Source of the DNA: Cinnamomum chago
Taxonomy: Eukaryota; Streptophyta; Magnoliopsida; Laurales; Lauraceae
Length of the DNA stretch: 64,000 nt
Direction of reading: 5' to 3'
Assembly: GCA_038049695.1 (NCBI GenBank)
Contig: CP142456.1
Location: forward strand, 21,672,501 to 21,736,500
Position numbers and translations under genes: made by a program. Each line of letters begins with the position of its first letter. The first letter of the stretch is position 1. Positions 1 to 64,000 of the stretch are shown here, piece after piece. Below the pieces are notes generated by a model. That model had not been told where the DNA came from. It did not search any database and was given only the letters and a program-made list of their open reading frames with translations.

Positions 1-10
1 CTGTGATCAG

Positions 11-262
11 TTTAAGGGAGGGTTTGTTGCAGTAGACTTAGCTTAATTTGTTAATTCTGTTAATTCTGTTAATAAATCCCTATTGTTTAGGGGGTTGACC
101 TGTTCTTTAGCTTAATCCCACAATCACAGTGGAGTGCCTTTTATTTCTAGTTTCTGTTACTGTAAGGCTTTATAAATAGCCCCATGCGTATGCAATAATA
201 AGTGTGAGTTTTCTCCCAGTTTGTCAACTTCTATATACCAACATTAACATTTGGTATCAGAG
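11..262 (+). mobile_element. Short Copia-type LTR with PPT and PBS
   Basis: A purine tract (11-22) is followed by an LTR-like segment that opens TGTTG at 25 and closes CAACA at 239-243 (or TAACA at 249). A primer-binding site for initiator Met-tRNA, TGGTATCAGAG, follows at 252-262. A TATA box (TATAAATAG) lies near 170. The LTR is only about 220 bp. Having a PPT on the left and a PBS on the right means it is a 3' LTR and a 5' LTR at once, as in tandem short LTR elements, or a recombined remnant. No partner LTR is visible downstream and the left side runs off the window. Fossil; internal part not recognised. Confidence 0.6.
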
Positions 263-448
263 ATTTGGAAGTGGGTCTGCCCACAGTTTGTTTGCTAAGT
301 GTTTAGCTTTCGGCTCCTTTCTGTTTTGGAGTTCAAAAGCTTCACCTTGGCTAGTCTCTAAGGCTGTACTTTTTTCTTCGCTTGTCCTAGGGGCTTCAGC
401 CCTTTTCTCAATACTAAATTACCAATTCGCAAAAAAATTCTATTCCAT

Positions 449-590
449 ACAAACAAACAAGCCCATTCTATGAAGTTTAACGTATTTCAACTCCATGAAT
501 TGGACAATGTAATACAATTCCATATAAAAGAACAGACCCATCCATTTCATGAGATGGAATTTATTTCTCATACAAACAAACAAGCCCTTT
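449..590. repeat. MITE-like direct repeat
   Basis: The string CAAACAAACAAGCCC occurs twice in direct orientation about 125 bp apart (near 455 and 575), each preceded by a similar CATA context. The motif resembles terminal sequences of small plant DNA transposons, but I see no paired inverted copy or target duplication, so the family is unknown. Confidence 0.35.
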
Positions 591-1744
591 CCATGTATTT
601 CAATGTATACAGACATACCCATTGTCCAAAAATGAAAAAAATGTGCCCACCTTGGGAACCAAATCCTATACAGACATACACAAAGTATATATGTAACAGA
701 CTAGAATGGTTACCACAAAAGAAAAACTCAGGCCATATAATTTAAGAACTGTTAATATGTAACAGATGACAAATCATGTTAAAGTTACTTCACCTGATGC
801 AAACCATTGTATTTACGTGCAATTATTACACACTTTCAACAGAGCTCTTTAGTTTCCAGCAAAATGGCAATGGGCTGCAGTAAAAAGGAAAATAAACAAC
901 AAATCTATAAATGAATGCACAAGAGAACAAAATGAATGCATAGATCAGATTTGCACCATATAAAAATAAATCTAGATACATTAACCCGGATACCTTGGGG
1001 TGAGAGAGAACTCTGTAGTTACAAAAGTCAAGATAGGTCTGTAGTTACAAAAGTCAACATAACACAAATTTAAAAATGGACTGAGAAGTGTAAGTGTGTA
1101 ACCACAACATAAAGTACAAAAGATGGGAATATGAATAAGACGGATAAAAAGATGCGAGTCAGAGAAAATAACAGAGCCTTTAACTGAGGTATAGAAAGAG
1201 GGTGTTGCCATGTTTATTACCTATGGCAGTGACAGTGACAGTGCTGTAAATTGCAGGAGGGTTGGAGGTCCGCATCATCATCGCCATCAAAATATCCAAA
1301 ATATCCACAATTTCACAAAATATCCAACAGTTATAACTAGTCCAATTCTACCAACTATCCAACATATAACTAGTGCAACTCCAAAGTATGTGTATCCTTA
1401 TCAATTCAAAAAGACACATTCAAGCAAAATAGATTAATGTTGCACATCAAAAAATGCCACCCCAATCCAATTTGCAAAAAAAAAAAAAAATTAAAAACTT
1501 GAGTAACTAATAAATTCACAATTAGATCAATTATACAATCAATCACTCTAACCGACTTTTTTTCAAGATTATGGATAAAGAAATTAATGGTCCCTCCCAA
1601 GTTGGTTGTTCTTGTTTTCAGGCACTTCCATAACTTTTTTGAACTATTTCCCAAAATTGGGTGTCCTATGCATGTTTCCATTACTTCCTAATTCTTCAAA
1701 CATATATTTTTTTATAAAATTTGTTATACTAAAGTTAATATACT
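591..1744. other. No gene recognised
   Basis: AT-rich non-coding DNA between the LTR remnant and the CACTA transposase. There are short open frames, but none resembles a known protein. Poly-A (near 1477) and poly-T runs are present. Confidence 0.5.
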
Positions 1745-3165
1745 TTACCAAGAAGTATGTCCACCCGGGGATGAGTCCCCCCCATTCCCAAAGTGTCCAT
1801 TGAATCCTTTACTCCTCAAAAAGTTGACGACATCTGCCATTATCTCCCCTTGCTTCTTCCCACCCTCTTTAAGCTCCTCTATTTTATTGTTCTGCATTTG
1901 TATCTGTTCCCTCTGTGTCTCTATTTCCATCTCAAGGCGCTTCACATAATCATTTGTCTCAGCAGATATGGTAGTGGTCCTCCTGATAGAGGATGAAGGT
2001 CTCATGCCAAGTCCCTTCACGTAGCCAGACTTTGGCTTTAGGACTTTGATTGACAGCTCTTCTGCAGTCAATCCCTGGTTGTGATTCTCCAGGAATAAGT
2101 AATGACATCATAAGAAAGGGATCTTTCATAACCAACCAAGGTGGCAAGTTATAGGGAATGAGTACTACAGGCCACAAACTATATGAGCTGCTCATGTTCC
2201 CGAAGGGATTGAACCCATCAACAGCCAACCCTAACCTCACATTTCGAGGCTCCAGCGCAAACTCAGGATGTTGCACATCAAATTCCTTCCACTCATCACT
2301 ATCGGCGGGATGCCTCAATACTTCGTCATCTACACGCCTGTCCTTGTGCCATCTCATGTCCTCAGCAATCTTCCTTGACATATACAATCTTTTCAACCTT
2401 GGTGTCAATGGGAAGTACCGCAACACCTTTTTGGGAATCTTCTTACCCCTGCCACGATTGATCTTGTATCTGGATGCCTTACATTGAGGACATTTATCCA
2501 AGGTTGCATTTTCCTTCCAAAAGAGTACGCAATCATTTATACAAGCATCAATGAACTCGTATGACAAGCCCAGATCACGAAGTATTTTCTTAGCTTCATA
2601 AAATGACTTTGGGACCAAATTATCTTTCGGTAAAAGTTTTGCTAAAAACTCCAACAGCATGTCAACTGATTTATTGGTCCAATGGCATGTTACCTTCATA
2701 TTAAGCAGCTCGATGACGAACTTCAACAGAGTGTAATCTGTGCAACCTAAGTACACCTCACGTTTGGCATCGTTCAAAAGTTTATCAAACGTCCGTACTT
2801 CCTCATACTGGGGGTGCGTTGTTTGGTTCTCCTCTTATTCGATCTTCCACTAAGGCATCAATACCACCTAAAACCTCATCTTCATCAACTGCCATTTCAT
2901 GGTGAGCCTCATTTGATAGCCTGGCTTCCCCGTGCTCATGCCAAATAGTGTACGTTTGCATAATCCCATATTGAAGCAAATGTATTTGCGCATTTCGAAG
3001 ATCTTGGGAATAATAGTTCACACAGTTCAGACATGGGCATGGAATTTTACGTTCCTGGTCAACAGCTGCCATTGCAAATTTAATAAATGACGTCACCCCA
3101 TCAATATATGGCTGGCTCATCCTTCCATGGGACGTCTTACCCAATGCAATCCAACTCTTGTCCAT
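1745..3165 (-). pseudogene. CACTA (En/Spm) TNP2-like transposase, decayed
   Basis: Read on the minus strand, 3165-2803 encodes the plant transposase-associated N-terminal domain (MDKSW start, CPCLNC cysteine motif, IWHEHGE). The region 2777-2060 encodes the TNP2/Transposase_21 domain, with a CPQC zinc motif, PLTPRLKRLY, DMRWH, RNVRLGLAVDGFNPFG and LLIPGE. The last part (2071-1745) is the C-terminal Transposase_24-like segment (GYVKGLGMRP followed by a coiled-coil-like stretch). A one-base frame change lies near 2810. Near 2065 the TNP2 domain jumps straight to the C-terminal segment, so much of the catalytic part is deleted. This is a non-functional transposase of a CACTA DNA transposon. It may belong to the CACTA end at 10521, but the partner terminus is not in view. 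Confidence 0.85.
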
Positions 3166-3533
3166 GTCTGGTCACAAACCAACTTAACTAAACTAACAAC
3201 TAAGCTGCGAGAATAAGAAAAGAAATTGATAAATAATAAAAGAAAATAAATAACAAGGCCATACATAAAAATCTGAAAAAAATTATAACATTTCATGTTT
3301 TTTTTAGGAGTGGAGAGTTTGTATTGATAATTAGATTGCGTTTATACGACAAAAGAAAATGGGAGCTGCATTGAGTGTGTCCCACACACAAGGGGACACA
3401 CACACAGAGGGGAGACATATATCATAGGTTGCCTCCTTGTGTCTACTACTTTCCTTACATGTCCATCATGGTCCCCTCCAATCCTTTAATACTTTAACTT
3501 CATTAATATTTGCACATGATTTTATGTTTGCAG
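3166..3533. other. Transposon or intron flank, no gene
   Basis: Non-coding DNA between the transposase start and the phosphatase exon. It includes an ACACAC/GGGACAC-rich stretch (near 3380-3415). Its right edge is a pyrimidine-rich intron end with acceptor CAG at 3531-3533. Confidence 0.5.
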
Positions 3534-3711
3534 GATTTGAGGCTAGGCACTGAAGAAATTGCTCGATTACGTGATGCAGATGTAAAGAACTTGTTACGGC
3601 ATCAAAAGCTTTATCTGGTTCTAGACTTGGACCATACTCTCCTTAATTCAAATCATATTAATGTCATCTCACCACAAGAGCAATATCTGAATGAACCACA
3701 TCCATTGAAAG
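3534..3711 (+). pseudogene. CPL4: FCP1/CPL4-like Pol II CTD phosphatase exon fragment
   Basis: A single 178-bp exon with an AG acceptor just upstream and a GT donor at 3712. It encodes about 59 residues including LGTEEIARLR and the haloacid-dehalogenase/FCP1 catalytic signature LVLDLDHTLLN (DxDxT). This matches the start of the phosphatase domain of plant CPL4-type RNA polymerase II C-terminal-domain phosphatases. The remaining exons (rest of the FCP1 domain, BRCT domain) are not found nearby. Retained intron borders imply a DNA-level copy and not a reverse-transcribed one. Its position next to a CACTA transposase and other unrelated gene pieces suggests capture by the transposon. It could instead be a relic of a degraded gene. 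Confidence 0.72.
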
Positions 3712-5508
3712 GTGTGACTTCCAGCTATTGTACTTATACTTGGTGTTGTTTGTCAATGATACTAGAATGTTTTCTCTGAGCGACATTTGCACTTTTCTGA
3801 AGCACAGAACCCTGTTTTACAAAAGTAGTTACAACTACCTGTTCTATTTGATAATCTGGTACTATGAAACTAATGACATCAACATATGATATGAGTGACT
3901 GTCATGAATAGCTAGATTGCTCCTAAGTTGGAAAGTAGCCCATGGAGCCCACTTGGCTGCATCTCACTTGAAGAATTGTACCAGCATATAAATGATAGAC
4001 TAGCATATAAATGATTTCTTATTCCAGCCAAAACATGAATTCTCTTTTCTGCTGTCTTGTTTTTCTTCTTGCATTTCTTAGCACTGTAACTAGATATCTC
4101 TTTCTGTAAACAGGTTTTGCAAGAGAGGATTTCTTTGATATAGATTTCTTATTTCAAATGAATTGTGAACATTTCGTACTTCTAGTTCTCAAGTTTCAAA
4201 TACAAGTACAAATACTGTAAAAACTGTGGTTTCTTGAACGTTTTAGATTCTTAATACTCATTTTCATTTCTTAGCAAGAGAAATGCCTTGTCTTAACAAC
4301 CACCAAATGTTTTCTGCAGCAGTATCTTAGGAACATAAATCCATCTATTTAATGCTTTGCATTGCATGTACTTGCTGCAGCAAACAGGAAGGGTCAACAT
4401 ATCTCTTTCTCTGCTTTTTAATTAATTTTTCCTATTTAAATGTTGTTGTTTGCATCTCCTTCTCATCCTATTTGTCTCGGCTGTTCTTGTAGCATCTGTT
4501 ATGTGGCTGTCCTCGATGAGAATATGAGATTATTGATACAGATCAAATATAATAATAATAATTCTGAAACTACAAATGCATCAACCTCTTTAATACCATA
4601 TGATCAGACTTGCTAGTACCATGGACAATCTAGTCTCTCCTGTGGAATTGAGAAAAATCTGTTCACTATCCCACCTTTTGGTCCTGTTTTCAAATGTACA
4701 GTGGGAAAAACCAAACAAGCAATGGCCATTCAGAAGGAGGTAGAGGAGAAGTAAAGTCTCCTTACTCTTCAGTAAAGTCTCTGTCGCCAATGAGAGAAGT
4801 TCCAACAGGAAAAGTCCTACCCCTATAACAAAAATAACCACAAATTTCACTAAAATTAGAGGTAGAGGAGATTTTTCAATATATATTTCTCATACATCAT
4901 CAATTCTGTTACAACCATTGCCATTCAGAATAAACAATGGTAATGAAAAGGACCTAATTTGAATAACTATAGGGTATGTACATGTATGTGCATTCTTGGA
5001 TGTCTAAACTGAATTATAGAAAATTCCATGACACGGGGGACAATAAAGGTGCAGAACCATAATGCTTGCATAGACCATAAAGATTATAAGATGGAATTTG
5101 AGTAGTGTTATTTGAATGAGGTTGTATTGAATAGTGTTTTAGCCATTAGCACTAGTCTTAATTATCGTGTCAGTATGTTTGTCACTATCTAATCCTTCAA
5201 ATAAATGTAATTAAAGAAGATCTTTGCTTTACAGAGGTCACTATCTAATCCTTGACATGCTTAAGACTAAAATCAGATGTTCACAAAATACCATGTTCAA
5301 TTGAAACAGAAAATTTCAGATCACATACATGGCTAAGTTTGCTCAAAGAAGTGATGAGTGAAGCTATCCTCTAATTCAATACTGTAAAGTAAATCTTTTA
5401 GTATATGTACAAGTCATAACATTGGATAAATAAGGACAGTTTTAAGATTTCACTTGGTATAACCAAAACTCACACATGCCTACATAATTAAAAAAAAAAA
5501 AACCAAAC
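3712..5508 (+). other. Intron-like or captured non-coding DNA
   Basis: About 1.8 kb of AT-rich DNA between the phosphatase exon and the GW-repeat segment. I found no further FCP1-family exon. Several pyrimidine-rich AG sites are present, but none precedes recognisable coding sequence. The stretch could be the next CPL4 intron joined to unrelated filler. Confidence 0.4.
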
Positions 5509-6630
5509 AGGGCCTAAAAAGCCTGATTTAGAGAGATCTGATTGGGGAAGTTGGAATTCGAATGGAGCAAGTTTGGAAAGGAGTCAAGATGCCAAGATTG
5601 ATGACGAGAGTCATTGGAATGGAAACACAATGGAAAGTCAGGGAGGCCAACAACATCAAGTATCTACTAAAAATGTTTGGAATACTGACATGATGGAGAA
5701 CCAAAATGGCTTTTCTAAACCTTCCTCAATCACGAATTCAGGCGCTTGGGATCTTCATATTTCTAAAGAAACTTCTGCTAAAAGGTCTTCGGATGGCTGG
5801 GGTGCCAAATCATATGATCGGGGTAGTCAGAATTCAAATAAAGCCCATGTTGAGAAGGTTTCAGAAGTTGATGGTTGGAATGGAAATTCCTGGGGTGCTC
5901 AAATTTTGAAAGAAACCCATTCTAAACCGTCTTCAGATGGATGGGGTGCAAACACAGATGGTTGGGGTGGTCATAATTCAACTGAAGTTGCTACTGAGAA
6001 GGTAGCAGTTGTTGATGGTTGGAACGACAAGTCTGATGTTTGGAGCAATCGGAAATGGAAGGTAACCGAGTCTCAAAGGTCTTCCGAAATGAGTGCGAAG
6101 CATTCTAAGTCAGACGCTTGGGCTGGCCAGAGTTCAAAGGTAACCAATACTGTGCATTCTAGAGGTAGCTGGGCAGCAAAGTCAAACATCTGGGGTGATA
6201 GTGATTCAAACAAAAACCCTGAAGAGAAGGATACACATGCTGTTTGGAAACGAACTTCATATAATACAAATTCAGATGGTTGGGATTGGTCAAGATTCAA
6301 AGGATATACAGACACAGAAGTCTATAGATGCTGCTGGTGGTAATACAAATTCAGAATAGAAAAGAATTCCATGATGAGAGATCCATGGAAATTGGTGGTA
6401 TGAGTGAAAAATCTGATGTTTGGGGTTCTCAAGTTTCAAAAGAAGCCAACATTGAGAAGTCTTCAGATACTGGTGGGTGGAATGCAAACATAATGCCAGA
6501 CCGGTTAAATCAACAACCAAAGGCTACTGGTTGGGGTTTAACAAGGTCTCCAAGGTGGGGTTCTTCAAATAATTTTGACCAGCAAAAACCCGAAGAGCCG
6601 ATTTTCCAAGCCACCTGGAAAGTCAGATGA
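5509..6630 (+). pseudogene. GW/WG-repeat (AGO-hook) protein fragment, NRPE1-CTD-like
   Basis: A long plus-strand open stretch (about 5520-6343, then another frame to 6630) with many tryptophans beside glycine, such as DWGSWN, DGWGA, NSWGAQ, DGWGG, SDVWGSQ, TGGWN and ATGWG, in a Ser/Asn/Lys-rich background. Such GW/WG platforms bind ARGONAUTE. In plants they occur in the C-terminal domain of Pol V subunit NRPE1 and in KTF1/SPT5L. The layout of roughly 20-35-residue repeats and KSDVWG-type units looks most like NRPE1, but no catalytic or KOW domain is present to decide. A frame change near 6300 ends the first frame. An AG preceded by an A-rich tract near 5509 may be the captured exon start. Likely a transposon-captured fragment. 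Confidence 0.6.
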
Positions 6631-6689
6631 CATAGTCAGATGACACAGATGATACTGGTCTAGAGCCTTCTATTCCTCTTCTTCTTCTT

Positions 6690-6839
6690 TAGTTTCCTCC
6701 TCTGTTTCTCAAAAGCTGCAGCCTAAAAAAAATGACACAGTTGGAGATTCCTTGGGCTGGTATGACAAGCTCCAAAAACCCACCATAAACTACCAGAAAT
6801 GGGCTGCCGGCAAGAACTTCAGCTTGGGAGACTTTCTCA
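6690..6839 (+). pseudogene. Phytocyanin first-exon fragment
   Basis: One frame reads a Ser/Leu-rich leader (weak signal-peptide remnant) and then the start of a plastocyanin-like domain: TVGDSLGWYDKL, NYQKWAAGKNFSLGDFL. This fits the phytocyanin pattern (VGDxxGW, then YxxWA..K.F.VGDxLxF) of uclacyanin or early-nodulin-like cell-surface copper-type proteins. The exon stops at a GTAAGT donor (6840) at the phase and place usual for the single intron of these genes. The second exon with the copper-ligand loop is absent, so this is a fragment. It is co-oriented with the phosphatase and GW fragments. Confidence 0.7.
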
Positions 6840-6841
6840 GT

Positions 6842-7229
6842 AAGTACCTAAAATTAAACATTACAGATTTCTTCTTTTAACAAAATTCTCTACCCATGAT
6901 CTCTTTTGTAGATTCATAAATGTTTCCCTTTTTATGGAAGCTTATGTAATTCTATCTCTCATGTGCAAGTGCACAAATACAGACAGATAATGTAAAGCTT
7001 GTTTAGGAGGCGTGCTAGATTCGACTGGTAACTATTGTGAATGGTTTTGGATCCTAATTTCTCATAGATCATACTGTTCAAAGCTATGTTTATTCAAATG
7101 GCAGTAAACTAGTGTAATTTGTATTTTAAATTGAGATAAAATAACATTTTATTTGAGAAGAAATTATCTCTATTTTAGAACTTAACAGATCATATTCCCT
7201 GATCAAAGCAGCAAGCATAAATGAAACAA
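6842..7229. other. No gene recognised
   Basis: AT-rich DNA directly after the phytocyanin donor, presumably the start of its intron. Nothing further is recognisable. Confidence 0.4.
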
Positions 7230-7269
7230 GATGTACAGGGCTGATAGTTTGATGGTTAAGCTAACGTCT

Positions 7270-8040
7270 AAGGACGACTCCTCATCCTCAGTAGATGGGC
7301 GCAGGGTGGAACAGAGGACGAAGCAGGGTAGAGGGAGAGGAACAGGGGACGAAGAAGAGAAGAGAGGGAGAGAGCGAGAGAACCGAGGAAGAGAGGGGGT
7401 GGTGCAGGTGGGCGCTGCAGCAAGTGCAGGCGAGGGGAGACAGGAGGAAGAAGAAGAGAGGAAGGGAGGGAGGAGAGCAGACAAAGGAAATAGAGAGATT
7501 GGGAACGAGGGAGAGAGAGAGAACAGAGAAGAAAGAGAGAGGAGAGGGGGAATGGTGCGCGGTGTGTGCGGAGTGCAGGAAGCGGGAAGGGTGTACCTGG
7601 TGCAGGGGAGGCGTTCGGCGGCGCGAGGAGGAAGATGAAGGCTCTGCGGGCGTCGGGGGGCTGCTGCGCGCGCTTGGCAGTGCTGCTGTGGTCGTGGGCG
7701 TGGGAGAGGTCTGGAGAGGGAGGGAGAGATAGAAAGGGATGAGAGGAGATGGGTTCTGGAGGGGTTTTTCCGGAGATGGAGATGGGTTCTGGGCGATTCA
7801 CGCAGAGTGAAGGGAGAGAAAGAAATGAGTGAGGGAGGGAGAGATAGAAAGGGATGAGAGGAGGTGGGTTCTGGATGGGCGTGGGCGATGGGTTCTGCTG
7901 GATGGGCGTGGGCGATTCACGCAGAGTGAGGGGAGAGAAGGAAATGAGGGGAGAGAGAAATGAGGGAGGGAAAAGAGCGTCTGGAGAGGGAAATGGGCGA
8001 GGGAAACGACCGATTTTGGCGGGGGAGGGAAAATGAGGTC
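7270..8040. repeat. Purine-rich low-complexity tract
   Basis: About 770 bp is dominated by G and A on the plus strand (GAGAGGGAGAG-like runs) with short duplicated blocks, e.g. the GGGAGAGATAGAAAGGGATGAGAGGAG unit seen near 7721 and again near 7840. Open frames on both strands here are composition artefacts: Arg/Glu/Gly-rich on one strand, Pro/Ser/Leu-rich on the other. Confidence 0.6.
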
Positions 8041-8106
8041 AACTCCATTTTTTTATTTCGTCAGCGTTGTTACAAAGAATGAGGGTCCCCTGTTTGGGTT
8101 GTTACA

Positions 8107-8273
8107 GAGAATGAGGATCCCCTGTTTGGTCCAAACAGGGGTCCCCTGTTTGGACCAAACAGGGGCTGCCACATGGGGGGGATACATCCCATCAGCCCAT
8201 CTCATCTCCCCTTAAAAAAAAAAAAAAAAAATTTCCCCAAGTGGTATCCCCTGGTTGGATCCTCTTCCCTCTA
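8107..8273. mobile_element. Foldback MITE, CCCTGTTTGG family (copy 1)
   Basis: Starts with GGATCCCCTGTTTGGTCC and repeated CTGTTTGG/CCAAACAG units, continues with GCCACATGGGG and an A-run, and ends with an inverted, degraded arm (CCCAAGTGG, CCCCTGGTTGGATCC). It is the same family as the copies at 19.3 and 23.7 kb. A partial extra unit sits just upstream (8080-8100). No target duplication could be resolved. Confidence 0.6.
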
Positions 8274-8274
8274 C

Positions 8275-8880
8275 AAATTATTTAATTTTTCCTAACCTTT
8301 ATTAAAGTTTAATATAAAACGTCGGTAATAAATTTTCTTACGCTAATTTTCGTCTGTAAAAAAATTCTCGTCAGTAAAGGTCTATATTTTTAGTTTTCCT
8401 AAAAATAAAATTAAACTTTACCAACGTTTTATAAAAAAACGTCGCTAAAAATTCATTTTACCGACTTCATAGAATTCGTTGATAGTAGTCTTTGGTATTT
8501 ATTTTCCCTAAAATTGAAGTTAATAATAAAATTGAATTTTGTCGATGATTTTCAAGGAAACGTTGCTAAAAGTCAATTTTACTGACGTTTTATAATTCGT
8601 CGATATTAATATCTGATTTTTACTTTTCCTAACAATGAAGTTAAATCGAAAGTTGAACTATGCCGACGTTTTTTAGTAAAAAAGAGAGAGAGAAATAGCA
8701 GAGAGAGACAGAGAGTGAGAGAAAATAGGGCTTTTGGAGGCGGGAGAGGGAATAAAAAAGAGGGATTTTTACCGACGTTTATTTTTCGTCGCAAAAAAAT
8801 ATTTTATTTTTATTATTTAAAAAAAAGTAAAAATGTTATTTTACAGATGAATTAAAAAACGTAGGTAATAATTTGATCGG
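8275..8880. repeat. CACTA-like subterminal repeats, ACGTCGGTAA type
   Basis: Short motifs recur in both orientations: ACGTCGGTAA, ACGTCGCTAAAA, TTTTACCGAC, TTCGTCGATA. They recur in blocks of roughly 100-120 bp separated by TTTTCCTAA-type text. Such short iterons near transposon ends are typical of CACTA subterminal regions. The motif differs from that at 9755-10500, so this may be a second, nested element. No matching terminus is seen. Confidence 0.5.
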
Positions 8881-9754
8881 GTAAGGCGTACATGAAGGTA
8901 GGGTGTTTGGTGATGTCTTCGTAGATTTTTTTTATTTTTTCAATTTTTATGATGTGGGTATCTTTAGGTTTTTGACCCATTAGGACTAATCCCTTGGGTG
9001 ATAACTCGTTAAACCTAAACAAATGCACACCGAAAAATTTGGTGTTTGTTTCAAACACAAGACATAGGGAGCAAACCCATGCCTTATGCCCACTTGGCCA
9101 GCACCTAAGTGAGTAATGTATACATAGAATGAAATAGCACATTGATAGTATAAAATACAAAATACTAATTTTATGAATATTCAAGTTTTCAAATTTTACA
9201 ACATACAGACAAAGATAAGCATGGTTGAATTATTCTCACTCCATTTGGTGGGGCATGACAATTTATGAAAGAAGGAAAATATCTCATAGAATGCACAAAT
9301 CCTTTAAATTTCCCGGAGTTTCCTAAAGATATCATGGTTTTTTAAACCATTATAAAGCTTACTTTATTATTTATGTATCTCACTTTAGCAATTTTCAAAA
9401 TTAGAAATAACAACGTTAACGTTGGCCTCTCCTCATCAACCCATTACATGTATGTCCTGAAAGAGTTTCTACCACTAAGGGTTTTGGAAAATGGGGAAAA
9501 GGGTTCTTCTTTCTCTTCTGGAAAAGGGTTTTGGAAAAGGGGGAAAAGGGTTTTGGAAAAGAGAGACCAGGATAGATAGAAGGACAAAGGGAGTTAGAAA
9601 TGGGTTTTGGAAAAGGAGAGTTGGATTTTGGGCGGGGGGATGGGGGAGATGGACGTTATGACCTGAGGGGCCCATTTTAGTCATTTTAAAGGCTTTTCCA
9701 AAGCAATACTTGTGAGAGAGGAATAGGCTCAAGTGTGAATGAAATTGGAGCCAC
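8881..9754. other. No gene recognised
   Basis: Mixed AT-rich DNA and a small GGGTTTTGGAAAAGG tandem stretch (9478-9625). No protein similarity seen. Confidence 0.4.
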
Positions 9755-10505
9755 CGCAAATGAAATCGGCGCCTTATTTTGTTGATCACAATATTTTTGT
9801 CTTCCATAACTTATCCTTATTAGTGACGGATTACATTCGTCGCAAAAACAAATTATATTTTGTGACAAAAATGTTCGTCTTCAATAAGTTAAAATAATTC
9901 ACGCCAGCACAAATGAAATTGGTCCCTTATTTTAATGACCAAATATTTTCGTCTTCCATAACTTATCTTAATTAGTGACGAATTATGTTCGTCTCAAAAA
10001 CAAATTATATTTTGTGACAAAATTGTTCATCTCCAATAAGCTAAAATAATTTGCGCCAAACCAAATGAAATTGACCCCTTATTTTGGTGACGAAATATGT
10101 TCGTCTTACATAACTTATCCTCATTAGTGACAAATTAAGTTCGTCGCAAAAAAAATTAGATTTTGTGACGACAATGTTCGTCTCCAATGAGTTAAAATAA
10201 TTCGCGCCAAAATGGCACCTTATTTTGGTGACGAAATATATTCGTCTTTTATAACTTATCCTTATTGGTGACAAATTACATTCGTCGCAAAAAAAATTTT
10301 ATATTTTGTGACAACAATGTTTGTCTCTAATGAGCTAAAATAATTGGCGCCAAGTTGGCGCCTTATTTTTGGAGACGAATTTTTTTTTTCGTCTCCTATA
10401 CTTTTGACAAAAATGAAAACAAACGATAAAATTTATATTTCGTCCTCTTTGGGTGTTCTTTTAAGACAAAAAAAAATTTCGTCATCAGATTTCGTCAAAA
10501 CAGCC
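9755..10505. repeat. CACTA subterminal tandem repeats, about 150-bp unit
   Basis: Four to five imperfect units of about 145-155 bp. Each runs: CAAATGAAATNGGCNCC-like start, TTATTTTGGTGACGAAATAT, TTCGTCTTCCATAACTTATCC, TTAGTGACGAATTA, TTCGTCGCAAAAA, TTTTGTGACAA, GTTCGTCT, then AATAAGTTAAAATAATTCGCGCC. The unit is built from opposed GACGAA/TTCGTC motifs, as expected of the transposase-binding subterminal repeats of CACTA elements. The array abuts a CACTA terminus at 10521. Confidence 0.75.
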
Positions 10506-10509
10506 TAGA

Positions 10510-10521
10510 TTTCTTGTAGTG
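10510..10521 (-). mobile_element. CACTA terminal inverted repeat
   Basis: TTTCTTGTAGTG is the reverse complement of CACTACAAGAAA, the classic plant CACTA terminus. It follows directly on the subterminal repeat array, so it marks the right end of a CACTA transposon that extends leftwards. The opposite terminus is not found in the window. Confidence 0.8.
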
Positions 10522-10599
10522 TATTTTGTGAATACCGTATTTTGGAATGGGATGATGTAACTAGAAACTAAATCTACAACGCTGATTTTTTTCTAGTAT

Positions 10600-11620
10600 T
10601 CTATTGTTGGAGAACTTTTTGCCCCAATATGCTGCAGAGAAACCATGATATCATGGCACAGTCCCATGAAACCATGGGACTCACATGTTCACTTCAACCA
10701 CAGTTCACATGATATGGTGAGTTTTATTAGTCTCTATGGCACTGACTTTCTGCAACGAGCAAGCAAAATTCATTTTTCTCAGACCCATTTCAAATTGGAG
10801 CATATGAAAAGTTCTTAAAAAACATGTCTACCATTTCTAAGGTACGACTGTTGCAGAAATCAGTCCACCTCAACTGTTGCAGAAATTAGTCCCCCTCAAC
10901 TATTGTAATGAATTCTATATTTTAAGGGGGAAAATATAATGACATACATTGCAAAATAAATCGACATGGGCATCATTTCTAATGCTTTGTTGTTGAACAA
11001 CCATTTTTACCCAAATGTATTGCAGAAAAGCCATTATATCATGGGAATATCCCATGATATCAAGCCATGACATCATGGCCTTTTCAATTTCTATATTGCC
11101 GCATTTTGTAAGTAATATTTGTATTTTATTTAGGAATCAGTAATGATAGAGCACGCAAAATTGATAGATGACCATCATTTTGAAGGCTGCATGAGCATCA
11201 TTTTTAATGTTTTGTTGTTGGATTAACATTCTACCCAAATGTATTACAGAAATGCCATGTTATTCCATGATATCATGGCTTTTCAGTTTCTATTTTACAA
11301 ACTGTCTGCATTTTGTAAGTAACATTTGTATTTTATGGAGGAATCACTAAGTTCACATAATATCATGGGTTTTTCATGGGTCTTTCAAGTTCTGGACAAC
11401 CTCAGTTCACATGATATTATGACTTTTCTAGGTCTCTATTGCATATATTGACTGCAACAATCAAGCAAAATGCGTTTGTCAAATTATTTTACGCAAATGT
11501 AACGTAGAAACGTCCGGATATCATCATACAGTCCCATGACATCATGGGATTTAGAGTTATCTATGACAACCTGCGAAAAGCCATGATACCATGGGGTTTA
11601 TCAGTCTTCATCCACTTTTC
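10600..11620. repeat. Region of ATGATATCAT palindromes and 240-bp imperfect repeats
   Basis: The palindrome CCATGATATCATGG and variants (CCATGACATCATGG, CCATGATACCATGG, CACATAATATCATGGG) occur at least eight times. Two adjacent segments (about 10970-11190 and 11195-11400) are imperfect direct repeats, each containing TTGTTGTTG, ACCCAAATGTATT, palindromes, then GCATTTTGTAAGTAA and TTTGTATTTTAT. The same palindrome forms the hairpin centre of the MITE at 20870-21152. No coding potential. Confidence 0.65.
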
Positions 11621-12734
11621 CTCCACTTACATCATAAAAAAATAAAATAAAAAAAATACTTGCATTCACAAAAGAACACAAAATTCAGTGCCGTTGAATA
11701 AACAGATGCCGATGTGTTGACCGGAGAAGAATGACCCATTTGGGTGACTTCACTCCCTTCATGCACAGATAGAATCCATTGCTAATAAAATACTTGGTGA
11801 CTTCACACCCTTTATGCACAAATCGATAGAATTATAGGCTTTAGCTTTGCAATATGTTGACCGAAGAAGAAGGACCCATTTGTGTTCCGGTCAATGAGAA
11901 GGACTTCATCCCTTGATGGAGCTGACCTCCAAGGTCGCCCAGGACCCCACTAATAGATAAATGGTCCAAATCGATCATTAGGTCATATCTCTTGGGCCCC
12001 ACCACACTATTTAGTATATATAAGCAACACCTCCACATCGACTCTCAGCTCTTTAACAAGGAGTCCCTCTCTCTCTCTCTCTGTTTTTTTTTCCAGCTTC
12101 AATACATGTTCGTTTCAACCCCCTCTACAGAACCTAGTTCCAAAAGGAGACTTCTGGCCTGGTCCATCAGGGACGCTTGGACAGTGGGCCCCACTGGGCC
12201 CAGTTCCAAAACAACTCCACCATCTAGGTGCCTAGCCAAGTCCGGACCAATGGCCGGACCAGATCTGCGATCCGATCAAACATTGGGTCCCACGAAGGTT
12301 TGTTGCCCATACTGGTTTGTTTTCCTTAAGGTGTTGGATGGTGGGCCAAACGAGGCCCACCTCACACAGGTTCACCATCTCTAAGGTCGCCTGTGGGTCC
12401 TCCTCCGGATCCATAGATCAGATTGGTCATCGGGTAGCCCACCTGGGTCCCATGGTCAAAATCAAGGGACAATGTCTTTGGAGAACCCTAGCTGGCGCAG
12501 TGCATCTACAACAGCATCTATTTTCTTCAGTCCCACCTACATCGATTTGGAATATGATAAAAAAAGAGAAGAAGAGGATTATTAGAAAGATGAAGAACCC
12601 CAAAAGTTGCAGAAGTAGGGGTCAGTCTCTTGCTGCAAGTGAAAAACGAAAGAGGGGTGAAATGGAAAGGTGGAAAGGGGAAAGACAGTCTAGGGTTATT
12701 TTTAATGTATGGGATTTTTAATTTTTTACATTCG
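11621..12734. other. No gene recognised
   Basis: Contains a short near-duplicate (TGTTGACCG.AGAAGAA near 11717 and 11856), a TATATATAAG promoter-like motif near 12014 and a CT run near 12067. Open frames of 60-134 codons overlap on both strands without recognisable domains. This could be the interior of the element whose arm is at 12735-12879. Confidence 0.35.
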
Positions 12735-12879
12735 GATCCCATGTTATCATGGGATTCGGGGCAGAAAGGTTAAAAAGAAAATGGTGGATCAGAGTCAAAC
12801 GACTCCGGCGACATTAGTTTACCTTTAGTCATGAAATTGGGACAACAGTGTTTAAAAGGGGCCAATATGTCAAATCCCC
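12735..12879. repeat. Arm related to the intronic Mutator-like MITE
   Basis: Runs GGATCCCATGTTATCATGGG, then CAGAGTCAAACGACTC, TTTAGTCATGAAATTG, CAGTGTTTAAAAGGGGC and ends TGTCAAATCCCC. It follows the same order of motifs as the right arm of the MITE at 20870-21152. The opposite arm was not found, so this is a partial or longer relative. Confidence 0.55.
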
Positions 12880-15273
12880 AAGAAAATCTTGGCTCCATCA
12901 CTGATCGATATCAACGCCTAATTGAGAGCCATACTGTGATGGGTACCATTTTTTTGTCCATACGTTCCCTTTTGGCCCCCTTTTATTTATTTATTTTTGT
13001 GTTAAGCATTGACATCAATGCCTAACTGACCAGTACCATACTATGACGGACGTCGATATCGACGCTCAACATAGAATAAAAAAAATGCTTCTTTTCAATA
13101 TCATTCACATCTAAACAACATTTTTAATAGAGTCCACCCACCTCTTTAATGGAGTTAAAGTAATATTAAAACCACAAAGGTTCTAGATGAGTTTTCTAAA
13201 GAAAACTTGTCTAAACATACAACAAGGGCAAATGAAAAGGCTGAATTCCGAATGAGTTTGTGAATGAGTTTGCTATACTTGTAACACTTGTGCATCTATA
13301 TTGATGCTTAACTTCTATATTGACACTTGCATTTAAGCATCAATATTGATGCTCATGCTGAAAAGCAAAAAGAAAGAAAAGAAAAGAAAAGAAAAGAAAA
13401 AGACATAAAAGTGACGGGAGGGCCTTTAACTGTTTGAAAAGATCTGTTAGGGCCTTTTTTGTGCACCGGACATCTAAGAGGGTTTTTCCCATAATTTTTT
13501 TTTTTAAGAGCAAAAGGCCCAAATTTATAAATAAGATATATATAAAATAAAAAAAATGCAGCTAGAGATTTACCAAATACTCTAATATGTAAAAACACCC
13601 TAAATCACAAAATAAGAGCATATTTTTGGAGTTTCCAAATGCCACATTAATCTCCTTTCTTCGCTCCTATAAAACCATCTACTTGGAACCCACTTGTTGA
13701 GTCTCTTCTTTTTAGAATTGCTTTATATCTGAAATCGTTCTCTCTCATCAAACAAACTTTTAGTATGTCTAAAATTTGCCAATTTCATATGGGCCTACTA
13801 CGACGATGAGACCTTCTAAGTGATCGGATCCATTGATCATTCAAATACAATTTTTTTTTGGTAAAGACACGACTGCAATTAGTTGAATCTAGTTGTAAGG
13901 ATCATATGATTTCATACGAGGGCCGCACTAACGGACTCTTGGACTCTAATTCTACAACCTGGATAAACTGTAGGGCCCACTTGTGAGGATCATATGATTG
14001 TAAGAGAAAAGGTAAGAAAAGATGATGCAAGTTATGCTAGCAGAATTCCTGTGTGTGTAGGAACGGTCTAGTGAGAAAAACGTTTAGGGCTCACTTGAAT
14101 GTGTGCAAATCATGATTTTCATCAATATATTATTTGAGAATTTCCCTTATCTCTTACTAACAGCATCCCAATGCTTCATATCTTTGAAAAATGGGGACAA
14201 ATCTCAAGGGTCAATTGAACCTAACTTCAGCCTAAGTTTATTCAAAATTTGGATCGAGTCAGTTTTGGTGGGCCAGGAAGTTTGGACATTGGGCTAGGTC
14301 CCAATTCACAAACAGGCTTTCAATGGATGGACTTGGGCCAGCCAGATCACTCTGGTCCATGTCATACTTAGATATGGACTCAATTCCTCAATTTTAACTG
14401 GACTTGGGGACACCAGTGAGTCCGACTTGAGCCCAACTTGTTGATAACCTTAACAAATCTAGGGGGTGCAGAAATTACCATTGATCATACGGCATTTTTT
14501 TTTTTGCTAGGTTGGGCTATTGGTTTTGTAGTGAAATTTTAACATGAGTATCCAGAGATCTATCTGTAGGCATAGGCATATGTGTGAAATTAAGTCCAAG
14601 GATGGCTCTGTTTTCGGGTGGGAGACTATGTCACGCCAGTGACCCCCGGCGAGCATCCACCTAGAGAGTAAAGGTAGAGAAAACCTTAAAGAACTGAGTA
14701 TGCAGTGGTGCACAAGTCCTATATTGGAAGCACGTTAGTCCAAATCTTGAGTATATATGTGTGATCGGACCTTAAATCCACATGAGGCTTGCCATAAACA
14801 AAACTGTGAGGCCCATCAATCATGTGGACAGCGGGCCAGGTGGTTTCAACCATGAGTGTAATGGCAGTGGCATTTCTCATACATTTTGAGAAATGTAGTC
14901 AAAGAGGAAACACCATTTGTGCATTGGAAAACAACACGCTTTTCCATTGAATAACAAAAAAGTAATTTACTTTTTACTTTTTTCTCATAAAACTGTCACA
15001 CCAAATGTAAAACTTTCTTTGCTGCAGAAATGTGTCTCTGCTTTCCACACTTTTTTCTGTAGAAAATCGGCTGCATAAACCAAGCTCGGTGATTTCTGTA
15101 AAATATTTACGATTCTAGGTTTCATACTATAATATTTTGGTATTCCCATCCAAAGTGATGGGTTCATCCAGTACGAGAATCAAATAGAAAGTTGCAGTAA
15201 TTACACAAATATGATCTTGATTCAGGGTATATGTGGTTAAATCTTTGGAGCCCTCAAAACAATGGCTATCATC
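12880..15273. other. Intergenic DNA, no gene recognised
   Basis: AT-rich sequence with short ATCAATATTGATGC-type inverted motifs (near 13320-13350), an AAAAG microsatellite (13370-13400) and poly-T runs. A segment at 14600-14830 loosely recalls the TRIM LTR text (GTGAGGCCCATCA) but could not be aligned convincingly. No coding exon or RNA gene was seen. Confidence 0.4.
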
Positions 15274-15291
15274 ACCAACATCATTTCCTAA

Positions 15292-18200
15292 CCAAACCAA
15301 ATCAAACCAAGCATTTTTCCACTAGGTGAGGTCGGCTATATGGATTTGACGACGCCAATCAAATATGTTTAGGGCCATGTCCTCCGTTAGATCCATGCAG
15401 GCAATGTCATGTTTAATAGTTTCTTTTCAACTTCTCTTGGGTCTCCCTCTCCCTCTCCTATTCCGGGCAATCTCCATGCTTTCACACCTTTTAACAGGTA
15501 CCTCCGTTGGGCGCCTTCTAACATGGCCGAACCATCTTAGTCGATTTTCTCTCATTTTATCTTTAATTGGTGCTATTCCTACTTTGCCCATAATCTCCTC
15601 ATTCCTAATCCTATATCTCCTTGTGATCCCGCACATCCATCTTAGCATTCTCATCTCCACAACTTTCATCTTCTTAACATGATTATGCTTTACTGCCCAA
15701 CACTCTGATCCATATAACAACGCTGGACGTACCGCCACCTTATAATACTTTTCTTTAACCTTGAGGGGGATTTTCCGATCACATAAGACCCCCGAAGTAC
15801 TCCTCCATTTGGTCCACCCGGCCTGAATCATGTGACTTACATCAGTATCAATCTCTCCATCCTGTTGCACCATAGATCCAATGTACCTAAAGTTTTCTTT
15901 CTCTACAATCTTTTGTGTGCCCAAACTTACTTCTAAGTTACCAAGTGTCCTACTTTGACTAAACTTGCATTCCATATATTCCGTTTTGCATTGACTTCGC
16001 CTAAACCCTTTTGTCTCTAATGTTTTTCGCCACAATTCTAACTTAGCATTCACTCCTTCTCTCGTTTCATCTACTAAAACAATGTCATCTGCAAATAGCA
16101 TACACTACGGCACCTCATCCTGAATATGTCTTGTAATCTCATCCATAACTAGGGCAAACAAGTATGGGCTTAACGCTGAGCCTTGGTGTAGACCAATCGT
16201 GATAGGAAACTCTTTAATCTCTCCGCCAGTCGTTCTTATAGATGTCACGGCTCTATTATACATATCCTTTATCGCCTCAATATATGCGGCACACACTCTT
16301 TTCTTTTCCAGTACTCTCCATAGAATCTCCCTAGGAACTCGGTCATAGGCCTTCTCCAAGTCAATGAACACCATATGTAAATCTCTCTGGCCTTCTCTAT
16401 ACTGTTCCATTAACCTTCTTAGGAGAAAGATAGCCTCCATGGTTGATCTCCCAGGCATGAAACCAAATTGATTATCTGAAATGTTTATTATTCTTCTTAG
16501 TCTTCTCTCAATAACTCTCTCCCATAATTTCATTGTATGGCTCATCAATTTAATCCCGCGTAGTCCGCATAGTTCTAAATATCTCCTTTGTTCTTATATA
16601 TGGGCATGAAATACTTTTCTTCCATGCATCAGGCATCTTCTTGCTCTTTAGCACTACATTAAAAAGCTTTGTCAACCAACTTATGCTCTCCTCCCCCAAG
16701 CACCTCCAAACCTCAATAGGGATACCATTTGGCCCAACCGCTTTCCCATTCTTCATCATTTTCAATACTTTTTTAACTTCTTCCCTACAGATTCTCCTAT
16801 AAAACATATGATTCGATTCTTCCCTAGAAATGGTAAATTGCCCCAATCGTATGTCACTATTACTGCTATCGTTAAATAACTTGTAGAAGTAGCTCTTCCA
16901 ACGCTCCTTTATCTCCTCATCCTTTACTGATATCTTTTCATCCTCATCCTTAATGCATTTAACTTGGTTTAAGTCCTTGGTCTGTCTATCTCTTGCTTTG
17001 ACAAGCTTGAATAGCTTTCTTTCGTCTTCCTTAGTGTCGAGTCGCCTATATAGCTCCTCAAAAGCCTTTGCCTTTACTTCACTAACTGCCTTTTTGGTTT
17101 CTCTTTTTGCTTCTTTATACTTCTCCAAGTTTGTTTCATTTCGATCATTTTGCTAAGTTTTAAAACACTCTCTTTTAACTCTTATCTTATTTTGGACGGC
17201 CTCGCTCCACCACCATGCCTCTTTTTGTGCCGGAGCACCCCCTTTGGATTCTCCTAAGACTTCTTTCCCTATGCTCCTAATACACTCTACTACTTTATCC
17301 CACATATTATTTGCACTCTCATTTACCGCCCAATGTCTTCGTCTAGTACTTTTTCCCTTAATGCTAGTTGCTTATCACCTTTCAAGTTCCACCATTTAGT
17401 CCTTGAGCATCTATACAACTTCTTTTTTCTAGTCCACCTTTGTAGCTGCACATCTATGATCAACAACCTATGTTGGGAAGTCAAGCTCTCCCCCGGTATA
17501 ACCTTACAATCTTTACAAGCTAAGCGGTCTCTTTTTCTAGTTAAGAAGAAGTCAATCTGTGTCCTTGAGGAGCCACTCTTATAAGTCACCAAATGTTCCT
17601 CTCTCTTCCTAAAAAAGGTGTTAGTTACCATGAGATCATAAGCCACTGAAAACTCCAAAATATTCTTCCCTTCTTCATTTCTATTACCGTATCCATGTCC
17701 CCCGTGTACTCCTATATATCCATCTACGTCGCGTCCTACATGCCCGTTCAAATCTCCTCCTATGAAGACCATCTCGCCTTGAGGTATCTCTAGTAGCACT
17801 CCTTCCAGGTCTTCCCAAAACTTCTCCTTATGTCCATCTCCTAAGCCCACCTGGGGGGCATAAGCACTAATTACGTTCACTATCTCTTCTCCTAACACTA
17901 ACTTAATGGCAATAATCCTATCTCCATATCGCTTTACACTAACTATATCTTCCTTTAAGTCCTTGCTTACCACTATGCCGACCCCATTCCTCGATCTATT
18001 AAGTCCCGTATACCATAACTTATACCCAGTCCTCTCAATCTCTTTAGCTTTCTGTCCCACCCACCTTGTCTCTTGTAGGCAAGCAATTGCGATTCGTCTC
18101 CTTTCCATTGTATCCACCACTTCCATAAGTTTCTCAGTTAGGCTCCCAATGTTCCAAGTACCTAATCTCAGCCTTCTATTTTGGACTAGCTTCCTTACCC

Positions 18201-18470
18201 CCCACACTCGTCCCAAGTGTGAGGACCCTTGCCTATTTAGCACTGCACGCGGGCGCCGATGCAGCGGTCCTTGCTCACTTATCACTGTACTCGGACCATA
18301 TAGCGCGTCGCTAAGTAGGGGACGCCCCAACGAAATTTCATTAGGTCTCAAATCCATAAAGAAATCCGACTTAGTATTGTGCTGACTGTCGGCTACCTAA
18401 CGCATAACCCTCCTCCTTTGTCCGGGCTTGAGATCGGCTATGTCAAGGATACCCCAACATAAGCGGAGTT
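15292..18470 (-). mobile_element. Full-length RTE-clade LINE, decayed
   Basis: The 3,179-bp element is flanked by a perfect 18-bp target duplication ACCAACATCATTTCCTAA (15274-15291 and 18471-18488). Read on the minus strand it starts at 18470 and ends in a short TTTGG/TTTGA-type tail at 15292, as RTE elements do, not in poly-A. One ORF region encodes an endonuclease followed by a reverse transcriptase. Length (about 3.2 kb), the single ORF, the tail and the protein text (often mis-annotated as craniofacial-development-protein-like in plants) fit RTE. The target duplication is still perfect, so the insertion is not ancient despite frame damage. Confidence 0.9.
15427..18357 (-). pseudogene. RTE endonuclease-reverse transcriptase ORF
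   Basis: The region 18357-17323 encodes an apurinic-type endonuclease: LRLGTWNIGSLTEK (asparagine site), CLQETRW (catalytic glutamate), VISAYAPQ, FIGGDLNGHVG, and a C-terminal SxH region (TSQHRLLIID). The region 17128-15427 encodes reverse transcriptase: [51 protein letters not shown], the catalytic LFADDIVL, and the C-terminal LRWFGHVRRRP motif. Reading frame changes occur between 17323 and 17128 and near 16600. An in-frame TAG lies just before LFADD (16102-16104), where related proteins usually have Trp. The element is therefore inactive, though all catalytic motifs are readable. Confidence 0.88.
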
Positions 18471-18488
18471 ACCAACATCATTTCCTAA

Positions 18489-19171
18489 TATCTGAAAAAT
18501 GGTTTAGAAGATAAAGTGATATTTAAAAAAAATATTAAGTATGATATATGAAATATTTGTTATTTGTCGGTTAATCCAATTGGTCTCCTTTACTTCATAA
18601 TGAGGTTGAATATTCTTAGCGATTTGCTATAAACATATGCATCTTGACATGCTCTTTGCATCCTTTAAAAAAATGGAAGAAAGTTAAAAGAGTATATTAT
18701 TTATATATAGTAAAAAACACCCTCTCAGTGAATATAGGTGTAAATAAACAAAATAGTGAAAAGAGGTTAGACACTCTCGAGCTCATTACTTTAATTTCAA
18801 ATCACTAGTATGTAGCTCAGTGGCAAGACAACTCTCATCTACAAATAACTAGTGGCAAGGCAACTCCCCTCCACAAATAACTAGGAATCAATCTCCCCCA
18901 CAAATAATCAGGAATCAATCTCTAATTGGAGGGTTGATGGTTGCAGTGCAGGTAGTGTGAGACTTGGATAGAGTGTGTGGTGTGTGCAGGTGTGAGAATT
19001 TAAGATAGGGAAAAAATAAAGCTAATTTTTTTTTAACATTTATTGACTCCAAAATACAATTCTCTCTCTATGTATGAAATGTTCCCTACAATATTCCCTA
19101 CCAAGCTACCCTTCAACCCCCTGTTGAATGGCTTTTGGAAAGTAAGGGGAAAAAAAATCATCTGGTATCTT
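18489..19171. other. Intergenic DNA 3' of the xylosidase pseudogene
   Basis: AT-rich DNA with repeated CAAATAACTAG/CAACTCxCCTCCACAAATAA text near 18810-18915. It would contain the 3' untranslated region of the beta-xylosidase (its stop is at 19172). No other gene seen. Confidence 0.45.
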
Positions 19172-19970
19172 CTAGTAATGAAAATTTACATTAACTGGGA
19201 ATATAACAGCACCATTACCATTTCCATCTCCCACCTGTATCATATGCTCTCCAGAAGGCACAAGGAGATAAGCACTGTCTGACACCACGCTCAAGCTCTT
19301 CGGACATGGATCCAAACAGGGAAAACCTTGTTTGGTCCAAACAGGAGGTGGCACATAGGGAAAGAATTTTTTTGAGAGTTATAATTTTTTTTTTAAGATG
19401 AGATGTGACATCTCTCCCATGTGGCACCCTATGATTGGACCAAACAGGGTTTCCTGTTTGGTCCAAGCAGAAGATCCATTTCTAGCTCAAACTTCACCGA
19501 CTGTTTCTCACCAGCCATCAGCGGGACTCTTTTGAACCCCACAACTTGCTTAGAAGGAAGCCCTTGATATGCATGCGGAGGCACTTCATAGACAATGAGC
19601 ACAAGGTTGCCCTTTTTGCATCCAGAATTATGCACTAGAATCTCAAAGTCAATTTTTTCATTGGTGACGCTGATCAAGTCATCAACAAGAACAGCTGGAC
19701 ATGGATTCAAGTACGCATCGGGCACGCTCTGCAGAACATGGCAACTCTGGTACTTTCTCAACTTCACATCCAAGGAATTTTTAGCACTGACGAGTATGGT
19801 AAACTGAGTGTAGCTTAGACCATAACCAAATGGATAGACAGTAGAGCCATTAAAGAATTTGTAGGTTCTTCCAGGGTAACCCAAATTGTCATCTGGCCTC
19901 AATTTCATGGATGTCATTGGAACTTGGTCAACATAGTTGGCGTGGTACCATGTCAAGGGTAGTCTCCCTC
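19172..19970 (-). pseudogene. Beta-xylosidase exon 7 (C-terminal), interrupted by foldback MITE
   Basis: Encodes GRLPLTWYHANYVDQVPMTS, YPGRTYKFFNGSTVYPFGYG, LSYTQF and the fibronectin type III-like C-terminal domain up to SVKFELEM (about 19478). After the MITE the text resumes as KSLSVVSDSAYLLVPSGEHM and ends NVNFHY with a TAG at 19172-19174. Confidence 0.87.
19308..19478. mobile_element. Foldback MITE, CCCTGTTTGG family (copy 2), in exon 7
   Basis: Inverted arms: GGATCCAAACAGGG, TTGTTTGGTCCAAACAGG, GGTGGCACATAGGG on the left, and CCCATGTGGCACCCTA, TTGGACCAAACAGGG, CCTGTTTGGTCC, GATCC on the right, around an AT-rich centre. It interrupts the coding sequence of the xylosidase between SVKFEL and KSLSVV. 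A clear target duplication could not be resolved; short AGCTC matches flank it. Confidence 0.75.
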
Positions 19971-20149
19971 CTAATATGATAGATGATGACGAGAGAAGAA
20001 TTTCAATTTCTCCTTTTCAGGAAGGTTTTAAAAAATTCAACCAAAATAGAGTGGACCACACATTAATAACAACACAAAGTAGGCCACATATATTGATTGA
20101 AGAAATTGTAATGTTGTGCGGAAGCATTCAACTTAGAACATATACATAC

Positions 20150-20563
20150 GAGGGTTGTAACGTCCGAAAATGATGTCTGCAATTGTTGTGCCTCCTCCTT
20201 CACCAGGATAGCCGGCCCAGATGATGGCCTTGATCTTCTTGTAATTCTTCGCAAAAGCGATGTCTTTCACGCCACCACTGAAGATGACAAGGATCACAGG
20301 GGTGGTGGCAATATCTGCGACTCGGTTGATAAGATCAGTTTGATAACCAGGAAGAAGAAGATCCGTCCTATCTGTGCCCTCCGCTTCGAATGACAGATCC
20401 AACCCAGCGATGATGATTGTTGCATCAGCATTCTTCGCAGCTTCCATAGCTTTGAAGACGAATGTTTCATTCTTACGTTTCACATTAGCACAACCCATTG
20501 CATAAGTAACATCAGCATCGTTTGAGAAGGCATCTAACGGAGAGACATATTTGAATGGAATTC
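20150..20563 (-). pseudogene. Beta-xylosidase exon 6
   Basis: Uninterrupted. Encodes IPFKYVSPLDAFSNDADVTY, KNADATIIIAGLDLSFEAEG, LLLPGYQTDLI, WAGYPGEGGGTTIADIIFG and RYNPR: the second GH3 domain with the GLD..EAEG and GYPGE..G signatures. Acceptor ACAG at 20567-20564, donor GTATGT at 20149. Confidence 0.88.
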
Positions 20564-20869
20564 CTGTAAAAATGGTTGAAAAAAAAAAAAAAAACTTATA
20601 AAAAAAAACCATCACAATTGTGCAATTTTGGTTGGACCAAACACAAACGCTTAGCATCACCAAACTGACCCATGTGAAATTGAGGTTTAGATCATACTTC
20701 CTAGCTTTAGAAGTGGTGCTCTTTATATCCCACTCTCAAAAGAATTGTAACAAGAAATTATTTGTTGATTATAATAAAAATGTTAAATCTTGGTTTGGGC
20801 AATGATTATCAAATTTATATCTAAGCACTCACAAATGCACATTCAAGGTATGATTCTGTATAGTTTTTT

Positions 20870-21152
20870 GGAGATTTGACATTTCAATGCTCGTTAAACA
20901 CTTAATTTCCAATTTTATGACTAAAAAGTCTTTATGTCGCCGAGTCCGATGAACTTTTTTTTTTTTTTTTTTTCACTTTTTTGCCTTCGATCCCATGATA
21001 TCATGGGTTAAAACCCGTGATATCATGGGATCGAGGGCAAAAAAGTGAAAAAAAAAGTATACCAGAGTCAATCGACTCTATTGATATTTACAAAATTTTA
21101 GTCATGAAATTGAGGATTCAGTGTTTAAGGGGCATTGATCTGTCAAATCCCG
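20870..21152. mobile_element. Mutator-like foldback MITE in intron 5
   Basis: A 283-bp near-perfect hairpin whose ends read GGAGATTTGACA and TGTCAAATCCCG. It is flanked by a perfect 9-bp duplication TAGTTTTTT (20861-20869 and 21153-21161), the size typical of Mutator-like elements. The two arms carry GACTC/CGACTC, TAGTCATGAAATTG-type and CACTTTTTTGCC text. The centre is CCCATGATATCATGGGTT. Lies in xylosidase intron 5 and shares its palindrome with 10600-11620 and one arm with 12735-12879. Confidence 0.85.
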
Positions 21153-21239
21153 TAGTTTTTTAAAAACTCAGGAAGGACTAAAGATACATTTTTTTTCCCT
21201 TTCATTTTTTCCTTTTTTTCCCATTAGAACATGCTTTAC

Positions 21240-21591
21240 CTGCATAGTTTCCAATCATGGCAGTGGTAGCTTTGGCATGGGGGCCGACCATGGCTAGCTT
21301 CATGTAAATGTTAGAGTGCAAAGGCAAGGTGTGATTGTCGTTCTTGAGCAGAACAATTCCTAGCCTTGCTGCATCAGCTGCGAGCTCCATATTCTCTTTG
21401 GTACAGACATCATCCTTTCCAAGGGTTGCATAGGCAGGACTGCCATCGAACCATCCAACTCTCATTAACAAAATGTAGAGATTAATCAAGGCCTCGTCTA
21501 TATCACTTTCCCGAACTTTCCCCCAGTGCCAGTGGCGGAACTGTGTATAGGCCTGGGGGGGCCCTGGCCCCCCCCCCCAGCCTTTGAAAAA

Positions 21592-21645
<54 letters not shown>

Positions 21646-22095
21646 AAAAAGTCTTTTAAAACACCAAAATGGCCCCCCCCTCCCAAAGCTTTTTTGATTT
21701 TTTTTCTAAGTTAAACCCCACCCCACCCCGGCCCCCACTCTTAACCCTTTTAACTTTCAAAAACCTCTCCAGACTCCAATCTTAAGCCCTAACCCTCTTC
21801 AGCTCTTCCTTCTTTGTTTTGTTCGTCTCCTCTTTTTTTCCATTAATCTCTCATCTTTAGTAGTTAAAATTTTACACGCCGTCTTCTTTATGTCCAGCAT
21901 TTTCAAGAAACAAAATCATGGTTGAACTTATAACTATGTCAAAAAGGAAACTTTAAAATATGATAGTTATAATAATTGGTGAAATAAAATTTTGTTCAAG
22001 TTTTGGCCCCCCCAAAGATAAAATCCTGGCTCCGACCCTGCCCAGTGCTGGCATGGTGTAGTTGGTATAGTAAATACCACAATCCAAATCCAATC
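21240..22095 (-). pseudogene. Beta-xylosidase exon 5, interrupted by hAT MITE
   Basis: The 5' part (22095-22041) encodes GLDLDCGIYYTNYTMPAL. The 3' part (21529-21240) encodes GKVRESDIDEALINLYILLM, RVGWFDGSPAYATLGKDDVC and MVGPHAKATTAMIGNYAG. The 511-bp hAT MITE lies between them at 21530-22040. The reading frames on the two sides do not match after removing the insert and one target copy. Donor GTAAAG at 21239. Confidence 0.87.
21530..22040. mobile_element. hAT-type MITE in exon 5
   Basis: Ends are CAGTGGCGGAAC on the left and GGCTCCGACCCTG on the right (reverse complement CAGGGTCGGAGCC), continuing into GGGGGGGCC inverted text. The flanks carry a perfect 8-bp duplication CCCAGTGC (21522-21529 and 22041-22048), the hAT target size. 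The 511-bp body holds no transposase and includes a T run of about 45 bases near 21600-21645. Confidence 0.9.
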
Positions 22096-22203
22096 CTGCA
22101 TAATGAAATACACAATGTAAGAATATTACAACTAAATCTTACAACCATATGAAAGTTGAACATTAAATTCTACATGGGTTTGTAAGAGTAGGGTCTTTCT
22201 TAC

Positions 22204-22304
22204 CAGCTTTTAGAACTTGTGCCACAGCATCCTCTTTTGTGTCACGAAGCCATTTTTGGCTCTTCCAAATAGTTTCAATCGAGTCACAGTCAGAGACAAT
22301 GTAC
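22204..22304 (-). pseudogene. Beta-xylosidase exon 4 (nucleophile exon)
   Basis: Encodes YIVSDCDSIETIWKSQKWL and KEDAVAQVLKAG. The Asp in SDCDS is the GH3 nucleophile in this family. Intact acceptor (TAG) and donor (GTAAGA). Confidence 0.88.
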
Positions 22305-22467
22305 CTATGATGAAAACCCTAGTTTTGTCATTCCATGTAAATATTTGAGTACATAGGTACTATATGTGCATTTCCAACATTTGCCTTTTTTTTTTCTTTA
22401 TTATGTTTTGACAAAGGATAAGAAGATGAATCCAAAAGGTGATAGGTATAGATGGAGATTTCAATAC

Positions 22468-22635
22468 CCATGAAGATTCCAATCTCCTCTTATGGTACCA
22501 GATAGAAGCCTTGCATCAGCACATGGGGGAATACCATTAATATTATTGAAAGAACACAACACTACTGACATCACCATCCTTTACACACATCTCAAAAGGA
22601 CGTTGGAAAGTCTCCACCATGTCTTGCTCTGTGAC
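22468..22635 (-). pseudogene. Beta-xylosidase exon 3
   Basis: Encodes [20 protein letters not shown] and GDVSSV, then (after a 2-nt loss near 22557) [20 protein letters not shown] and DWNLHG. It ends at a GTATTG donor (22467). The intron on its 5' side contains a 33-bp poly-A run (22682-22714). Confidence 0.85.
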
Positions 22636-22676
22636 CTATAAAAAGAGTCCCCTCTATTTTTTAAGGAAATGGTACC

Positions 22677-22717
<41 letters not shown>

Positions 22718-22784
22718 ATAAACCATACAAGCGCAAAGGTTATTAAGTATACTAGAGAACTAAGATTCGGGTTAAAAGTATTAC

Positions 22785-23089
22785 CTTTGCATCAAAAGTC
22801 CAACGATTCACACCTAACCAGTCTTCAAGATCATATGCAGCATAATGCTTGCAACATGATGATACTTTTAGGGGCTCGAGTTAGGGTCCTCGGAATATTC
22901 ATTGCCCTCAACATCTTGCAAGCCCCCAACATTGTTGACTGCATAGCGGCCAACTACAAATGGGTCTTCACCTGGTGTTTCTAGGGTTCTTCCCCATCTG
23001 GGGTCCTTAACTACATTGATGTTAGGACTCCAAAATGTCAATCCAGCCATTCCAAGGTTATACATGGCCCTTGCCTCAGTGGAAACAAC
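22785..23089 (-). pseudogene. Beta-xylosidase exon 2
   Basis: Follows an 89-bp intron (donor GTATGA at 23078, acceptor AG at 23091-23090). Encodes [40 protein letters not shown] and [17 protein letters not shown] 1-nt loss near 22873 shifts the frame. Beyond it, the text [20 protein letters not shown] is readable up to the GTAATA donor at 22784. Confidence 0.88.
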
Positions 23090-23185
23090 CTTAACATCAA
23101 CAACATATAGAAAGTGGATTAGCCCACATAACACAGATAGAATACATACATACTTCTTTTTATAAAATTAATTCATACCTGACCG

Positions 23186-24012
23186 TGTTGGAAGATGGCT
23201 TTTATACTTGGACGATGGGAGATACTAACTAGTTACAACTTAATTACAAAATACAAATTACACTAAGAACAAGAACCCACTTTATAAATTTTACACAAAT
23301 ACACTATTACAAAGGAATACACTTTTAAACCTACACACTTTTACAAGCAAGAAACTCACTCACTACACTTTACTCAATACACTCACTAAACACTCTTTAC
23401 TCAATACACTCACTAAAAAAAAAGGCACTTACTATAATTTCTCACTGCACACTGGTGTGTGTCTAACTCTACACTCACTTCACACTTGACTTCACTTCAC
23501 ACTTCTTCACTTTAGTTCACTTGTCTTGCAAAAGAGGCAAAGGCCTCATATTTATAAGTGTGGCTAGTCGGTGGAAAGATATCATGTGGATGGGAGTGGG
23601 TCCACGTGACCCTCTTGATCTTCACAAATTCAAGTCGGTTTGATTTCTCTAGAATAGGTTGGGTCGGTTGTGTAAGAAGGTGGTGTGGTTCATGAGGATT
23701 CTAGAAAGTCAAGGGAGAGAAATCAGGAGTGGATATTTCTAGGGATAAGGATCCCCTGTTTGGTCCAAATAGGGGATCCCTGTTTGGACCAAACAGGGGT
23801 CTCCACATGGGGGGCGGAAGAGAGAAAAAGTCAATCTCTCTTTCCTCCGCCCCCCCACGTGGAGGCCCCTGTTTGGTCCAAATAGGGATCCCCTGTTTGG
23901 ACCAAACAGGGGATCCGGTTCCTATTTCTAGACATTGTGATGTCATAGTGTTGTCTAGAACACTCAGGAGTCTAGGAGATATGGAGTATCAAGTGTCAGT
24001 GTCTGACTACCA
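23186..24012 (-). repeat. Copia 3' LTR (contains MITE)
   Basis: 827 bp, against 636 bp for its partner; almost all of the difference is the MITE at 23743-23922 plus its 9-bp target duplication. Confidence 0.92.
23743..23922. mobile_element. Foldback MITE, CCCTGTTTGG family (copy 3)
   Basis: 180 bp, absent from the partner LTR. Flanked by a perfect 9-bp duplication TATTTCTAG (23734-23742 and 23923-23931), occurring once in the other LTR, so the borders are exact. Ends are GGATAAGGATCCCC and GGGGATCCGGTTCC. Each arm contains two CCCTGTTTGG-CCAAACAGGG-type units, then CCACATGGGGGGCGG and its complement. The 9-bp target points to Mutator-like mobilisation. Confidence 0.93.
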
Positions 24013-24217
24013 TTACTCCCCCTCAAACACTGACATTATTAATTTTTTTGGATTGAAGCTGTCTTCATGCCAAGCTTTTCTCTTAACCTTGTGAAGGTGT
24101 CGGTTGACAAAGCCTTAGTGAAAATGTCTGTCACTTGTTCTGTAGTGCTACAGTACTCTAGCTTTACTGTCTTCTGCTTTATATGATCTCTTATGAAATG
24201 GAACCTGATGTCAATGT

Positions 24218-24738
24218 TGTGACGCCCCGGAGTCCCACATCGACTATAGAGAGGAAAGTGAATGTGGTTATATGTAAAGTTTACACCCTTACCTTGCATG
24301 AGGCCTTTTGATGGGTTGAGGCCCATCAGAAGCAAAACCGTGAGGCTCGTGGGCCAAAGCGGACAATATCATGCATGGGTGAAGGGTGGGGCGTTACAAA
24401 TGGTATCAGAGCCGACTCTCGACTAGTTCGAGTGTGGGTCCCCTGTCGTGGTCTGGTGCAAGTGGGCGGATCTCCATGTGGGCGGGCCAAGAGGGCTGGC
24501 AGGCTATAGGGACTGACAGGCTACTGCACATGGACGTGCAGCCCTAAGGGGGTGGAATGTGACGCCCCGGAGTCCCACATCGACTATAGAGAGGAATGTG
24601 AATGGGGTTATATGTAAAGTTTACACCCTTACCTTGCATGAGGCCTTTTGATGGGTTGAGGCCCATCAGAAGCAAAACCGTGAGGCCCGTGGGCCAAAGC
24701 GGACAATATCATGCATGGGTGAAGGGTGGGGCGTTACA
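24218..24738 (+). mobile_element. TRIM (miniature LTR element), 521 bp
   Basis: Two 181-bp LTRs (24218-24398 and 24558-24738), TGTGACGCCCCGG...GGGGCGTTACA, differ at only a few sites. A primer-binding site TGGTATCAGAGCC lies at 24401-24413 and a purine tract AAGGGGGTGGAA just before the second LTR. The internal part is 159 bp and has no coding capacity. A perfect 5-bp duplication AATGT flanks it (24213-24217, 24739-24743). It inserted into the RNase H part of the Copia element. Confidence 0.93.
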
Positions 24739-27700
24739 AATGTGCTTACTCCTTCCATGCTGTATAGGATTCTTAGCGAGTTCAATGACAGACTTGTTAT
24801 CTACATGTATAGTTGTGGATTCATCTTGTAGGTGATCAAATTCTTTCAGGAGGTTTCTTAGCCATATAGCTTCGCAGACTGTTGCTGAGGCTGCTACGTA
24901 TTCAGCTTCACATGTTGATAAAGCTACAATGCTTTGTTTCTTTGAAACCCATGTGAAAGCCGTAGATCTAAGATAGAACATATATCTTGTAGTGCTTTTT
25001 CTTTCATCTGGATCACCTCCCCAGTCACTGTCCGAATATCCAAATAAGTTTGCTTCGTTGCCATAGCTGTAGAAAAGACCAAGATTCATGGTACCTTTGA
25101 TGTATCGTAAGATTCTTTTAGCTGTTACCCAGTGTGACTCCTTTGGTCTTTCCATATATCGGCTCAAAAGTCTGACACCAAATACAATATTTGGCCTTGT
25201 GATTGTGAGATACCTTAGGCTTCCAATCAGGCTTTTGAATAGTGTCGGATTAATGTCTCTTCCTTCTCCTTCTTTCTTTAGTTTTAGACCTGTTGCTATA
25301 GGGGTGCTTACAGGATTGCAGTTGCTCATTATGAATTTTTTAAGGAGTTCTTTAGCATATTTCTTCTGTGAGATGGAAATACCATCTTGCTGCTGCTTGA
25401 CCTCTATACCCAGAAAGAAGGACATTAGCCCGCAGTCGGTCATATCGAACTACTTGAACATAGCATGCTTAAATTCTTCAAACATCTGGGGGCTGTTCCC
25501 AGTGAATAGTAAGTCATCAACGTAAATGCATGCTATGAGCGTTTCTCCATGAGCATTTCTTTTTGTGTAGACTGAATGCTCATATGGGCATTTGGAGAAC
25601 CCGTTTTCCTCTAGATAATTGTCTATACAAGCATTCCATGCTCGTGGGGCCTGCTTTAGCCCATATAACGCTTTCTTTAAGCGATATACTTTTTGCTTCT
25701 CTCCTTCTACTATAAAGCCTTCTGGCTGTTCTACATATACTTCTTCATCAAGTATACCATTTAGGAAAGCCGACTTAACATCTAGTTGGTAAATTTTCCA
25801 ACTGTGATGTGCTGCAAGAGAGATAAGCATTCTTACCGTATCAAGTCGGGCGACAGGAGCAAAGACTTCTTCATAATTCACGCCATATTGCTGTTTGTAG
25901 CCTTTAGCTACAAGCCTCACCTTATATCGATCGATCTCTCCATTGATCGTGCGCTTGATCTTGTATACTCACTTGACACCAATAGCTTTTTGGCCTGGAG
26001 GGAGTGTAGTAAGCTCCCAAGTGTCGTTCTTCTCGATGGCGTGAATCTCTTCTTCCATGGCTTTTATCCAATAATCTTCGTTCATTGCTTCTTGGAAGGT
26101 AACAGGCTCATGGTCAGCATAGAGACATAAGAGGTTGGTCTCTTCAGTTTCCTCATAGATGTCTCTTAGGCTTCTCATCTTGATTGGTGTGATGGAAGAG
26201 GAAGAGCTTCGAGCTTCGAGCTGCTTGCTGACGATCCATCTTGTCCTTTAGGACTCCTGCAAAGTGATGATGCTGTACATGGAGATGTTGCATCATCTCG
26301 CCTTGGGCCTTTATTATTTTGGGGATGTGCCTCTTGTTCTTCTATTTCAAGAGGCTTTTCTTGGGATGTGTTTTCTTTATTCCACCTCCATGCCTCGTCT
26401 TCATTAAAGACTACATCTCTACTTACCACCACCTTTTTAGTAAGTGGGTTGTAGAGTTTATACGCTTTAGACTCCTCACTGTATCCAATAAATATACACT
26501 TTTCTCCACGATCATCATGCTTCTTCCTCTTTGCCTTTGGTACTTGGGCATATGCAACACACCCAAATATTTTTAAATGGGCCACACTTGGTTTGTGACC
26601 ACTCCACGCCTCTTGTGGTGTCTTATTTCTGACACTTTTTGTAGGGCATCTGTTGAGTAAGTAGGCTGTACACGCAGCTGCTTCTGCCCAATATTTTTTT
26701 GGTAGACCTTTTTCTTTAAGCATGGTCCTCGTCATATCAAGGATGGTGTGGTTTTTCCTTTCCGCTCTTCCATTCTGCTGTGGTGTATAGGCAGTTGTAA
26801 ACTGATGCCTGATGCCCCACTGTCTGCAGTATTCTTGAAATTCTTTCGAGGTGTACTCTCCACCTCTGTCAGATCTAAGTGTCTTAATTTTACAACCACT
26901 TTCTACTTCTACACGGGCTTTGAAATTCTTAAAGGTAGTGAAGGCTGCAGATTTTTCTTTGATAAAGAATACCCAGAGCTTTCTACTGAAGTCGTCGATA
27001 AAAGTGATGATGTATCTATTACCTCCAAGAGATGGTGTCTCCAATGGTCTACAAATATCTGTGTGAACCAACTGCAATGGTGCTTTTGCTCTCCATGATT
27101 TTCCTACTGGAAATGAGTTTCTTTGTTGCTTGCCAAGTGTGCATGCCTCACACACATGGTCGAGCTTTTCAATAATAGGCAAGCCATGCACCATGTTTGC
27201 AGTGGATAATAGCTTGAGCCCATTGAAGTGAAGATGCCCATATCTAAGATGCCACTTCCATGACTCATTGTTTATAAGTCCCTGGAAGCACTTTTCTACC
27301 TTTGTGTTAAGATAGAGTGGGAACATGCGATTCTTCGCCATTTGGACTCGAGCTATATGCCTCCCATGTACATCTCTTAATGACAAAGAGAGATTTTCCA
27401 TGTGTATGACATACCCCTTTTCCAGGAGTTGCCCAAGACTAAGGATGTTACTTTTCATATTGGGCACGTAATACACATTTGATATATATGCAGGCACACC
27501 ATCTTTTTGATAAATCTTAATATTTCCCTTACCTTGTACGAGAAGCTTTGATGAGTCTCCGAGACTTACTTTTCCGCTGACATCTTCTGCAAGCTCTTCA
27601 AAGAGTTCATTCTTCCCGCACATGTGGTTGCTTGCGCCAGAATCCAGATACCAGACATTTTCTTGACCATAGCCTTCCTCTTGTGCTAGAAGAACTGTGG

Positions 27701-28682
27701 ACAATTCTTTTTCTTCATCTCTTGCTTCTGCAAAGTTAGATCTCTCCTCCCGTTGCGCGGGTTTGCTCCAGCACTCCGATGTAAAGTGTCCAAACTTGTT
27801 GCAGTTGTAGCATTGGACACTTCTTGAATTGCCACGACCACGGGCAAATCCACCTCTGCGAGCTCCTCTTCCACGATTATTGGAGCTCCTTGATTGAGAT
27901 TGCCCTTGTCTTTGAGTATTTGCTCCCCCTTTACCTCTACCGCCCTACTTCGAACTTCCGTGACCGAGCTTTTGTTCACTTAGCGTTAATTTTGACTTTA
28001 GTGCTTGTTCCAAGACCATTGAACCACTATTCTTTTGCATACGCTGCTCATGGACTTGAAGTGATCCCATTAATTCTTCTATTGAGAGAGTCTCTAAATC
28101 TTTGGACTCTTCAATAGCCACAACCACATGCTCAAATTTGGTTGTAAGGGATCTCAATGCTTTTTATACAATTCTAATATCTTCTATCTTTTCACCATTT
28201 CTCTTCATTTGATTTACTATTACTAGCAATCGTGAAAAATAATCAAAAATATTCTCACCTTCTTTCATGTGAGTGGCTTCAAATTCTGCTCGGAGAGACT
28301 GCAAGCGGACCCTCTTGACCCGATCAACGCCTTTGAAGATAGTGCTCAGGGTCTCCCATGCTTTCTTGCTAGATGGTGCTTCAGCAATATTCTCGAAGGT
28401 TGATTCATCTACCCCTTGATAGAGTAGGAACAGAGCTTTCTTGTCTTTCTTCCTCTGATCTTTTAGGGCAGTCTTCAGTTCCGGAGTGTACGCAGCTTCT
28501 TGCTCTGTAGTGGGTTCCACGTACCCTTCAGTGACAATCTCCCATAAATCCTGTGATCCAAATAATGCCTTCATTTGGATACTCCAATTCTCATAGTTCT
28601 CCTTCGTTAGCTTCGGGATCTGGGGTTGAACTAAGCTTGATGCCATCTCATCTTGTAGAGGAACCTGACTCTGATACCACTT

Positions 28683-29318
28683 TGTTGGAAGATGGCTTTG
28701 ATACTTGGACAATGGGAGATACTAATTAGCTACAACTTAATTACAAAATACAAATTACACTAAGAACAAGAACCCACTTTATAAATTTTACACAAATACA
28801 CTATTACAAAGGAATACACTTTTAAACCTACATACTTTTACAAGCAAGAAACTCACTCACTACACTTTACTCAATACACTCACTAAACACTCTTTACTCA
28901 ATACACTCACTAAAAAAAAAGCACTTACTATAATTTCTCACTACACACTGGTGTGTGTCTAACTCTACGCTGACTTCACACTTGACTTCACTTCACACTT
29001 CTTCACTTTAGTTCACTTGTCTTGCAAAAGAGGCAAGGCCTCATATTTATAAGTGTGGCTAGTCGGTGGAAAGATATCATGTGGATGGGAGTGGGTCCAC
29101 GTGACCCTCTTGATCTTCACAAATTCAAGTCGGTTTGATTTCTCTAGAATAGGTTGGGTCGGTTGTGTAAGAAGGTGGTGTGGTTCGTGAGGATTCTAGA
29201 AAGTCAAGGGAGAGAAATCTGGACTGGATATTTCTAGACATTGTGATGTCATAGTGTTGTCTAGAACACTCAGGAGTCTAGGAGATATGAAGTATCAAGA
29301 GTCAGTGTTTGACTAACA
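28683..29318 (-). repeat. Copia 5' LTR
   Basis: 636 bp, opens TAACA on the plus strand at 29314-29318 and TGTTGG at 28683. It keeps the uninterrupted sequence at the site where the partner carries a MITE. Confidence 0.92.
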
Positions 29319-29323
29319 GACCC

Positions 29324-29751
29324 AACCTATTCCACAATGACTCATTGAAAGATGCAGCTGAAAGAACGACATTTGGAAAACTCGTTGCTCCGGGAATGGT
29401 TGCGTTGTAGAATGTTCCTGGGCCTGTGTTAGCGACACCATGTAATGCCTCAGACCACCATTTATAATGGGGAAGGCCAAGTCTAGGCACTCCAGATGAA
29501 CGGTCTCCGAGCTGCTGCACCTTCTCCTCCACTGTCATTCTATCAACCAAATCGTTTGCTCTCACTTGATATGAAAATGATTGGTTGCAAAATATAAACT
29601 TTGAGATGTCTAAGCCATGAGCAGCAAATTGTGCAGCGCTGCAGACACAGGGATCAGATTTATACGAAAAAGATTACTTCTTTACTGGTCTAGCAGCTGT
29701 AGAGGAAGCGAAAAGTGTGAAATTAATGAGTAATGTTTTCAATTCCGCCAT
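29324..29751 (-). pseudogene. Beta-xylosidase exon 1 (main part)
   Basis: The ATG at 29749-29751 opens a hydrophobic signal-peptide-like segment (MAELKTLLINFTLFASSTAA). An in-frame TAA follows at 29674-29676; the same frame then continues with [39 protein letters not shown] and [11 protein letters not shown]. The Copia insertion begins immediately after the GGGTC at 29323-29319. The exon remainder (CAG before the donor) lies at 23079-23085 on the far side of that element. Confidence 0.85.
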
Positions 29752-29796
29752 TTCTAAACTAGCCTACAGTCTATCAATGGATAAAATTAGCAGACA

Positions 29797-29815
29797 GATT
29801 TTATTTATATTTATA
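29797..29815 (-). promoter_or_regulatory. Probable TATA box of the beta-xylosidase
   Basis: Minus-strand TATAAATATAAATA lies about 50-60 bp upstream of the ATG at 29751, a spacing that leaves a short 5' leader. Part of this upstream region is repeated at 57889-57950. Confidence 0.45.
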
Positions 29816-30516
29816 GTCATTAAAGAGTAAGTTACAGGTCTGATATCACTGTTTAAACTAAGGACAAAATTTAAATCTCTTGAGCCCTATCCCTCCTTTC
29901 TTATCGACTCCATCTCCTAAAATTTGGGGTTTTGTACTTTGTAAACCTCTTCCTCACCAACTAATCTTTTATCTTATGTTTCCTAGTAAGTCCCTTCAAC
30001 TCTATCCCTCCATTCTTATCTATTCTCTCTTTGTTACAATAAACCTAGCAAATCTTGTGATTGCAAGGCCCTCTCTCACAGTGTCTCTATTTTTTGTGGG
30101 GTTCAATTCAGTGATTCCATCACAACAATTGTGCTTAGATTACTATGTTTGCACCCACTCAGAAAAAAAAAATGCAAAAAAAATAAAAAATAAATGACCC
30201 ACTTTAAATTTCCTTAAATAACAATTAATGACGAATTCATGATACTCCTCATTGGGGGCGTAGTTATGAAAATTTCAAGCTGATCAAAACTGGCTAATTG
30301 ACCAATCCTTTATGCCATACGAAGCCCATAAAAGTCATTTAATTAAAATTAAGTGTTTCGTGAACATGAAAGATTGGTGGGACTAATCTTTTAATTTAGT
30401 TTTGGGCCATAGCCATTTCCTAATGCGAAAAATAAAGGGCCCATTTGATAATTGAATTGGATTGAAAGAAGACCATTTTATATACTTGATAATTAAATTA
30501 GATAGAAAGGAATCCC
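29816..30516. other. Xylosidase upstream region
   Basis: Upstream of the pseudogene on the minus strand. It holds a 60-bp segment also found at 57889-57950 and AT-rich text up to the Helitron. No other gene seen. Confidence 0.45.
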
Positions 30517-31452
30517 ATTATATATATTAAAGTAAAGGGAGAGGTGGGCTGTGAGGGGTGCCACGTCAGCACCCAATTATTCTCCTTTCAAATAAATATG
30601 GAGAAAAAGCATAGAGTGATTTAAGGTGCCATGTCATCACATGCCACAATTTTTTCTCCAAAAAAATCTCTTTATCCATATCCTCTATCTCATAAAGTCT
30701 CTCAATCAATATCCCCTCAAATTAAAGTTAGTCTTTAAAAAATAACACAAAAGACATTTTTAAGGGGGCCTACTATGTAGATCTTATGATCCAAAAATAA
30801 CAATCTCTTTCACTTATGTGTTACCCCACAAAAGTTTTAGAAAATTTAATAAATCTAACCCATGCACCATCTCAGTGGGACTACCTCATAGAACTTATCA
30901 ACTTGACTCAGATGTTAAATGGACTTGAGTCTTTGTTGAACTGAGGCCTTCAAAGAGTTGTCATATATTTTCAATACTTTTTTATCGTGTGGTTTGAGCT
31001 GGGATGATCCTATGTGCACCCGGACTCAAACCTTAGTTTGACCCGGCCTTTAAGGGGCAGTCTCAACCCACCATATTTTTTGAGTAGGCAGGCTCGAACT
31101 TAGTATCTAGGACCTGATATACACCTGAACTCAGGCCGTTCAATCCCTATTGATAGTAGAAACGGGCCAGTCCGAAAACTGGCCCATTGAAATTCCTACA
31201 ATAGGTCATTAATTTAATGAGATTCTAAATTATAAAACTTACTACACATGCTTGTAATGAGGTTAGTTTTGATGCTTCAACATTCATGTAAAATCTAGAA
31301 CCTTAACATTGACGAAAGCAATTAAATTTCCCTCCCTATCGTTATCTTGCATCAGGTATAGATCCCATGTGAGGGACCTATTTTCCTTGGATCATTTATT
31401 TTATATATTAAATAAATATATGACATTGATGTAGAATAAAAGAATTCTACAC

Positions 31453-31491
<39 letters not shown>

Positions 31492-31994
31492 GTTTGGTTG
31501 GATGTGGATTTGATTTGCATTTTCAAACAGGTGTGTTTTAATGGTAAGCAGGCTCAAAACGAGTGGGTAGTGTTTTGGGCCATTGGTGTGGGACTCATCT
31601 TAGCCATACGATATACCTAACAGACTGAGCCCCAACCGGATATTGATAGGAAAATGGATGCATTTGTTTTTTCTTTTTTCAATTTTTTTCTTTCTTTGAA
31701 TGGTATCATTTCTTCTTTTTACTTCCATCCAAAGTTTTCTCTTTTTTAGCAAGGACTTTCAACCCATGTATTTTTTCAATTTACAAAGATTTTATAGGTG
31801 CGATATCACAAGATTCTCATTATTATTTTTCACGATAATTTCTTCATTTTACCATAAAATCTCTAGACCTTTTTCCACTTTATTTTCTTCTAAAAATTCT
31901 TAAAAATAATAATAGTGGATTCTTCTTTTATAGTTTTAATTATTATAATAATTTATTATATCTTTGTTTCAGAGCCCAGGCATTTGTCGCTAGT
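30517..31994 (+). mobile_element. Non-autonomous Helitron, copy A
   Basis: Starts in ATTATATATATTAAAGTAA and ends TTTGTCGCTAG followed by T, the Helitron 3' CTRR-T rule. It is about 1.48 kb and aligns end to end with copy B in the same orientation. The terminal hairpin is shortened to AGCCCAGGC. No Rep/helicase coding. There are no target duplications, as expected for Helitrons. A CT microsatellite lies at 31454-31487. Confidence 0.78.
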
Positions 31995-33064
31995 ATTTTT
32001 GTAAACTAGATCATTGATTATTGATATGATGAAAGCCCCCTCAAACACAAATAGTAATTCTGAATAAGGACCCAGCTTTCATCCGATTATCAGATCATGC
32101 TTGGCATCATCCGCTGTTTGAAACTTCAAAAATTCTTAGATAAACATCTCTTTAGGATAAAGATAAACTTCCTTTCAAATCTACTTTTATCTTATCACAT
32201 AATAGTTATATACTGTCAATCATGTGTAATAAATACAAGTAATTTAAACAAAAGAAGTCATGTTTTTGCAATAGCTTACAAGTTGGGCACACCTACTAGA
32301 ATCGAAATCGTTCAGAATAAACACCCTCAGGCCTCTAGGTTATGGGGGTATTCTTTGAAAAAAAAGAAAAGACATGTTGCTGATGAAGAGAAGGCTTTAT
32401 TGGCCCAACCTATTGAGTCGATTGTACCAATCTTTTAACCATAAGACACTGTCATTCCATGATCGAACAGTTCTGAATTGTAAACAACTCTTTGGTCTAG
32501 CCAAAACTCCCTATAAATAACCAAGAAGGGCCCAGTGGTGGCTAGACAGGGTCCATAGGGCCTGCCAGTAGAATAAGGCCTGAGTAGCTAAAATGATTAA
32601 TTTAAAATTTTATATTACTTCAATTAAATTACAAAAAGTGATAATTAGGTCATATAAATATCTAATAAGAGGCGTGAGATCTGAATGATTTTGATCAAGC
32701 ATATGTGGGCTCCACATGGATCGCCAGAAGTGGCAGGATGAGATCTCATCTTTGGATCATGTCTTGTGATGATATATCCATGGGTGCAATAACAAAGGTG
32801 GGCCACGACTTGAAATAAACTCCTAAATCCTAATGGCCCCATTTCAATTATAATTTGGGCATATATAATATTTGGATAGGCATCGATTAATGATAGAAAC
32901 CCAAAACCTCAAGCCCAAATAAAGAGTGTAATTTAGTGATAATCTTTTCAACTCTAAACACGGTTAGTACCTGTTGTACAATGGATGGTGATGAATTATT
33001 TGAAAAGATGCACCTAATGCCACATGTTACTCTCCCGTGAAGAGGGAGCTACTTTAAGAGAGAT
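31995..33064. other. Spacer between Helitron copies
   Basis: About 1.07 kb of unique-looking AT-rich DNA, including a 113-codon plus-strand open frame (32097-32438) with no recognisable domain. No gene is supported. Confidence 0.4.
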
Positions 33065-34003
33065 ATTATATATATTAAAGTAATAGGAGAGGTGGGCTAT
33101 GGGTGGTGCCACCTCAGTACCTAATTATTCTTCTTTCAAATAAATATCGAGAAAAAATATATAGTGCTTTAAGGTGTCATATCATCACATGCCGCAATTT
33201 TTTCTCCAAAAAAATCTCTTTATCCATATCCTCTATCTCAAAAAGTCTCTCAATCAATATCCCCTAAAATTAAAGTTAATCTTTAAAAAATAACACAAAA
33301 GACATTTTTAAAGGGGCCCACTATGTAGATCTTATGATCCAAAAATAACAATCTCTTTCACTTATGTGTTATCCCACAAAAGTTTTAGAGAATTTAATAA
33401 ATCCAATTCATGCACCATCTTAGTGGGACCACCTCATAGAACTTATCAACTTGACTCAAATGTTAAATGGACTTGAGCCTTTGTTGAACTGAGGCCTTCA
33501 AAGAGTTGTCATATATTTTCAATATTTTTTTATCGTGTGGTTTGAGTTGGGATGATCCTATGTGCACCTGAACTCAAACCTTAGTCTGACCTCGGCCTTT
33601 AAAGGCCAGTCTCAACCCACTATATTTTTTGAGTAGATAGGCTCGAACTTAGTATTTAGGACCTGATATACACTTGAACTTAGGCCGTTCAATCCCTATT
33701 GATAGTAGAAATTGGCCAGTCCGTAAACTGGCCCATTGAAATTCCTACAATAGGCCATTAATTTAATGGAATTCTAAATTATAAAACTTATTGCACATGC
33801 TTGCAATGAGGTTAGTTTTGATGCTTCAACATTCATGTAAAATTTAGAGTCTCAACATTGATGAAAGCAATTAAATTTCCCTCTCTATCGTTATCTTGCA
33901 TCAGGTATAGATCCCATGTGAGGGACCTTTTTTCCTTTGATCATTTATTTTATATATTAAATAAATATATGACATTGATGTAGAATAAAAAGGATTCTAC
34001 ACG

Positions 34004-34035
<32 letters not shown>

Positions 34036-34552
34036 AAGTGTTTGGTTGGATGTGGATTTGATTTGCATTTTCAAACAGGTGTGTTTTAATGGTAAGTAGG
34101 CTAAAAACGAGTGGGTAGTGTTTTAGGCCATTGGTGTGGGACTCATCTTAGCCACACGATACCCCCAACAGACTGAGCCCCAGCCGGGTATTGATAGGAA
34201 AATGGATGCATTTATTTTTCTCTTTTCTCATTTATTTTTCCTTCTTTGAATGGTATTATTTTTTCTTTTTGCTTCCATCCAAAGTTTTCTCTTTTTTAGT
34301 AGGGACTTTCAACCCATGTATTTTTTCAATTTACAAAGAGTTTATAGGTGCGATATTACAAGATTCTCATTATTATTTTTCACGATAATTTCTTCCTTTT
34401 GCCATAAAATCTCAAGACCTTTTTCCACTTTATTTTATTCTAAAAATTATTAAAAATAATAATAGTGGGTTCTTTTTTTATAGTTTTAATTATTATAATA
34501 ATTTGCTATATCTTTGTTTCAGCCCGGGCTCAGCACGGGCGTTTGTCGCTAG
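33065..34552 (+). mobile_element. Non-autonomous Helitron, copy B
   Basis: About 1.49 kb, starting ATTATATATATTAAAGTAA and ending GTTTGTCGCTAG-T. The intact 3' hairpin GCCCGGGCTCAGCACGGGC (34522-34540) lies about eight bases before CTAG. It matches copy A over its length with scattered substitutions and small indels; the CT microsatellite (34004-34035) is shorter. Both copies lack coding capacity. Confidence 0.82.
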
Positions 34553-34929
34553 TTTATATATATGTAACATGTTGGATTCGATCCATCCTACTATCAACGT
34601 GGGACCCATTATATGAATTATTTTACCCAACCATCCGTATATACATAGCTATGCACGTGGGAGCCAATAGATAAATACCTAAAAAATCTTACCTTAACCA
34701 ATAGATCTACAATAGCCAACCTACTTAGTACTTACCCACATTCAAATTGGGAAGATTGGTCTCTCGAACACTCACTAGAAGCGTCATTGCAACAATAACT
34801 GTCGGTGCATCTGTGGTGCACATGGTATACAAGCTTGTGATTATTTCTCTGAATTGGTTCTGTTTTTGTGAAGCATTATCTTTCTTTCTTAGAAATAATG
34901 CTAACAACTATAAGTTTGTATTATGAAAT
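34553..34929. other. No gene recognised
   Basis: AT-rich spacer between Helitron copy B and the Tat element. It ends in the target site GAAAT (34925-34929). Confidence 0.45.
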
Positions 34930-35603
34930 TGTGTGGGGTCGCTTCCTAATGACAGATTTGCGTGGGGCCACTCCCTAATTTTAGGATAAGTCCCTGGACT
35001 CGGTGTCATCCAGCTCGGTAGAAGCACCAGCTCGGGGAAGCACGGAGCCCATCTCGGTGGCCACGTTTGCTGGTGCCCATCTCGGTCTCGGCCTTGGCTT
35101 GATCTCAGCTCTCCTGTCATTCAGCCATAAATGCGACCATAAATGCGCTACCATGGCGGTAAACGGCGAATTGATAAATAGAGTGGGCGCCGGACCTAGA
35201 TAAGTGGCAAGCCTTATTTCAAGGTCACATCCGCAGACATAGGAGGATGGCTCGATGGGACGTTCCCTTTTCACCTACCCCCACTCAAAAGAGAAAGTAT
35301 ATGCTGATGGGATTCCCATCTCTCCCTGAGGGGCCCAGTCGGATGATGACTCTCACGTCTATATAATGCATGAAGAAAAACTATAGGTGGTATGCAACAA
35401 ATCTGCCCTTCATACTCTTCCTTCCCTATCTCCCCTCAGTTATCAAATTAACTCAAGCATTGGAGTGCCTTCGGCTGCCTACAGCTAGGGGCTCTGACCT
35501 TTGTTTTTCCTTTCAGATTATCGGAGGCCGATCCTTCCCCAAAATAAAAAAATCAAGAGCTTAATCCTCTTCAAACAAAGTCCATAAATTTTAGGCACTT
35601 ACA
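34930..35603 (+). repeat. Tat 5' LTR
   Basis: 674 bp, TGTGTGGGG...CTTACA, with TATATAATGCATGAAG promoter-like text near 35360. Confidence 0.9.
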
Positions 35604-36797
35604 GTTGGCGCCGACTGTGGGGATAGGATCTTTGCCAAAACCAAGCCTACAAAAGCCATGCCTCCAAAAATCAGGAACGGCGGCGAGAGATCGTCGAAAT
35701 CCCGAAAAGGTCATCATTTCCACCACCGGAACAACCACCGCTATTGTCATTTTCACGACCAGAGCCGCAACCTCATCCGCCCCAGTCATTACCTCCAGTG
35801 GTGCCCACCGGCACTCACTCTGCTCTTCTTCCCCCTCCGGGTCCAACGAGGTTCCCCCCATCCTACAGGAGCTGTCGGCGATTCCCCGCTAGAGAAGATC
35901 TGGAGGAAAATCCGGTCCCGTGTACGCCGAGGGTGTTTTCCAGTCGGACTCCTCGTCCCGACCTGTGATAGCACTCCCTCGGCGTGACGACCGCCATATG
36001 GCTCCTCACCTCCTAGATGCTCAGCCACCTAAGGGTCCTCAGTAGAATGTTTCCCCGTCGGATCCTCGACGACGAGGCAAAACCCCTGTCAGGGCAAAAT
36101 CTCATCACTCCCATCGTCACATTCACAATGATGCTCAGTCCTTTCATCGAGCCCATGAAGAAGATGACCCCCTGCTTGAAGAGCTCAAGGCCCAAAACCG
36201 GGTCCTCCAAGAGAAAGAGGAGTTGATTCGTCATCTCCAAGGGCAGCTTAAAGCAAATGAAAGGAGGACTCTTATTCCACCTCTCGGACGACAGCAAAAT
36301 CATCCGGACAACCGAGACTTGAGGCAGGTCCTCAACGACAGAAGAAGAAATCGCTACGAAGAAGAAGGCTCGAGCAGCAGCCATCTGCGTAGCAACCTCG
36401 AGGGGTCGCGTCGTGAGCTAGAGTCTCCGAGGCCAGAGAACATCACGGGCTTAAAGGAACTGCTCGACCACTACGGCAAACAAGAGGTTCAGGCCCGAAT
36501 GGCTGAGGTCGATTTTGCCCGAGATCGATCGGAGGCCTGCGATGCAGAAGACTAGGGCATGTCCCCCTTCTCCCAATAAATAAATGACTTCTCTCTTCCC
36601 GAGAGATTCAGCGTCCCGAGGTTCGTCCTCTATGACGGGACCTCGGACCCAGAAGCACATCTCCGGCATTTCACTCAGCGAATGTCGGTTTGGGGGGACA
36701 TCGGCCACCTGAACTGTAGGGTTTTCTCCTCCAGTTTAGGCGACCTCCCACTCTGATGGTTCTGCGCGCTCCCCGGAGGGTCGATCTCAAGCTGACG

Positions 36798-38247
36798 TGT
36801 AAGACCCCGACCCGAGTGAACCCGATTAGTGCTAATTAAGCAGTGTGTTAGTTCTAAGCTTGATTAGTGATTTTGGCTAAGTTGGGTTTAGATTAGCTTT
36901 TGGGATAGTTTTGGGGGATTTTGATTTCCTTGTGATTAGTGGGGCCCTTTGGGAGTTCCCTCTTTATGACATGGCATGTGTTTGAGGAATTATCGGAGGT
37001 TTTTGCATTCATGGTTTTATTCCCGTTTTATTGGTATTGTTAATCCCTTCAACTTTCACGTTGATCCTGTCCCCGTTTGAGATCCCGAAACCCGATTTCA
37101 TAGCCTTGAGGGCAAAACAGTCATTGTGCACTAAATCTATACCCAAAACTTGATATTCCTGAAACCCGCGAAACATAGACTTTTTGGAAACTAGATATTT
37201 CGGCGATCATTTCTTTCTTCTTCGTCGAATTCATTAGAAGCCCCGAAAGACAAGATTTCAGCCCTTGAATGTCTTTAGTAGTGGGACCCATTCCCATTTG
37301 CCGTATAAGGAGAACCCATCTTCCCATTCCCTTTTTCCAGCACAAAAAGAACCTAGGGTTTGCTTTTGGCAACTTTTCTTCTTCCTCTTGCTCTCTCCAC
37401 CTCCAATCCACACCAAACTTGCATCAATCAAGAAATGGAGATCATCTTCTTCTTCCTCTTCACCATGGCTCTCTATTGATACCATTTGTGAAGAAAACCC
37501 TCCATTCCAAGACCTTCATTGAGCTTACTCTTGCCATTAGAGGACCTTAAAAGTAAGTAATCCTTCCCTTCTTCGAGATTTGCATTCTTCTAGCCTTAGA
37601 GAGGCTTCATTTCCATTATTGTAAGGTTTCCCTTCCTATTTCTTGTTTTGACCCATTTTAGGGTTTGTTTTGGGGGATTTTTGTTATAGCTTGGATCTTT
37701 GGCTTGGAAGAGTATAGGAGTTTGATTTCTTGATTTGAAGACACAAGGCAAGTGGATGATTTGATTTTTATGAGCTTTCCATGGTTTCCATTAGGAATGT
37801 GGTTGACTTGTCATTTCACTCATATTTATTGGCTTGCATTTATTTTTGAAATGAATGCTTGAATGCATATTGGCTAAGTCATTTAATGTTTTGTTTATAT
37901 TGGCCTTTGTTGGCCTCTATTTTTGGGAAATGTAATTAAATGATATTTGTATAAACTTTACCTTACTTTGGGTAAACATGCTATAGATCATTGCTCATTC
38001 TGATACAGTATATTTATACTTGTGATATTATTTTATGACCAAGGGTGGTTGACTATTTGATTTGCTATACGCTTCCGCATTTAATAGAAATATTCATTTA
38101 TAGTTGTGATATCCTCACCGCGGACACCTGTGGGAAATTAAATAAACATATGTTATTATTAAACTATTGATGTAGATTGTTATCATTATGTCATTATCAC
38201 CACCATCACTAGTCCCGATCCCGGATCCCCGGTCCGGGGTCGCGACA
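36798..38247 (+). mobile_element. Solo LTR (chromovirus-like) inside the Tat gag
   Basis: 1,450 bp beginning TGTAAGACCCCGACCC and ending GGGGTCGCGACA, with no internal region. Its two termini match those of the Tekay LTR at 42952-52139 (which begins TGTTAGACCCCGACCC in its own orientation and ends GGGGTCGCGACA), so it is a related but shorter subfamily. Flanks TGACG and TGGCG may be a diverged duplication. Likely left by LTR-LTR recombination. Confidence 0.8.
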
Positions 38248-41200
38248 TGGCGGCAGCTCCGAAGCTCCTTCGTTGAGAAGTTTCAAGCGCATCGAGTCAT
38301 CCTGAAGATGGGTGGCAACCTCATGGCGATCCGAATGAAGGACGATGAAAGCATTACGGCATTCGGCAGAAGATTCTGAACGATCTATAGCCAGATCACG
38401 GACGCCAAAGATGACGTCGCAATCATGTGTTTCCGGCAGGCCTTGCTCCCAGGCAATGAGCTCCGCAGAGACCTGGTCCGAACCCCCGTAACCACAATGA
38501 AAGTACTGATGGCAAAGGTGAATCAATACATTGAGTAGGAAGAGGACGAAGCTCGAGGCAACGAGCGGTTCGGCCTCCCGCAAAAGGGCTAATCCTCTAG
38601 AGGGGAAGGGATGTTCCCCAAATAGAAGCCAGACAAGAAGAGAGCCACCGCCAGTTCAGCGACCTTCTCAACCTCCATCTCGGGTTGCAGCAAGAGACCG
38701 AAGTTCAAGCCTGCCAAGCCGGCCGGAGATCTTTACAGGGCCGTCAATGTTGTCTTCAAGGAGGCCATCTACAGACTCCTTGACAAAATCAAAGCAGAAC
38801 CCTATTTCCAGTGGCCGCAGCCGATGAGGGGCGGCCCATCCACTCGAGACCAGAGCAGGAACTGCTCTTACCATAAGCAGCACAAACATATGACTGAAGA
38901 CTGCATGGCCCTGAAATCCCACCTCGAGAAGCTCGTCAGGGACGGGCACCTTCGGGAGAACATCAAGGAGGGGGAAAGGATCAACCAAGCTCAGTAGCGC
39001 GCCCTACCCAGTGTGGATCAGGATAGCGACGAGTTGACGGATGTCATCAACGTCATTCACCTGGCCTCGGCTCCCAGTAGAGAAAGTTCCCAAGCTCGCT
39101 CAGAGGCTAGGAGGGCCTCCCATTGCAAACAGGTGATGTCGGCCGAGCTTGAGCCTACACCGAAGAAAACCAGGAAGGAAAAGCCCAAGATCTGGTTCTC
39201 GGACGAGGACCTAGGAGGGGTCCAGCTCCCAAACAAAGACGCACTCATCCTCACCCTACGGCTGAACAATTACACTGTGAAGCACGCCTTTATAGATCCA
39301 GGGAGCTCATCCGAGATCCTCTACTTCAGCTGTTTCAAGCAACTCGGCCTGACCGAGTCCGATCTGCAGGAAGCCCGCGTCCCCTTAGTAGGCTTCAACG
39401 CCAAGCCGGGGTATCCCAAGGGAAGGGTCTCGCTCGAAGTCCAAATATGAGGTGCCACAAAGATGGCCGATTTTATGGTAGTGGATGCACCGTCTCCTTA
39501 CAATATAATAATGGGGCGTGGTTGGCTGCACGACATGGAGGCTGTACCTTCCACCTTTCACCAGAAGCTCAAGTTTCCACTAGAGAAGGCCGAAGGGGTG
39601 ATCGAGATAGTAACCGTATGGGGAGATCAGCAGATGGCTAGATAGTGCCTCACAGCCGTAGTGTCTGGCGAAACGGAGCCACAGCAAGTGCATATGGCCA
39701 AACTCGAGGATGTCGGTCGAATAGCAGAGCAGAAGAGCATAGAGGAACTCACCAAGGTCAGGATCAATTTCGATAACCCCGAGCGGTATTTCCTACTGGG
39801 AAGCCAGCTCCCTGATAGCGAGAGGTCCGAGCTGCTCGACTTTCTACTGCAGAACAAAGACGTCTTCGCCTGGACTCCATACGAGATGCCTGGGATCGAC
39901 CAAGAAGTCATGTGGCACAAACTAAATGTGGACCCTGGACATAAGCCCATAGTGCAAAAAGCCCGCAGAACAGGGGTCCCTAGACAGAAGCGGTGATTGA
40001 AGAAGTAGACAAGCACATCGAGGCCGAAGCGATCTGCGAAGTGCATTATCCGAAGTGGCTGGCCAACACCATGGTGGTCAAGAAGAAGAACGACAAATGG
40101 AGGGTCTGCGTGAACTTCACTGACCTTAATAAAGCCTGCCCCAAGGATAGCTTCCCGCTCCCGAAGATCGACCAGATGATAGATGCCACCGTGGGTCATG
40201 ACAGGATGAGTTTTCTCGACGCCTACTGAGGTTACCACCAGATCCCCATGCATGGGCCTGATGAGGAGAAAACCGCATTCATAACACCTCGAGGCATCTA
40301 CTGTTACAAAGTGATGCCCTTTGGGTTAAAGAATGCTGGGGCGACATACCAAAGACTGGTTATGAAGATGTTTCAAGTACAGCTGGGGAAGACGGTGGAG
40401 GTCTACATCGATGACATGGTTGTCAAATCTAAAAAGTCACAGGACCATTTGGCAGACTTACGCCAGACATTCGCCATCCTCAGAAAGTTCCAGCTTAAAC
40501 TGAATGCCTCCAAGTGTGCGTTTGGCATCAGATCCGGCAAGTTCTTAGGAAGCCTGGTGACCCGGAGAGGGATCGAAGCTAATCTAGAGCAGATTTCAGC
40601 GATCCAGGCGATTCAGAGCCCGACCTTCGCAAAGCAAGTCTAGAGGCTCACGGGGATGGCTGCTGCGCTCAATCGCTTCATCAACCGAGCTTCAGATAAA
40701 TGTCACCCCTTCTTTCAACTCCTGAAAAAGATCTCCAAATTTCAGTGGACCCCGGAGTGTGATCAAGTGCTGGAGAAACTCAAGGAATACCTTTCCTCAC
40801 CACCACTGTTGTCCACTCCAACACAAGGTGACCTCCTTTATCTCTATCTAGCAGTCTCGGACCACGCAGTAAGCTGGACCTTAGTCAGAGAGAACGATAA
40901 GCAGCAGCAGCTCATTTACTACACTAGGAAAATCCTGCTCGACGCCGAGACTAGATACCTTCCACTCGAGAAACTTGTGCTGGCACTCGTTAGTGCCTCT
41001 CGCAAGCTCTCCCACTACTTCCAGACATATACAATGGTGGTTTTCACAGAACACCCGCTCAAGTCCCATTTTCGAAAGGCGGACTTCTCCGGAAGAATCT
41101 CCAAATGGGCCGTCGAACTGGGGCAATTCGATATCCAATATCAGCCCAGGACGACGATCAAAGCACAAATTCTGGCAGACTTCATCGTCGAGTTCACTTC

Positions 41201-42199
41201 TCCTAGTTCGGCACCGACCTCGCTCGATACCGAACTAGGGGACAATAAGGGCAATGCGACAGCCGAGACCGAGGAAGATCGATCTTGGAGACAATTCCTT
41301 GAGTCGTCCTAGAAGGTCTTCGTTGACAGATCCTCAACATCCAGAAGGGCTGGCGCTGGCATAGTCCTCCAATCTCCAAAGGGCCTAGTCATCGAGTAAG
41401 CCCTAACCCTTGATTTCAAAGCCTCCAACAATGAAGCAGAATACGAGGCACTGATTGCAGGCCTCGGTAGCACAAAAATCTTGGGGGCACGACGGCTAGT
41501 AGTCTTTAACGACTCTCAATTGGTGACGAACCAGCTAAGCAGAGACTATCAAGCCCGTGACGAAAGGATGACAGCTTATTTAGCCCACACAAAGCAACTC
41601 CTCTCCCAGTTTGAGAAAGCAGAAGTCAGGCAAATCGACAGAGAGTCCAATTGCCATGTAGATGGCTTCGCCAACTTAGCCTCTACCGTAGAAGTAGGAA
41701 AAAGAAGGGCAGTTGACGTGGAGACGTTGAAAAAACCAAGCATAGAGCTCCTTCCACCTCGGCAAGTCCTGTGCGTCGGTCTCGGTCAAAGCTGGATGGA
41801 TCCGATCATAGCATTCTTAAAAGAAGATAGACTTCTTGAAGACAAGAACAAAGCCCACAAAGTCGGAATGAAAGAAACTCATTTTTGGCTATCCCCAGAT
41901 GGGAAGCTCTATAGAAAGTCCTTCACAGGACCATATCTCCAATGCGTTCACTCGAGCAGGGTGGAAGACTTCCTTTCTGAAATTCACGAGGGAATCTGCG
42001 AAAGCAACATCGGAGGGAGATCACTAGCATACAGAGCCATCAGTCAGGGCTACTGGTGGCCCTACATGCAGAAGGATGCCCAGCTCCACGCCAGGAAATG
42101 TGAAAAAGATCAGAAGTTCTCCCACTCTCTGCCCCAAACGGCGCAAGACCTGAGTCTTCTCTCCAACCCATGGCCCTTCGCTCAGTGGGGGCTGGACAT

Positions 42200-42946
42200 C
42201 ATGGGACCCTTTCACTGAACTCCCAGTTCCCCGAGACTAGCAGGTGGTCCTCCCCGACGTACTTGCTCGAGTCCTCCAGGGCGTTAATCAAGGGCTGGCA
42301 TATCACCTTCACCCGAAGATAGTATGAATCCTCGCCCCCCGCGGACTTACAGATGTCATAGACGTCCTCTATGTCGTGCACGCCAAGGTTGATGTCGAGG
42401 ATTCTGTTCAACTATGCCATGCCCATAATTATTTTGAACCCATTTGGCATTAGTTGGAAGGGGCAGATCCACCACGAGCTAAGGCAGGATCGGAGAAGAG
42501 GATGAACGGGGAACCGGACCGCGCCTTCGATTATGGACACCAGAGGAAAGGGCATCCAGTTTTTGAATCGGGTGAGGCCGTCAAAAAGGCCCTGGAGGTC
42601 GTCGGGCTTCACCAAAACGTCATCTGGTATCTCATACGCCCTCTTGAGTCCCTCCAGAGCTTGGGGGCTCTCTAACTAGTGGCTGTAAATTCCCATTTCC
42701 TAAAGGCTAAAGACGAGTAGAGAGCAAGGAAGAAGGAACAAGACCTAGAAACCCTAGGGGACGGAAACCCTCTAGACGAAAGGCAGAAGAAGTGAGAGGA
42801 GGATGAGGAAGAAGAGAACTCACAGAGGGAATGTGAAGGTTTTTGAGAGTGAAAGTCTCTGGGTTTGTTGAGGTTCTGATTTCAGCAGAATGTCTTCTTC
42901 AGCAGAGCCTTCTTCCAAGCGAGAGCAAAGATAAGGGTGGAAAGGA
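42200..42946 (-). other. Antisense extra ORF of the Tat element
   Basis: On the minus strand, opposite to pol and between integrase and 3' LTR, runs protein-like text: IPDDVLVKPDDL, LTRFKNWMPFPLVSIIEGAV, RFPVHPLLRSCLSSWW, FQLMPNGFKIIMGM, EDSYYLRVKV, GNWEFSE. The pattern (FPVHP, PxQLMPNxxKIIxG, a lone WEF end) resembles the putative plant transposon/gag-like proteins that some Tat elements encode in antisense. Its upstream side holds CTAGGGTTTCTAGG-type leader text. The Tekay element inserted in this upstream part and more of the antisense region lies at 52145-52400. Fossil; function unknown. Confidence 0.55.
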
Positions 42947-42951
42947 AGGAT

Positions 42952-45692
42952 TGTCGTGACCCCGGAACGGATCCCGGGCCCGCGACGAGTGTTGCATTGC
43001 ATTCGGTGTTGTTAATTGCTTTCCCACAGGTTCCCGCGGTGAGGATTCCCAAAGACACGCGGAATCTGGCTCACACGTACAAGTATGCGGAAGCGTGTAG
43101 CAAAACACATCAAGATGAGCCCAACAAAACATTTGGGTGCCACAACAAATGATCACAAGGCATGGTATCATAGAAAGAAGCTAACAAGCATTCCCATTAA
43201 TATTCAAGTTATAGAACTAATACAAAACAAGTTAAGTTTAGTACAACCCATAAGAGACCAATAAAGGTCAATACAATCTCAAAATAGTCAAAAGAAACCC
43301 CAAGACTAAGGGTGACGAAACTCGAGAACCAGACCGACATCTAAATGACATCGTCGGGCTGCCACTCTCTCACGGGAGTTGGCTCACAAGCCTCCTCCTG
43401 ATGCTCCTCCTCAAAGGCAACGTCTCCTGCACCTGGGCACCAATGAACAAGGGTCAAACACGACGGTTTGGCACGTAATCAATTTAGGCATGAACATGAA
43501 CAATAACATTTAGAGAAAACATGTGAGCAAATCTTTGGTATGAAGTACTATCAAAGTTGAGATACATTTTTCAAGAGTACGAACAAAGCTGAGATACAAA
43601 ATAATCTAGCATGAGTACATAATATATCATGAATAGTTACAATCCACAAGGAGCCCATCCTTTCTCTATCATTTATATAATGAAAAGAGCAAGCACGCAC
43701 GACAAGCACGATATACATAATATAAGCACGACACGATTTCCCACAAGGACGGGAATTCCGGCCGCGGAACCGGACACGCACGATGTGTAATAAATACACG
43801 ACCAGTCTGCAGACAGTCCACATGTTTAAAGACCCCCAGACGGTGGATCAAACCGAAAGGGCAGTCTAAGCTCAGTGGTGTTTACTTAATTCATGAATGC
43901 ACAAGACACGCGAAGCACGATCAAAACACGTCGAGATAAAAAGGGGGAAATCACTTATCAAAACACGACGAACACGACTAGCAAGAGGCATAATAATTAT
44001 GCATAACACGCTTAGGAAGTGATCCCCTTTTTCTTGAAACAAAACTTCAAAACAAGCTTTTACTTGAAACTCAACACAAGTGCACGTTTATACTTATCGT
44101 ACCAAGACGGAAGTTCAAATACAAAGTCTGACAAGCATGTGCTAAGGCTACTAATTGACCTTTGTGTAATTGAAACCCCAAACGTCAGAAAATACAAGAA
44201 TTGGTGTCCCCGCAGTTGGGTTTCATTTCGAAGTTCCATTTACACAATGTCAAGTTAAAACCCTTAACATAGTCTAGTTTTCAGCCCTCAAGAAATACAC
44301 AAGATGGAGAGAAATCATCTTCCTGAGTCTGGCAGGTTCGCTCGAGCGAACCTGTCACGTTGATGACACTTCGCTCGAGCAAGACACTTCGCTCGAGCGG
44401 ACCTTACAACGTAGACAGTTCGCTCGAGCGAATGTTGGCTCGAGCGAATAATAAAAATGCGTTCGAACGAACGAACGACTCACTGCTGCCTGAGCTCGCT
44501 GAGTGCGGAAATCCCCTTTCCTTGCACCTCTTTCACTACATTCTTCTCCTTCTTCTCATCCACCAACCACATATCATCCCTTGAGCCTTCATGCTCACCA
44601 AGGGTTTATTTATCATCATCACACATCCAAATCAAGCAAGATAAAATCATAAACTTGTAGACAAATCACATGCACAATTCCTAAAACGAAATAGAATCAA
44701 AATACAATGCACATGAAGCCTATAAAGATCACTTGCCTTGACCAAAGCTAAACACTCCTCCTCAAGCACTTCCTCAAACTAATCAACACTACAAGAAAAA
44801 TCCAAGAGAAAACCACACAACTCACTAAATCTTGAAAACAAGAAACCCATTTAGAAAAAGGGTTGAAACTAGGAAAATCATGATCTTAAAGGACTAAAAA
44901 GACTCCATGAAAGATGTGGGTTGAAGCTCTTACCTAGGAATGGTCACACAAGAGAGAAGAGAGGAAATGTAGATCTTGTCCCAAAAGAAACTCCAAGAAA
45001 CTTGTACCAATAGAGAGCTTGCAATGAGATGGAGAAGATGATGAACTTGAAGCTTTATTTGGAGCTCTCTAACTAGATCATGCAAGGGGAAATGAGGAGG
45101 GAGAGAAAAAGGGTTTTTCTTGCCCTAGGTTCAGAAGTTGCAGAGATTGGGGAAAGTGAATGAAAGAGAGGAAGAAATGAGACTTAAGTGATGACTCATG
45201 GGCCCATTGGGCTTGAACTTGAAATGGCTAAAACATGACCTTGTGGGCCTCGGATGACTTCGACGAAGAAGGATAAAACGATCGTCGAAATATCTAGTTT
45301 CCAAAAAGTATATTTTTGACATAGTTTTGAAGTCTCGAAAATTGTGTCCAGATTTGTGCAAGAAAGACAATTTTACCCTCTTTGGGCCAAAACTTGGGTT
45401 TTTTGGGCTTCAAACATGAATGGGCTTAATACGAAAGTTGTAACACGTCGAAATATCAATCAAATGAAATCAAAATCACAATCACACGGAAATCGATACG
45501 ATCTTCCCAAGCTCACACGTGCACTCAGGCCATCCTGAGTGTGTCTAACTAATATTAAACGTTCTCAAAATTACCAAAGCTATATCCAAGACTAAAACTA
45601 ATCACTTCTAACCCAACAATAACTAAACCCACTTAGGACTAAACACATACTAATCACACACTAATCGGATTGGTCTGGGTCGGGGTCTAACA
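42952..45692 (-). repeat. Tekay 3' LTR
   Basis: 2,741 bp, almost identical to the 5' LTR. Contains the TTCGCTCGAGCGAA iterons at about 44335-44475. Confidence 0.93.
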
Positions 45693-48600
45693 TCCTCCAC
45701 CCCTTAGGATATTTGGTCCACCAAATAAATCAAACAATTACCTCTGGTAAAAGCTGTGGATACTTCCTTTGCACTTGCTCTCTCAATTCCCAGGTGGCTT
45801 CCTCTGGCTCGTGATTTTCCCAAAGTACCTTGACCCAATGAATAGTCCGGTTTCTCAATTCTTGCTCTTTGGTGTCAATGATCTTGATCGGTCTTTCCAC
45901 ATACGAGGCATCTTCTCGAATCTCTAAAGGCTCATGTTGTAGAATGTGTGCAGGACTAGAGACATACTTCTTGAGCATCGAAACGTGAAAAACATTGTGT
46001 ACCCCAGAGAATTCCGGCGGTAACGCAAGTCTATAAGCTACATCTCCAATCTTGCTCAAAATCTCATACGGACCAATAAATCTCCTGGACAACTTGCCCT
46101 TCTGTCCAAACCTCAAGGTTCCTCTAGTTGGTGAGACTTTCAAAAACACCTTGTCGCCCACTTGAAATTGCAATTCTCTTCTGCGAGTGTCTGCATAACT
46201 CTTCTGCCTACTTCGGGCAATCTTCAACCTTTCCTGAATCAACTTGACCTTTTCACTTGTCTTTCCAACTATCGTCGGTCCATGGAAACTACGTTCACCG
46301 ACTTCTTCCCAGCAAACCGGAGTTCTGCATCTTCTACCATAAAGTGCCTCGAAAGGTGCCATACCGATGCTAGAGTGGTAACTATTGTTATAGGCAAATT
46401 CGCAAAGCGGTAGGCATTCATCCCACTGAATCTTGAAATCCAATACACAAGCACGCAACATGTCTTCGAGAGTCTGTATCGTCCTTTCTGACTGACCATC
46501 GGTCTGAGGATGATAAGCTGTGCTGAACTGGAGTTTGGTACCCATCGACTCATGAAGAGTCTTCCAAAACTTTGAAACAAATCTACTGTCTCTATCTGAA
46601 GTAATGGAGACGGGTTGACCATGTTTACTAACAATCTCATCAACAAATAACTTCGCAAGTGGTGCCATATGCATCATATTCCCGGTCTTCATCGGAATGA
46701 AGTGAGCAGACTTTGTCAAACGATCTACAATAATCCAAATTGCATTATTCCCCTTCTTGGTATTAGGCAAACCGGAGACGAAATCCATGGTAATGTGCTC
46801 CCATTTCCACTCCGGAATTTCCAAAGGCTGTAGCAAACCTGGAGGCTTCTGATGCTTTGCCTTGATCAACTGACAAGTTAGACAACGAGACACAAAAGCT
46901 GCTATCTCTCTCTTCATGTTGTTCCACCAAAACCTATTCTTCAAATTGTGGTACATCTTCGTGCTACCCGGATGCATAGAATATCTCGTACTGTGAGCTT
47001 CGTTCATTATCTCATTCTTCAAATCATCCACATTTGGCACACACAACCGGTCACGGAAATACAATATTCCATTCACCATCTTGAAATCGGGGCGTTCTGC
47101 AATAACTTCTACTATCTTGGCCAAGTCTGGGTCTTGCAACTGATTTTCCTTAATCTTCTGGATGAAGGTAGGTTCTGAAACTGTCATATTCGCTAACATT
47201 GCACCCAATCTCAGGGTTTGTACCTCTACACCCAACTCCTCAAACTGCTGTAAGACACCCATTCCTCTCAAATTAGCCATGACTACTGATTTTCTGCTCA
47301 ACGCATCTGCTACCACATTCACTTTGCCTGGATGATATTTGATTGGAAAGTCATAGTCTTTGATGTACTCCATCCACCTTCTCTGCCTCATGTTCAAATC
47401 CTTCTGCGAGAACAAATATTGCAAACTTCGATGATCTGAGTGGACCTCAAATTTCTCTCCGTAGAGATAGTGTCTCCACATCTTCAATGCGAAAACAACT
47501 GCTGCCAACTCCAAGTCCTGAGTCGCATAATTCTTCTCGTGGTCCTTCAACTGTCTTGAGCCATAAGCAATCACCTTGCCATCTTGCATCAATACACAAC
47601 CCAGTCCCACATTCGAAGCATCTGTATAAACAATAAATCCGCCGTTGCCCGATGGTAATGTAAGAATTGGGGCTGTGGTTAACCTTCCCTTCAACTCTTG
47701 GAAACTGGTTTCACACTGATCGGTCCACACAAATGGGACATTCTTCCTAGTCAACTTTGTCAACGGGGCTGCAATGGACGAAAAACCTTGGACAAATCTT
47801 CTGTAATAGCCTGCTAAACCCAAAAAGCTTCTAATTTCTGTCACACTGCTTGGCCTTACCCAACTAACAACTGCCTCTATCTTCGCTGGATCAACTGCTA
47901 AACCTTCTCTGGAGATGATGTGGCCTAGAAAAGCAACTTGCTCTAACCAGAATTCACACTTACTGAGTTTTGCATATAGCTGGTTGTCCCTCAAGAGCTG
48001 CAACGCTGTCCTCAAATGTTCTTCATGTTCCTTCTTACTCTTAGAATACACAAGGACATCATCAATAAATACTACTGTGGAATGATCCAAATAAGGTGCA
48101 AAGACCTTGTTCATCAAAGCCATAAAGACTGCTGGTGCATTCGTCAAGCCAAAGGGCATCACTAAGAACTCATAGTGCCCATATCTTGTTCTAAAGGCTG
48201 TCTTCTGAACATCTGAGTCTCTAACTCTCAACTGATGGTACCCTGACCTCAAGTCTATCTTGGAAAAATAGGCTGCTCCTTGTAATTGGTCAAACAATTC
48301 ATCTATCCTTGGCAAAGGATACTTGTTCTTCACTGTCACATGGTTCAACTTCCTGTAGTCAATGCACATTCTCAGGCTTCCATCCTTCTTCTTCACAAAC
48401 AACACCGGTGCTCCCCACGGTGAAACACTTGGCCTACTGTGGAATGATCCAAATAAGGTGCAAAGACCTTGTTCATCAAAGCCATAAAGACTGCTGGTGC
48501 ATTCGTCAAGCCAAAGGGCATCACTAAGAACTCATAGTGCCCATATCTTGTTCTAAAGGCTGTCTTCTGAACATCTGAGTCTCTAACTCTCAACTGATGG

Positions 48601-49353
48601 TACCCTGACCTCAAGTCTATCTTGGAAAAATAGGCTGCTCCTTGTAATTGGTCAAACAATTCATCTATCCTTGGCAAAGGATACTTGTTCTTCACTGTCA
48701 CATGGTTCAACTTCCTGTAGTCAATGCACATTCTCAGGCTTCCATCCTTCTTCTTCACAAACAACACCGGTGCTCCCCACGGTGAAACACTTGGCCTAAT
48801 AAAACCTTTGCTCAACAAATCCTGCAATTGGAGTTTTAGCTCACCCATTTCTGCTGGAGCCATCCTATATGGTGCAATCGAGATCGGAGCTGTCCCTGGA
48901 AGGAGTTCAATTGTGAACTCAACCTCTCTAATTGGTGGTAAACCCGGGATTTCTTCTGGAAAAACATCCGGAAATTCACACACAATGGGGATATCCTCCA
49001 CCCCTTGGGACTGTTTATCCTCCGTGATAAACGCAATAAATGCTTGGCATCCACTCTGCACTAATCTACTTGCCTTCAACACTGAAATAAATCCTGCCTG
49101 AGACTTTCTCCTGTTCCCCTGAAATATCAATTCTGCCTGTGGTCCTTGGAATCTGAATGTGATGGTCTTACTAAAACAGTCCATAGTGGCATGATACTGT
49201 AAAACAAGGTGTTAGTACACAATAATCATGGTACAAGGGTTTCTAAGATCCTATACGAACGAATCTATCGAACTCACGAATCCTCGCCACGTTCCTAAGA
49301 TCTTTCTAGTTTCTTTTAAGTGCCTGAAACATGTCTCGCTCTGATACCAGTCC

Positions 49354-52139
49354 TGTCGCGACCCCGGAACGGATCCCGGGCCCGCGACGAGTGTTGCATT
49401 GCATTCGGTGTTGTTAATTGCTTTCCCACAGGTTCCCGCGGTGAGGATTCCCAAAGACACGCGGAATCTGGCTCACACGTACAAGTATGCGGAAGCGTGT
49501 AGCAAAACACATCAAGATGAGCCCAACAAAACATTTGGGTGCCACAACAAATGATCACAAGGCATGGTATCATAGAAAGAAGCTAACAAGCATTCCCATT
49601 AATATTCAAGTTATAGAACTAATACAAAACAAGTTAAGTTTAGTACAACCCATAAGAGACCAATAAAGGTCAATACAATCTCAAAATAGTCAAAAGAAAC
49701 CCCAAGACTAAGGGTGACGAAACTCGAGAACCAGACCGACATCTAAATGACATCGTCGGGCTGCCACTCTCTCACGGGAGTTGGCTCACAAGCCTCCTCC
49801 TGACGCTCCTCCTCAAAGGCAACGTCTCCTGCACCTGGGCACCAATGAACAAGGGTCAAACACGACGGTTTGGCAGGTAATCAATTTAGGCATGAACATG
49901 AACAATAACATTTAGAGAAAACATGTGAGCAAATCTTTGGTATGAAGTACTATCAAAGTTGAGATACATTTTTCAAGAGTACGAACAAAGCTGAGATACA
50001 AAATAATCTAGCATGAGTACATAATATATCATGAATAGTTACAATCCACAAGGAGCCCATCCTTTCTCTATCATTTATATAATGAAAAGAGCAAGCACGC
50101 ACGACAAGCACGATATATATAATATAAGCACGACACGATTTCCCACAAGGACGGGAATTCCGGCCGCGGAACCGGACACGCACGATGTGTAATAAATACA
50201 CGACCAGTCTGCAGACAGTCCACATGTTTAAAGACCCCCAGACGGTGGATCAAACCGAAAGGGCAGTCTAAGCTCAGTGGTGTTTACTTAATTCATGAAT
50301 GCACAAGACACGCGAAGCACGATCAAAACACGTCGAGATAAAAAGGGGGAAATCACTTATCAAAACACGACGAACACGACTAGCAAGAGGCATAATAATT
50401 ATGCATAACACGCTTAGGAAGTGATCCCCTTTTTCTTGAAACAAAACTTCAAAACAAGCTTTTACTTGAAACTCAACACAAGTGCACGTTTATACTTATC
50501 GTACCAAGACGGAAGTTCAAATACAAAGTCTGACAAGCATGTGCTAAGGCTACTAATTGACCTTTGTGTAATTGAAACCCCAAACGTCAGAAAATACAAG
50601 AATTGGTGTCCCCGCAGTTGGGTTTCATTTCGAAGTTCCATTTACACAATGTCAAGTTAAAACCCTTAACATAGTCTAGTTTTCAGCCCTCAAGAAATAC
50701 ACAAGATGGAGAGAAATCATCTTCCTGAGTCTGGCAGGTTCGCTCGAGCGAACCTGTCACGTTGATGACACTTCGCTCGAGCGAGACACTTCGCTCGAGC
50801 GGACCTTACAAGGCGTAGACAGTTCGCTCGAGCGAATGTTGGCTCGAGCGAATAATAAAAATGCGTTCGAACGAACGACTCACTGCCTCGCTCCGTAGGA
50901 GACAGTGGCATGTTCGCTCGAGCGAACCTCTGCTGCCTGAGCTCGCTGAGTGCGGAAATCCCCTTTCCTTGCACCTCTTTCACTACATTCTTCTCCTTCT
51001 TCTCATCCACCAACCACATATCATCCCTTGAGCCTTCATGCTCACCAAGGGTTTATTTATCATCATCACACATCCAAATCAAGCAAGATAAAATCATAAA
51101 CTTGTAGACAAATCACATGCACAATTCCTAAAACGAAATAGAATCAAAATACAATGCACATGAAGCCTATAAAGATCACTTGCCTTGACCAAAGCTAAAC
51201 ACTCCTCCTCAAGCACTTCCTCAAACTAATCAACACTACAAGAAAAATCCAAGAGAAAACCACACAACTCACTAAATCTTGAAAACAAGAAACCCATTTA
51301 GAAAAAGGGTTGAAACTAGGAAAATCATGATCTTAAAGGACTAAAAAGACTCCATGAAAGATGTGGGTTGAAGCTCTTACCTAGGAATGGTCACACAAGA
51401 GAGAAGAGAGGAAATGTAGATCTTGTCCCAAAAGAAACTCCAAGAAACTTGTACCAATAGAGAGCTTGCAATGAGATGGAGAAGATGATGAACTTGAAGC
51501 TTTATTTGGAGCTCTCTAACTAGATCATGCAAGGGGAAATGAGGAGGGAGAGAAAAAGGGTTTTTCTTGTCCTAGGTTCAGAAGTTGCAGAGATTGGGGA
51601 AAGTGAATGAAAGAGAGGAAGAAATGAGACTTAAGTGATGACTCATGGGCCCATTGGGCTTGAACTTGAAATGGCTAAAACATGACCTTGTGGGCCTCGG
51701 ATGACTTCGACGAAGAAGGATAAAACGATCGTCGAAATATCTAGTTTCCAAAAAGTATATTTTTGACATAGTTTTGAAGTCTCGAAAATTGTGTCCAGAT
51801 TTGTGCAAGAAAGACAATTTTACCCTCTTTGGGCCAAAACTTGGGTTTTTTGGGCTTCAAACATGAATGGGCTTAATACGAAAGTTGTAACACGTCGAAA
51901 TATCAATCAAATGAAATCAAAATCACAATCACACGGAAATCGATACGATCTTCCCAAGCTCACACGTGCACTCAGGCCATCCTGAGTGTGTCTAACTAAT
52001 ATTAAACGTTCTCAAAATTACCAAAGCTATATCCAAGACTAAAACTAATCACTTCTAACCCAACAATAACTAAACCCACTTAGGACTAAACACATACTAA
52101 TCACACACTAATCGGATTGGTCTGGGTCGGGGTCTAACA
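49354..52139 (-). repeat. Tekay 5' LTR
   Basis: 2,786 bp. About 45 bp longer than its partner because of an extra block at about 50878-50935 within the iteron cluster. Confidence 0.93.
50738..50938. repeat. TTCGCTCGAGCGAA palindromic iterons in LTR
   Basis: The 14-bp palindrome TTCGCTCGAGCGAA and close variants occur about six times in 200 bp, in both orientations, with TTCGAACGAA relatives. The matching cluster in the other LTR (44337-44475) has fewer copies. Confidence 0.8.
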
Positions 52140-52504
52140 AGGATGGCATCCCTATTTTATAGGGGGACGCTCCTCTTGAATGTCACTCGTGCGGGGCAAC
52201 GCTTCGAACTCTCCACGCGTCGCTTTGATCCCAGTAAACAACCAGACGGAAGGTGATATGTGGCACCACCAGTTCATCTCCCACCATAACTCTGGTACAT
52301 TATTTATCACCTCGGGCATATGAAACAACGTCCGTGTGCCCACCTTGGTGAAATAATTATGATACCATATTTATTGCCTAGGGCAAACGAAACAACATCA
52401 TAATGAGGACCACACGTCAGCATGGGGCGCCAAGACGGGGCCAGCACATCCTTTCAATCTTAGCTCCCGACCTCAATTCTAAGAGGTTGAGAGCTAGGGG
52501 CAAT

Positions 52505-53178
52505 TGTGTGGGGTCGCTTCCTAATGACAGATTTGCGTGGGGCGACTCCCCAATGTCAGGATATGTCCCTGGCCTCGGTGTTACCCAGCTCGGTAGAAGT
52601 ACCATCTCGGGGAAGCACGGAGCCCATCTCAGTGGCCACGTCTACAGGTGCCCATCTCGGTCTCGGCCTTGGCTTGATCTCGGCCCTCCTGTCATTTAGC
52701 CATAAATGCGACCCTAAATGCGCTGCCATGGCGGTAAACGACGAACTGACAAATAAAGTGGGCGCCAGACCTAGATAAGTGGCAAGCCTTATCTCAAGGT
52801 CACATCCGCAGACATAGGGGGATAGCCCGATGGGACGTTCCCTTTTCACCTACCCCCACTCAGAAGAGAAAGTACATGCTGATGGGATTTCCATCTCTCC
52901 CTGAGGGGCCCAGTCTGATGATGACTCTCACGTCTATATAATGCATGAAGAAAAACTACAGGAGGTATGCAACAAATCTGCCCTTCATACTCTTCATTCC
53001 TTATCTCCCCTCAGTTATCAAACTAACTCAGGCATTGGAGTGCCTTCGGCCGCCTACAGCCAGGGGCTCTGACCTTTATTTTTCCTTGCAGATTACCGGA
53101 GGCCGATCCTTCCCCAAAATCATCAAATCAAGAGCTTAATCCTCTTCAAACCAAGTCCGTAAATTTTAGGCACTTACA
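52505..53178 (+). repeat. Tat 3' LTR
   Basis: 674 bp, the same length as the 5' LTR. Preceded by a purine-rich GAGAGCTAGGGG tract. Confidence 0.9.
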
Positions 53179-53499
53179 GAAATAATCTTTTTTTTCTTTT
53201 TTTTAGAAATAATCTTAGATTTATTATGAAAGCTAACAACTATATTTTTTTCTCTTGTAATCTTGCTTTTTAAGAATCACACTTGTGCAACAGGCCCGCC
53301 CTAGGATAAAAAATAATTAAAATTTTAAATAGAAAATTTATAAATATTTAAATAAATTAAAAATGAATACTAACATATAATTCATAATACAAACATAATT
53401 AGAATTGAACTTAAAAAGCAAAAGTCTTAAAAGGAAAATAACAAGTAGTTTAAAGGGTAAAAATAAGTAAAATGATCCAATCAGTTTATCTATAACATG
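53179..53499. other. No gene recognised
   Basis: AT-rich DNA following the Tat target duplication (53179-53183). Confidence 0.45.
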
Positions 53500-53775
53500 G
53501 TATTGGAAGAAGGGATTCCTCCAGCACTTCCTTGTGCAGTTGCCTCACTTGCACCAGTCCACGGTAGGGACTCACACTCTAACTAGTTGAGAGTCGGCTT
53601 TTATACCATTTATATCATCCCACCACACACGGATGCATGATATTGGCTCACAGGCCTCGTGGTTTTGTTTCTGGTATGCCTCAACCCACCAAAACACCTC
53701 ATGCAAGGTAAGGGTGCAAGCTCTACCTCTCTATAGTTGATGTGGGACTCTAGGGAGTCACATGGAGTCTTCCAA
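53500..53775 (-). mobile_element. Decayed second copy of the 24.2-kb TRIM family
   Basis: Read on the minus strand it follows the TRIM text in order: GAGTCCCACATCAACTATAG, GCACCCTTACCTTGCATGAG, GGTGGGTTGAGGC, AAAACCACGAGGCCTGTG, ATATCATGCAT, a primer-binding-site remnant TGGTATAAAAGCC, then CGACTCTCAACTAGTT and GGTGCAAGTG. It covers one LTR, the primer site and part of the interior; the second LTR is missing. Much older than the copy in the Copia. Confidence 0.82.
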
Positions 53776-53801
53776 GTATAAACACTCTTTTATATATTAA
53801 T

Positions 53802-54911
53802 GAGGAATTTATGGCGCAGGTCCCCGTAGGACCCCCTACCACTCTTGAGGTCCCAAACACATCGTATTTATGGATAAGGTCCTTAATTAATTAATTAATT
53901 TTTTTATTTTTTTTTGTCGTTAAGTGAATGGTCGATATCGACCATTTTGCGGAAACCCAAATAGAAATTGGGTTTTTCGGGAGGGAGAAGAGGAGAGGGG
54001 AGGTGGAGGGAGAAAAGGGAAATGGTTGATATCTACCATTTTGCGGGATCCCAAATAAAAATTGGGTTTTCAGAAAGGAGAAAAGGAGAGGGGAGGAGGA
54101 GGGAGAAGTGGCTAGGGGTGGTGCAACATGCGGTATTGGGGTTGTGCCATAGGAAGCATGGCGGACGGGCTGATGTAAAAGGAGAGCTCCTTCTTGGTTG
54201 TGACGAGGTCGTGCTGGATCTCTCTGAGATTGTGCTGAAGGAGGGAGATGCAGCCGACGCAGTCGTAGACGGGGTCACGAAGGCAGGCTTCAACTTCGTA
54301 AGCGAGGGAGTTCACAGCTTCTTCGCGTTGTGGGGCGCTGAGCTCGATCGTTGAGGAGCTTGGCTGCGTTGCTGGCGCCAAAAACCTTGTGCACATTCAC
54401 AAACTTATTTGGCTAGTCGAGAGGGAAGTAAGGAGCAAAGACGCACTCTTGCATGCACTTGCGTCGCAGGAACTTGCTGGCAGCACGGGGAGAATTCGAC
54501 GAAGCCATTTCAATGGATGCTCTATCTCTCTCTCTCTAGCAGAAATTAGAGTTCACACAATACCAAAACGAGAGATCTGGTAACCAGATCCTCCCCTTGT
54601 AAATCTTACAAGATCCACACGAAAGTCCTCGAAGACCCTGAGATTCGGAAGCAGTTACACCAACAAATCCACGAATCAATTACAAAACACCACCCCTCCC
54701 CTCCCCTTTTCTCCTTCTTGAAAAACCCAATTTCTATTTGGGTTCCCGCAGAATGATCGATATCGACCATAAAAATGGTTGATATCGACCAATCGCTAAA
54801 CGACAATATATATATATATATGCACCTTGAGGACCTTATCCATAAATATGGTGTTTCTAGGACCTTAGGAGTGGTATGGGGCCCTATCAGGATTTATGCG
54901 CTAAATTCCTC
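53802..54911. mobile_element. Pack-MULE with captured LBD gene
   Basis: 1,110-bp element flanked by a perfect 9-bp duplication TATATTAAT (53793-53801 and 54912-54920). Ends are GAGGAATTTATGGCGC and GCGCTAAATTCCTC. The inverted repeats extend about 200 bp, with GGACCTTATCCATAAATA, GGTCGATATCGACCAT and AACCCAAATAGAAATTGGGT in both arms. The left arm has a tandem duplication of its inner part (about 53930-54110). No transposase. The interior is an LBD gene copy. Long inverted repeats, a 9-bp target and host-gene cargo define a Pack-MULE. Confidence 0.92.
54112..54508 (-). pseudogene. LBD (LOB-domain) protein copy inside Pack-MULE
   Basis: ATG at 54506-54508, stop TAG at 54112-54114. Encodes the class I LOB domain: MASSNSPRAASKFLRRKCMQ, ECVFAPYFPLD, NKFVNVHKVFGASNAAKLLN, QREEAVNSLAYEVEACLRDP, VYDCVGCISLLQHNL and the leucine-rich coiled coil after it. 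The family is a plant-specific DNA-binding regulator of organ boundaries. Two of the four CX2CX6CX3C cysteines are changed (PRAAS where PCAAC is usual). There is an in-frame TAG after FPLD and a frame change after AAKLLN. The GAS and DP-motif (RDPVY) blocks persist. Not functional as a full protein; could still yield antisense or small RNA against LBD genes. Confidence 0.85.
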
Positions 54912-54920
54912 TATATTAAT

Positions 54921-55168
54921 TGATTCTTCATACAATGAACAATTCAAATTGACAATACTTTTATATTTTTTTCTACTTCATCAAATATTATATTATTCAC
55001 ACTTACTCTTCTACTTTTTAAAAAAAAATTTCAATGTCATCCTGTGTAATGAAGCCAATATTCTTCCAATACCACGTATAATTTGATTGAGTCATTTTAC
55101 TTTAGACCTTTGGTTTTTAAACTTCTATTTTAATTGTGATTGTGTAATTCATTTACAACTCATTTAAA
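54921..55168. other. No gene recognised
   Basis: AT-rich spacer between the Pack-MULE and a Helitron-like terminus. Confidence 0.4.
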
Positions 55169-57544
55169 CTAGAAAAACATGCCCGTGCTAATATAATTAT
55201 AATATTAAAATTTATATAAAAAAAATTATGATCAATTTCTTTAAAATTAAATGCAAAAGGTTTTAGTCTGAGAGAGAGAGGGAAAAGAAAAAAAAAAGAA
55301 GTCCATAAGAATTCAATACCAAATACCATATAATTTAAAAAAAAACACAAGCCCATGAAAATTGAAGATTAATGATAAAGAAAACTAAAAAACAAAATCA
55401 AAACAAACAAATAATATAAACTATAAATAAAATCCAATGAAATTTGAAAGACACATAGAAATGAAAATCCATATTCAACTCAATAATATAAGCAATTTAA
55501 AAGAATCAAAACAGTCATGAGAAAAAAAAACTAAAAAATGAGGCACAGAAAGGCAAAGACAAAAGAACCCACAAATTCATGAAAAACCATCATACAAGAA
55601 AAAATCCCTAAAAACCCATCACAAGTGTGAAATTACAATATAAGAAATACAAAATAAAAAGAAATAAATTTTATTAAAAAGGCTATAAAAAATATATAAA
55701 CAAAGACTCATAGACAATACAATGATAAAAGAAATTTAGAAGAACCAAACCAACTTATGATAATCTAATACTCAAAAATGGAAATCTGAAGCCACAAAAG
55801 AAATAAGAAAAATCCATAAAAAGATTTCACAAAGAGAACTTAAAGAATCCAATGGAAGTAAAATAAATAATTAACTCACAATAATAAGCATTAAAAAGAT
55901 TTAAAAAATAGAACAGAAAAATGAGAATTCACAGAAAATATCATGAAAAAAAGTTATTAAAAAAAAAACCAAGAAGAACCCAATACCCAAAAGTTGAAAC
56001 AAAAAAAGGGGAAAAAAAGAAACTCACAATCTATGAAAACCATACAAATACAAACCATAAAAATATTGTAAATCTATAGAAATCTTGAAATGATGATTCT
56101 TTTGTATAAATCATATTAAAATGACATAACTAAAATTGCTCAAATAAAATATGATGAACTCAAAAGTAAATGAATTAAAAAAGGTTTACTTCTCAAATTG
56201 AAATGTTTAATAATTTCACCAATTATCTTAAGGTGCTCACATTTTAAAATGAGTTGAACACTGATCTAAAATAAACATGCAAATGAGACATGAGACGGTA
56301 CTAAAAAGAGAAAAAAAAAATGAAAAAATTATTAAAGTTGCTCTAAACAAATACAATGAACTAAAAAGTAAATGAATGAAAAAAATGAAAGTTCTCTTGT
56401 TGACATAGAGAAATAGAATTATATTGGAGAAAGTAGAAAATGATGATAATAAGAATGAACTTAATTCTTTACTTAGATGGATCAATATTATTGGAGATTC
56501 ATTTTACCATTAGTTTCACATTCTTAGAAAAAAAAGTGTACAATCAAAATCAATTGATAAAAAGGAAAGCAGATAACCCAGAACTGAGAGTGGATTAAAT
56601 AAAAAAGACTAAGGATTAAATAAACCAGACAACCCAAAAATTGGCATTTCACATTCTAAAAAAAAAAAGAAAAAAAACCATATAATCAGAAGAAACAAAA
56701 ATACTTGAAATTCCTTAGATTAGTGGCACTTATAGACACCGGGATCCATTAACACTCAAATGCTATTGCTTGATAGAAATATGATGATATTGAGAGTTTT
56801 TTAATAGACAAAAGGTATGATAGAGAGTCCGAATCACAATATATATATATATATTTGGAAAACTCCAGTATTTTATATTTTTTTTTATCAGAGAATGAAT
56901 TTGACCGTGGAAATAAATAGAATGAGGTGAGAATTTGAGGTATCCCATAAATAGCAAGGATGTTCGCCTTAATGATTGTGATTTTTAATAGATGAGATCT
57001 ATCATGGTGTTCCACTCCATTTATATCATGATTTATAAAATTTAAAGCCACACACACAAAAAAGAAAAAAAAACAGACTCACCCTTTCTCCCTCGGCAAG
57101 CGTGCATTGTAGCACATCAATTACAGGGAAAGTTTCTCGCCTCCTCTTTAGCTCCACGCTGTTGTCGCGAGTTTTTATTTTTTCAGTAATATTGTCATTT
57201 TCTTATTACCTATGAAACTTATTATTTTTGTTAATTAATTCATATATTATATATTCATTTGAGTTTAGTTTTATTGTAAAATGGTTGTCATAGAAAATTA
57301 ATAACTATATAGGAAATCATATAAAATAGTTATTTCAAAAGTTTAATCATCTGTGTTTAAAGTACAATGCATATTTATGAAAATAATAACAACAGTATTT
57401 ATAGGGGTCAATATTCTAAAAATATAATTATTTTTATAAATACATTGTCGATAAATTCCAACTCACAGTCAATATTCCAAAGTGGGGGCGCCGGGTCCCT
57501 TTCTCGTTAACTAATTTTAAGTTTTTGTTGATAACTATGAGCAA
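55169..57544 (-). mobile_element. Probable Helitron, AT-rich, minus orientation
   Basis: On the minus strand the left edge reads GCACGGGCATGTTTTTCTAG then T (55168-55190), which resembles a Helitron 3' end with half of its hairpin. The following 2 kb is extremely A-rich on the plus strand and has no coding sequence. The 5' border is not determined, so the extent is tentative. Confidence 0.4.
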
Positions 57545-57549
57545 AAAGA

Positions 57550-57815
57550 TGCTTTGTGGTGTAATGGTAGGGTTGTTCCTTTGAAATCTATATTGTCTTG
57601 AGTTCGAGTCTCTTTGAAAATACACGGATCAGGTTAGGTAGTTTGTTTGGGGCCAAAGCATGGGCATTAGAACTTGACACTTGGCGGCTTTACATTGAGC
57701 TCATATGTGAGTATGTTTCCTCTTTTCTTTATCCTCTTTCGAGGACGAAGTGTGTACTATTTTGGGTTACAACCACTTTCGAATAGGAACAAACTTGCCA
57801 TTAAAAAAATATAAA
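57550..57815 (+). mobile_element. tRNA-derived SINE
   Basis: The head carries a Pol III A box TGGTGTAATGG (57557-57567) and B box GTTCGAGTC (57602-57610), about 35 bp apart as in tRNA-derived SINEs. About 200 bp of unrelated body follows and then an A-rich end (CCATTAAAAAAATATAAA, about 57797-57815). The tRNA cloverleaf is no longer complete, so it is not a tRNA gene. Target duplications not found. Confidence 0.6.
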
Positions 57816-57844
57816 ATTTTAATTAAAATTATATATATTTTTAT

Positions 57845-57887
57845 TTTCTTATCACGGCTCGCATTGGGCTGGGGCCTTTTGCACTAG
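57845..57887 (+). mobile_element. Helitron-like 3' terminus
   Basis: TATCACGGCTCGCATTGGGC followed by TTTTGCACTAG and T (57884-57888) resembles a Helitron 3' end with a degraded hairpin. It sits exactly where sequence similar to the xylosidase upstream region begins (57889). Confidence 0.45.
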
Positions 57888-57888
57888 T

Positions 57889-57950
57889 TTATAGTCATGA
57901 GAGAGTAAGTTAGAGGTCTGATATCACTACTTAAACTAAGGACATTATAT
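57889..57950. repeat. Copy of xylosidase upstream sequence
   Basis: TTTATAGTCAT, AGAGTAAGTTA, AGGTCTGATATCACT and TTAAACTAAGGACA appear in the same order and spacing as at 29810-29870, just 5' of the beta-xylosidase TATA box. About 62 bp at roughly 85% identity by eye. Confidence 0.65.
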
Positions 57951-58223
57951 TGTAGTGGAGAGATATGTATTAATGGGTTAAGGAATCAATAAGAAGGGAT
58001 TACGATTTTGAAATTTAAATGACCAACTTACAAAAAAGTTAGTTAAGGAGTTCGTTTCGTGGGTGGGCAGCAGAGGAAATACATTCCACTCATTTTATAT
58101 AAATTTTCATATTATTACAAATTATCCCGTTTCCTTGTGTGGGACCCACTCTGGATTGGCAGTCGGCCAACATTTAAGTCCAAAGCACTCACAATAAACG
58201 CCCCTAGGAAGATTGAATCAAGA

Positions 58224-58926
58224 AGTTTTTGTATTACCCTCTAATGTTTACATAATTTGTAAATAAGTCTCTATGATTTTAGTATATATGCAAATATCTC
58301 CATTTTTTGTATTTTAGTACCTTCCATGTCCCCAAAATCAGTAGTCCTAGCCATACCCGACAACCACCAAAAGATTTGTGTTTAATTTTTAGAAAAAATG
58401 ACACATTTGCGCAACATCTATTAAATGAAAATGACTGTTATTATCTACAAAAATACCATTATTTCATCCCAACTCCCATTGGTCTCTCTCAATAACTCTA
58501 TGATGCACATGAAGCCTAATCATGTATTTTGAAGCTTTCATCAATCCAATTGTGGGTTCATGAATTGTGTCAATTTCTTTAATTCTGAGTACAGATTATG
58601 ATCAACTTGGATTTAATGAAATAGGCCCCACATATTGATAAAATCAGATTTACTTAGGGTTACTACCTCCCACTAAATGTACCATAGTAGCTGTCAATGC
58701 TACAAGTTTTGGAGAGAAATAAATCCATGCTTATAGAATTATGCATATAGGAATAAAGAGATGACCAAAAGTGTCATTTTACTATAAAAATGGTGGTGGT
58801 TGTAAGGCTACTAATTTTGTAACATGGAAGGTATTAAAATGAAAAGCTAGAGGGGTACATGCAAATACTAAAACTACATCAGCCTTTTTACAAATGATTG
58901 AAACCTTAGGAGAGTATATAAAGAAA
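58224..58926. mobile_element. Foldback element with about 130-bp inverted arms
   Basis: The left arm runs TATTACCCTCTAATGTTTAC, ATTTGTAAATAAG, TTTTAGTATATATGCAAAT, TTTTAGTACCTTCCATGT. The right arm carries the reverse complement with substitutions: ACATGGAAGGTATTAAAATG, GGGGTACATGCAAATACTAAAA, TACAAATGATTGAAACC, AGGAGAGTATATA. The centre (about 440 bp) has no coding sequence. Target duplication uncertain. Confidence 0.65.
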
Positions 58927-59227
58927 TTCTTAGAATAAAACATTCTAGATTTTGAATAAAATGTTACAGCAAAATTCATACGTCTTATCCATATCGGGGC
59001 CATCTATTTAAAATTCAAACCGCTCATACACTATTGCTTATTATTTGATATTATAAAATTTCTTTCTAATATGTTTTGGGCCCAGAATAGGATTTAGAGA
59101 ATTTTACCCGAAAATTCATCTTAGACTCGTTAACGACCAAAAATGCCCTCATATCTTAATATAGACCATAGAGGACACCCTGCCAATTTTTTATCCTTTT
59201 TTTTTTTTTTTTTTTGCTTCTTCGTTG

Positions 59228-59366
59228 AGCAGCGATATCCCCTCTCAATCATGCATGAGTGGGCGGGGAAATCCCCGATCATCATGGTTAAAAAAAAATC
59301 AGATCGGCGAGGATATCCCTACCTAATTAAGTGTGGTAACTTTGTTGGGTGGGGATATCCCCCCTC
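59228..59366. repeat. GGGGATATCCCC-like iterons
   Basis: Four near-palindromic units at about 30-40-bp spacing: GCGATATCCCC, GCGGGGAAATCCCCG, GGCGAGGATATCCC, GTGGGGATATCCCCC, interleaved with TCAATCATG/TCATCATGG text. Confidence 0.5.
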
Positions 59367-59394
59367 AACACATGTTTTAGAAAAGAAGAGGAAA

Positions 59395-59592
59395 ATTTTA
59401 CAATTAATATTTTATTTTACATTTCACATTTCATATTCACACGCACACACATTCATATCCACATTTCACATTCCACGTTTCACATTCACATTTCACAATT
59501 CACATTCCACCTTTCACTTTCACATTCCATATTTTAAGTTACATCCAAAATTTCATATTTCACTTTTACACTTCACATTCAATTTCAATCAC
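59395..59592. repeat. TTCACA-type simple repeat
   Basis: About 200 bp of degenerate TTCACAT/CACATTC units. The open frames across it are Phe/His/Ser/Ile-rich artefacts. Confidence 0.7.
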
Positions 59593-60089
59593 AAAATTGT
59601 GCCCAAATAGACTTAACTCTTACCCAAAATATTATAATTAAATGTGTGATTTTTTCGGGGTGGCAGAAGTGGCATCTCAAGTGGACAATTTTCAATATGA
59701 TTGGACAGTCTAACTTCACCACCGAAAGACCCTTTGACTGATGTTGTTAATTAAAAAAAAGTATTTGATTGAATTTCTTAGGGTTTGGACTATAACTTGG
59801 GGATTTAGGAATTGAAATAAGGATTTAGGGATTAAAGGTTTAGAATTAGGTACTCACTTGAATCATCAAGACCCAATAATAAAATTACAAGCGACAACAA
59901 ATCTATTCATAAATCTACAAACTCCAACAAGTAGCATCCCATGAAGAATCCTATGTCTTAAGAATCAACAAGTCAATTTTCGCAAATATATAATAGACAT
60001 ATAAGAACCCATTTTCTTGCAAGATTTCTTTTTTTTATATATATAAAAATGGAAAATATCTTTCTAATCAAAAATAAAGATAGACATCT

Positions 60090-60091
<2 letters not shown>
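59593..60091. other. No gene recognised
   Basis: AT-rich DNA without recognised features, leading into a GA microsatellite. Confidence 0.4.

Positions 60092-60138
<47 letters not shown>
60092..60138. repeat. GA microsatellite
   Basis: About 23 GA dinucleotides without interruption. Confidence 0.9.
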
Positions 60139-60141
<3 letters not shown>

Positions 60142-60176
60142 ATGATGAGGATTTTAGGCCAACTAAGGATGAGTTA

Positions 60177-60996
60177 GATCACACGGTGCATCCTACTCAT
60201 GCAAGATAAGGGTTGCTACTATTCTTCAATTAGATCCTATTCTTTTGGATCTTGTACCCATGACTGCTACAATTTTGGGTTTAATTATAGCAACACTTTC
60301 CTTTCTTGTATAGGCAATTGTATCTATAAAAATAATGTACAAACACAGACACAATATTCAAGAAAGAAAGGAATTTTTTTTTTCTATAATCATTGTTCTC
60401 TCTTATCGTTTATGGTCAGATCACACGGTGCATCCTACTTATGCAAGATAAGGGTTGCTGACCATTAATCAATCAGATCCTATTCTTTTGGATCTTGTAC
60501 CCATGACTACTACAATTTTGGGTTTCATTACAGCAACAATTTCCCTTCTTGTATAAGCAATTGTATCTATAAATATAATGTACAAATGCACACACAATAT
60601 TCAAGAAAGAAAGAAAGAAAACAAATAATTTTCTATAGCCATTATTCTCTCTTATCGTTTATGGTCGGATCACACGGTGCATCCTACTCATGCAAGATAA
60701 GGGTTGCTGACCATTAATCAATCAGATCTTATTCTTTTGGATCTTGTACCCATGACTGCTATAATTTTGGATTTCATTACAGTAACACTTTTCCTTCTTG
60801 TATAGGCAATTGTGTATATAAATATAATGTACAAACACACACACAATATTCAAGAAAGAAAGAAAGGAAACAAATAATTTTCTATAGTCATTATTCTCTT
60901 TTATTGTTTATGGTCGGATCACACGGTGCATCCTACTCATGCAAGATAAGGTTTGCTAACCATTCTTCAATAAGATTCTATTCTTTTGGATCTTAT
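60177..60996. repeat. Tandem repeat, 242-250-bp unit, 3.3 copies
   Basis: Units begin GATCACACGGTGCATCCTAC at 60177, 60419, 60668 and 60917. Each contains CATGCAAGATAAGGGTTGC, ATTCTTTTGGATCTTGTACC, CTTCTTGTATAGGCAATTG, TATAAATATAATGTACAAA and CAATATTCAAGAAAGAAAG. Units are about 90% alike by eye. The fourth unit is cut at 60996 by the Copia LTR. Confidence 0.88.
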
Positions 60997-62683
60997 TGTT
61001 GGAAGTAGGTGGGCCTCTTGGATAGATTTTCAAAACTTTTGACCCACTTGACTCAGGGATCAAGTATCCATAAGGCCATAAACCATATCCAGAAGGCTAT
61101 AAAAGTCAATCCATGATCCATGTCCTCAATCTCAGCCATCATGATCAGCAAATAAACCTATCAAGAAGATAGAACAATAGCCAACAAGCATCCATAAAAT
61201 CTACAACATGCAAGGAAGTAGATTATACCTTTGAAGCTCGGTTGTGCTCTAATGGAGAAGTTGCGTATTTCTTTGATGATGAAACACTTTCACGTATCAA
61301 ATAAGAATCTCCAAGACCTTTTGATCTTCCACGCTATGACCCATTTATCAGATCTCTTTTCTCAAGAAAGTTGGTGGAAACCTCAAGAGAAATCCCTACT
61401 AGAAACTCCAAGGAACTAGAAAAGAAAGAGAGGAAGAAGAGTTATGCAAGAACTTGCAAAAAGGGGGGCTGGGCGTGCAATAATGGTTGTGGACGTCCAA
61501 GGGTATGTTTCCCCTTATAAAGCCCTGAAGCAACTTCCTCTCTAGCTCTCTTACTAATTAAATTAGAAGTCTCACTTCCACACAAATTAGTAACATAATA
61601 TTATCACTATTAGAAGTCCAACTTCAACTAGAAATAGTAACTTTCAAATTCCTTCCCTTTTGAGTTCAAGTAGGATTAGTATCTAATAACTTAGGCTAGC
61701 GTGGGGACCACTAGGGATTCCTTAGAAAGCTGGCTCCAACTGGGTCACCGCGACTCTACATCTCATGTACAATCCGGGCCCACAGTTAATTGCAAATAAT
61801 ACCACTATATAAATGCAATTGCACTCCGGTCTTAGGAGTAAATTACAATGAAGACCCAAAACTTCTCAATTACCACAAGCAGGCCCCTCAATCATTATCC
61901 ATGGATCAATTGGAATAAAAATCTATCCCATCCAATCTTAAATCCACATCTTATTATCCTTGAGCCCCAATTAATCACAGTGATCATCAGTACCATCCAA
62001 TTAGCTCTTAATCAAGATGGGTGCACACTTACTAATGACAAATCCATCAATTGGCACAAGGGGGTGATATCGATAGATTCCATCTGATCATTGGATGTTC
62101 CCATAGTCCTACTGCCACGTACCCAAGACACCGAGGTGTTAACCTACAGTTGGCCTCACTTATTGGTGACTCAAAGCAAATGAATAGATAGAAACTTGAG
62201 TTCATCAATGTTTCAGGATTGAGAGCCTATTGCTAGGGAATTATGAGAGCAGACCTTAAAATCGAGACAATATTCATAAGGTGCTTCTCATTGTCCTTCA
62301 ATACATCCAATGTACCAGGACTATAATCCAGAATCTTACATTCTAATGATCGAGAAAAATCACACTATCTCATAGTGATCAAAGTGCTGCAACCTTATCA
62401 GATGAGATGTCCAGTCTCATCACTGGTTGTGAAGATATTTTTAAGTATAAGATTTGTGACACATGTCTCATGTATGTGGATCTCATCCATATACATATAT
62501 CGCATCTAATCTACTAATGGGACCCGGTTCATCTCATAAACCATTATATCATATGTATTGGTCATGTGCATTAAGTAATAAATCACCATTCATCTCATGA
62601 AAGGAAAGCATAATTTTATTGATAAATAAAGAAATTAATCAATTTATTACATCAACTGATGGATTGAGACCATAAATCTAACA
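60997..62683 (-). repeat. Copia 3' LTR, 1,687 bp
   Basis: Opens TGTTGG and closes TAACA in the plus reading. Minus-strand TATATAGTGG near 61805 could be its TATA box. Confidence 0.85.
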
Positions 62684-64000
62684 ATCTCCCACTTGGGCTC
62701 AATGCCAATCAGGGCTGCATCTCATGCCCATCCCTTTTACATGTTGCTCAAAGACTTTGGTAGTCAAAGTCTTAGTAAAGGGATCTCCTATATTATCTGC
62801 AGAGTCTATCTAGGTGATAGCAGTATCACCTCTTTGCACAATCTCTCTGACCATGTGTTACTACCTTTGTACATGCTTTTGGCTCTTGGGTTCCTTGGAT
62901 TTATCGACTGCCCTACTGTTATTATAGTAAACTGTGAGCGGCTGTCCTGCCAATAGTACCGCTCCAAGTTCCATAAGAAATCTTTTGAGCCAATCTGCTT
63001 CTTTAGCTGCTTCTCAAGTAGCTACAGCATAAACACATACCCAGAAGTTAATTTCCTGGAATTCTTATCTAACATGAAGTCAGAATCTATGTAATCGACT
63101 GGAATCAGCTCATCACTGCCATAAATCAACATGTAATCTCTAGTCCTTCTTAAGTATTTGAGAATACATTTTACAACAGTCCAATGTTCAGGTCCTGGGT
63201 TAGACTGATATCTGCTGACTAGGCCTACTGCATGACAGATATCTAGTCTACTACATAGCATAGCATACATGAGGCTACCAACAGCTGAAGCGTATGGTAT
63301 CGACCTCATCTGCTCTTTTTCCTCAGGTGTCTTGGGACATTGATCTTTGGAAAGGTGCACTCCATGCCTGAAAGGTGTAATATCCTTCTTGGAGTCTTGC
63401 ATAGCAAACCGTACCAGTACCTTATCTATGTATGCAGCTTGGGATAAGCCAATCATCCTATTTTTTCGATCTCGATGGAGTTTGATCCCTAGGATGTAGC
63501 TAGCTTCTCCCAAGTCCTTCATATCAAAATTCTTTGCTAACCAAACTTTCACTATTGACAACATTCTCACGTCTTTCCCAAGGAATAGGATGTCATCAAC
63601 ATATAAAACCAGAAAGACTACCCTGTCACCTTCACTTTTCATGTACACACATGACTCATCCAGATTTTGACAAAAACCAAATGACTTGATTGCCTGGTCA
63701 AAACGGATGTTCCAGCTTCGGGATGCCTGCTTCAGTCCATAAATAAACTTCTGCAGCTTGCAAACTCTTTGCTCTTGGTTTGTATAGCTACGAAATCGTC
63801 TGGTTGCACCATATAGATGTCTTCCTCAAGATGACCGTTGAGAAACGCCGTCTTGACATCCATTTGCCAAATCTCGTAATCGAGATGAGCCGCAATGGAT
63901 AAGAGTGTCCAGATGGACCTGAACATGGCTACCGGAGAAAAGGTTTCCTCATAATCAATACCCTCTTTCTGAGTATACCCTTTCACAACAAGCTTGGCCT
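60997..64000 (-). mobile_element. Ty1/Copia element, runs off the window
   Basis: The 3' LTR (60997-62683) is in minus orientation, TGTTGGAAG...ATCTAACA, with the polypurine tract AAGTGGGAGAT beside it. Beyond it, on the minus strand, come RNase H/reverse transcriptase parts (about 63.0-64.0 kb): YVDDILFLG, MKDLGEASYILGIK, LSQAAYIDKVL, PYASAVGSLMYAM and [18 protein letters not shown]. The text fits the Tork/Angela group. Fossil with a few breaks in the visible part; the 5' half lies outside the window. Confidence 0.9.

Follow-up and report, generated by a model that had tools for sequence, protein, structure and literature searches.

How part of an LBD transcription-factor gene came to lie inside a transposon-like element of Cinnamomum chago, and whether that copy still does anything there, is the question raised by a 1110-bp segment (53802-54911) of the window, the 64,000-nucleotide stretch of DNA analysed here. 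The available passages of PMC3310237 and PMC8903248 describe MULEs with 9-11-bp target-site duplications (TSDs) and terminal inverted repeats (TIRs) of 100-500 bp, as well as Pack-MULEs and tandem TIRs. More than 3000 Pack-MULEs, non-autonomous MULEs with gene fragments, are given for rice in that part of PMC8903248, and the accessible part of PMC13317346 states that fragments captured in Pack-MULEs are usually pseudogenes. We searched the genome that holds the window (1.06 Gb, 14 contigs) for relatives of the element, of its termini and of its cargo. Our results make it very probable that the element is an old non-autonomous Pack-MULE, whose ancestor took up 576 bp of LBD-gene sequence from the 5' end and which has since decayed.

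Borders and termini of the element

The element is bounded by two exact copies (9/9) of TATATTAAT, the left at 53793-53801 and the identical right one at 54912-54920, as the sequence-only reading had claimed in reporting a perfect 9-bp duplication at exact borders. Given the composition of the window, a 9-base match at two fixed positions has a chance probability of 5 × 10−6 to 1 × 10−5. The left TIR (53802-54019, plus strand, about 202-218 bp), which includes the GGTCGATATCGACC palindrome and a purine-rich tail, pairs with the right TIR (54695-54911, minus strand). Specifically, the first 202 bases of the element align to the reverse complement of its last 217 at 73% identity (blastn, 217 columns, E = 3 × 10−32), with the best parts reaching 89% over 76 bp, which bears out the earlier estimate of inverted repeats of about 200 bp. 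A 50-bp module of the left arm (53927-53976) recurs in tandem at 54021-54070 with 90% identity and is followed again by a purine-rich tail, so that the second copy of the inner TIR module spans 54021-54114 on the plus strand; the number of these modules, with their GGTCGATATCGACC palindrome, varies from copy to copy. Both the 9-bp TSD, which differs in sequence among relatives of the element, and the length of the TIRs (typically 100-500 bp in MULEs) are those of a MULE. The G+C content is 0.47 for the element, 0.56 for its gene part and 0.40 for the window.

Beyond these ends, a weak inverted repeat links positions 53465-53511 and 55061-55102, and the left flank (53546-53762) is similar to sequence at many sites in the genome (40 of 502 candidates scored). 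Taken together, the outer repeat and the repetitive flank indicate that an older repeat probably holds or adjoins the element. An empty insertion site was not found among the best 40 of the 502 left-flank candidates, of which the window alone reaches the insertion point.

Elsewhere in the window, a glycosyl hydrolase family 3 gene (PF01915, PF14310) is represented by exons on the minus strand at 19429-20663. A 256-aa frame with abundant W-G type repeats (5573-6343) gave no Pfam match; we take it to resemble the tail by which factors of RNA-directed methylation bind Argonaute.

The LBD cargo, its donor-type gene and its broken frame

Pack-MULEs prefer the 5' end of genes, and the minus strand of the element reads as the 5' leader of an LBD gene, its start codon (ATG at 54508) and its LOB domain. 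This cargo (54115-54690, minus strand) is a continuous 90% match to an LBD gene at C7:42.55 Mb, and the match stops within a few bases of each TIR. It measures 576 bp, comprising 174 bp of leader and about 130 of 275 codons, and the C-terminal half is missing. The sequence-only reading was thus right to see a LOB cargo, but not in calling it a nearly whole gene. The longest open reading frame overlapping the element (128 aa) is too short for a transposase, and Pfam found LOB alone in the single correctly framed cargo frame scanned, so the element lacks a transposase of its own, as a Pack-MULE does.

The C7 gene is intact, with 275 codons, and is presumably of the AS2/LBD36 type. Its LOB domain, which retains the zinc-motif cysteines expected of an LBD protein, matches PF03195 at 2.7 × 10−40 and the solved Ramosa2 LOB domain (PDB 5ly0) at 1.8 × 10−46. 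Inverted repeats flanking the native gene had been named as the observation that would speak against capture. Across 8.5 kb of sequence surrounding the C7 gene, no TIR match at E = 1 × 10−6 was found, and only short, mostly A/T-run matches of E = 0.003 or weaker occur; the element therefore carries a fragment of a host gene whose native locus is TIR-free over that span. A paralog at C2:88.23 Mb is 81% identical to the cargo and has several hundred additional bases, probably an intron, in its 5' leader, where the cargo follows the C7 form. As a side observation, CpG O/E in the C7 coding sequence (L014, 3965-4789) falls from 0.92 within the 390 bp that were captured to 0.29 in the remainder, while the two corresponding parts of the paralog are alike (0.75 and 0.73).

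The window copy itself is unable to make an LBD protein in one frame. An in-frame TAG occupies codon 32 of the LOB frame (54413-54415, minus strand), where the C7 gene encodes Gln, and a 4-nt insertion (54346-54349, minus strand, placement ambiguous by about one base) shifts that frame, leaving the first LOB part in a different frame from the part downstream; on account of these two lesions the protein of the window copy is dead. A residual 94-aa frame (54112-54396, minus strand) still covers the second half of the LOB domain (PF03195, E = 2 × 10−10). The spacing CX2CX6CX3C characterises the cysteines of the LBD/AS2 LOB domain, and the window copy has lost two of them, in addition to acquiring the TAG and the frameshift. 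The PCAAC to PRAAS changes responsible, which the sequence-only reading had pointed out, are real and private to the window copy; the GAS and DP blocks that it described as conserved are recognisable, yet stand in different frames. Among the other copies, the same two cysteines both survive in L011, L013 and L015; L009 and L010 have each lost one of them by a different change, and L012 retains the first before its frame shifts.

A stop or frameshift inside the LOB domain is in fact present in 8/8 LBD-bearing copies (two of them identical). This bears on the idea of a coding Pack-MULE whose truncated LOB-domain protein competes with full LBD proteins, for which one may cite the majority reconstruction of the copies: it is open across all 130 codons, which makes it probable that the frame was still open upon capture. 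Given the lesions in every copy and a selection test consistent with neutrality (below), we regard such a coding role as extremely improbable.

Relatives across the genome and other internal sequences

The whole-element query returned at least 141 matches among the best 40 of 319 candidates, and a 90-base terminal query at least 40 matches at 92-99% identity among the best 40 of 258. Since 40 of those 258 candidates were scored and all matched, the TIR family is probably larger than the elements read here. For the cargo query, all 16 candidates were scored, yielding eight element copies, one remnant element, the C7 gene, the C2 paralog and five weaker matches. Elements with most of the LBD cargo lie on C6 (the window), C1 (two), C10 (three) and C2 (two, identical); an element at C7:59.55 Mb holds only 69 bp of it. 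Copies at C6, C1 (two), C10 and C2 attest to the mobility expected of a Pack-MULE.

The LBD copies at C6, C1 (both) and C10 have TSDs of 9/9 or 8/9, and the C2 copy does not. For 18 other elements scored by script, TSDs were 9/9 in six, one of which has the low-complexity TATTTTTTT, and 8/9 in four; L044 and L048 of this 18-element table were not settled by the script. By eye, L018 and L050 show 9/9 where the script gave no call. Weak matches were found for L015 (the C2 LBD copy, 3/9), L020 (4/9), L019 (6/9) and L021 (7/9). The three C10 copies have a common insertion-site flank with a TTAAATCTG-type TSD, and the C2 elements are identical, from which we infer that the C10 and C2 copies spread by regional duplication.

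Such duplication, together with the missing clear TSD of the C2 copy, is what one would expect if an LBD pseudogene happened to be flanked by two MULE termini of independent origin, or formed part of a segmental duplication, and had never transposed as a unit. At C6, at both C1 sites and at C10, nevertheless, the TIR/cargo junctions are similar while the TSDs, each 9/9 or 8/9, are different. We therefore hold this account to be very improbable overall, and for the window copy, whose TSD is exact and whose relatives occupy other sites, it is strongly disfavoured. A Pack-MULE with LBD cargo, as initially proposed, is instead supported by the TIR-free, intact, donor-type C7 gene and by the occurrence of the same TIRs around other internal sequences.

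With TIRs masked, 22 elements fell into four internal groups: LBD (eight, with L050), B (five), C (seven) and D (two). The search for elements with the same repeats and other cargo, which the sequence-only reading had recommended, thus revealed three or more further internal sequences. A unit of about 1.4 kb from group D is common to twelve loci (L029-L040, interrupted in L035 and L040), or 13 with L049, and contains a coding-like fragment with an acidic peptide that we presume to be NAF1-like. Group B appears exon-like to the eye. Pfam gave no useful match on the B and D peptides; the B and D internal sequences are likely, and those of group C possible, gene fragments.

One element departs from this scheme. 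L050 (570-1627; C7:59.55 Mb), with the TSD TTTTTGAAA (9/9 by eye) and the same LBD/TIR junction, retains 69 bp of LBD leader followed by a 451-bp piece of another multi-copy sequence (25/25 candidates scored). Its structure identifies it as a cargo replacement form, and template switching or end joining in gap repair would leave such a switch of cargo; a nested event plus deletion is a possible alternative origin.

An autonomous partner with these TIRs was sought with PF10551, and none of the 150 candidates scored out of 3015 was placed in such an element. A 508-aa transposase-like frame at L029 falls outside the 1.37-kb element and was set aside as a partner, as was an 896-aa frame at L035 as a part of the family, since it lies within the 3.75-kb stretch that interrupts that copy.

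Phylogenetic analysis grouped the copies apart from the C7 gene and its paralog (UFBoot 92, SH-aLRT 86.6), with inner branches unsupported; the identical C2 duplicate L016 and L050 were left out of the tree and of the selection tests. This grouping fits one capture and lends moderate support to a single origin of the LBD cargo. In the history that we favour, an ancestral element would have captured the LBD fragment once, when the gap left by an excision was repaired with template switching or end joining. MULE transposase supplied in trans would then have mobilised the copies, of which those on C10 and C2 may later have been duplicated along with their surroundings. The copies would have acquired CG plus CHG methylation of the transposon type and drifted.

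Neutral decay and the question of an effect on the parent gene

The sequence-only reading had called for a Ka/Ks comparison with the parent gene. When the copies and the C7 gene are compared in pairs, raw, uncorrected dN/dS ranges from 0.23 to 0.79, which by itself might be taken for constraint. Relative to the majority ancestor, changes in the seven distinct copies amount to 96 nonsynonymous, 52 synonymous and nine stop changes, where a neutral control of random draws with the same mix of mutation classes predicts 50.4 synonymous changes and 6.0 stops (P = 0.42). Taken singly, none of the copies is enriched in synonymous changes (lowest P = 0.144). The C10 copies, with their common flank, are not independent, so the tests were rerun with one C10 representative, giving 35 synonymous changes against 36.6 expected (P = 0.66). 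The class-matched control accounts for the raw values, and the purifying selection one might read from them is rejected: no purifying selection was detected after capture, and the substitutions fit neutrality. The relaxed protein function proposed earlier was therefore right but understated, the frame being destroyed and selection undetected.

Transitions per site and copy amount to 48/403 at CG, 45/337 at CHG, 23/1209 at CHH and 36/1739 at A/T, the CHG versus CHH difference having a P value (9 × 10−16) that is too small because the copies share history. Decay at both CG and CHG is a sign of transposon-type methylation, and the CG/CHG-biased C-to-T decay seen here suggests past methylation of that type on the copies. 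The C7 gene and the majority ancestor show 25 coding differences, of which 11 arose in the C7 lineage, 11 in that of the copies and three are ambiguous; transitions on the C7 lineage number 5/42 at CG, 0/35 at CHG and 1/115 at CHH.

These patterns bear on whether small RNAs from the cargo silence or methylate the LBD parent in trans, so that the element would regulate or burden that gene. Exact 21-mers in common with the C7 gene (71 for the window copy, 113 for L011) would offer a means to do so. The parent lineage, however, lacks the CHG decay of the copies (0/35 versus 45/337, nominally significant with Fisher P = 0.013, whereas the CHG:CG ratio gives only P = 0.06), a weak argument against lasting collateral methylation of the gene, and the captured part of its coding sequence keeps a CpG O/E of 0.92. 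Small-RNA action on the parent is, weakly, not favoured by these data, and we consider it unlikely; a continuing supply of 21-24-nt RNAs from LBD cargo in silenced copies on four contigs (a fifth has a remnant), by which the C7 gene would be tuned or burdened, seems a little more doubtful still. If true, the cargo RNAs would amount to an intragenomic conflict between a Pack-MULE and C7, a native organ-boundary developmental regulator. The present function of the window copy is most probably none.

Parallels in the literature place the element among known kinds. As far as the available passages describe them, rice Pack-MULEs share with it long TIRs, a 9-bp TSD and a normal-gene fragment with a TIR-free relative, whereas ours comes from another plant genome and carries LBD as its kind of cargo. 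Another multi-copy Pack-MULE (13 + 1), which has a single captured gene fragment and tandem TIR sequence, resembles the window family; in the latter, unlike in the former as described there, only the inner TIR module is repeated, in variable number, and the TIRs also bound other internal sequences. Silencing by captured sequences is reviewed in PMC13317346, whose accessible sections treat siRNA reservoirs from captured genes in maize, likewise transposon copies of a donor gene fragment. The window family has its part in this likeness through a mutation pattern suggesting transposon-type methylation, but in contrast to the donor conflict described there for maize, it is known from sequence alone and its donor is without sign of an effect. 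A full-text search for LBD/LOB together with Pack-MULE or MULE, in those words only, found no paper.

Here, then, is an ordinary Pack-MULE, whose novelty lies in its particular cargo and genome and not in its kind, and knowledge of Pack-MULEs is unchanged by it. Two cautions follow: the copies should not be annotated as LBD genes, and an uncorrected Ka/Ks of about 0.5 should not be taken as evidence of function. The element nonetheless offers a clear example of transduplication and later decay, with a donor-type gene, multiple copies, several internal sequences on one set of TIRs and a cargo-replacement form, in which the substitution pattern tells neutral decay from apparent constraint.
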